From: Desulfobacteraceae bacterium
Lineage (GTDB): Bacteria > Desulfobacterota > Desulfobacteria > Desulfobacterales > SURF-7
DNA length: 39,678 bases
Direction of reading: 5' to 3'
Assembly: GCA_003599865.1 (NCBI GenBank)
Contig: QZKS01000086.1
Span: 1-39,678 of the forward strand
Within the stretch, counting starts at the first letter, position 1; each line of letters opens with the position of its first letter. The position numbers and the translations under genes are program-made. This document shows positions 1-39,678 of this stretch, piece after piece. A model generated the notes under the pieces. The model did no database searches, had not been told where the DNA came from, and saw nothing but the letters and a program-made list of their open reading frames with translations.

Positions 1-1
1 T

Positions 2-679
2 TTCGGTGCGGTAGGAACTGCCGGGCAACGATGCACGACCATCAGAAGGCTGATCGTTCATGAGTCGATTTTTGATCGTGTGAAAAGTGCTTTGACGAAC
101 GCTTATAAGAGCCTGAGAATCGGTAATCCGCTGGATGAATCCATTCATATGGGCCCTTTGATCGACAGGAAAGCGGTCGATGCATTTTTAAATGCCCTGA
201 AACAAGTGAAAAAACAGGGTGGAGAACTGATTTGCGGAGGAAATATATTAACCGGATCAGGCTATCCGTCAGATTGTTATGTAGAACCGGCCATTGTTAT
301 TGCAGAAAATCATTTTCCCATTGTCCAGGAAGAAACATTTGCACCGATATTATACATGATTCCATATTCCGGTCCTGTTTCCCATGCCATCCGGATTCAA
401 AATTCGGTCCGGCAAGGGCTTTCCTCCTCAATTTTTACGAACAGCATCCGGAATGCCGAGGAATTCCTTTCTCCATGCGGATCGGACTGCGGCCTTGCCA
501 ACGTGAACATGGGTACATCCGGTGCCGAAATCGGAGGAGCGTTTGGAGGAGAAAAGGAAACCGGCGGTGGCCGGGAATCCGGTTCCGATGCCTGGAAAGC
601 CTATATGCGGCGCCAAACCAGTGCCGTCAATTACGGAAATCGGCTTCCCCTTGCCCAGGGGATTCAATTTGATCTATAA
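2..679 (+). CDS. Aldehyde dehydrogenase, ALDH7 / alpha-aminoadipic semialdehyde dehydrogenase type (3' part, runs off left edge)
   Basis: The reading frame is open from base 2, so the N-terminal half (NAD-binding domain) lies outside the window and the GTG at 80 is not the start. The visible 225 residues open with the ALDH active-site stretch [13 protein letters not shown], with the catalytic Cys at fragment residue 11 (bases 32-34), and continue with [13 protein letters not shown] and a Gly-rich segment ([29 protein letters not shown] is the ALDH7 form of the C-terminal signature, here split by its key residues). The family oxidises alpha-aminoadipic semialdehyde to alpha-aminoadipate with NAD+. 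The next gene, 12 bp downstream, makes exactly this semialdehyde from lysine, which supports the substrate. Cytosolic. Family call is firm; substrate is inferred from the neighbour. Confidence 0.9.
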
Positions 680-691
680 AAGAGGAAAAGC

Positions 692-2041
692 ATGCTCCCC
701 AGAGATGTAAAAAAGAGTTTATCAAAGCATATTCTGGCAGACGGCCTTGATATTGTTGTTGATCTTGAAAACTCAAAAGGCTCATGGCTGGTGGATAAAA
801 TCTCCGGTAACCGGTATCTGGATTTTTTTTCCATGTTTGCCTCGATGTCTGTCGGTTTCAATCATCCGAAACTGCTGGCTGTGCAGGAACAGTTTGGAAA
901 AATAGCGATCCAGAAACCCTCCAACTCAGATGCCTACACCATCACCATGGCGGAATTTGTCGATACCTTTTCACAATTCGGGATTCCCAGGGAACTTCCA
1001 TATGCCTTTTTTATTGACGGCGGTGCTCTGGCTGTTGAGAATGCCCTGAAAACAGCTTTTGACTGGAAAGTTCGAAAGAACTTTTCAAGAGGACATGAAA
1101 AGCCCGTTGGTTCCAAGATTATCCATTTTCAGCAGGCCTTTCACGGCAGAACCGGATATACCATGTCCCTTACCAACACGAGCGATTTGAGAAAAACACA
1201 ATATTTCCCGACATTCGACTGGCCGAGAATCATCAATCCCAAGCTTTTCTTTCCCCTGTCCTCCAAAAATATAGAGGCCACCATCAGAAATGAAAAAAAA
1301 GCCTTGGCACAGATCCGGCAGGCCATTGATACCTGCGGGGAAGAAATCGCCGGTTTGATCATAGAACCCATTCAGGGAGAAGGCGGCGATAACCATTTTC
1401 GAAAGGAATTCATGATCAGCCTCCGAAAGATCTGTGATGAAAACGAGATCCTGTTTATTCTGGACGAAGTGCAGACCGGGATTGGTCTTACCGGTACATT
1501 CTGGGCATATGAACAGATGGACATCATTCCGGATATCATCTGTTTTGGTAAAAAATCACAGGTATGCGGAATTTTGGTATCCAGGAGAATTGATGAAGTA
1601 GAACATCATGTATTCAAGGAATCCAGCCGGATCAATTCAACATTCGGCGGCAACCTGATTGACATGCTGCGATTCACTCATATCCTGAAGATCATTCAGG
1701 CAGAAAACCTGATTAAGAACGCACGGATTCAGGGGGAATTCCTGTTGTCGGAAATCACCGGAATCGCCAATACCTATCCGGATATCGTGTCAAATCCAAG
1801 GGGTCTTGGTCTCATGTGCGCGTTTGACCTGCCGGATACATCAAAACGAAATGCTTTTAAAAAACGTCTTTTTGATGAAAAATTTCTGGTGCTGGCTTGC
1901 GGCAATCAGGGTATCCGCTTCCGCCCTCACCTGACCGTAACCCGGGATGAAATACAGACTGGAATCGATATTATCCATAACGTTCTTGCATCGGAAGGAA
2001 AACAGTTCGTCCATTCCACCCGTTCCGGCAATGGGTCCTGA
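692..2041 (+). CDS. lat: L-lysine 6-aminotransferase
   Basis: A 449-residue class III PLP aminotransferase of the usual LAT length. It moves the epsilon-amino group of lysine to 2-oxoglutarate, giving alpha-aminoadipic semialdehyde and glutamate. Visible signatures are FIDGGALAVENALK (about 107-120), QAFHGRTGYTMSLTN (148-162), IIEPIQGEGGD (223-233), the PLP-ring Asp in ILDEVQTGIG (D258) and the PLP-binding lysine in FGKKSQVCG (K287 or K288). The FGKK(S/T)QVCG form is typical of LAT rather than of ornithine or GABA aminotransferases. The ATG follows AGAGGAAAAG and lies 12 bp after the upstream aldehyde dehydrogenase, so the two form a lysine-degradation operon. It converges on the next gene with 34 bp between stops. 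Confidence 0.88.
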   Translation: MLPRDVKKSLSKHILADGLDIVVDLENSKGSWLVDKISGNRYLDFFSMFASMSVGFNHPKLLAVQEQFGKIAIQKPSNSDAYTITMAEFVDTFSQFGIPRELPYAFFIDGGALAVENALKTAFDWKVRKNFSRGHEKPVGSKIIHFQQAFHGRTGYTMSLTNTSDLRKTQYFPTFDWPRIINPKLFFPLSSKNIEATIRNEKKALAQIRQAIDTCGEEIAGLIIEPIQGEGGDNHFRKEFMISLRKICDENEILFILDEVQTGIGLTGTFWAYEQMDIIPDIICFGKKSQVCGILVSRRIDEVEHHVFKESSRINSTFGGNLIDMLRFTHILKIIQAENLIKNARIQGEFLLSEITGIANTYPDIVSNPRGLGLMCAFDLPDTSKRNAFKKRLFDEKFLVLACGNQGIRFRPHLTVTRDEIQTGIDIIHNVLASEGKQFVHSTRSGNGS

Positions 2042-2075
2042 AAAGTATTTGATGATCTATAAGAGAAAGGAAAAC

Positions 2076-3065
2076 CTATTCAATTTCCCAGATCGTATCG
2101 ACCTTTTCTTCCTCAATTCCGACGATACCGCCGTATTTCTTATAGTAGATAACATCATTCACCTTATGATATGTCGATGTATAGATGGTCTGCCCTGATT
2201 TCAAAGAGATAATAAAATTTGCCTTTTCCGTACTTTCTTTGCTGCCTGTTTCTTTTGAAGGGGTATCATCTTTTTCCTCCCTGTCGGAAAATGAATACCG
2301 GTAGCAGGGGCCTGACCACTTTTCCATGGGGATTTTGCCGATTACAATACCGTTATTGAGCCAGATCCAGATATTTCCATAGTTCAAAAAATCAGGCTTC
2401 TCGCAGGTTGCGGATGCTCTGGGCCGGCCGGCGATGGTGATGACCTCGTCAATCGTCATTCCGGTTGTAATTTTATCCGACGCCAGTTTTGTTCCGGATT
2501 CAATCAGGTATCGTACGTTTTCAATCCGGTCGATTTCCGATGAAATAACCTGGCTTTCCTTCCGAAGAGAGACAACGGTTTCCTCTTTTGCCGAGGCCAG
2601 TTGTTTTTCAAGTGCCATATATTCATTTTCAAGCGTTTGTAACCGATCCTGATCCTTTTGAATCTTTTTTTTCAATTCATCATCCTGATGCAATGACAGA
2701 ATTTTTTTTTCCAGAGCCGCTGGATCAAATATGGATTCAACCGTCATATTTACGGAGAGATGGTTGTCCGAATATTCCCATGTTTCAGATTTTGCAGCAA
2801 TCTCAAGCAGAACCGATACATACTGCTCCATATCTTTTCGGGCCAACATGGCTATTTTCCCGGACTTCTGTTTAAGGAAGAAATCAACGGTTTCGGTTAA
2901 CAGTTTCTTCCTTGCCTGTAAAAAACAGATTCTTCGGGCATCCATTTTTGACTCGTGATCGCTCAGCTCATGGGTTTGTTCTATTGTAACCGCTTTCTCC
3001 GACGCAAAAGACGCCGGCAGAAAGAATGCCAGACAGACCAGACAAAAAGCAGATATTTTATACAT
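2076..3065 (-). CDS. Exported three-part protein: helical domain, coiled coil, BamE-like segment
   Basis: Not a protein I can name. The 329 residues begin with a signal peptide (MYKISAFCLVCLAFFLPASFA, cleavage near residue 21). Residues 25-120 are an alpha/beta segment with the DxxxARxxCxxxARxxL pattern seen in LPP20/FlgT-N-like periplasmic domains. Residues about 125-185 are Lys/Glu-rich and predicted coiled coil. Residues about 190-245 (ITTGMTIDEVITIAGRPR, then NIWIWLNNG) resemble the SmpA/BamE or SH3-like repeat of outer-membrane assembly lipoproteins. The last 45 residues (ISLKSGQTIY, VIYYKKYGGIVGIEEEKV) look like a beta-rich domain common in deltaproteobacterial exported proteins. There is no lipobox Cys after the signal peptide, so it is probably periplasmic. 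Start has a weak GGA-type ribosome site. Single gene, convergent with lat. Confidence 0.7.
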   Translation of the reverse strand: MYKISAFCLVCLAFFLPASFASEKAVTIEQTHELSDHESKMDARRICFLQARKKLLTETVDFFLKQKSGKIAMLARKDMEQYVSVLLEIAAKSETWEYSDNHLSVNMTVESIFDPAALEKKILSLHQDDELKKKIQKDQDRLQTLENEYMALEKQLASAKEETVVSLRKESQVISSEIDRIENVRYLIESGTKLASDKITTGMTIDEVITIAGRPRASATCEKPDFLNYGNIWIWLNNGIVIGKIPMEKWSGPCYRYSFSDREEKDDTPSKETGSKESTEKANFIISLKSGQTIYTSTYHKVNDVIYYKKYGGIVGIEEEKVDTIWEIE

Positions 3066-3323
3066 TTTTCAATCCATTCTTTATCATTTGAAACCAATTT
3101 TAATTCTCTGCTTCATATCGCAAAAGCCTTTTGAAGTCAAAACACGGATGGACGGGTTCTCATCTTTTTGCGATAACATCCGGCAGCCGCAATTGAATTT
3201 ATTGCTGCAGTATGATACTGTTGCACCGAATAGCTGATCTGACTCACACAATCACCGATTCACTCTACTATGAATTGAATCCACGGAAATTAACCATTTT
3301 AACATTCAGTCATGATTTGCCAT

Positions 3324-5246
3324 ATGAAAAAATTAATCATCTCCCTTTTTATTTTGAACCTGTTTGTCTTATATCCTGTGCCCGGACAGCACCTTTTATC
3401 AGCAGATCATCCGCCGGTCATTGATCAAGACATTTGCATCCGGAACGAACTGATTGTGAAATTCAAAACCGGCACACATCGAAAAACTGCACAGGAAGTG
3501 AAAGAGAGCATAGGTGCTTTCTCCATCAAGAAACTCAACATGATCGATGCCGAACACATTCTCCTTCCGGATGGGATTTCCGTTGACGACGCGATTGTCA
3601 TGTTCAGGAATGATCCGAATGTTGAATGGGCGGAGCCGAATTATATCCGGAGGACAATGGCCATATCCTCACCGAATGATCCCTTTTTTAACGAACTATG
3701 GTCATTACACAATACCGGTCAGATCGTCAACGACACCCTGGGAACCGCAAACGCAGATATCCAGGCACTGGAAGCCTGGGAAACCACAACCGACTGTTCC
3801 AATGTCATCATTGCCATCATTGACTCCGGTGTGGACCTGAGCCATCCGGATATTATCCATAATCTATGGACCAATCCGGGAGAAATTGCCGGTAACGGGG
3901 TGGATGACGATGGAAACGGATACATTGACGATATCCATGGCTGGAATTTTGTGGATAACAATAATGATGTCTCCGATTCAAACAATCATGGCACACATGT
4001 GGCCGGTGTTATAGCCGCCGAGGGAAACAATGCCTTTGGTACGACCGGTGTCTGCTGGTCGGCAAAAATCATGATATTGAAATTTCTGGACACAAGGGGT
4101 ACCGGCAATACCACGGACGAAATCAGCGCCATTCAATACGCTGTGGCCAACAATGCCAAAATTATCAACGCCAGCTTTGGAGAGTCCGGATATTTGCAAG
4201 GTGAATACGATGCCATTTCCGCTGCCGGCAGTGCCGGTCTGCTCTTTGTTGCGTCATCCGGCAACCAGGGATTTGATAATGATGCCAAAGCACAGGATGA
4301 CAAAATCTATCCCGGAGGATATGATCTGGACAATATTATCTCGGTTGCCGCTTCCGATCAGGATGACCAGCTTCCGGACTGGTCGGTTTATGGTGCGACA
4401 ACAGTTGACCTTGCTGCTCCGGGCGACAACATCTACTCTGCTTATCCCAACCGGGAAGTTGTTTGGACCTCCACCTTTAACACAGGCAACGATGGATGGA
4501 ATCTCACCGGAACATGGGCAAGGGTTCCGACCGCACCGGCTTATCTGACGGACAGTCCCTCCGCCGATTACAGCCGGAACACGGAAACCTTTGCCGTATC
4601 ACCCATGATTGACCTTTCCGATAAAGGATCTCTTATCCTGACGTTTACAATCCGTGGAAGTTCAGACAATGATTCCGGATTATTTCTGGAAACCGCAACC
4701 TCTCTGCTCGGCCCCTGGACAAATCAGAAAATGGAAGTCGTTTCCATCTCAGACAACTATACCCATTATGAAAACGGCCTCAGCGGAACATACCTTTATT
4801 GGGCGGATGCGGCTGTGATGCTCACAGCATTAAACGACGCGACCCAGGCCTATATCCGTTTTCGATTTACAACAGGCGGAGGCAATGTCGACGAAGGCTG
4901 GGACATTGATGATATCATGATTCATGCCGTGGATACGAATTATCCGGCACCGGTTGCCGACCATTTCCAGTTTCTCAGCGGCACTTCCGTAGCAGCGCCT
5001 CTGGTAACAGGAGCTGCCGGTATTCTATGGAGCCATACTCCCGGCCTTTCCCTTTCCCAGATTAAAAGGTCTCTGATCAACGGTGTTGATGTGCTTCCTG
5101 CTTTTGAAGGCAAGGTTGTATCCGGAGGGAGACTCAATTTATATAACAGTCTACAGTTGAGTCTGTCGGAAACGGTTGATCCCGGGGTCGTTGTTTCCAG
5201 CGGGGACAGCGGCGGCACTTGTTTTATTGACAGTATCTATCGATAA
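3324..5246 (+). CDS. Secreted subtilisin-like serine protease (S8) with inserted beta domain and Cys-Phe-Ile tail
   Basis: A 640-residue exported protease, taking the ATG at 3324 that begins a clean signal peptide (MKKLIISLFILNLFVL); an ATG at 3312 would add four residues. Neither has a good ribosome site. Residues about 37-110 form an inhibitor/propeptide-like domain (NELIVKFKTG to EWAEPNYI). The catalytic triad is complete: Asp167 in IIDSGVDLSHPD, His222 in NNHGTHVAGV, Ser555 in LSGTSVAAP, with oxyanion Asn314 in ASSGNQG. About 165 residues (377-543) are inserted between PGDNIYSAYPN and the Ser motif; they read as a beta-sandwich (Gly/Asn/Asp-rich, DEGWDIDDIMIH) like MAM- or jelly-roll domains. 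The protein ends with a Gly/Ser stretch and CFIDSIYR. Monocistronic. Confidence 0.9.
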   Translation: MKKLIISLFILNLFVLYPVPGQHLLSADHPPVIDQDICIRNELIVKFKTGTHRKTAQEVKESIGAFSIKKLNMIDAEHILLPDGISVDDAIVMFRNDPNVEWAEPNYIRRTMAISSPNDPFFNELWSLHNTGQIVNDTLGTANADIQALEAWETTTDCSNVIIAIIDSGVDLSHPDIIHNLWTNPGEIAGNGVDDDGNGYIDDIHGWNFVDNNNDVSDSNNHGTHVAGVIAAEGNNAFGTTGVCWSAKIMILKFLDTRGTGNTTDEISAIQYAVANNAKIINASFGESGYLQGEYDAISAAGSAGLLFVASSGNQGFDNDAKAQDDKIYPGGYDLDNIISVAASDQDDQLPDWSVYGATTVDLAAPGDNIYSAYPNREVVWTSTFNTGNDGWNLTGTWARVPTAPAYLTDSPSADYSRNTETFAVSPMIDLSDKGSLILTFTIRGSSDNDSGLFLETATSLLGPWTNQKMEVVSISDNYTHYENGLSGTYLYWADAAVMLTALNDATQAYIRFRFTTGGGNVDEGWDIDDIMIHAVDTNYPAPVADHFQFLSGTSVAAPLVTGAAGILWSHTPGLSLSQIKRSLINGVDVLPAFEGKVVSGGRLNLYNSLQLSLSETVDPGVVVSSGDSGGTCFIDSIYR

Positions 5247-5268
5247 AAAAAATCCGGACCAACCGCTA

Positions 5269-6162
5269 TTACAGGTCATATGGTGTCAGACTCTCATACC
5301 CGGTATCCGTAATCAGAATCGTCTGCTCAAACTGCGCGGTAAGGGATCCATCTGCTGTGATTGCGGTCCATTTGTCTTCCAGGATTTTCAGTTTATAACT
5401 GCCCAGATTAATCATCGGTTCAATGGTAAACACCATTCCCGGCACCAGCTCAATCCCGGTCCCCTTTCTGCCAAAATGGGGAATCTGGGGTGCTTCATGG
5501 AATTCAAACCCGATCCCGTGTCCGACAAATTCCCGAACAACCGAACACCCCTGAGCTTCTGCATACCGTTGAATCGCCCATCCCAGATCGCCGATGCGGT
5601 TCCCCGGTTTTGCCATTTCCAAAGAGGCTTTCAGGCTGTTTCCGGCCACGTTTACGATCTTGACTGCATCCGGTCCCGGTGTTCCGACAAAAAACGTACG
5701 ATTGGCGTCTGCAAAGTATCCATTCAGAATGGAAGTCACATCAACATTGATGATATCTCCGTCCACCAGTATCCGATCCCCCGGGATGCCATGACAGATT
5801 ACATCATTTACGGAGGTGCAAACGCTTTTGGGGAAGCCCTTGTAATTCAACGGAGCCGGAACCGCATGATGCCGAATGGTATATTCATGTACCAGTGTGT
5901 TGATTTGATCGGTTGTTATTCCCGGCCGGATCTCGGACTCAATCATGGATAGCGTGTCGGAGACAAGCTTTCCTGCCTTTCTCAGAAACTCGATATCTTT
6001 TTCATTTTTCAACCGGATACCAAATCTTTCAGAATAGAGTTTCTGAACGGCTTCCGGTTCCTCATCATCCATTTTGGCACAGCATTTTTTGAATTTTTTG
6101 CCGCTGCCGCATGGACATAGATCATTGCGTCCGATTCGCCCTTGTTTTGGTTTCACAGTCAT
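5269..6162 (-). CDS. map: Methionine aminopeptidase, type I, with N-terminal SEC-C zinc motif
   Basis: 297 residues, cytosolic. It removes the initiator Met from nascent proteins. The first 30 residues hold a SEC-C zinc motif (Cys16, Cys18, Cys27, Cys28 in [17 protein letters not shown]), which in longer bacterial MAPs helps docking on the ribosome. The pita-bread catalytic core carries the five metal ligands: Asp141 (INVDVTS), Asp152 (FADANRTF), His215 ([11 protein letters not shown]), Glu248 (FTIEPM) and Glu279 ([10 protein letters not shown]), plus the active-site His124 (ICHGIPGD). The start follows AAGGGGTATGA. It is the second gene after the DUF2062 gene (102 bp gap) and converges with the protease (22 bp). 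Confidence 0.95.
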
Positions 6163-6264
6163 TCATACCCCTTGCAATCCGGTTTCGTCATCGTGTCCAT
6201 ATCCGTAGACAATCCCTTTTTTATTCCGTTATCGAAGATCGGTTCAACAGCATCCCGATCCTAT

Positions 6265-6873
6265 TTATTTTTTTCTTTTTTTCTTTTTGTTATTTCCGGC
6301 GGAGATGGCTTTCCGGGCAGCCAGACGTTCTTTTTGTTCCGCAATTTTTCTTTTAATATCATCCTGATATCTTTTTACAGCCATATAGGATAAATAATAC
6401 CCGATCAGCGCAATCGGTATGCCCGTAACAATTCCGCCGATGGTCAGTGCCCAGAAAATTCCAGGCGCATTCCATACAATCTGATACAAGTACTCGAAAT
6501 CAAAAACATCCGTTGGTTTGAATGAGTTGGTGACTCCGGTAAACAGCGATCCGATATAAAAAGTAAAGCCGTATACAAAAGGAGCTGAAATCGGATTGGA
6601 TATCCAGACGCCGGCTGCAGCAGAAAATTTATTCCATTTCAACAGGGCGGCTAAAAAAACAGCAATGACGGTCTGGATACCCATGCAGGGGGCCATACCG
6701 ATAAACAGGCCCAAAGCAAAACCAAGGGCGATCTCGTTTGGGTTCCCCCGGATCTTTAAAAAACGCTCATATGCTTTTTTAACGGATAACACCAAGCGGT
6801 TTCCGGCCGGTTTTATTTTTGTATTTGAATTGCTATCCATTTGTGTTTTTGTGTTTAACCAAAACAGCTTCAC
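6265..6873 (-). CDS. DUF2062 family membrane protein
   Basis: 202 residues. The DUF2062 core is clear: GFALGLFIGMAPCMGIQT, then WISNPISAPFVYGFTFYIG (about residues 46-110), followed by further hydrophobic helices, so three or four membrane segments in the inner membrane. The C-terminus ends in a basic tail (NNKKKKRKK). The function of the family is unknown; some members sit near lipid or polysaccharide biosynthesis genes. The start is uncertain: a GTG at 6873, or an ATG at 6840 that loses 11 residues; neither has a strong ribosome site. It precedes map on the same strand and may be cotranscribed with it. Confidence 0.8.
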   Translation of the reverse strand: MKLFWLNTKTQMDSNSNTKIKPAGNRLVLSVKKAYERFLKIRGNPNEIALGFALGLFIGMAPCMGIQTVIAVFLAALLKWNKFSAAAGVWISNPISAPFVYGFTFYIGSLFTGVTNSFKPTDVFDFEYLYQIVWNAPGIFWALTIGGIVTGIPIALIGYYLSYMAVKRYQDDIKRKIAEQKERLAARKAISAGNNKKKKRKK

Positions 6874-6971
6874 AGTTTGAAAAGAAGGGCAAAGCCGATA
6901 AATTGTATTTGCAACTACACCATATTCGAAAACCTGTCAATGTAATTGCAGGGAAACAGGGAAGATAGCTG

Positions 6972-7008
6972 TTGACCATCCCAGTGCATTCAGGCATATA
7001 TTGCCTGA
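6972..7008 (+). promoter_or_regulatory. Candidate promoter and palindromic operator of the S1-domain gene
   Basis: A TTGACC box (6972-6977) is followed by CATATA/TATATT at 6995-7002 (17 or 19 bp spacing). The -10 region is embedded in a perfect inverted repeat, TCAGGCA-TATAT-TGCCTGA (6990-7008). It lies about 45 bases upstream of the ATG at 7051. The repeat could be a repressor site or an RNA stem at the 5' end of the transcript. Confidence 0.4.
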
Positions 7009-7050
7009 TGAATCAACCCATAAAACCATTTCAATCCGGGAGATCAGATC

Positions 7051-8517
7051 ATGAATGATCAATTTGAGGATGAATTTGAAAATAATGAAGAAGAAGACTT
7101 TTCCAAGCTGCTTGAGTCATACGATGCAGGAATGAATGAAGAGATACAGGTCGGTGATAAAATCAAGGGCGAAATCATCGAAATCGGTATGGATTCGGTT
7201 TTCATCAATACCGGAACAAAAGTCGATGGTGTTGTGGATAAAAAGGAACTCTGCAATGAGGAGGGTGAATTCCCTTTTGCAAAAGGGGATCATCTGGATC
7301 TTTATGTGGTACACATCTCTGAAAGTGAAATTAAACTCTCCAGAGCACTGTCCAAAGAATCCGGCAGCCAGGCTCTTTATGACGCCTATAAAAGCAAAAT
7401 TCCGGTAGACGGCAAGGTAACAGAGGTCTGCAAGGGCGGATTCCGTGTAGATGTCATGAGAAAGCTCGCCTTTTGTCCGCTCAGCCAAATGGATCTCAAG
7501 TATGTCGGCAAACCCGAAGAGTTTGTCGGCAATACATATCAATTCCTGATCAGCCGCATTGAAGAAAAAGGCAGAAATATTGTGGTTTCCAGGCGGGATT
7601 TTCTGGAAATCGATCTGAAGGAAGCACGCAGTCAATTTCTCAAGGATCTGAAGGCAGATATTATCCTGGAAGGACAGATCATCAAATTAATGGAATTCGG
7701 TGTATTCGTTGAACTGTTCCCCGGGATCGAAGGCATGATTCATATTTCCGAGCTTTCCTGGACGCGGATTGATCATCCCCGGGAAGCTGTCAAGGAGGGC
7801 GATGTCGTCAAGGTAAAGGTCATCAAAATCGAACAACGGGACTCCGGGAATAAACTGAAAATCGCACTCTCCCTGAAGCAGACAGAAGGTGATCCATGGA
7901 ATCGGGTTGCGGAAGCATTTAAAATCGGCGATATGGTAAAGGGACGGGTAACCCGTTGCCTGGATTTTGGTGCGTTTGTTGAAATCGCTCCCGGAACCGA
8001 AGGGCTGGTGCATATCAGCGAAATGAGTTACACAAAAAGGATTAACAAGGCGCAGGATGTGGTAAAACCCGGTGATACGGTCTCCGTGATGATCAAGGAA
8101 ATTGATCCGGGCAAGAAAAGAATATCCCTGAGCATCAAGGATGCAGAAGGTGATCCCTGGGTGGATGTGAAAGACAAGTATCCTGCCGGAAAAACGGTTC
8201 TTGGAAAAGTGGAGAGAAAAGAAACGTTTGGATTATTTATCTTCCTGGAGCCGGGTGTTACCGGCCTGCTGCATAAATCCAAGATCGGCAAAGCCTATGA
8301 CGCGTCGGCTATCGAAAAACTGAAACCCGGTGAAGAAATCCATGTTCAGGTGGAGGATGTCAATACCCGGGACCGCAGAATCACCCTCGTTCCCGCAGAT
8401 GCATCCGATATGGAAGACTGGAAGAACTACAAGTCGGAACCATCGGCAAATCCGGCCGGTTCCCTTGGCGAAAAACTGCAACAAGCGATTCAGGCGAAAG
8501 AAAAAAACAGAACATAA
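7051..8517 (+). CDS. S1 RNA-binding protein with five S1 domains (ribosomal protein S1-like)
   Basis: 488 residues with an acidic N-terminus ([11 protein letters not shown]) and five S1 (OB-fold) RNA-binding domains at about 33-98, 117-181 (degenerate, the least conserved), 204-276, 291-363 and 378-445. Domains 3 and 4 show the textbook [20 protein letters not shown] and [20 protein letters not shown] patterns. Ribosomal protein S1 of Proteobacteria usually has six domains and about 550 residues, so this is either a second S1-like protein or a short S1. It is expected to bind mRNA and act in translation or RNA decay. The start follows GGGAGATCAGATC. It converges with the LUD gene, 18 bp between stops. 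No other rpsA is visible in the window. Confidence 0.88.
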
Positions 8518-8535
8518 GAATCAGTTTATCGAAAC

Positions 8536-9192
8536 CTACAACCCCAGATCCTCGTTGATCAATACGACCTTGATTCTGCCTTTGGGAAAGGATTTTTCCG
8601 TAATGGCCCAGTTGTTACAGATTCGATCCGGGCTGTTACACTCTTCACAATACGATGTCTTCAGGCAGGGTGTCTTTTTATCCAGCCGCATGACATTGGC
8701 CGGAGCCGTATAATTTTTAATCCGGGAAATGGCCTCCTCGATATCCGGAACAATTTTATTTCTTCCGACCAGAATAATGACGTTCTTTGGTCCAAAGGTG
8801 ATCGCCGCCACACGATTTCCGATCATATCCAGATTCACCAGCTTGCCGGTTTCGGTCACGGCGTTTGTTCCGGTAATAAACAAATCAGTCAGCAAGGCCT
8901 GCCTTCGTCTCTCCAGCGCCTGTTCTGCAGAAATGGTTTTGTCAAATGTATCCAGAATGGAGATATTTCCATTCCGACAGACCGATTCATAAATGCCGGT
9001 TTCCGTGAAAGTCATGGACCCTCCCCACGAAACGGTCCCGGGTGAAATTGCCGGAATCAGTTCCTCTAGCACGATTCTTTTTGCTTCCGATGAATTTTCA
9101 GCAACATGGGCATCGAAGCGATTGGCTTCCAATACCTGCTTCAACTCTGATAGCCGGAGCATCCAATAATGGTCAATGGGATTTTTCATCTC
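8536..9192 (-). CDS. LUD-domain protein (LutC / DUF162 family)
   Basis: 218 residues from the ATG at 9192, which has a good AAGGAA site and gives the family-like N-terminus MKNPIDHYWMLRLSEL; a GTG at 9240 would add 16 residues. The LUD signatures are VSWGGSMTFTETGI, the ALLTDLFITGTNAVTETGKLVNLD segment (split here for length at TNAVTETG) and ITFGPKNVIILVGRNKIV. A Cys-rich C-terminal part (TPCLKTSYCEEC, then DRICNNW) is typical of this stand-alone subgroup and may bind metal. LUD proteins such as LutC take part in L-lactate oxidation with LutA and LutB, but neither partner is here, so the role is open. Last gene of the rhomboid-dus-LUD operon. Confidence 0.85.
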   Translation of the reverse strand, partial: EMKNPIDHYWMLRLSELKQVLEANRFDAHVAENSSEAKRIVLEELIPAISPGTVSWGGSMTFTETGIYESVCRNGNISILDTFDKTISAEQALERRRQALLTDLFITGTNAVTETGKLVNLDMIGNRVAAITFGPKNVIILVGRNKIVPDIEEAISRIKNYTAPANVMRLDKKTPCLKTSYCEECNSPDRICNNWAITEKSFPKGRIKVVLINEDLGL

Positions 9193-9241
9193 GTATTCCT
9201 TTTTGTATCTGCCGGTTTGATAATCATAAAATGTACGCACT

Positions 9242-10192
9242 TCAACCTATAATCAGTTTTTCATGATGAAAAACATTCCATACCACGTTTTCAAATTTCT
9301 CCATTGATTTGGTCTTTTTGATCTTTTTATATATTTCAGCCTTGTTCTGAAATGCCTGGGAAAAATAGTACCAAAACCCTTTCATTTTATCCATTGCGTG
9401 TGACGGACCGCTCATGGAAGACTGATATTGTTTCCATAAGGAATCATGGAACTCCTGCATTTTTTGGATCTTATCCGAAATATCGTCCTTCCCTTTTTTC
9501 AGTATTTCCGGGAGAAAAGGATTGATCAGCGTACCCCTGCCGATCATCCATGTATCGATCTGCGGGAAACGGACGGATAAATTCCGGAACCCGTCAAGGC
9601 ATGTAATATCTCCATTATACACAATAGAATGTTTCAATTGATTTGTACATTCTTCAAACCGGTCAAGATGAACACTGCCTTCATACATCTGAATCCCGGT
9701 ACGTGGATGAATAATCAATTCTTTCAAAGGATAGCGATTGAAAACAGGTATGAGCTTCAGAATCTCTTCATCCTGATTTCTTCCGAGCCGGCATTTAATG
9801 GAAAGGTTTACCGGTATCTTCGGAATGACCTGAGATAAAAATGCATCGATCCGTTCCGGATACAACAGCATTCCGGAGCCGCGTTTTTTGTTGGCAACCA
9901 TGGGAAACGGACAACCCAGATTCCAGTTCACCGTGTCATATCCAAGATCATGTAATTTCCGGGCAAGATGGATAAAATCATCCCCGTTGTTGCTCATCAG
10001 TTGGGGCACAATGGGAATACCGGTATTGTTTTCCGGAAGGATATCCCGGATATGAGACCGGCTGATCTTTCTTCCCTGTATGGTGGATACAAACGGGGCA
10101 ACCGCCAGGTCAAATCCGCTGAAACATTCCGTGAAAACGTTTCTGAAGATTGCATTGGTTATTCCTTTGATCGGGGCCATATAGAGTTTCAT
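9242..10192 (-). CDS. dus: tRNA-dihydrouridine synthase
   Basis: 316 residues, FMN-dependent enzyme that reduces uridine to dihydrouridine in tRNA. Seen: MAPIKGITNAIFR at the N-terminus (TIM-barrel FMN site), PIVPQLMSNNGDDF, the catalytic Cys94 in NWNLGCPFPMVANKKRGSG, the FMN/RNA-binding Lys133 in SIKCRLG, His162 in IIHPRTG, YNGDI and the phosphate-binding MIGRGTLINP. Sequence details (PMVANKKRGSGML) fit the DusC-like or general bacterial branch; I do not assign A, B or C. Its ATG overlaps the rhomboid stop codon (ATGA), showing translational coupling, and its stop is next to the LUD gene. Confidence 0.93.
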   Translation of the reverse strand: MKLYMAPIKGITNAIFRNVFTECFSGFDLAVAPFVSTIQGRKISRSHIRDILPENNTGIPIVPQLMSNNGDDFIHLARKLHDLGYDTVNWNLGCPFPMVANKKRGSGMLLYPERIDAFLSQVIPKIPVNLSIKCRLGRNQDEEILKLIPVFNRYPLKELIIHPRTGIQMYEGSVHLDRFEECTNQLKHSIVYNGDITCLDGFRNLSVRFPQIDTWMIGRGTLINPFLPEILKKGKDDISDKIQKMQEFHDSLWKQYQSSMSGPSHAMDKMKGFWYYFSQAFQNKAEIYKKIKKTKSMEKFENVVWNVFHHEKLIIG

Positions 10193-11049
10193 ACGATATT
10201 ATACCGGACCAGTGGGCCGGTAACCACTCCCCAGCCAAGCACCAGAAGCGTGATCACGACAAGAACCGCTGCGGAAAACCGATCAAAACGGGTCTCCGGC
10301 TTTTTTTCACGGTATCCCAGGGTCCAGCCCAGAATAAACCCGCCGATGATACCGCCCAAATGCCCCCAATTGTTGATCCCTGACCACAAAAACCCAAAAA
10401 TAAAAAGGGCAAGTATCCATGCCCCTATCTGTTTGAAAACCAGATTTCCATATTCACCGCCCCGGTTCCATCCGAAGAAAAGGAGCGCCCCCAGAAGGCC
10501 GCAGAGCGCAGCAGAGGCTCCAATGGTAAGAGGAATCCCGGCCCGGTATGACAGATAAAATCCGGCCACTCCCCCGATCGTATAAATCATGACAAAACGA
10601 TATGCTCCATACTCCCGCATCACCACAGAAGCAATCTGTTTGAGCGCCACCATGTTGAACAGTATGTGAAGGACCCCGCCATGCAGATAATTTGCCGAAA
10701 GAAACGTCCACCATCCAAGAGACCACCAGAAATTCATATTATCAATGGGATCCGTACCGGTTGCGCCAAGCAGAATCAGGCTGTACATATCCGGAGACAA
10801 GGCCGTAAACGGATTCAGGGACATTTCCGGGATGCGGGAGTTTAAAAAGAGAGAGAGAACGAACATCCCGATATTCAGAAAAATAATTCCCTGAATCAGC
10901 TTTTCGGAATCATTCAACATGTTGATCCATCCCTGTGTCATCCTTGCTGAATATCCGGTTGAACCCCCGCACCAGATGCAGCGAGGCTCCCCAATATCGG
11001 TGATCTTTCCGCAATGGGGACATATGATTGCTCTCACTTTATTTTTCAT
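10189..11049 (-). CDS. Rhomboid family intramembrane serine protease with N-terminal zinc ribbon
   Basis: 286 residues from the ATG at 11049, which has an AAGGATCTGTTA ribosome site; the longer frame to 11163 lacks one. Residues 10-27 form a zinc ribbon (Cys10, Cys13, Cys24, Cys27). Six to seven membrane helices follow. The catalytic dyad is Ser179 in TIGASAALCGLLGA and His230 in NNWGHLGGIIGG; HGGVLHILFNMVAL is the conserved L1/TM2 segment with the HxxxHxxxN pattern. Rhomboids cleave membrane proteins within or near the bilayer. First gene of an operon with dus and the LUD gene; the stop overlaps the dus start by 4 bp. Confidence 0.92.
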   Translation of the reverse strand: MKNKVRAIICPHCGKITDIGEPRCIWCGGSTGYSARMTQGWINMLNDSEKLIQGIIFLNIGMFVLSLFLNSRIPEMSLNPFTALSPDMYSLILLGATGTDPIDNMNFWWSLGWWTFLSANYLHGGVLHILFNMVALKQIASVVMREYGAYRFVMIYTIGGVAGFYLSYRAGIPLTIGASAALCGLLGALLFFGWNRGGEYGNLVFKQIGAWILALFIFGFLWSGINNWGHLGGIIGGFILGWTLGYREKKPETRFDRFSAAVLVVITLLVLGWGVVTGPLVRYNIV

Positions 11050-11201
11050 TAACAGATCCTTGTTCTTGAATATCATAAAAATCGCATTTGAAATTCCTAC
11101 AATAATTGGTTCATGCCATGTGTCAAGTAATGATTGACAGGCCGCCGGCATTTTTCTATTCATTTTTGGGTTGGAGAACTGCTTTTAACAAAGGATTTTT
11201 C

Positions 11202-12128
11202 ATGCAACAGGAAAATAATCATATCAGATCGGAACGCCGGACATTAGGGGATATTCCCGTCAATGTCCATTGGATTCTCACCAAAGATCGTGCGGAAATT
11301 GCGGTGAGCCATATCATGCCGGCAAATCATCGGAAAGGTTTGCCGCCTGTCATCCTTCTCCACGGAACCTATTCCAGACGAAATTTCTGGATATCACCAA
11401 AAGGTGTTGGCCTGGGAAGCTACCTGGCAAACCAGGGATTTGATGTCTGGATACCGGAACTCCGGGGACATGGTCTTTCGCCAAAAGGGAAGGACTTTTC
11501 CTCCATTACGGCTGAACAGCAAATTCGATTTGATATTCCGGCCATACAAAATTTTATACGTGATCGGACACAGATCCCGGTCACCTGGATTTGTCACTCT
11601 TTTGGCGGAGTGTATGCGCTGGCGTCTCTTTCCTGCAACTGGCTGGACCAAAGATCAATACGCGGCATGATCACCTTTGGAAGTCAGATCAGTAAAGGGG
11701 AAGGTTTCCTGAAAATCCCTCCCCTTGCATGGCTGTGTCAGGTTATTTTACGCTTGCTCGGCCATTTTCCGGCTCCGAAATTCGGCATGGGGCCCGAGAT
11801 CGAAGCGGCCGATACCATGATCGAGGTGATAGAATGGAAAAAATTCAGGGGGAAGTGGCGGAATTCCGAGGGCACTTCCTATTGGGATGGATTGAAACAG
11901 ATTCAAATTCCTGTCTGCTGTTTTGCTGCTGCTGCTGCTGATAAAAACGATCCGCCGTCCGGATGTGAAATACTATACAACCATATCGGCAGCAAACAGA
12001 AAACCTATACCCTTCTTGGAAAAAAGAACGGTTTTTTACAAGACTATGACCATATCGGGATGATTGTCAGCAAGGAGTCACAATCTGAAATATGGCCATT
12101 GATCGCAAAATTGGTAAAAACTATTTGA
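11202..12128 (+). CDS. Alpha/beta hydrolase
   Basis: 308 residues from the ATG at 11202, preceded by AAAGGATTTTTC; the longer frame from 11106 has no ribosome site and a non-conserved leader. The oxyanion region is VILLHGTYSRRNFW, the strand-4 loop is PELRGHGLSP, the nucleophile is Ser133 in WICHSFGGVYAL, and the likely catalytic His284 is in DYDHIGM. No signal peptide, so probably cytosolic. Substrate unknown: esterase or thioesterase-like. A run of five Ala codons (GCT)5 at 11925-11940 encodes the FAAAAAD loop. The 3' end overlaps the convergent nitroreductase gene by 8 bp. Confidence 0.85.
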   Translation: MQQENNHIRSERRTLGDIPVNVHWILTKDRAEIAVSHIMPANHRKGLPPVILLHGTYSRRNFWISPKGVGLGSYLANQGFDVWIPELRGHGLSPKGKDFSSITAEQQIRFDIPAIQNFIRDRTQIPVTWICHSFGGVYALASLSCNWLDQRSIRGMITFGSQISKGEGFLKIPPLAWLCQVILRLLGHFPAPKFGMGPEIEAADTMIEVIEWKKFRGKWRNSEGTSYWDGLKQIQIPVCCFAAAAADKNDPPSGCEILYNHIGSKQKTYTLLGKKNGFLQDYDHIGMIVSKESQSEIWPLIAKLVKTI

Positions 12129-13161
12129 TCCAGGTGACCCTGGGTTTTTCCCGCCTGACAATCCCATCGATTTTGCCTTGCGGGTAGCCGACAGCAAGAG
12201 AGGTAATCACCTGGAACGGATAAGCTATTCCCAGTCTCTTTTGGAATTTCTTATCATACTCGAGCGCCTTTGTGATGAGATCGATATAGCAGGTTCCAAG
12301 GCCCAGCGAATGAGCAGTGAGAACCATCGAATGTGCGCAGAGCCCCAGATCAAACTCTGTTCCGCCGATCGCCCGTTTATCGGCAAGAAAAATAATCATG
12401 GTGGGCGCGTTAAAGAACACCGACTGATCCGGATCACTGGTAACCGCATTCAGACCGCCATGTGCCCTTTGATCCGCATCTCCTCCGACAAACCAGACCA
12501 AAACCCAGAGAAGCCATTTCTGCCATCTTTTCAATTTTGCTTTTTTGTCGCCCGGGGTATACTTATCCATCCATGTTCCCGGTATGCAAAGCCGGCTGAA
12601 AAATCGCAATACTTTTTTACTTCTGCGGTTCAGTTCGGTCAAGACCTTCGGATCCTGAATCACCACAAATTTCCATGGCTGGTTATTTCCTGCGGAAGGA
12701 GCAAATCTTCCGGCCTCGATGATTCGATTGAGCAACTCCGGTTCAACCTGTTTTTTCTTGAACAGCCGGTTGCTGCGTCTCTTGTAGATCACCCTCTCCA
12801 CTTCGGTCAGTTTATGCTGATAGGATTCAAAATCCGTTCCATTATTCTTTCCAAATGGAGCCGGCAGGGTTTTGGTGCCGGTATAGAGATTTTCATTCTT
12901 CCAGAAGCCTCTGGGGACGCGATAGTCTTTTTCGATTCGAATGGCGCCTTCCGGGCATACCGTTGCACAGTTCTCACAGGTAAGACAGCGGAATGCATCA
13001 TATCGATAATTAGAACGGGAAACCTTGTTGTAAATTTCCAGAAGCTGAACAGGGCATGTCTTTACGCACCGTCCGCAGCCTGTGCATTTGTCAGGATCAA
13101 CAATCAACTCCGCCCATTTTGCAGGCGGCATCGCCACTAACCTGTATTTTTCAAAAAGCAT
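12121..13161 (-). CDS. Nitroreductase-family flavoprotein with N-terminal 2[4Fe-4S] ferredoxin domain
   Basis: 346 residues from the ATG at 13161, which follows AGGGAGCCGTAAA; the frame extends to an ATG at 13203, but that lies only about 8 bases after the predicted transcription start and lacks a ribosome site. Residues 26-36 and 59-69 give two complete [4Fe-4S] motifs (CTGCGRCVKTCP, CLTCENCATVCP). From about residue 115 an FMN-binding nitroreductase domain follows (IYKRRSNRLFKKK, APSAGNNQPWKF, LGLCAHSMVLTAHSLGLGTCYI). A hydrophobic stretch (KWLLWVLVWFVGG) interrupts the domain and might touch the membrane. Such fusions pass ferredoxin electrons to FMN for reduction of an unsaturated or nitro substrate; the substrate is unknown. 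Its promoter shares an operator with the 14659 operon. Confidence 0.88.
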   Translation of the reverse strand: MLFEKYRLVAMPPAKWAELIVDPDKCTGCGRCVKTCPVQLLEIYNKVSRSNYRYDAFRCLTCENCATVCPEGAIRIEKDYRVPRGFWKNENLYTGTKTLPAPFGKNNGTDFESYQHKLTEVERVIYKRRSNRLFKKKQVEPELLNRIIEAGRFAPSAGNNQPWKFVVIQDPKVLTELNRRSKKVLRFFSRLCIPGTWMDKYTPGDKKAKLKRWQKWLLWVLVWFVGGDADQRAHGGLNAVTSDPDQSVFFNAPTMIIFLADKRAIGGTEFDLGLCAHSMVLTAHSLGLGTCYIDLITKALEYDKKFQKRLGIAYPFQVITSLAVGYPQGKIDGIVRREKPRVTWIK

Positions 13162-13217
13162 TTTACGGCTCCCTGTCATTTTTATAGTTTGGTTTATTGC
13201 CATACCGATTTTCTAAT

Positions 13218-13246
13218 CCTATAAATCGAACTGACTACGCAGTCAA
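13218..13246 (-). promoter_or_regulatory. Promoter of the nitroreductase gene with 18-bp operator over the -35 box
   Basis: Read on the minus strand: -35 TTGACT (13246-13241), 17-bp spacer, -10 TATAGG (13223-13218). The -35 is the left half of TTGACTGCGTAGTCAGTT (13229-13246), an interrupted palindrome (TGACT-N4-AGTCA). The same motif, in the same register to the -35 and -10, is found at 14560-14577. The expected start of transcription is near 13211, about 50 bases upstream of the ATG at 13161. Confidence 0.6.
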
Positions 13247-13380
13247 GAAAAAAGAGAACGGTTTTCCATCCCCACACGCAGAATCCTGAAATCGGACATA
13301 TCGAATCAAGGGATACTATCATTTAATATTAACTATTATAAATTGTTATTATTCTGAATACGTTCCCTATTTTTCAATGC

Positions 13381-13419
13381 TTGTAATTTTTAAAAATATT
13401 TACTATATGTATAGTTAAT
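13381..13419 (+). promoter_or_regulatory. Promoter and AT-rich palindrome of the MerR-TetR regulator gene
   Basis: A possible -35 TTGTAA (13381-13386) and -10 TATATG (13404-13409) are 17 bp apart. A 22-bp near-perfect palindrome (13398-13419) covers the -10: left arm ATTTACTATA, centre TG, right arm TATAGTTAAT, one mismatch. A half-site ATTAACTAT recurs at 13328-13336. The position fits autorepression. The promoter boxes are weak; the palindrome is the stronger evidence. Confidence 0.5.
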
Positions 13420-13474
13420 AGTCAAAAACTGGTAAATCCGCCAATCTTTACACTACCGTTTTAAAGGAAACACC

Positions 13475-14374
13475 ATGAAGAATCGTTCAAAATGGTTTCG
13501 CATTGCGGAATTGGAAAAAATCTCAGATATCCCGAGGAGAACCATTCATTTTTATCTCCAAAAAGGTTTGCTTCATCCTCCGACCAAAACCGGAAAAACA
13601 ATGTCTTATTATGATGACTCCCACATTAAAAAACTCGCATTCATCAAAAAAGCAAAATCCCAGGGATTGCCGCTTATTGCCATTCAAGCTGAGATAGAAA
13701 GCATGCAGACAGTCGATCCGGAAGCGTTTGGAGAAACTGCCGAGGAATCCCCTTCCCAAGCGATTCAGAAAGAAGCCAAAAACAGCAAACCCAGAAAGAC
13801 ACAGGGAATCAAAACAAGGGAATCGATTCTCGACGTCGGGTGCAGGCTTTTTCGGGAAAAAGGATATAAGGAAACAAAAATCAGCGATGTTGTAAAAGCC
13901 ATGAATGTGGGCAAAGGCACATTTTATTTCTATTTCTCCGATAAAAGAGAGCTTCTGCTGGAATGCGTACCCAGAATTTTCAGCGAACTTTTTTCCGAAG
14001 GATGGGAAAGGCTGCGAAAAATCAAGAATCCATTGGAACGTCTTGAGCAGCGGGCAAAAACCGTCTTACCGGTTTTGTCTGAATTCTGCTCGATCATTCA
14101 GTTAAGCAAAGAAGCCATGGAAGATCCGGACCCCAAATTGCAGTATCTGGGCGAACAAACTTATCTGTCCATTCGAAGCCCTTTGGAATCAGACATTGAA
14201 AAAAGTATAGCCGGTGGATTGATTAAAAAAATTGACCCCAAAATCGCGGCAACCTTTTTAATCGGGGCCATGGAGAGCTTGAATTACCTGCCGACCATTG
14301 AAAAAAATGTTCATCCGAATTCCTTTTGGGATGACTATCTGAGCCTCATCACAAACGGTATTCGAGGACGATAG
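13475..14374 (+). CDS. Transcriptional regulator with fused MerR-type and TetR-type DNA-binding domains
   Basis: 299 residues, start after TTAAAGGAAACACC. Residues 7-75 are a MerR-type winged helix (FRIAELEKISDIPRRTIHFYLQKG, given here as family signature: IAELEKISDIPRRTIHFYL; then LAFIKKAKSQGLPL). A charged linker (about 80-112) leads to a TetR HTH at about 115-162 (TRESILDVGCRLFREKGY, ISDVVKAMNVGKGTFYFYF) and a helical ligand-binding domain to the end. TetR regulators usually have only one HTH and about 200 residues, so this is a true two-domain fusion. It lies between the nitroreductase gene and the SDR-thiolase operon, and is the natural candidate to bind the operator shared by their promoters. 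The inducing ligand is unknown; acyl-CoAs are plausible for this neighbourhood. Confidence 0.9.
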   Translation: MKNRSKWFRIAELEKISDIPRRTIHFYLQKGLLHPPTKTGKTMSYYDDSHIKKLAFIKKAKSQGLPLIAIQAEIESMQTVDPEAFGETAEESPSQAIQKEAKNSKPRKTQGIKTRESILDVGCRLFREKGYKETKISDVVKAMNVGKGTFYFYFSDKRELLLECVPRIFSELFSEGWERLRKIKNPLERLEQRAKTVLPVLSEFCSIIQLSKEAMEDPDPKLQYLGEQTYLSIRSPLESDIEKSIAGGLIKKIDPKIAATFLIGAMESLNYLPTIEKNVHPNSFWDDYLSLITNGIRGR

Positions 14375-14559
14375 AAAATGATCAAAACATTCCAAACTGT
14401 GCACATATTATACATCAACTATACAAACTGCTCATTGCCTGCAATCCATCCTGAAATTCAATATCATCTTTTAATATATAACTAAAAGCAACATAGACGA
14501 GTTCTCATCTTTACAGTTGTTAGGCAGTGCCCGAAAAAAGAAAATTTATTATTTTTTTC

Positions 14560-14588
14560 TTGACCCACAAGTCAATTTAGAATATCAC
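14560..14588 (+). promoter_or_regulatory. Promoter of the SDR-thiolase operon with 18-bp operator over the -35 box
   Basis: -35 TTGACC (14560-14565), 17-bp spacer, -10 TATCAC (14583-14588). The operator TTGACCCACAAGTCAATT (14560-14577) has arms TTGAC and GTCAA and aligns without gaps to the site at 13229-13246 on the other strand (shared TTGACY-N4-AGTCARTT). The leader to the ATG at 14659 is about 65 bases. Confidence 0.58.
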
Positions 14589-14658
14589 AATATCCAATGA
14601 TAAATCCATTTTCATCCAATGCCATGGAATTATTTTTTCTTTCAATGGAGTCAAAGCA

Positions 14659-16461
14659 ATGGGAAAAAAAGTAGCCATCACAGGAGTCACCAGTTATTTT
14701 GCGTTAACACTGTTGCCCAAATTACAGGCCGATCCGGAGGTCGATGAAATTATCGGGATCGGTAGACGGCCATGGACAGGCGGGTTCGACAAGCTGACAT
14801 ACTACCGGGAAGACATCAGAAGCAAGAAACTGTTCGATCTTTTCAAGGGAGTGGATACCGTCTATCATCTGGCATTTATCGTCGGTGAGATACACGACAA
14901 GGGAAAAACTCTTGATATCAATATCAATGGATCGAAAAATGTATTTCAGGCCTGTGCGGCAAACAAGGTAAAAAAAGTAATCTATACCAGCAGCATGACG
15001 GCCTACGGATCTCACAGCGACAATATTTTAGGGTTTAAGGAAGATGCCGAGCTGAAGCGAAATGAAGACAATTACTACAATTCCAGCAAAATAGATGTAG
15101 AAAATTTTGTGACTGATTTTTTTCGGGATTATCCGGAAATCACACTCACCGTTCTGCGGGCAGGGCTTCTGGTAGGGCCGAAAATCAACAACATGTTTTC
15201 AGACCTGTGGTCCATGAAAATATCGGCATTGCCTGCAGGAAGAACATCTCATAATCAAATGATCAGCGAAGAAGATCTTGGCGAGGCCATGTATCTTCCT
15301 TTTGTCAAAAATCTCCCGGGGATTTACAATGTCGCGGCTGATGACGCAGTCCCCACAAGATGGTGTTTCAAAGCCACCGGAGCCTTTGTTATTCCTTTAC
15401 CGATCTTCCTTCTGAAACTCGTTGCGAAAATCGCTTTCAAACTGCATCTGTTTCCCGCCAGCGATGGCTGGGTTAGCCTGAGTGAGTATACCATATTCTG
15501 CAACACGGAAAAATTCAAAAAAGCCGCAGACTGGCAGCCGAAACATTCTTCAAAAGAAGCATTTATGCAATTTGTTGCCTCCCGGAAAAGAGATGCAAAA
15601 GATACCCCGAAACAGGCATTGCTCACCTTTTTGTACACGACCCCATGGCTGACCAAACTCAGCCTGCAAGGCCTCAATGCGCTTTTTTATGTCATCGAAA
15701 AAACACCAATTATAAGAGACATCATCCCGATTACCAATCCGCACAAAAACAACATGACCTATCTGCCCACCAATAAAAACATTGTGGACAAAACACTGAA
15801 GGTTGTTGAAGTCAATGAAAGCCTGGGAGAAACCATAAACGAGATACTTCCCCAGAAGGTGCTGGATGACATGATTGATACCTACTCGTATCACATGGTC
15901 ATGGATACCTGCATCTGCCGGACCGGATACCAGTGCAAAAATTTTACAAATGAAATAGGCTGCATGTTTATGGGAGAAACGGCAAAAAAACTTCCCCCCG
16001 GGCTAGGACGAAGGGTTACCAGAGAGCAGGCCCATGACCATGTCAAAAGAGCGGTTAGCGTCGGCCTGATACCCATGACCGGAAAGGTCAATGTGGATAA
16101 CCTTGGTTTCCTGACCCCGGATACAAGGGAGCTGTTCAGCGTATGCTTCTGCTGCCATTGCTGCTGTATGATGGGGTATTATAAACACTCACCGGAACAT
16201 CAGAAAAAATTATTCAAACCTGTCGAGGGCCTTCATGTCCGTGTCAACCAAAACTGCATAGGATGCGGGAAGTGCATTGAAACATGCATCTTTGATAATA
16301 TCATCATTGAAAACGGTGCTGCGCTTCATCTGGATCACTGTGTCGGGTGCGGCAGGTGCCAGACGACATGTCCGAATCTTGCGGTTGATATTTCGGTCAA
16401 CAACCCGAACTATGTAGAGGATGTAAAAAATCGTCTCACATCTTTTATCAAGGTATCATAA
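14659..16461 (+). CDS. Fusion of an NAD(P)-dependent epimerase/dehydratase (extended SDR) with a Cys-rich module and 2[4Fe-4S] ferredoxin
   Basis: 600 residues, start after ATGGAGTCAAAGCA. Residues 1-310 are an extended SDR: Rossmann start VAITGVTSYFALTLL (atypical, the last Gly of GxxGxxG is replaced by Ala), VYHLAFIVGE, YTSSMTAYG and the catalytic pair Tyr140-xxx-Lys144. Residues about 320-410 are a linker. Residues 418-503 hold a Cys module, with Cys418, 420, 426 and 435 and then the dense cluster Cys496, 498, 499, 501, 502, 503 (CFCCHCCC). Two [4Fe-4S] motifs follow at Cys533/536/539/543 and Cys561/564/567/571. This would couple an NAD(P) oxidoreductase to low-potential Fe-S electron flow. 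First gene of the operon; 45 bp before the thiolase. Substrate unknown: a 3-keto or 3-hydroxy acyl or sterol-like compound would fit the SDR branch. Confidence 0.87.
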   Translation: MGKKVAITGVTSYFALTLLPKLQADPEVDEIIGIGRRPWTGGFDKLTYYREDIRSKKLFDLFKGVDTVYHLAFIVGEIHDKGKTLDININGSKNVFQACAANKVKKVIYTSSMTAYGSHSDNILGFKEDAELKRNEDNYYNSSKIDVENFVTDFFRDYPEITLTVLRAGLLVGPKINNMFSDLWSMKISALPAGRTSHNQMISEEDLGEAMYLPFVKNLPGIYNVAADDAVPTRWCFKATGAFVIPLPIFLLKLVAKIAFKLHLFPASDGWVSLSEYTIFCNTEKFKKAADWQPKHSSKEAFMQFVASRKRDAKDTPKQALLTFLYTTPWLTKLSLQGLNALFYVIEKTPIIRDIIPITNPHKNNMTYLPTNKNIVDKTLKVVEVNESLGETINEILPQKVLDDMIDTYSYHMVMDTCICRTGYQCKNFTNEIGCMFMGETAKKLPPGLGRRVTREQAHDHVKRAVSVGLIPMTGKVNVDNLGFLTPDTRELFSVCFCCHCCCMMGYYKHSPEHQKKLFKPVEGLHVRVNQNCIGCGKCIETCIFDNIIIENGAALHLDHCVGCGRCQTTCPNLAVDISVNNPNYVEDVKNRLTSFIKVS

Positions 16462-16506
16462 CCGTAAACCCAAACAACAATGTTTTTTGAAATAAAGGAG
16501 TTTTTC

Positions 16507-17730
16507 ATGCGAGATGTAGCAATTGTCGGCGCTGGAATGATCAAATTCGGCAAATACCCGGAGAAAGGGATTAAGGATCTTGTTCGTGAGGCCGTAACCG
16601 AAACACTCAAGGACGCAGGAATGGATTCCTCCCTTCTGGAAGCCGCCTATGTCGGTTCGGCTGCCCCTGGTATCATGACCGGACAGGAGCAAATCAAGGC
16701 GCAGGTCACACTGAGTGCGATGGGTATTGATACCATACCCATGTATAATATTGAAAACGCCTGTGCAAGCTCTTCTTCTGCATTCAATCTTGCTTATACT
16801 GCTGTCGGCGCCGGTGTATATGACTGCGCCCTCGTTGTCGGATTCGAAAAATTATATGACAAGGATAAAATGAAATCATTCATGGCCTTGGGAACCGCTG
16901 TTGATATTGAAAACGTCATGCAGTTTCTGGAAGATTTTATGGCAAAACAAGGTAAAAACGAAAGCATCATGTCTTCCGACAGCGGAAAAAGTAAAAGCAT
17001 TTTCATGGATATGTATGCCTATTATACCAGAACCTACATGGAACGATATGGATTGACCCAGGAACATTTTGCAAAAATTGCCGTAAAAAGCCATAAAAAT
17101 GGAGCGCTGAATCCGCATGCCATGTATCAGAAGGAGGTCACGGTCGAGGAAGTGATTAACTCGGGAGATATTTCTTATCCTTTAACCAAAATGATGTGCT
17201 CCCCGGTTTGCGATGGAGCTGCGGCAGCGATTATCTGTTCCAAAGAAAAAGCCGCACAATTTACAACAACCCCTATCTGGGTGCAAGCTTCCGTGATTGG
17301 AAGCGGAAGGGTAAGCCATGATCTAGGAGATACGCTGACAAAGAGGCTGGGTCCAAAAGCTTTTGAATCCGCTGGAATTGGGCCTGAAGATATTGATATC
17401 ATAGAGGTTCATGATGCCACCTCGCCTTCTGAAATTATTACCCTGATTGAACTTGGCATTATTCCGGGTGAAGATGCGCCCCGATGTATTGATGAGGGAT
17501 GGCTGGAGCTGAACGGTAAAATGCCATCGAATACCTCGGGAGGCCTTGCATCAAAAGGGCATCCCATTGGAGCCACCGGTCTTGGTCAAATCCATGAAGT
17601 TGTTCAGCAGCTCAGAGGGAATGCGGGAAAACGTCAGGTAGCCGGGGCTAAAGTCGGTATGACTCACAACGGGGGCGGAATTCTTGGCGTAGATGCCGCA
17701 GCAATGGCTCTGCACATATTCAAGCGGTAG
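16507..17730 (+). CDS. Thiolase, SCP2/SCP-x-like branch
   Basis: 407 residues from the ATG at 16507, which follows AAAGGAGTTTTTC; the ATG at 16480 has no such site. The nucleophile Cys86 is in ENACASSSSAF, the HPIGATG histidine is His352 and the C-terminal catalytic element is THNGGG with His387, the form typical of SCP2-type thiolases rather than the Cys-GGG of FadA/AtoB. The family cleaves or forms 3-oxoacyl-CoA, often with bulky or branched substrates; some relatives do not condense at all. In bacteria such thiolases often work with a small OB-fold (DUF35) partner, which is absent here. Sits between two Fe-S genes and probably acts on the product of the SDR fusion. Confidence 0.9.
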   Translation: MRDVAIVGAGMIKFGKYPEKGIKDLVREAVTETLKDAGMDSSLLEAAYVGSAAPGIMTGQEQIKAQVTLSAMGIDTIPMYNIENACASSSSAFNLAYTAVGAGVYDCALVVGFEKLYDKDKMKSFMALGTAVDIENVMQFLEDFMAKQGKNESIMSSDSGKSKSIFMDMYAYYTRTYMERYGLTQEHFAKIAVKSHKNGALNPHAMYQKEVTVEEVINSGDISYPLTKMMCSPVCDGAAAAIICSKEKAAQFTTTPIWVQASVIGSGRVSHDLGDTLTKRLGPKAFESAGIGPEDIDIIEVHDATSPSEIITLIELGIIPGEDAPRCIDEGWLELNGKMPSNTSGGLASKGHPIGATGLGQIHEVVQQLRGNAGKRQVAGAKVGMTHNGGGILGVDAAAMALHIFKR

Positions 17731-17733
17731 AAG

Positions 17734-17814
17734 AAAAAAGTGCCTTTGGGTTTTCATTTATCAATCATAAACAACTGGCTGACATCACACACATGATAGC
17801 CAAAGGCACTTTTT
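17734..17814 (+). terminator. Long-loop hairpin after the thiolase gene (terminator or mRNA-stability element)
   Basis: A 15-bp perfect inverted repeat: AAAAAGTGCCTTTGG (17735-17749) and CCAAAGGCACTTTTT (17800-17814), with a 50-base loop. The T run after the right arm would suit intrinsic termination, but the loop is much longer than usual. It lies in the 139-bp gap between the thiolase and the next Fe-S gene, so it may only reduce read-through. Confidence 0.5.
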
Positions 17815-17869
17815 ACTTCTCATTGTGATCAAACAATTAGGATATTGTCTCTATCCGGGAGAAAAGTCA

Positions 17870-18775
17870 ATGAAGCAATCTTCAAAAGATATCTTAAAAA
17901 GACATGGTTGGCGAATTGACAGAGCGATACACAATTTCTGCTATTTTTACTTTCATAAACCGTATGTAGCAGGTGCACGTCTCCTGACCAAAACAACCGT
18001 ACTCCTTCTCTCCTGGTTTAAACCGATCAAAGTGATCCCGAATGCTGTTTTTAACCGTTATCATTCTAAAATCCTTTCCACCGGCGATGTAACCAAAATA
18101 TTAACCCTCAATGAAGATATTGACCTGGGAATAGACAAAAGCAAACGGGTTCTGCCATTTAAATATGCTACCAAAATATTCATCCGGAACCCGAAATTAA
18201 TCGCCACAATGGATTGCCCCTGTGCGCTAAACCAGAAAGAATCGGAGCGCTGTCAACCATTGCGAAAATGTATTGCCATCGGCCAAGACTTTGCTCCTAT
18301 ATGGCTCGAGCACTGCAAGGAAAAATACAATGCCATCCAGATTACACAGGAAGAAGCGTTAGACATCATCAAAGAAGCACGAAAAACCGGACATGTTACC
18401 AATGCTTTTTTAAAAGTCGCCACAGGCGGCATCACAGGGATTATTTGCAACTGCTGTCCAAAGTGCTGTGTTGAGATCGAGGCGACAAGGCTTTCCCGAA
18501 AGATTGATCCCGATATTTCTCAATATGCGCCTTCCGGGTATTCGGTAAAGCATGATCCTGAATTGTGCACGCTCTGTGGTGAATGCGAACAGGTTTGTCC
18601 CTTTGAAGCCATCAAAATCCATGACAATCAATTTATCTATGATATCAAAGCGTGTATGGGTTGCGAACTCTGCGTCGAGAGATGCCCTACGGCAGCTCTG
18701 ACGCTGTATAATGATCCGGAAAAACTTCTTCCCCTTGATATTGAATTGCTGAAAACGGAATTGAATAAAGAATAG
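17870..18775 (+). CDS. Fe-S protein with Cys module shared with the 600-residue SDR fusion, and 2[4Fe-4S] ferredoxin
   Basis: 301 residues from the ATG at 17870 (CGGGAG upstream); a GTG at 17825 would add 15 residues. The N-terminal 110 residues are basic with one hydrophobic stretch (TTVLLLSWF, about 42-50). A Cys module follows: Cys116 and Cys118 (MDCPCALN), Cys128, Cys134, Cys149, then Cys193/195/196/199/200 (IICNCCPKCC). It ends in two [4Fe-4S] motifs, Cys233/236/239/243 and Cys262/265/268/272. The order and wording (MDxCxC, xxeeAxxxxxxAxxxGxvxN, CxCCxxCC, ferredoxin) match residues 415-575 of the SDR fusion upstream, so the two are paralogous over this part. Role unknown; electron transfer for the SDR-thiolase pathway is likely. 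Ends 5 bp from the convergent ubiB-like gene. Confidence 0.82.
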   Translation: MKQSSKDILKRHGWRIDRAIHNFCYFYFHKPYVAGARLLTKTTVLLLSWFKPIKVIPNAVFNRYHSKILSTGDVTKILTLNEDIDLGIDKSKRVLPFKYATKIFIRNPKLIATMDCPCALNQKESERCQPLRKCIAIGQDFAPIWLEHCKEKYNAIQITQEEALDIIKEARKTGHVTNAFLKVATGGITGIICNCCPKCCVEIEATRLSRKIDPDISQYAPSGYSVKHDPELCTLCGECEQVCPFEAIKIHDNQFIYDIKACMGCELCVERCPTAALTLYNDPEKLLPLDIELLKTELNKE

Positions 18776-18780
18776 GCGGG

Positions 18781-20475
18781 TTACAAACCTTTTCGGAAAA
18801 TCGCAACCAGCAGCCAGATTCCCATTACAGCGGCGGCCAGAAAGCCGATAATGCCGATCAACGAGATGCCGTATAATAACGGTGGTGTGTCGGAAATCAC
18901 AATCAATGCGGAACCCACAAGCAGTGCTGCAATAATGATGGAAAAGGAAAGCCGATTGTTGATCTGATGTTGGGCGGCGATGTATTTATCGAGTCCCCGG
19001 TGTTCCATTTGCACATTGAACTTCCCACGCCGGAGAAGCCTTGAGATATCCAAAAGGTCCTTTGGAAACTGCTGAACAAAAGTGTTCATATCTCCTGCAA
19101 AACCAAGGAGGTCTGAAGCGATTCTCTGCGGATAGGTTCTTGCGATTTTAACTTTGGCGAGAAAAGGCGCGATCTGCGCAACCATATCAAAGCCAGGGGC
19201 CAGTTTTTTGGCCACTCCCTCTACTGTCCCCAGAGCCTTGATCATCAGATAAATATCAGGAGGAAGAACGAGTTTATGATGAAACAACAGCTCCAGAAGA
19301 TGCTGCATCAGCTTACCGAATTCAATATCCTTAAGCGGCTTATATAAATGCCTTCCCATGAAATCCGATAGCTCTCGCTCAAGATAGTGAATATCCGGTT
19401 CCTCTTCGTAGCTTGTCAATTTAAGAAGAGCTTGCGCCGCGATCGGTGCGTTTCGATGGACCACACTATCCAGAAGATCGACAAAAATTTCCCGTGTAGG
19501 ACGATCCACAACACCTACCATACCAAAATCAATCAATCCGATAACATTTCCCGGCAGAATGAAAAAATTACCCGGATGTGGATCTGCATGAAAAAACCCG
19601 TAAATAAATACCTGCTTTAACGTCAGATTTACACCACGGGATGTGATGAGCCTTGGATTCAGGTTTGCCTGCCTGAGCTTATCTACTTCGGAAGCCTTGA
19701 TTCCCTCAATATACTCCATGGTCAAAACGGAGGTTGTTGTGGTTTCACGATAAACTTTCGGAATATAAACAGTGGGATCTCTCTGAAAAAGCCGACCAAA
19801 CCGCTCCATGTTTGTCGCTTCCACGGTATAATCGATTTCTTTTGCCAGCGTATTGGCGAACTCTTCCACAATCCTTACCGGACGGTACATAGCCATCTCT
19901 TCGATGTTATTCTCCATTAGCGTGGCAAGATACAACATGATCTCAAGATCGATTTCAATCTGTTTTCTGATGGCAGGACGCTGAATCTTGACAACGACAT
20001 TTTCATTATCCGGCAAACGGGCTCGATGCACCTGGCCAATGGATGCGGATGCAAGAGGGGTTTCATCAAAAGAATGAAAGATTTCCAGGGGATCGCCCCC
20101 CAATTCATTTTTGATAATTTCTTTTACGTGAGCGTATGGAAAAGGGGGAACCTTATCTTGCAGTTTTGATAGTTCGTCAATAAACTCGGAAGGAATCAAA
20201 CCCGGCCTTGTTGAAATAATTTGCCCTAGTTTGATGAAAGTCGGTCCCAGTTCCTCAAAAACAACCCTTACCCTCTCAGCCCTGGTCGTTTTTTCAACAT
20301 GATCGCGCCGGTTTTTCGATATAATCTGCAAACCGGCTTCAATATATTGATCAATCTTAAGGCGATTCAACAGGTCGCCGAAACCATATTTAAACAGGAC
20401 GCCCAGAATCTGGCGATATCGGTTAAAATGACGATAGGTGCGACCAACCACACCAATTTTTTGTATGCTCAGCAT
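18781..20475 (-). CDS. ubiB: UbiB / ABC1 (COQ8, AarF) family atypical kinase
   Basis: 564 residues, the usual length. Family hallmarks are all present: the KxGQ motif (GPTFIKLGQIISTRPGLIP), the Ala-rich nucleotide loop (PLASASIGQVHRA), the ATP-binding Lys (VVVKIQRP), the catalytic HADPHPGNF loop and the IDFGMVG metal motif. Two C-terminal hydrophobic segments (LSFSIIIAALLVGSALIVI; LIGIIGFLAAAVMGIWLLV) anchor it in the inner membrane. UbiB-type proteins are ATPases or kinases needed for isoprenoid quinone or lipid biology; an organism of this kind would use menaquinone, so the symbol is by family only. Cotranscribed after the phasin-like gene (17 bp gap). Confidence 0.9.
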   Translation of the reverse strand: MLSIQKIGVVGRTYRHFNRYRQILGVLFKYGFGDLLNRLKIDQYIEAGLQIISKNRRDHVEKTTRAERVRVVFEELGPTFIKLGQIISTRPGLIPSEFIDELSKLQDKVPPFPYAHVKEIIKNELGGDPLEIFHSFDETPLASASIGQVHRARLPDNENVVVKIQRPAIRKQIEIDLEIMLYLATLMENNIEEMAMYRPVRIVEEFANTLAKEIDYTVEATNMERFGRLFQRDPTVYIPKVYRETTTTSVLTMEYIEGIKASEVDKLRQANLNPRLITSRGVNLTLKQVFIYGFFHADPHPGNFFILPGNVIGLIDFGMVGVVDRPTREIFVDLLDSVVHRNAPIAAQALLKLTSYEEEPDIHYLERELSDFMGRHLYKPLKDIEFGKLMQHLLELLFHHKLVLPPDIYLMIKALGTVEGVAKKLAPGFDMVAQIAPFLAKVKIARTYPQRIASDLLGFAGDMNTFVQQFPKDLLDISRLLRRGKFNVQMEHRGLDKYIAAQHQINNRLSFSIIIAALLVGSALIVISDTPPLLYGISLIGIIGFLAAAVMGIWLLVAIFRKGL

Positions 20476-20492
20476 TGTGATAAAAACCCCTG

Positions 20493-20819
20493 CTACTTGT
20501 CTGCCGGGTTGGACAACCGAGCATTCTCTTTCTTCAGCTCTTCTATTTCCTTTCTGAGTTCCGCCACTTCTTCACTGGATGCAACCTTTGCTTTTGTTAT
20601 GATATCCTGAGTGATTCTTTCGATCCTGGTTTCAAGGTTTTCTCTGGCTTCATCATATCGTTTTAAAAGTTCATCAATAAATTTTTCCCCTTCATTTTCC
20701 GAAACCTCACCACGGGTTACCAGATCCCTTGCCCAGTCCTCGACCTCATCCTTTGTTTTTAATGCAAGTCCAATACCTGTCATCATCGTTTTTTTCATAA
20801 CACCCATCAGGTCGGTCAT
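20493..20819 (-). CDS. Phasin-like small helical protein
   Basis: 108 residues, strong ribosome site GGAGGGCCTTGGT. The N-terminal half (KKTMMTGIGLALKTKDEVEDWARDLVTRGEV) looks like the start of phasin-family proteins (PhaF/PhaI, polyhydroxyalkanoate granule-associated), and the C-terminal half (about 60-105, EVAELRKEIEELKKENARL) is a coiled coil with leucine heptads. Such small proteins are widely found directly upstream of ubiB-like genes. It may bind a lipid or granule surface or partner the kinase. No PHA synthase is visible here, so granule binding is only a family suggestion. Confidence 0.75.
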   Translation of the reverse strand: MTDLMGVMKKTMMTGIGLALKTKDEVEDWARDLVTRGEVSENEGEKFIDELLKRYDEARENLETRIERITQDIITKAKVASSEEVAELRKEIEELKKENARLSNPADK

Positions 20820-20901
20820 ACCAAGGCCCTCCTTCTCTGCGATTTAGGTATATACTGTCATAAAATATCTTGCATTAAGCACATTCGCGGACTTTCCAGC
20901 A

Positions 20902-20920
20902 AGGGAATACCGGTTTCCCT
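20902..20920. repeat. Inverted repeat upstream of the phasin-like gene
   Basis: AGGGAA-N7-TTCCCT lies about 85 bases upstream of the start at 20819 and 70 bases after the acyl-CoA dehydrogenase stop. It could be an operator for the phasin-ubiB pair. No clear promoter boxes were found with it. Confidence 0.25.
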
Positions 20921-20987
20921 ATCGATTGATATCATATTTCAGGCTTGACTGTATCCTGAATATAACTTCTATTTTATAAAAAATCAA

Positions 20988-22832
20988 TTACTTACTTCCA
21001 AAAGACATTTCCCGTATTTCGACAGCCGCCCCATCGGTCTCCTCAATGGCATTCAGTTTCCCCATGGTTATGGGCAATATGTTCTTAATAAAGTATCGTG
21101 CTGTTTTCAGTTGGCCGTCATAGAATGCCGCATCCTTATTCTTCATCACCTTTGCAGTTACATCATCCGGATTCAGGCTGCCAACCAGCTTTTCCAGTTT
21201 CGGCGCAGCAACTGTTGCTCTCCACAAGAGCATCCATGCCATTGTCAAGTCACCAACAACTTCAAGAAAAGGATGGGCAAAGGCATAGGCATGTTCCACT
21301 TTATCAGACATGGCTTTTTTCCCCAGCGTGAGGGCTACTTCACTGAGCCTGGTAAAAACATCATCCACTGTTTGTGTCAGCTCCGAAATCCCGGAAACTT
21401 TTTTTGCATTGTTGATACTTGTTCGAATTTCACCAAGAAAATCCATGAACGTTTTACCATTATTCATTCCCAGTTTGCGGCCAAGCATATCCATTGCCTG
21501 AATTCCATTGGTTCCTTCATAGATCATGAAAATCCGGCAATCTCTCATCAGCTGCTCTACAGGGTATTCCTTAATGTAACCATATCCGCCATAAACCTGA
21601 ACGGCATGACTGGTGACATCCAGTGCCCGATCTGAAACATAGCCCTTGACAATAGGCGTCAGGACTTCAATGATACCACCGATCCTTTTCTTTTCTTCAT
21701 CACTATCCGCCAATGCCATTCGATCGTAACACCTTCCTGTATAGTAGATCAGACTTCTCATTCCTTCGACATAGGCTTTCATGATCATCAACTGCCGCCT
21801 GACATCCGGATGTTGAATGATCGGCACAGAGCCTTCGTTTGGCTTCATGATATTCTTGCTTTGAACCCTTTCCCTTGCATAATTCAGGGCATACAAATAG
21901 GCTGTTGTGGATACCGCAAACCCTTCAAGACCGACAAATTGCCGGGCCTCGTTCATCATCCGAAACATAGCCTGAAGTCCCTTGTTCTCCTGTCCGAGGA
22001 GCGTCCCGATGCATCCGCTCTTTCCCCCCAGGGTAAGCGAACAGGTAGCGTTACCATGCAATCCCATTTTTTCTTCAATGCCGGTACAAACAACATCATT
22101 GAACTCGCCAAGGCTGCCATCATCTTGTATACGGTATTTCGGGACCATGAAAAGAGATATCCCCCTGCTGCCCTCGGGAGCGCCTTCAATTCGGGCAAGG
22201 GTGGGATGAATAATATTTTCCACCATATTCTGCTCCCCACCGGAAATAAATATTTTGGAACCGGTAATGGAATAGGTTCCGTCATCATTTCTTTTTGCTG
22301 AAGTGGTCAATGCCCCCAGATCCGATCCGGCCTCCGGTTCAGTAAGAAGCATGGTCCCGGACCACTGACCGGAATACATCTTCTTTAAAACCTGTTCTTT
22401 CTGCTGATCCGTACCAAATTCCTCAATGAGCTTTGCCGCACCATGGCTTAAACTGTGATACAGCATAAAAGCGGCATTTGCTCCATGAAAATATTCATTG
22501 GCTGCCAGAGATACAAGTTTCGGCATCCCCTGCCCTCCCCACTTGGGATCATCGGTCATGGCAAGCCATTCACCTTCCTTGTATAGATTATTAATTTTAT
22601 GAAAAGACTCCGGAACCATCACTTTTCCATCTTCGAATCGACATCCTTCATCCCCCGGAACCTGTGTCGGTAATATTTCCTTTATGGCGAGATTTCTGGC
22701 TTCTGACACGATCAGGTCAATTGTCTTTTTATCAAATTCCGCAAATTTTTTGTTTTTTGAAAGCTCTCCGGCCTCCATTTGTTCATGAAGAGCAAAATCA
22801 ACATCTCGTCGATCTGCAATTAACTGTGCCAT
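20988..22832 (-). CDS. Acyl-CoA dehydrogenase, long (about 600-residue) type
   Basis: 614 residues, start after AAAGGAGACAAAAGA. FAD-dependent alpha,beta-dehydrogenation of an acyl-CoA. Seen are the N-terminal domain (KMYSGQWSGTMLLTEPEAGSD, here the LLTEPEAGSDLG flavin motif), SKIFISGGEQNM, the middle beta domain, the helical domain (MNEARQFVGLEGFA) and the catalytic base Glu439 in IYEGTNGIQAMD, followed by the extra C-terminal domain of the DmdC-like/AcdA long subgroup. It is a close paralogue of the gene at 38681-39678. Electrons would go to ETF, which is not in the window. Alone in its transcription unit. Confidence 0.93.
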   Translation of the reverse strand: MAQLIADRRDVDFALHEQMEAGELSKNKKFAEFDKKTIDLIVSEARNLAIKEILPTQVPGDEGCRFEDGKVMVPESFHKINNLYKEGEWLAMTDDPKWGGQGMPKLVSLAANEYFHGANAAFMLYHSLSHGAAKLIEEFGTDQQKEQVLKKMYSGQWSGTMLLTEPEAGSDLGALTTSAKRNDDGTYSITGSKIFISGGEQNMVENIIHPTLARIEGAPEGSRGISLFMVPKYRIQDDGSLGEFNDVVCTGIEEKMGLHGNATCSLTLGGKSGCIGTLLGQENKGLQAMFRMMNEARQFVGLEGFAVSTTAYLYALNYARERVQSKNIMKPNEGSVPIIQHPDVRRQLMIMKAYVEGMRSLIYYTGRCYDRMALADSDEEKKRIGGIIEVLTPIVKGYVSDRALDVTSHAVQVYGGYGYIKEYPVEQLMRDCRIFMIYEGTNGIQAMDMLGRKLGMNNGKTFMDFLGEIRTSINNAKKVSGISELTQTVDDVFTRLSEVALTLGKKAMSDKVEHAYAFAHPFLEVVGDLTMAWMLLWRATVAAPKLEKLVGSLNPDDVTAKVMKNKDAAFYDGQLKTARYFIKNILPITMGKLNAIEETDGAAVEIREMSFGSK

Positions 22833-23147
22833 TCTTTTGTCTCCTTTATATTGATCAATATCAAATTTTATATTATTTCAGAATAAAAAACCCCGCATTT
22901 CTCTGCGAAAAATCTTGCCTAGATTATCAGAAAGTTCTTATTAAGACAATTGCCGAATGATGTCAAGAAAGCTTGGATAACGAGAACAGCAGATAAAAGC
23001 TTATCATAGCTGATGAGCGGCCATAATCTTCATATCGGATCAGAAAACACATATGACTGCAAAAACCTGCTTGACTGTTCGCCTTGGCTATCTTACTTTA
23101 ACAAATGTATTTAATAATGGAAATCAAAAGAAAGTGAGGAATATTTC
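22833..23147. other. Divergent intergenic region between acyl-CoA dehydrogenase and the cooC cassette
   Basis: 315 bp without a gene. It holds one promoter candidate for each direction. For the minus strand: TTGACA (22966-22961), 17 bp, TAATAA (22943-22938). A small palindrome GATAA-AAGC-TTATC is at 22991-23004. The part from 22861 to 22915 is AT-rich with a weak CGCA/TGCG stem. No RNA gene seen. Confidence 0.5.
23071..23099 (+). promoter_or_regulatory. Candidate promoter of the cooC cassette
   Basis: TTGACT (23071-23076), 17-bp spacer, TACTTT (23094-23099), about 42 bases upstream of the leader end and ATG at 23148. The -35 is good; the -10 matches only three of six bases. Confidence 0.35.
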
Positions 23148-23897
23148 ATGCCTTTTTCAATTGCACTTGCCGGAAAGGGAGGCACTGGTAAAACAACTGT
23201 TTCCGGAATGCTGATCAAATATCTTATTCGTAATGGGAAAAAACCCGTGTTGGCAGTTGATGCGGACAGCAACGCAAATTTAAATGAAGTTCTTGGCCTT
23301 GAGGTTTCGGACACCCTCGGAAACGCAAGGGAAGAAATGAAAAAAGGGATTGTCCCCGGCGGAATGACCAAGGATGTTTTCATGTCTATGAAGCTTGAGC
23401 AAGCGATTTCGGAAGCGGAAGGATACGATCTGGTCGTTATGGGTCAGCCGGAAGGTTCCGGCTGCTATTGTGCAGCCAATACCCTGTTGACCGGCTTTCT
23501 GGAAAAATTATCCGGGAACTATCCATATATTGTGATGGACAATGAGGCGGGCATGGAACATATCAGCCGCCTCACCACCAACAACGTGGATATTCTGCTT
23601 ACGGTTACCGACTCTTCAAGGCGCGGACTCCAGGCCGCCATACGGATTCATCAATTGGCAATAAACCTGAATATCGGGGTTAAAAAAAGCTATCTGATTA
23701 TCAACCAATGCAAGGAAGAGCCGTCCAGTGCGGTTCTGGATATGATCAAAGATGCGGGTATCGAGCTTGCCGGAATCATCCCTGAAGATAATGCTGTCTA
23801 TGAATTTGATCTGAATGGAACCCCGACAATCGAAATACCGGAGGACAACAAAGCCATTCAGGCTGCATTCCGGATATTTGATAAAATCATCCCGTGA
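23148..23897 (+). CDS. CooC/AcsF-like P-loop ATPase for nickel insertion
   Basis: 249 residues, start after GTGAGGAATATTTC. A MinD/ParA-type ATPase: Walker A GKGGTGKTT (9-17), VDADSNANLNEVLG (38-50), VVMGQPEGSGCYCAAN (97-111) with the Ni-binding CxC pair Cys106/Cys108 that defines CooC, DNEAGMEHISR and TVTDSSRRG. CooC-type proteins dimerise and load Ni into carbon monoxide dehydrogenase or acetyl-CoA synthase. No CODH/ACS structural gene is in the window. It is translationally coupled to the next gene (stop overlaps a GTG start). The symbol is left blank because CooC and AcsF cannot be told apart here. Confidence 0.88.
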   Translation: MPFSIALAGKGGTGKTTVSGMLIKYLIRNGKKPVLAVDADSNANLNEVLGLEVSDTLGNAREEMKKGIVPGGMTKDVFMSMKLEQAISEAEGYDLVVMGQPEGSGCYCAANTLLTGFLEKLSGNYPYIVMDNEAGMEHISRLTTNNVDILLTVTDSSRRGLQAAIRIHQLAINLNIGVKKSYLIINQCKEEPSSAVLDMIKDAGIELAGIIPEDNAVYEFDLNGTPTIEIPEDNKAIQAAFRIFDKIIP

Positions 23898-24790
23898 TCC
23901 GACTCCATATGCCTGAGCACAAGACACGTAACAGAATCACTTGCGACCCTGATGAAAACAAGGTTCCGCAAAAAGATTTATACATCTATTATCTCAAGGG
24001 TCTCCTGCCTTCCGGGGCAACAGACTCGGCAGACCATTTTCTGGGAAACTGGGAAGAGGATGATTATTCATTTCTCTTCTTTTCCCGCCCGTCAGATCAA
24101 TTTGTTGATGAAAAAATATCTACCCTCCCCAACATACAACTTCTGGATAAATATGAAATGACGTATGAGGAATGGCATGGTGATAAAATAACAACCTTGC
24201 GCGTGAACCAATTTATCATCATTCCCCCTTGGGAAAGAAAGAATCAAAACATGCAATCTCAGGATGAATTTGAGATCATTCTCGACCCTGGATTGGTGTT
24301 TGGAACCGGAACCCATCCAACCACAAACGACTGTCTTGAAGCACTGTTAACTTTATGGTATGGTGCTGAAATAGAATCGATTTTAGACTTGGGAACCGGA
24401 ACAGGACTGCTTGCAATCGCTGCCGTAAAATTGGGTTGCAAGAGAGCCCTTGCCGTGGATTTCAATCTTCTTGCAGCGAAAACCGCCTATAAAAATGTTT
24501 GCCTGAACGGATTAGAGGGGAAAATACTCGTTGTGCATGGCCGTGCTGAAGAATTAATGGACAAACCATCAGACCTCATGATATCGAATATTCATTATGA
24601 TGTGATGAAAAATCTGATTAATACGGAGGCATTTCTGAATTTTCGTTATTTCATTCTATCCGGTTTATTGCGCAGTGAGGCAAAGAGTGTGGCGGATCAA
24701 TTAAAAAGGCTCCCTGTAAAAATTCTGAAAACCTGGGATCAAGATGGTGTATGGCATACTTTTTTAGGAACAACAATCAATCTTTACTAA
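23894..24790 (+). CDS. PrmA-like SAM-dependent methyltransferase
   Basis: 298 residues from a GTG that overlaps the cooC stop (GTGA); an ATG at 23909 is an alternative. The family features of ribosomal protein L11 methyltransferase are present: IIIPPWER, LDPGLVFGTGTHPTTNDCLE (20 residues, about 129-148) and SAM motif I ILDLGTGTGLLAIAAV (about 160-175). The motif equivalent to NI-L in PrmA reads MISNIHYDVM. The N-terminal substrate domain is divergent. True PrmA trimethylates L11; placement between a Ni ATPase and a metallo-beta-lactamase-fold gene suggests a different target, but that is inference. Confidence 0.8.
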   Translation: MIRLHMPEHKTRNRITCDPDENKVPQKDLYIYYLKGLLPSGATDSADHFLGNWEEDDYSFLFFSRPSDQFVDEKISTLPNIQLLDKYEMTYEEWHGDKITTLRVNQFIIIPPWERKNQNMQSQDEFEIILDPGLVFGTGTHPTTNDCLEALLTLWYGAEIESILDLGTGTGLLAIAAVKLGCKRALAVDFNLLAAKTAYKNVCLNGLEGKILVVHGRAEELMDKPSDLMISNIHYDVMKNLINTEAFLNFRYFILSGLLRSEAKSVADQLKRLPVKILKTWDQDGVWHTFLGTTINLY

Positions 24791-24810
24791 TTCAACCTGA
24801 AAGGTAACTC

Positions 24811-25650
24811 ATGCTTATCAAATGCTGGGGGTCGAGAGGATCTATCCCTGTTTCCGGAAAAAATTATATCAAATACGGCGGTGATACGACATGCATGGAA
24901 ATCAGAACCAGAAGCAATGACATCATCATTATTGATGCCGGAACTGGAATCAGAAGACTCGGCAATCAATTGATCGAGGAAAAAAAATATCATTACAACA
25001 TTATCTTCACCCATGCCCACTGGGACCATCTAATCGGATTTCCTTTTTTCAAACCATTGTTCATAAAAGAAACGGAAATCGATATCTATCGCTGCCCGTT
25101 TCCAAAACAATATGCGGAAAAAATGATTACCAAGCTGTTGGAACCACCAAACTTCCCCAAAAAATATAATGAGTTGAATGCAACCATCCGCTATATAGAC
25201 GGATGTCCGAATCAGTTTGAAATCGGTTCCGTAACCGTAATACCCATTCGATTAAGTCATCCGAACGGAGGATGCGGTTATAAATTTATTGAAGATGGCA
25301 AGACCTTTGTTTTTCTGACCGATAATGAGCTGGGGTTTGTTCATTCCGGTGGCCTTGAGCGCTCCGCCTATCTTGAGTTCAGCGTCAATGCGGACCTCCT
25401 CATTCATGATGCCGAATATACACCTCTAGAATATAAAAAACAGATTGAATGGGGGCACTCAACCTACATAGATGCTCTTGACCTGGCTCATGAAGCAGGG
25501 GTAAAGAAACTTGGCTTATTCCATATCAATCAGGAGCGAACCGACTCGGAAATGGATCAAATCGAGAAAGACTGCCAACAGATCAGTAAAGACCAAGGAT
25601 ACAATATGGATTGTTTTGCCGTGGCATGGGATATGATCTTTGAGGTGTAG
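24811..25650 (+). CDS. Metallo-beta-lactamase-fold hydrolase (phosphodiesterase-like)
   Basis: 279 residues, start after AAAGGTAACTC, 20 bp from the previous gene. The metal site is complete: His68, His70, Asp72 and His73 in THAHWDHLIGF; the further ligands lie in LSHPNGG, FLTDNE, IHDAEYT and the histidines of GHSTY and LFHI. The opening CWGSRGSIPVSG with YGGDTTCMEI is typical of a cyclic-phosphodiesterase/PhnP-like subgroup that often occurs near two-component or corrinoid genes. Cytosolic; substrate unknown. Confidence 0.87.
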   Translation: MLIKCWGSRGSIPVSGKNYIKYGGDTTCMEIRTRSNDIIIIDAGTGIRRLGNQLIEEKKYHYNIIFTHAHWDHLIGFPFFKPLFIKETEIDIYRCPFPKQYAEKMITKLLEPPNFPKKYNELNATIRYIDGCPNQFEIGSVTVIPIRLSHPNGGCGYKFIEDGKTFVFLTDNELGFVHSGGLERSAYLEFSVNADLLIHDAEYTPLEYKKQIEWGHSTYIDALDLAHEAGVKKLGLFHINQERTDSEMDQIEKDCQQISKDQGYNMDCFAVAWDMIFEV

Positions 25651-25790
25651 CATCTGCAACCTTTTATAGTTAGAGGACGCTGCTCTCCAACCTTACGTTT
25701 CCATCGCTTTCCTCCTCTGTTTTTTACAACTGCAACAGAAAGTGATACGCCGACTACATTATACAATCGATATCAGGAAATCACCGGATC

Positions 25791-27359
25791 ATGGAAAACA
25801 GAATTCAAAGCTGGATCACGACTGTGTCTCTTTCCCGTCCGACACTGGGAGATAACACTGCTGACGCCGACCGACTGGTTATAAAACTGAAAAAACAACT
25901 GCGCACAAATCAGATTGATATTGATCTGCTCCTGCTGAAAAAATTACCCGATATTCTCCGATCCTGCAATTACAGTGTAAACTGTATTCTTTTTAAAAAT
26001 TATGAACACTGGATTCTGACCGGTATTACATCCCCCAACGATCCATCGCTGATTACCGGCATGGCAGTGGATCTGGGGACCACAAGAGTCGTAATTCGTC
26101 TGATAGATCTCGTATCAGGTGATTTTCTATTTGAATCATCATTCGATAATCCCCAAATCCCAATCGGGCCGGATATATTAACAAGAATTCATTATGCCGA
26201 TACACTTCAGGGTCTCGAGGAACTTAATCATCTGATTATCCGCAAACTCAATACGGAGATATCGGCAATCTGTCAATCCTGCAAAATCCGGACTGAAAAC
26301 ATCTATCTCATGGCAGTAGCAGGCAATACAGCCATGACACATCTCTTTATGGGTATAAAGCCAAACTTTATGATCCGGGAACCCTATATTCCTGTCGTCA
26401 ACACCCCGGATACAATGGAGACGGAAAAACTTGGAATTCATATCAACCCCTCCGGCAGAGCCTTTGTTTTTCCCAATGTCGGCAGTTATTTTGGCGGAGA
26501 CCTGGTTGCCGGAATCCTCTATTCCCAAATATACCAAAAAGAAGAAACCGCCATTCTCGTTGATGTAGGCACAAATGCCGAGGTTGTGATTGGTAACAAC
26601 AACTGGCTGATTGCTTGTGCCGGTGCAGCAGGCCCTGCCTTGGAAAGCGGTGTGGCGGAAATGGGTATGATGGCTGCTCCCGGAGCCATCGACAAGGTCA
26701 CCATCGACCCTGAAACACTGACAGTTACCGCACATACAATTGACAATGCTCCACCCATCGGCATTTGCGGATCCGGAGTCATTGATCTTGCCGCACAACT
26801 TTTTCTTTCCGGAGTAGTCGATATCAGAGGAAAACTGAATCCTTCCATCGCTGGTTCCCATGTCAAAAAAACCGACAATGGACTGGTATTTATCGTAACC
26901 CCTGCAAAAGAATCCGGTACCCAGACAGACCTGATCATCAATCAGGCGGATCTGGACAGCCTGTCACGGTCCAAAGCGGCGATGTATACCATACTGGAAA
27001 CGATCTCAGCATCGGTTGGCATCAACCTTTCAGAGCTTGCGACCTTTTATGTGGCAGGGACATTCGGTTCTTTTATCAATCCCAGATCTGCAATATCCAT
27101 TGGGATGCTGCCTGATTTGCCATTAGAAAAATATGTTGCTTTAGGGAATAGTTCACTGGGGGGGGCATCCATGCTTCTCTCAGACCGATCTGCCATGGAT
27201 GAAATCCTTAAAATTAAAGATCGGATAACCTATATGGAATTGAATGTGAACCAGGATTTTATGAATCGATTCAGTGCAGCCAAATTCTTTCCCCACACAG
27301 ATCCTTCTCTTTTCCCTTCGGTCAAAATACATTCCGGAAATCAAGCAAAACCAGTGTAA
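25791..27359 (+). CDS. RACo-like ASKHA ATPase (DUF4445), without the N-terminal [2Fe-2S] domain
   Basis: 522 residues. Residues 1-85 match the middle/linker domain of corrinoid reductive activators (SLSRPTLGDNTADADRLVIKL). The ASKHA ATPase begins at GMAVDLGTTRVVIRLID (Asp94), with NTAMTHLFMGI, ILVDVGTNAEVVIG, the CAGAAGPALESG loop and ICGSGVIDLAAQL. RACo proteins use ATP to reduce Co(II) corrinoid back to Co(I). They normally start with a plant-type ferredoxin domain of about 90 residues; this frame begins right after where it would end, and the 140 bp upstream (25651-25790) cannot encode it. No good ribosome site precedes the ATG. Last gene of the cassette, its stop directly abuts the convergent gene. 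Confidence 0.85.
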   Translation: MENRIQSWITTVSLSRPTLGDNTADADRLVIKLKKQLRTNQIDIDLLLLKKLPDILRSCNYSVNCILFKNYEHWILTGITSPNDPSLITGMAVDLGTTRVVIRLIDLVSGDFLFESSFDNPQIPIGPDILTRIHYADTLQGLEELNHLIIRKLNTEISAICQSCKIRTENIYLMAVAGNTAMTHLFMGIKPNFMIREPYIPVVNTPDTMETEKLGIHINPSGRAFVFPNVGSYFGGDLVAGILYSQIYQKEETAILVDVGTNAEVVIGNNNWLIACAGAAGPALESGVAEMGMMAAPGAIDKVTIDPETLTVTAHTIDNAPPIGICGSGVIDLAAQLFLSGVVDIRGKLNPSIAGSHVKKTDNGLVFIVTPAKESGTQTDLIINQADLDSLSRSKAAMYTILETISASVGINLSELATFYVAGTFGSFINPRSAISIGMLPDLPLEKYVALGNSSLGGASMLLSDRSAMDEILKIKDRITYMELNVNQDFMNRFSAAKFFPHTDPSLFPSVKIHSGNQAKPV

Positions 27360-28679
27360 TCAGTCCTCACAATTATCGATGTGCAATTCGGAAGCCTTGT
27401 CAATATCGATAATCTGACGTCCACCAACATATTCTCTCGTTTTGTAACTGGTTATCCCCATCAATTTTTTCGTGATGGCTCCCATCCGGTCCACCTGTGA
27501 TTTTATTTTGCCCATGGTTTCATATAATGGGTCATCTTCAGGCAGATCCATTAGTAAAATTTCGGTCGCCCCGGAAACATATTGCAAAGGTTGATTCAAT
27601 TCATGACAGACACTTCCCGACATTTCAAGAGCTCCCTGCAACCGTTCTTTCTGAATCCGGTCCTGCTCCGCCTGCAATCTCCATGTAATATCGGAAATCG
27701 TAATAACAGACTGATTCATATAGTTTGTCATATCACGACCGCTGATTTTCAGATTTCCGGAAAAAGTGCTTTTATCCTCTCTCTGAAAAACAGCATCCAC
27801 CTTGACGGGTTTGTTTGCTTTGAGATTTTCTGTGACAACAGCTTTAACACGCTGATATTCATGATCAGATGGATAAAAAATCCGAATCCCCTTCCCCTGA
27901 TACTCATCTGCTGAAGTAAATCCAAACATCTTAACCATTTCATCATTAATCCATACGATGGATTTGTTGTTGACCAGGCATATCCCGATCGGGGAAGCGG
28001 AAAGAATATTTCTCTGAACCTCATTACTTTGCTGAAGGGCTTTTTCGACCTTAATCCGTTCGTTGATTTCGAGTTTCAGTTTTCGATTTGTTTCTTCCAG
28101 TTCGGCAGTACGTTCCTGTACCAACTCTTCCAAATGGTTCTGATATCTGCTGAGCTTTACATTTGCCTGGTGCAGATTATGAGACAGACTATAAGCCCGC
28201 AAGGAGGCAGTAACCGAAGTTAACAGTTTTCTTGCATTAAATTCCGTTTTTGATTTATAGTCATTGATATCATAGCGGGTAATAACCTCCTGTTCCGGGG
28301 CTTGTCCCGGCTGACCGGTATTTAATACAATCTGGACAATCGTATTTTGCAACTCTTCACGAATATACCGGACGACCTCAAGACCGGCATCATCCGTCTC
28401 CATAACGACATCCAGAAGGATAAAAGCGACATCATCATTTTCCCGGACAAACTTTTTGGTTTCCTCACCTGAATAGGCGCTTAAAAAAATCAACCCCCGG
28501 TTCTGAAACGTAAAATCATCCAAAACAAGCTTGGTTACGCTATGAATTTCTTCCTGATCATCTGCAATAATTATCTTCCATGGTTTTTCAGTTTCCGTTT
28601 CACATTCAACGATCGTTTCCTCTTCGGAAAAAAGGAGCTCATCATTGTCAGAAAACAATTTTTTATTGTTATCAACCAT
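27360..28679 (-). CDS. Response regulator-PAS-HisKA protein lacking the ATPase domain
   Basis: 439 residues. Receiver domain at about 32-160 with the phosphoacceptor Asp90 (AFILLDVVM); a linker coiled coil (about 175-215, ELVQERTAELEETNRKL); a PAS domain at about 220-335 (ILSASPIGICLVNNKSIVWIND, cut here: PIGICLVNNKSIVWINDE; VITISDIT at its end); HisKA with the phosphorylatable His359 in SVCHELNQPLQYVSGA. Only 80 residues follow, ending KTREYVGGRQIIDIDKAS, so the HATPase_c domain is absent. There is no downstream frame that could supply it: the next gene converges with zero spacing. It may be a phosphorelay or histidine phosphotransfer protein fed by another kinase. Cytosolic. Confidence 0.88.
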   Translation of the reverse strand: MVDNNKKLFSDNDELLFSEEETIVECETETEKPWKIIIADDQEEIHSVTKLVLDDFTFQNRGLIFLSAYSGEETKKFVRENDDVAFILLDVVMETDDAGLEVVRYIREELQNTIVQIVLNTGQPGQAPEQEVITRYDINDYKSKTEFNARKLLTSVTASLRAYSLSHNLHQANVKLSRYQNHLEELVQERTAELEETNRKLKLEINERIKVEKALQQSNEVQRNILSASPIGICLVNNKSIVWINDEMVKMFGFTSADEYQGKGIRIFYPSDHEYQRVKAVVTENLKANKPVKVDAVFQREDKSTFSGNLKISGRDMTNYMNQSVITISDITWRLQAEQDRIQKERLQGALEMSGSVCHELNQPLQYVSGATEILLMDLPEDDPLYETMGKIKSQVDRMGAITKKLMGITSYKTREYVGGRQIIDIDKASELHIDNCED

Positions 28680-29130
28680 TTGGTATCTCCAACATTATCG
28701 GATACGGTAAATCACCTCACATCAAGAAATGTAAAGGGCTTGTATTTTTTATATACGGGATCATGACCGCATTGAGGCGGATAAAAGAATGAAAAATAGC
28801 ATATTTTCAATAGTATCGGCTACCAAATATGTGCAGGTTAAAGAGAATTGAGTATTTTTTCGATGATAACAATGTGCAATCTCAGTTTTTTTCTGACCTG
28901 ATTAGGCAAGGCAGACAAATACCCTTTTCAAAGATTAAGCCAATGATCAAGAGACCAGTAATATGCTAAAAATAAAGAAATAACATAAAATTGTCAAGGA
29001 AACATTTTCAACGCCCATTCCCTATAAAGCCAAACTGAATGCCTATGAGCGTACGGACTTGACTTGAAATCGGAATGGCGATACAAGAAATTTAAAAGAT
29101 AAATATATTTCAAGACGATAGAGACTCGAT
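28680..29130. other. Divergent intergenic region, 451 bp
   Basis: AT-rich and without a convincing gene. It holds the promoter candidate at 29059-29087 for the gene at 29131. No clear promoter was found for the minus-strand receiver gene; a TATAAA on the minus strand near 28747-28753 lacks a -35. No stable hairpin, tRNA or repeat family was seen. Confidence 0.5.
29059..29087 (+). promoter_or_regulatory. Candidate promoter of the PAS-like gene
   Basis: TTGACT (29059-29064), 17-bp spacer, TACAAG (29082-29087; four of six -10 matches), 43 bases upstream of the ATG at 29131. Confidence 0.4.
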
Positions 29131-29745
29131 ATGACAAATCACATCAAAATGGAAATGATTGACTTGGATCAATATTACGGCAAAATTTTGACCGGAAACT
29201 ATAGTAAGGCACTAAAGGATAAGGTTACCTTTTATATTCAAAGACTTCAACTGATTGACGCGATTGAGGCCCCAGTCATTATTTATCTGGCTGCCTGGCA
29301 GGGTGAAAAAAAAACAATCTGGTATGAATTTGTCAATCAGCAGTTTACCAGGTTAATGGGTTGCTCTCCTCATGAAACCAGCGGTGCTTTTCGGAACAGC
29401 GTGATTGACCGCAGGGAATATGATTATTCAGATAATGATGTTAACATCAACGAAAGGGTCATAGATAAAAAGGAGCTTAGCGGATCACGAAAAAGATTAC
29501 GACAGGAAACCCGGAAAAAAGGAAATACCGAAGCAGTATACAAGCTATTGTTTGAAAAAGGCCGTGCCGTATGGCTGAAAGACCAGGCATCAATTGAGTC
29601 CTTTCAGGAAGATCAGATCCATTTGTCGCTGGGATGCATGACCATTGTCACGAAAGAAATGGAAGCCGCTGAAGATAAGGAAAGAATTGCGGAAAAATTG
29701 AAGCAGATATTAGCGGAAACAGGAGCAAGGATATTTAAGGAATAA
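29131..29745 (+). CDS. Hypothetical protein with a degenerate PAS-like fold
   Basis: 204 residues, no signal peptide or membrane segment. Not a family I recognise with certainty. Residues about 40-75 (IEAPVIIYLAAWQ, WYEFVNQQFTRLMGCSPHE) and about 130-172 (AVYKLLFEKGRAVWLKDQASIE, here AVYKLLFEKGRAVWLKDQA; LSLGCMTIVTKEMEAAEDKE) follow the order of PAS motifs (N-x-x-F-x-x-L-x-G; G-x-x-V-W; G-x-x-x-D-I-T-x-E). A strongly charged insert (KKELSGSRKRLRQETRKKGN, 20 residues) separates the halves, and the C-terminus is a helix of coiled-coil character. It may be a small sensory protein that works with the receiver-PAS-HisKA protein next to it. Weak ribosome site; codon use like its neighbours. Confidence 0.65.
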   Translation: MTNHIKMEMIDLDQYYGKILTGNYSKALKDKVTFYIQRLQLIDAIEAPVIIYLAAWQGEKKTIWYEFVNQQFTRLMGCSPHETSGAFRNSVIDRREYDYSDNDVNINERVIDKKELSGSRKRLRQETRKKGNTEAVYKLLFEKGRAVWLKDQASIESFQEDQIHLSLGCMTIVTKEMEAAEDKERIAEKLKQILAETGARIFKE

Positions 29746-29793
29746 CCTCTATTTCATATGGAATATTATACGATTTCAAAATGATAAACATTT

Positions 29794-30189
29794 CTAATCC
29801 GTTTTTTTCAAAAATTCCACGCCAATACCGTTTGAATCTTTTCGGACGATCTCTGCAGGAACACGGATAAACTTCTGATTATCCGTGTACGGTATATTGA
29901 GGATAATCGTATTCCCCACTGCCACCTGCTCGTTGGTTTTGATGAACATGCCCCCGCTGCTGATATCCTGACTGATCCCCTTACATTTATTTCCTTTTGT
30001 TTCAAACTCAATTGTGTTGATGTAGGATTTTCTGGCCTCATTTCTCTCTCCATATTCCTTTGAAAAAAATAAGGGGTCTTCCAGTTGTTTAAGAAGAGTA
30101 TATTGCTGACTCTCCGACAACTCCAAAATCTTTTTTATCAAGTGTACAATAACCGTGTCTTTGTTAATATTGATTTCATCCGGCGCCAT
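29794..30189 (-). CDS. PilZ domain protein
   Basis: 131 residues from the ATG at 30189, which follows AAAGGAGAACCAT; the frame further upstream has no site. The N-terminal 50 residues are helical. The PilZ domain covers about 50-130: RNEARKSY (the RxxxR element), ISQDISSGGMFIKT (the DxSxxG element), GNTIILNIPY and ILRK/VRKDSNGIGVEF. With both RxxxR and DxSxxG it can probably bind cyclic di-GMP, signalling to surface, motility or exopolysaccharide functions. Single gene, convergent with the PAS-like gene. Confidence 0.85.
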   Translation of the reverse strand: MAPDEININKDTVIVHLIKKILELSESQQYTLLKQLEDPLFFSKEYGERNEARKSYINTIEFETKGNKCKGISQDISSGGMFIKTNEQVAVGNTIILNIPYTDNQKFIRVPAEIVRKDSNGIGVEFLKKTD

Positions 30190-30290
30190 ATGGTTCTCCT
30201 TTTCTGATTGGAAAATGCTACAATGAAAAATCCAACATGTCAACGGATAGGGATATCCAAAAAAAACAACTCATCCCGGAAGCAGTGATA

Positions 30291-30324
30291 AAAAAGAAGG
30301 CCATCTGTTTCCAGTATGGCCTTC
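30291..30324 (-). terminator. Intrinsic terminator of the PFOR gene
   Basis: Stem GAAGGCCAT / ATGGCCTTC (30296-30304 and 30316-30324) with an 11-base loop, followed on the minus strand by a run of T (complement of 30291-30295). It lies just downstream of the PFOR stop at 30346. Confidence 0.75.
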
Positions 30325-30345
30325 CTTGATAATATTAACGAAAGA

Positions 30346-33918
<3,573 letters not shown>

Positions 33919-33931
33919 TTAATAGCTTCGC

Positions 33932-33963
33932 AAAAAACCGGAATTGCAGAATTTCGGCTTTTT
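33932..33963 (-). promoter_or_regulatory. Terminator-like hairpin in the PFOR leader (possible attenuator)
   Basis: On the minus strand: AAAAAGCCGAAATT, loop CTGC, AATTCCGGTTTTTT. Thirteen of fourteen pairs form, one A-C mismatch and one G-U. The 3' arm runs into six T, as in an intrinsic terminator, but it lies about 50 bases upstream of the PFOR start, on the same strand. An antiterminator pairing was not identified. Confidence 0.4.
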
Positions 33964-34126
33964 ACGGTTTCATCGTTTTGCGGAAAAACAATTTACTGAT
34001 AAAGAACCGTTATTCCCAATTTTTCACCATTGTCATGTGATCTGCTGTTCGGCGAAATGCGGCAATCCAGCGTTTCGGTTTGAATCACCATGGAACCGAT
34101 TATGAAAAACCAGAATTTTTTATGGA

Positions 34127-34146
34127 ATATATTCGGCTGAATATAT
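34127..34146 (-). promoter_or_regulatory. Perfect palindrome just downstream of the PFOR promoter (operator candidate)
   Basis: ATATATTC-GGCT-GAATATAT, 8-bp arms and a 4-bp centre. It lies about 20 bases downstream of the candidate -10 at 34165-34170, so a bound repressor would block transcription. The regulator is not identified. Confidence 0.45.
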
Positions 34147-34164
34147 ACACTGAAAATGATTTAA

Positions 34165-34191
34165 ATTATACCAATGGATAACGCTTGTAAA
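34165..34191 (-). promoter_or_regulatory. Candidate promoter of PFOR
   Basis: On the minus strand: TTTACA (34191-34186), 15-bp spacer (short), perfect TATAAT (34170-34165). This gives a 5' leader of about 275 bases before the PFOR start. The perfect -10 is the main support. Confidence 0.45.
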
Positions 34192-34286
34192 GAAAAAAAT
34201 CCAATAAAAACAGAGATTCTTATGATAAACACGTGTATGGAGGTTGAAGCCGGCAACACACGATCAGATGCAGGATGAACACATAT

Positions 34287-35897
34287 TCAGTCCAAAAGGG
34301 TTTCAAAAAAATCGTTTCCCTTATCATCGATAATGATAAATGCAGGAAATTGTTTTACCGTTATTAAAAATACGGCCTCCATTCCAAGCTCAGGATACTC
34401 AATGGTCTCGACATTTGTTATGCAGTCTTTTCCCAGTCTGGCAGCCGGTCCTCCGATTGACCCCAGATAAAACCCCCCATGAGTTTTGCAGGAATCCGTG
34501 ACCGTTTTGGACCGATTGCCCTTTGCAAGCATCACCATGGATCCCCCGTTTTCCTGGAACAATGAAACATAGGCATCCATCCGGCCTGCAGTCGTGGGGC
34601 CGAAAGAACCGGATGGATACCCCTCCGGTGTTTTAGCCGGGCCTGCGTAATAGATAATGTGATTTTTGAAATACTCCGGGAGTGTATCGCCGTTGTCCAG
34701 CCTTTCCTTTATTTTCGCATGCGCGATATCCCTTGCCACCACGATTTTTCCGGTTAATTCCAATCGGGTTGCAACCGGATATTGTGTCAGAATATTGCGA
34801 ATCTCATCCATAGAACGATTCAGATCGATCTGCACGGCCCTGGTGTCCTGCTCTTTGGAATGCGGCAGATATTTTGCCGGATCTGTTTCCAGTTGCTCCA
34901 GAAAAATCCCCTGCTTGTTAATCTTTCCTTTAATATTTCGATCCGCGCTGCAACTGACCCCGATACCGACAGGACAGGATGCACCATGCCTTGGCATCCG
35001 GATAATCCGGATATCATGACAGAAATATTTGCCGCCAAATTGAGCGCCGATTCCAAAAGATCTTGATTTTTCGAGCATTCTGTTTTCCAGATCCGTATCC
35101 CGGAATGCCCGTCCAAAAGGATTTCCCGTTTTGGGCAATCCATCCAGATACCCTGCTGAGGCAAGCTTGACGGTTTTCAGATTCAGTTCGGCAGACATCC
35201 CGCCGATTACAATGGATAGATGATAGGGAGGACACGCCGATGTTCCCAGCGACTTCATTTTCTTTTCAAGAAATGCTTCCAGCGCATTTGGATTCAGAAT
35301 CGCTTTTGTCTCCTGGTATAAATATGTTTTATTTGCGGATCCTCCGCCCTTTGCCATAAAAAGAAAACGGTAATCATTGCCCGGAACCGCATGGACGTCA
35401 ATCTGAGCTGGAAGATTGGTTTTGGTATTGACCTCCTCATACATATTAAGAGGGGCATTTTGAGAATATCTCAAGTTAAAGGTCTGATATGCGTTAAATA
35501 CCCCCCTTGCCAGTGCTTCTTCATCCTGAAATCCTGTCCAGACATGCTGTCCTTTTTTGCCCATGATAATTGCCGTACCCGTATCCTGGCACATGGGGAA
35601 AATGAAATCCGAAGAAATAACCGCATTCTTGATCATTTCAAGAGCGACATATCGATCGTTTCCGGAGCTTTCAGGGTCATCCAGTATTTTTTTCAAAAAC
35701 GCCAGATGAGAAGAACGAAGAAGGTGGGAAACATCGGAAAAAGCATTTTCCGATAATTCCGTTAATCCATCAGGAAAAACCTTTGTGATTTCGTTGCCTT
35801 CAAAGTCACTTGATGCAATGTGTGATGTGGTTAAAAGACGGTATTTGGTTTGGTCTTCCTCAAGGGCAAAGATATCCTGATATGTAAACACTGACAT
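34287..35897 (-). CDS. Fumarate hydratase, class I (single-chain, [4Fe-4S])
   Basis: 536 residues, reversible hydration of fumarate to malate in the citric acid cycle. Both parts of class I fumarase are fused. The cluster cysteines lie in [14 protein letters not shown] (about 102), [15 protein letters not shown] (about 305) and [17 protein letters not shown] (about 467); further motifs are [15 protein letters not shown] and [16 protein letters not shown]. This is the FumA/FumB arrangement of oxygen-sensitive homodimers; the length agrees with it (about 540). Ribosome site AAAGGG is a little far (11 bases). 21 bp downstream of the PilZ-like gene, so probably cotranscribed with it. PFOR lies downstream with its own promoter. 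Confidence 0.92.
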
Positions 35898-35918
35898 GCG
35901 ACGTAAAACCCTTTCGTT

Positions 35919-36281
35919 TTAATGTAAAGATTCATTTTCTTTTTCAATAATCTGCAGTCCGACCATAAGATGACCCTTGAAACGCCCCTGTTTATCCTTG
36001 GAAATATGTCGTACCTTGGTTTCCAGTTGTTCAATTTTTCCAGGAACATCGGCAGAGTAGTATTTCATGTTAAAACTCTCTTCTTCTTTTAGATAGGTGA
36101 GAACCGCTGAATCCTCTCGAACCAGAACACACATTCCATGTTCTGATAAATCCCAGATTCTGAATTGGTAGACCGTTTCCAGCCCTTCAAAAGAAAATTC
36201 CACGCTATAGTACTTGTCTACGACTGTTCTTGGTTCAGCCCTATTGCAGCTTTCATGACCTGCAGAGTCCTTCTGTTCCAT
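35919..36281 (-). CDS. PilZ-like domain protein
   Basis: 120 residues from the ATG at 36281; a TTG at 36293 would add four. The core (RTVVDKYYSVEFSFEG, YQFRIWDLSEHGMCVLV, FNMKYYSAD, VRHISKDKQGRFKGHLMVGLQI) has PilZ-like beta strands with a DLSEHG element in place of DxSxxG, but no RxxxR in front of it, so cyclic di-GMP binding is doubtful. Small deltaproteobacterial proteins of this form are common and uncharacterised. First gene of a unit with fumarase (21 bp). Weak GGGG-type ribosome site. Confidence 0.75.
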   Translation of the reverse strand: MEQKDSAGHESCNRAEPRTVVDKYYSVEFSFEGLETVYQFRIWDLSEHGMCVLVREDSAVLTYLKEEESFNMKYYSADVPGKIEQLETKVRHISKDKQGRFKGHLMVGLQIIEKENESLH

Positions 36282-36440
36282 GGCGTGCCCCAATCTGAAT
36301 GATATTTAGATGGTATTAGTGTTTCTGGAGACATACTATTCAAATTATAACTTAGATTTTCTAATATTTCAATTCCCTATATCACAAAATTCCATTTTTA
36401 TCACAATGCATTCATATTTTCCCCTATATTTGCTATTTCA

Positions 36441-36476
36441 TAAAATAAAAATGCAGAGCTGTAAGCCCTGCATTTT
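36441..36476 (-). terminator. Intrinsic terminator of htpG
   Basis: AAAATGCAG (36448-36456) and CTGCATTTT (36468-36476) with an 11-base loop; read on the minus strand, the 3' arm continues into TTTTTATTTTA. About 45 bases after the htpG stop at 36520. Confidence 0.7.
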
Positions 36477-36519
36477 CACAAACCGGTTCTTTGCAAAATG
36501 AACGCGTTAGGGGGTCAAA

Positions 36520-38451
36520 TCAGCTTTTCAACGACCGGCTCATCAATTCTCCGATCTTTTGAGAAAAACGGGATGGATTGGAGACTTTTCCCCCTTCTCC
36601 AATGACCGCGATATCATAAAGCAGATCACTGAAATCATTGATCCGTTCATCCTTTTTGTCTTTGTCAAACAATTCTTTTATACCTGCGATAACCGGGTGC
36701 CCGACATTCAATTCCAGTACTCTTTTTGTTTCCGGAATGCTTTGTCCTGTGGATTTCAAGATCTTCTCCATATAGGCACTCATGTCATAATTATCGCCGG
36801 AAAGGCATGCAACAGAACCTTTTAAGCGGGTTGATGCCTTCACTTCCTTAATATGCTTTTCCAACCGAGCCTTGATATGGTCAAACAACGAAGTAAATTC
36901 ATTCTTCTTTTTCTCATCCACCTGATCCAGGTCAAGATCTCCCTTTTCTGCACTTTTCAGCTTTTTCCCGTCATATTCCGTAAGGGACATGACAACCCAT
37001 TCATCCACCGGGTCGGTCATGAGAAGCACTTCATAATCTTTTTCCTTTAATGCTTCCAGATGCGGGCTGTTCAGAATGGAAGAAAGGTTGTCTCCGGTAA
37101 TATAATATATCTCTTTCTGGTCAGGCTTCATGCGGGAAACATATTCCTTCAGGGAGATCAGCTTATCCTCCGACTTGGTTGTCCTGTATCGAACAAGTTC
37201 GGATATCTTATCTTTATTCTCGAAATCCGTATGAATTCCGGTTTTAATCACCTGACCAAACTCTTTATAAAATTCATCATATTTCGCTGCTTCCATGTCG
37301 GAAAACAGTTTAAACAGCTTGCTGACCAGGTTCTTGCGGATATTGCGCACCAGACGATCCTGCTGCAATATTTCACGGCTTACATTCAAATTCAGATCCG
37401 GTGCATCCACAACACCTTTCACAAAGCTGAAATAATCCGGCATCAATTCTTTGCAATTGTCCATGATAAAAACACGTTTACAATAAAGCTGAAGTCCGTG
37501 TTTCCGTTCCGGAGAAAAAAGGTCCATGGGTGCCCGGGAGGGGATATACAGCAATACGTTGTACTCCGTTGTGCCTTCCATTTTCAAATGGAGTTTTGTT
37601 AACGGTGGATTCCAGTCATGGCCGATATGCTTGTAGAACTCCGCGTATTCTTCTTCCGTTATTTCATCTTTATTTTTCAGCCAGATGGCTTTCATGGAAT
37701 TGAGGGTTTCTTCTTTCACAACCTTGCGTGTGGTTTCACCCATCGGTTTCCCATTCTTGTCGAGGACCTGCTCCTTTTCCGGAATCGGTTCATTTCTCTC
37801 AACATCCATGACGATCGGATAATTGACAAAATCAGAATGCCGCTTCACGATCTCCCGGATCGTCCATTCGTCGGTAAAATCCTGTTCGTCCTCTTCGGCA
37901 TCTTTCAATTTCAGGATAATGTCGGTACCGCGCGTCTTTTTCTCAAACGCTTCTATGGTGTAGGAACCATCACCGGTTGATTCCCATTTCACGCCGGTGC
38001 CTGCACCTGCGGCACGGGTTAAAATGGTAACCTTTTCCGCGACAATAAAAGCGCTGTAGAAACCAACCCCGAACTGACCGATGAGCTCCGGTGTCAAGGC
38101 ATCATTTTTATTCGTTTTCTCAATGGCTTTAAGAAATGTGGCCGTACCGCTTTTTGCGATTGTCCCGATATTTTCCATGACCTCTTCATAGGTCATGCCG
38201 ATACCATTATCGGAAATGATAAGCTGTTTTTTTTCCTTATCCGGGATCAGTTGGATTTTAAAATCCGAACCATCTTCTAAAATCCCGGAATCCGTCTGCG
38301 ACTGGAAACGCAATTTATCGATTGCATCAGAAGCGTTTGAAATCAGCTCACGCAAAAAAATCTCCTGGTTCGAATATAGGGAATTAATGATAAGCTTCAG
38401 AAGCTGCTGAACCTCTGTTTGAAATTGACGGGTTTCCTTTTTTCCTTCCAT
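36520..38451 (-). CDS. htpG: Molecular chaperone HtpG (bacterial Hsp90)
   Basis: 643 residues, close to the usual 620-640. The N-terminal ATPase of the GHKL fold is complete: [18 protein letters not shown] (about 32-49), [13 protein letters not shown] (about 79-91), [16 protein letters not shown] (about 123-138) and GTDIILKL. The middle domain holds [11 protein letters not shown] and [13 protein letters not shown], and the C-terminal dimerisation domain ends LMSRSLKS with no MEEVD tail, as in bacteria. Cytosolic. The ATG is preceded by AAAGGAGTAGCAA. No CIRCE element or clear heat-shock sigma32 promoter was found in the upstream 229 bp. Single gene. Confidence 0.97.
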
Positions 38452-38621
38452 TTGCTACTCCTTTCCGATCATATGCATTCAAAATTGTCCCGATCAAGAA
38501 ACAGGACCAACACCAAAACGAACAGTTTGGGTTAAACGTACCTGTATGCTACAAGATTTTTACCAGTAAAAAGATTATCGCAAATCTGAGATTGTCAAGC
38601 CCCCTTATTTTTTCATTGGTT

Positions 38622-38658
38622 AAAAAAAGGGGGCAGCTTAAAAAGCTGCCCCCTTTTT
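38622..38658 (-). terminator. Strong, symmetric terminator after the second acyl-CoA dehydrogenase gene
   Basis: Stem GGGGGCAGCTT / AAGCTGCCCCC (38629-38639 and 38643-38653), loop of three bases, with A7 on the left and T5 on the right. The A and T runs make it work in both directions. It separates the acyl-CoA dehydrogenase from htpG. Confidence 0.85.
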
Positions 38659-38680
38659 CTTATCAGACGGAAATTATATT

Positions 38681-39678
38681 TCATCCGTTAAAAGAATCGT
38701 TCTGCATCTGCATGATGGAAGGATCGATTGCAAGAAGTGCATCCATGGCGCCCATGGTTAACGGCAGCATGGAATTCATATAAAACTGAGCTGTTTTGAT
38801 CTGGCCATCATAGAAAGATGCTTCTTTTTTCTTGGCACCCGCGATTTTTTCAGCTGCAACAGATGCTCTCCACAGAAGGATCCAAGCCATGATCACGTCA
38901 CCGCAAGCGTTCAAAAATGGCAGCGCCGAAGCAAATGCATCCAGAACTTTTTCCGACATGGCGGTTGCGCCCATATTCATGGCAACACCGCCCAATTTAT
39001 TCACAGCCGCTTCCACTTTTGCCGTCATATCCTCAAGCCCCTTGATCCCTTTTGCTTTGGCAATCGTTTTATTCATCTCACCAAGAAGATCCATAAAAGG
39101 CTTGCCTTTTTTCATACCGAGCTTTCTTCCCAAAAGATCCATGGCCTGAATACCGTTGGTCCCCTCATAAATACTGGTGATTTTGCAATCGCGTGTCAAC
39201 TGCTCCTGGGGATACTCATGGATATATCCATATCCGCCATATACCTGCATACCCTGGACACAGACATCAAATCCCTTGTCTGTGCAATAGGCTTTTACGA
39301 CGGGTGTCAGAATTTCGACCAGGCACTGATATCTTTCTCTGTCTTCTTCTGTATCGGAAACCTTTGCCAGGTCAAAACACATGCTGGTGAAGTAGATCAG
39401 ACCACGCATGCCGTCGATCAACGATTTCATGAAAAGCAACTGGCGTTTCACATCCGGATGTTCAATAATCGATACACTGGGTGCATTGGCATCCATCATC
39501 TGGAGCAGATTTTTGCCTTGTTTTCGATCCTTGGCATAATTTACGGCATTGATATAGGATGAGGTGGCAAAACCAAAACCCTGAAGACCTACACCCAATC
39601 TTGCTTCATTCATCATGAGAAACATTACTTTCATGCCCTTGTTTTCTTCTCCCAGCAACAGACCGCGGCATTTGCCTT
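38681..39678 (-). CDS. Acyl-CoA dehydrogenase, long type (C-terminal part, runs off right edge)
   Basis: The frame is open to the window edge: codons beyond the TTG at 39658 continue GKCRGLLLGEENKG, which aligns with the paralogue's LLGQENKG, so the N-terminal half lies outside. The 332 visible residues hold the middle/helical domain (MMNEARLGVGLQGFGFA), SIIEHPDVKRQLLFMK, YGGYGYIHEYPQEQL and the catalytic Glu in IYEGTNGIQAMDLLGRK. It is a paralogue of 20988-22832 with the same order of motifs and the same C-terminal extension. Part of beta-oxidation of fatty or aromatic acyl-CoAs; the exact substrate is unknown. Confidence 0.93.
   Translation of the reverse strand, partial: GKCRGLLLGEENKGMKVMFLMMNEARLGVGLQGFGFATSSYINAVNYAKDRKQGKNLLQMMDANAPSVSIIEHPDVKRQLLFMKSLIDGMRGLIYFTSMCFDLAKVSDTEEDRERYQCLVEILTPVVKAYCTDKGFDVCVQGMQVYGGYGYIHEYPQEQLTRDCKITSIYEGTNGIQAMDLLGRKLGMKKGKPFMDLLGEMNKTIAKAKGIKGLEDMTAKVEAAVNKLGGVAMNMGATAMSEKVLDAFASALPFLNACGDVIMAWILLWRASVAAEKIAGAKKKEASFYDGQIKTAQFYMNSMLPLTMGAMDALLAIDPSIMQMQNDSFNG

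Follow-up and report, generated by a model that had tools for sequence, protein, structure and literature searches.

A MerR-TetR fusion regulator of Desulfobacterota and a predicted two-part operator, palindrome plus direct repeats, at its iron-sulfur and thiolase target genes

The window is the whole stretch of DNA analysed here, 39,678 nucleotides long (positions 1–39,678 of the forward strand of contig QZKS01000086.1, assembly GCA_003599865.1, Desulfobacteraceae bacterium). The features of the locus are listed in Table 1. A gene for a ferredoxin-nitroreductase fusion (NR) is followed on the opposite strand by the gene for a MerR-TetR fusion regulator (REG), and downstream of REG lie the genes for an iron-sulfur dehydrogenase fusion (SDR) and a thiolase. 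A strong hairpin with a 15-bp stem (window 17734–17816, z −6.4), followed by U's, is located between the thiolase gene and the next gene for a 4Fe-4S protein, and may mark the end of the SDR-thiolase operon ahead of the latter. At several loci, an AMP-ligase gene sits between the SDR and thiolase targets. In one relative (L107:9157–11066), two separate adjoining genes (319 and 304 aa) encode the SDR and iron-sulfur parts that form a single protein in the window.

Table 1. Genes, protein domains and DNA elements of the locus in window coordinates
Feature	Position	Strand	Evidence
NR: 4Fe-4S ferredoxin domain + nitroreductase fusion, 360 aa; first target	12121..13203	−	Pfam Fer4 and Nitroreductase
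Inferred NR −10, TATAGG, 17 bp after −35 TTGACT (13246–13241)	13218..13223	−	inferred promoter
T1 over −35 of NR: TTGACT-N4-AGTCAG on minus strand, 1 mismatch	13231..13246	palindrome, unstranded	sequence scan + conservation
M1: 11-bp repeat TAACTATACAT (13417–13407) + degenerate neighbour (13406–13396); 174 bp from T1	13396..13417	−	motif discovery, matrix, repeat test
REG: MerR-TetR fusion regulator, 299 aa	13475..14374	+	Pfam MerR_1 and TetR_N; conservation over 28 clade-A loci
MerR winged helix-turn-helix head, residues 8–72	13496..13690	+	Pfam, AlphaFold2
Low-confidence (disordered) linker, residues 88–111	13736..13807	+	AlphaFold2 pLDDT under 50
TetR helix-turn-helix head, residues 118–164; FadR-like ligand domain to about residue 295	13826..13966	+	Pfam, AlphaFold2, PDB matches
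M2: three successive 11-mers, AAACTGTGCAC ATATTATACAT CAACTATACAA; 147 bp from T2	14394..14426	+	matrix, register and repeat tests
T2 over −35 of SDR operon: exact palindrome TTGACCCACAAGTCAA	14560..14575	palindrome, unstranded	sequence scan + conservation
Inferred SDR-operon −10, TATCAC, 17 bp after TTGACC	14583..14588	+	inferred promoter
SDR/3-beta-HSD-like dehydrogenase fused to Cys-rich and 4Fe-4S part, 600 aa; target	14659..16461	+	domain search
Thiolase (PRK06064/SCP-x-like), 416 aa; target, SDR operon	16480..17730	+	domain search
4Fe-4S protein, 316 aa; possible further operon member	17825..18775	+	domain search; separated from the thiolase by a strong hairpin

REG carries the winged helix-turn-helix of the MerR family (Pfam MerR_1, E 2.4e-17) as well as the traits of the TetR family, i.e., a TetR_N domain (E 2.7e-15) followed by an all-helical ligand/dimer domain with FadR as its best PDB match. 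The TetR part starts only at residue 113–118, after the MerR domain, and a DNA-binding domain of the TetR type is not found at the N terminus. REG is filed as a TetR-type fusion and not as a standard TetR member. The AlphaFold2 model consists of two domains (mean pLDDT 80, pTM 0.58). In this model the long coiled coil or dimerisation helix of MerR proteins is missing, with a helix at residues 67–80 only. No cobalamin-binding domain was found in REG by Pfam, the TetR domain being present instead. Against the PDB, the top six matches of the model are all Bacillus FadR, one of them being a stearoyl-CoA complex, and the NCBIfam FadR model gives 36.9 bits on REG, below its cut-off of 200 bits. Because of the structural matches to FadR and the presence of a thiolase, an SDR and an AMP-ligase among the targets, an acyl-CoA or another CoA thioester would be the likeliest inducer of REG, as judged from the predicted model.

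The original prediction placed one 18-bp operator over the two promoters that flank REG, and both 18-mers were confirmed: TTGACTGCGTAGTCAGTT on the minus strand (13246–13229) and TTGACCCACAAGTCAATT on the plus strand (14560–14577). These are the sole two exact matches in the window, in agreement with the same prediction, in which inspection by eye had not revealed the motif in the other upstream regions. The core of the 18-mer is better described as a 16-bp palindrome, TTGACY-N4-RGTCAA (T). T-like sequences with up to three mismatches are not in excess in the window (12 versus 13.9 expected).

TTGACY can be taken as the −35 box at both promoters with a −10 box 17 bp on, as predicted, though both −10 boxes are weak (log-odds of 2.2 for TATAGG and 1.7 for TATCAC). 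For each window promoter alone, another spacing scores higher (19 bp with 2.8 and 12 bp with 4.9). Over 39 orthologous sites, 17 bp gives the best mean −10 score (0.25), followed by −1.08 at 15 bp, and it is the top-scoring spacing at 13 of these sites individually. The spacer of 19–20 bp of MerR-type promoters is thus not observed, since the best mean −10 lies at 17 bp and T covers the −35 box.

The conservation of T was examined in relatives of REG. A contig search gave 26 loci, of which 21 are full-length loci from Desulfobacterota and five partial TetR-only matches were dropped; of 389 genomes of the order, 36 have a REG match, 25 of them in the clade of the window (clade A, E < 1e-100). 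T with at most one mismatch occurs in 35 of the 39 NR-REG or REG-SDR/thiolase gaps in 28 clade-A loci (20 exact), whereas dinucleotide shuffles of the same gaps (60 rounds) averaged 0.1 with no round above 1; since several loci are close relatives, some of the gaps are not independent of each other. T lies over the −35 box of the neighbouring genes, as palindromic operators of TetR-family regulators overlap such promoters. The REG-thiolase gaps of L032 and L034 (32 and 39 bp), in which the REG and thiolase genes look co-transcribed, have no T and were excluded from the shuffle count and from the matrix test described below. With both included, T is present in 35 of the 41 regulator-flanking gaps at Desulfobacterota loci, and the motif is accordingly conserved at orthologous genes. 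T-like sites are also found at clade-A loci of another order of the phylum (L212–L214).

The positions of T at relocated target genes should be noted. In G128, REG is solitary (L109), and exact T sites stand at −43 of NR on another contig and at −70 of SDR on a third contig. In G205 (L016), SDR, preceded by an exact T of its own at −101, is located about 6 kb from REG; neither is found within the 5 kb adjoining REG. NR homologues are found in 24 of the 389 genomes and clade-A REG in 25, both being present in 23; SDR homologues are found in 19 genomes, 15 of which have REG (five of the 26 SDR loci behind the homologue scan were dropped as partial or as split C-terminal matches). Among the 18 NR or SDR homologues on contigs other than that of REG, only six have T and 12 do not. 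Two of the six, in G230 and G244, are at contig ends and may actually be neighbours of REG. T is absent (4 and 2 mismatches) at the two NR/SDR homologues that were scanned in genomes lacking clade-A REG. The comparison therefore supports the predicted local regulon, in which NR and the SDR-FeS/thiolase genes are under the regulator between them: T recurs at the orthologous genes and follows relocated ones. As far as sequence comparison can tell, this local regulon is well supported, and T is very probably the operator of REG.

The scan of the whole genome, which the prediction had called for, agrees with it in one respect, as no exact palindrome occurs outside this locus, but no excess in number was observed (49 places with at most one mismatch versus 88 for the reversed control). 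The 25 carrier genomes together contain 79 exact T sites versus 61 for the reversed control, i.e., no genome-wide enrichment. Since the genome counts show no excess, T alone was dropped as a definition of the regulon, and its significance comes from conservation. The sole large excess of exact T is found in G154 (10 versus 1 for the reversed control). Eight further exact T sites of this genome, on contigs C8, C25, C99, C100, C110 and C168 (L139–L144), do not flank REG; they precede genes for SDR, DUF1329 proteins, acyl-CoA dehydrogenase, an FMN reductase/SCP2 fusion and others, and M, described below, is present at three of the eight. G154 probably has an enlarged regulon for a hydrophobic substrate, and the regulon is probably bigger than the local set in some genomes. 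Tandem pairs of exact T, 23–33 bp apart, were observed at L145:2038/2061, L146:1952/1985 and L147:2109/2132; in L145 and L146, from Desulfatibacillum-like genomes, the pair precedes the gene of a 336-aa protein, which in L145 is an alpha/beta hydrolase.

A second conserved element, M, which the original prediction did not include, reads AACTATACA along the target gene and lies about 52–340 bp, usually at least 60 bp, upstream of T. It is inverted when read from REG and runs forward when read with the target gene. Motif discovery upstream of REG in 23 clade-A loci (five of the 28 were removed as near copies) gave TATGTATAGTTAcT with a score of 323 versus 212–218 in shuffles. In a leave-one-out scan the motif turned up unexpectedly on the opposite strand in the gap after REG. 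For this reason the REG-SDR/thiolase gaps were scored with a matrix trained on the NR-REG gaps only. The mean best M score in 21 such gaps is 12.9, versus 4.0 in 100 shuffles (sd 0.5, highest 5.6); L148 and L157 are outside this test and are covered by the set of 20 loci with exact T given below. The best match has the reversed orientation in 19 of the 21 gaps. In 13 gaps, M scores at least 11, is reversed and is at least 60 bp from T. In the other eight it overlaps T (L111), has the other orientation (L024 and L108) or is weaker (L023, L110, L102, L104 and L107). M is also found, in the same orientation and with scores of 12.9–16.5, at five of the six T-bearing targets on other contigs (NR and SDR of G128, SDR of G111, NR of G230 and NR of G244), and is absent at G140:C4. 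Among the 25 exact T sites in 20 loci hand-picked from the list for the 25 carriers, only six have M of at least 12 in the arrangement.

M has an 11-bp register. Over 43 M sites, the offset of +11 scores −2.1 against a background of about −14. Tandem TnnACA at a spacing of 11 is observed in 18 of 34 non-redundant gaps (the five of 39 left out belong to the close relatives L016, L018, L110 and L030), while the shuffled mean is 5.6 and the highest 9; this signal is clear but not clean, because TnnACA pairs of the same spacing on the opposite strand reach 13/34, and pairs spaced by 9 on the target strand reach 14/34. The second repeat at +11 is recognisable in only 15 of 39 gaps, so that M typically has one clear repeat and one weaker one. 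In the window, M1, which lies also within the promoter region of REG itself, is essentially a single repeat. In M2, the last two 11-mers fit nnnnTnnACAn exactly, and the first is one letter off. The distances between M and T show no clear helical phase (Rayleigh p 0.27–0.89; 0.02 at 11.0 bp, uncorrected), and a tight loop is therefore not favoured. At the level of sequence, conservation shows T, its position on the −35 box, its tie to the target genes, and M together with its orientation.

In the genome of the window, M of at least 13 in the arrangement accompanies three of the 49 T-like places with at most one mismatch, two of which are at this locus; at the other 46 places M does not exceed 6.8. 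The third place, G000:C83:9589–9756 (L261), consists of a T-like palindrome and M 153 bp away. It stands before the gene for a 553-aa acyl-CoA ligase at 9804, a third candidate target, and may be due to chance. M of at least 13 was found as four distinct matches in about 312 kb of strand scanned, one of which (L232) is in no arrangement with T; from these four matches we estimate that about 0.2 chance coincidences of T and M are expected.

Comparison with other MerR-TetR proteins suggests which head reads which element, a point that the original prediction did not address. In the tree, clade A and clade B lie on either side of a branch with support of 100/99. Clade B is a paralogous group of 26 loci, in many of which the regulator adjoins another thiolase. 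Its palindrome is AAATGA-N4-TCATTT (motif discovery score of 437 versus 275–308 in shuffles), and boxes of TCTATAG share the upstream region of the palindrome with preferred offsets of −12/−15 and +16/+21/+22. An 11-bp register of these boxes is weak (offset −11 ranks fourth) and was seen by eye in a few loci (L077, L079 and L080), and it is therefore not claimed as general. The relative in G723 has AGTACC-GTTC-GGTACT followed by ACTATAGTTA. The core AACTATA is found beside the palindromes or at the own promoters of the clade-B and G723 regulators. In consensus sequence, the MerR heads of the two clades are 68% identical, their TetR helix-turn-helix regions 47% and their ligand domains 21%, and the TetR recognition helix is GKGTFYFYF in clade A versus STGTFYLYF in clade B. 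Because the 6-N4-6 palindrome and the TetR helix vary by group whereas the AACTATA core and the MerR head stay, we infer that the TetR head would read T. The same comparison makes it fairly probable that the MerR head reads M.

Several further forms of these proteins were observed. In G418, a 591-aa frame (L220:1059–2834, minus strand, contig C20), divergent from a thiolase gene, encodes MerR-TetR-MerR-TetR with two MerR_1 and two TetR_N domains. Its counterpart in G723 (L221) consists of two overlapping genes, and each half pairs with the matching gene in the tree. G463, in which six matches to the MerR-TetR family are found, and G428 encode MerR-TetR regulators of 457–465 aa with an extra C-terminal stretch (L222:1171–2568 and L227:1024–2397, both on the minus strand). 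The genome of the window has a clade-B paralogue (G000:C3:49549–50388, L076) divergent from an operon for thiolase, enoyl-CoA hydratase, acyl-CoA dehydrogenase and AMP-ligase, and a palindrome and CTATAG boxes are located between the regulator and this operon.

We consider that REG is, with somewhat better than even confidence, a FadR-like, acyl-CoA-responsive repressor whose TetR heads bind T and whose MerR heads bind M. A REG dimer would grip T through its TetR heads, and T over the −35 box would exclude RNA polymerase from the promoters of NR and of the SDR-thiolase operon. A CoA thioester of the pathway or a related metabolite, bound in the ligand domain, would free REG from DNA; we infer both the repression and the acyl-CoA ligand. 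The MerR heads on their flexible linker would read M as CarH-like 11-bp direct repeats, two heads per dimer facing the one clear and one weaker repeat of a typical M. M might recruit or tether the same regulator to the promoter, or serve autoregulation, which is possible because M1 lies also in the promoter region of REG. One dimer might further bridge T and M as a two-part operator to form a loop for repression (or poising), with clade B having the palindrome and an M-like part side by side and G418 carrying a duplicated, four-headed version of the entire protein. We put this bridging forward only tentatively, and the loop between M and T is speculative.

REG could alternatively be an ordinary TetR repressor that acts via T only, its MerR domain being a remnant or an added structural part, and M being the site of an unlinked factor such as a stand-alone MerR or CarH-like protein. 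T on the −35 box would suffice to explain repression, the distance between M and T varies from 52 to 340 bp without clear helical phase, and the genome does encode other MerR-type proteins (C4:28682 and C55:16304). However, of all parts the MerR head is the best conserved between the two clades, the AACTATA core recurs near the palindromes or own promoters of the clade-B and G723 regulators, and M fits the 11-bp repeat known for the MerR-type DNA-binding domain. We regard this alternative as rather unlikely. M might also be the −10 region (TATAGT) of the REG promoter, and elsewhere part of an antisense or divergent promoter, rather than an operator. In the NR-REG gap, M does lie 26–139 bp before the start of REG and contains TATAGT or TACAGT, with a −35-like TTGNNN at 16–17 bp in some loci. 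In the REG-SDR/thiolase gaps and before the targets on other contigs, however, M is on the reverse strand, where no gene start is expected in that direction, and its conservation extends beyond the hexamer and repeats at 11 bp. The presence of M in downstream gaps and at targets on other contigs led us to reject the −10 box for the most part, and it is improbable as a full account of M. It is very improbable that T serves another TetR-family protein (the genome has more than 10 further TetR-type matches) with REG as a bystander: T accompanies REG at 28 clade-A loci, 23 genomes have both NR and REG, and T is absent at the two NR/SDR homologues scanned in genomes lacking clade-A REG.

The usual picture of a one-component regulator is a single DNA-binding domain with a single sensor. 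REG instead has two DNA-binding families in one chain, both heads conserved, and targets with a matching two-part site. Beyond the operator and the local regulon, the comparison points to a family of two-headed regulators with a two-part operator of palindrome and direct repeats. If the binding modes are as proposed, REG would be a compact natural system for how one regulator combines two recognition codes, and the combination of T and M would pick regulon members that a degenerate palindrome cannot (three of 49 places in the own genome). The locus is also an entry point to how sulfate-reducing bacteria control an iron-sulfur/thiolase pathway that has yet to be characterised.

No MerR-TetR fusion was found in the literature by title or start of abstract among the matches listed, in which subscription journals are thinly covered. 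The hallmark of classical MerR activators is a promoter spacer of 19–20 bp with a dyad between the −35 and −10 boxes. CueR, ZntR and BmrR have the N-terminal winged helix in common with REG, but the REG model is without the long dimerisation helix and the target promoters of REG have a 17-bp spacer. In the same bacterial group, the sulP cluster of Desulfobacteraceae is described, in the available text of the source, as having a TetR-type repressor and a 16-bp palindrome near the promoter (PMC11887813). This repressor resembles REG in its type and in the length of its palindrome, but it controls different genes, and that text mentions no MerR.

CarH/LitR, as given in the accessible part of the description, combines a winged-helix head with an oligomerising sensor at the C terminus, and the CarH operator consists of tandem 11-bp nnnnTnnACAn units (PMC9304148). 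REG has this architecture and the tandem TnnACA repeats in common with CarH/LitR, the repeats at REG targets (18 of 34 gaps) being candidate sites. The fit of M is supportive and not decisive, because the published CarH consensus is loose. In REG, the cobalamin domain is replaced by TetR, and the M repeats lie 60–340 bp from the promoter, while the CarH repeats lie over it.

The closest likeness of the TetR part in fold is to Bacillus FadR, the best PDB matches. The FadR proteins of Bacillus and Thermus, TetR-family repressors that respond to acyl-CoA, control acyl-CoA genes through a palindromic operator, as REG appears to do. FadR is without the additional N-terminal MerR head, and the likeness of the ligand domain of REG is a structural one, seen in the predicted model. 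The Thermus FadR consensus, TTRNACYNRGTNYAA in the portion of the source available (PMC5597230), resembles TTGACY...RGTCAA, but it has a 1-bp centre where that of REG has 4 bp.
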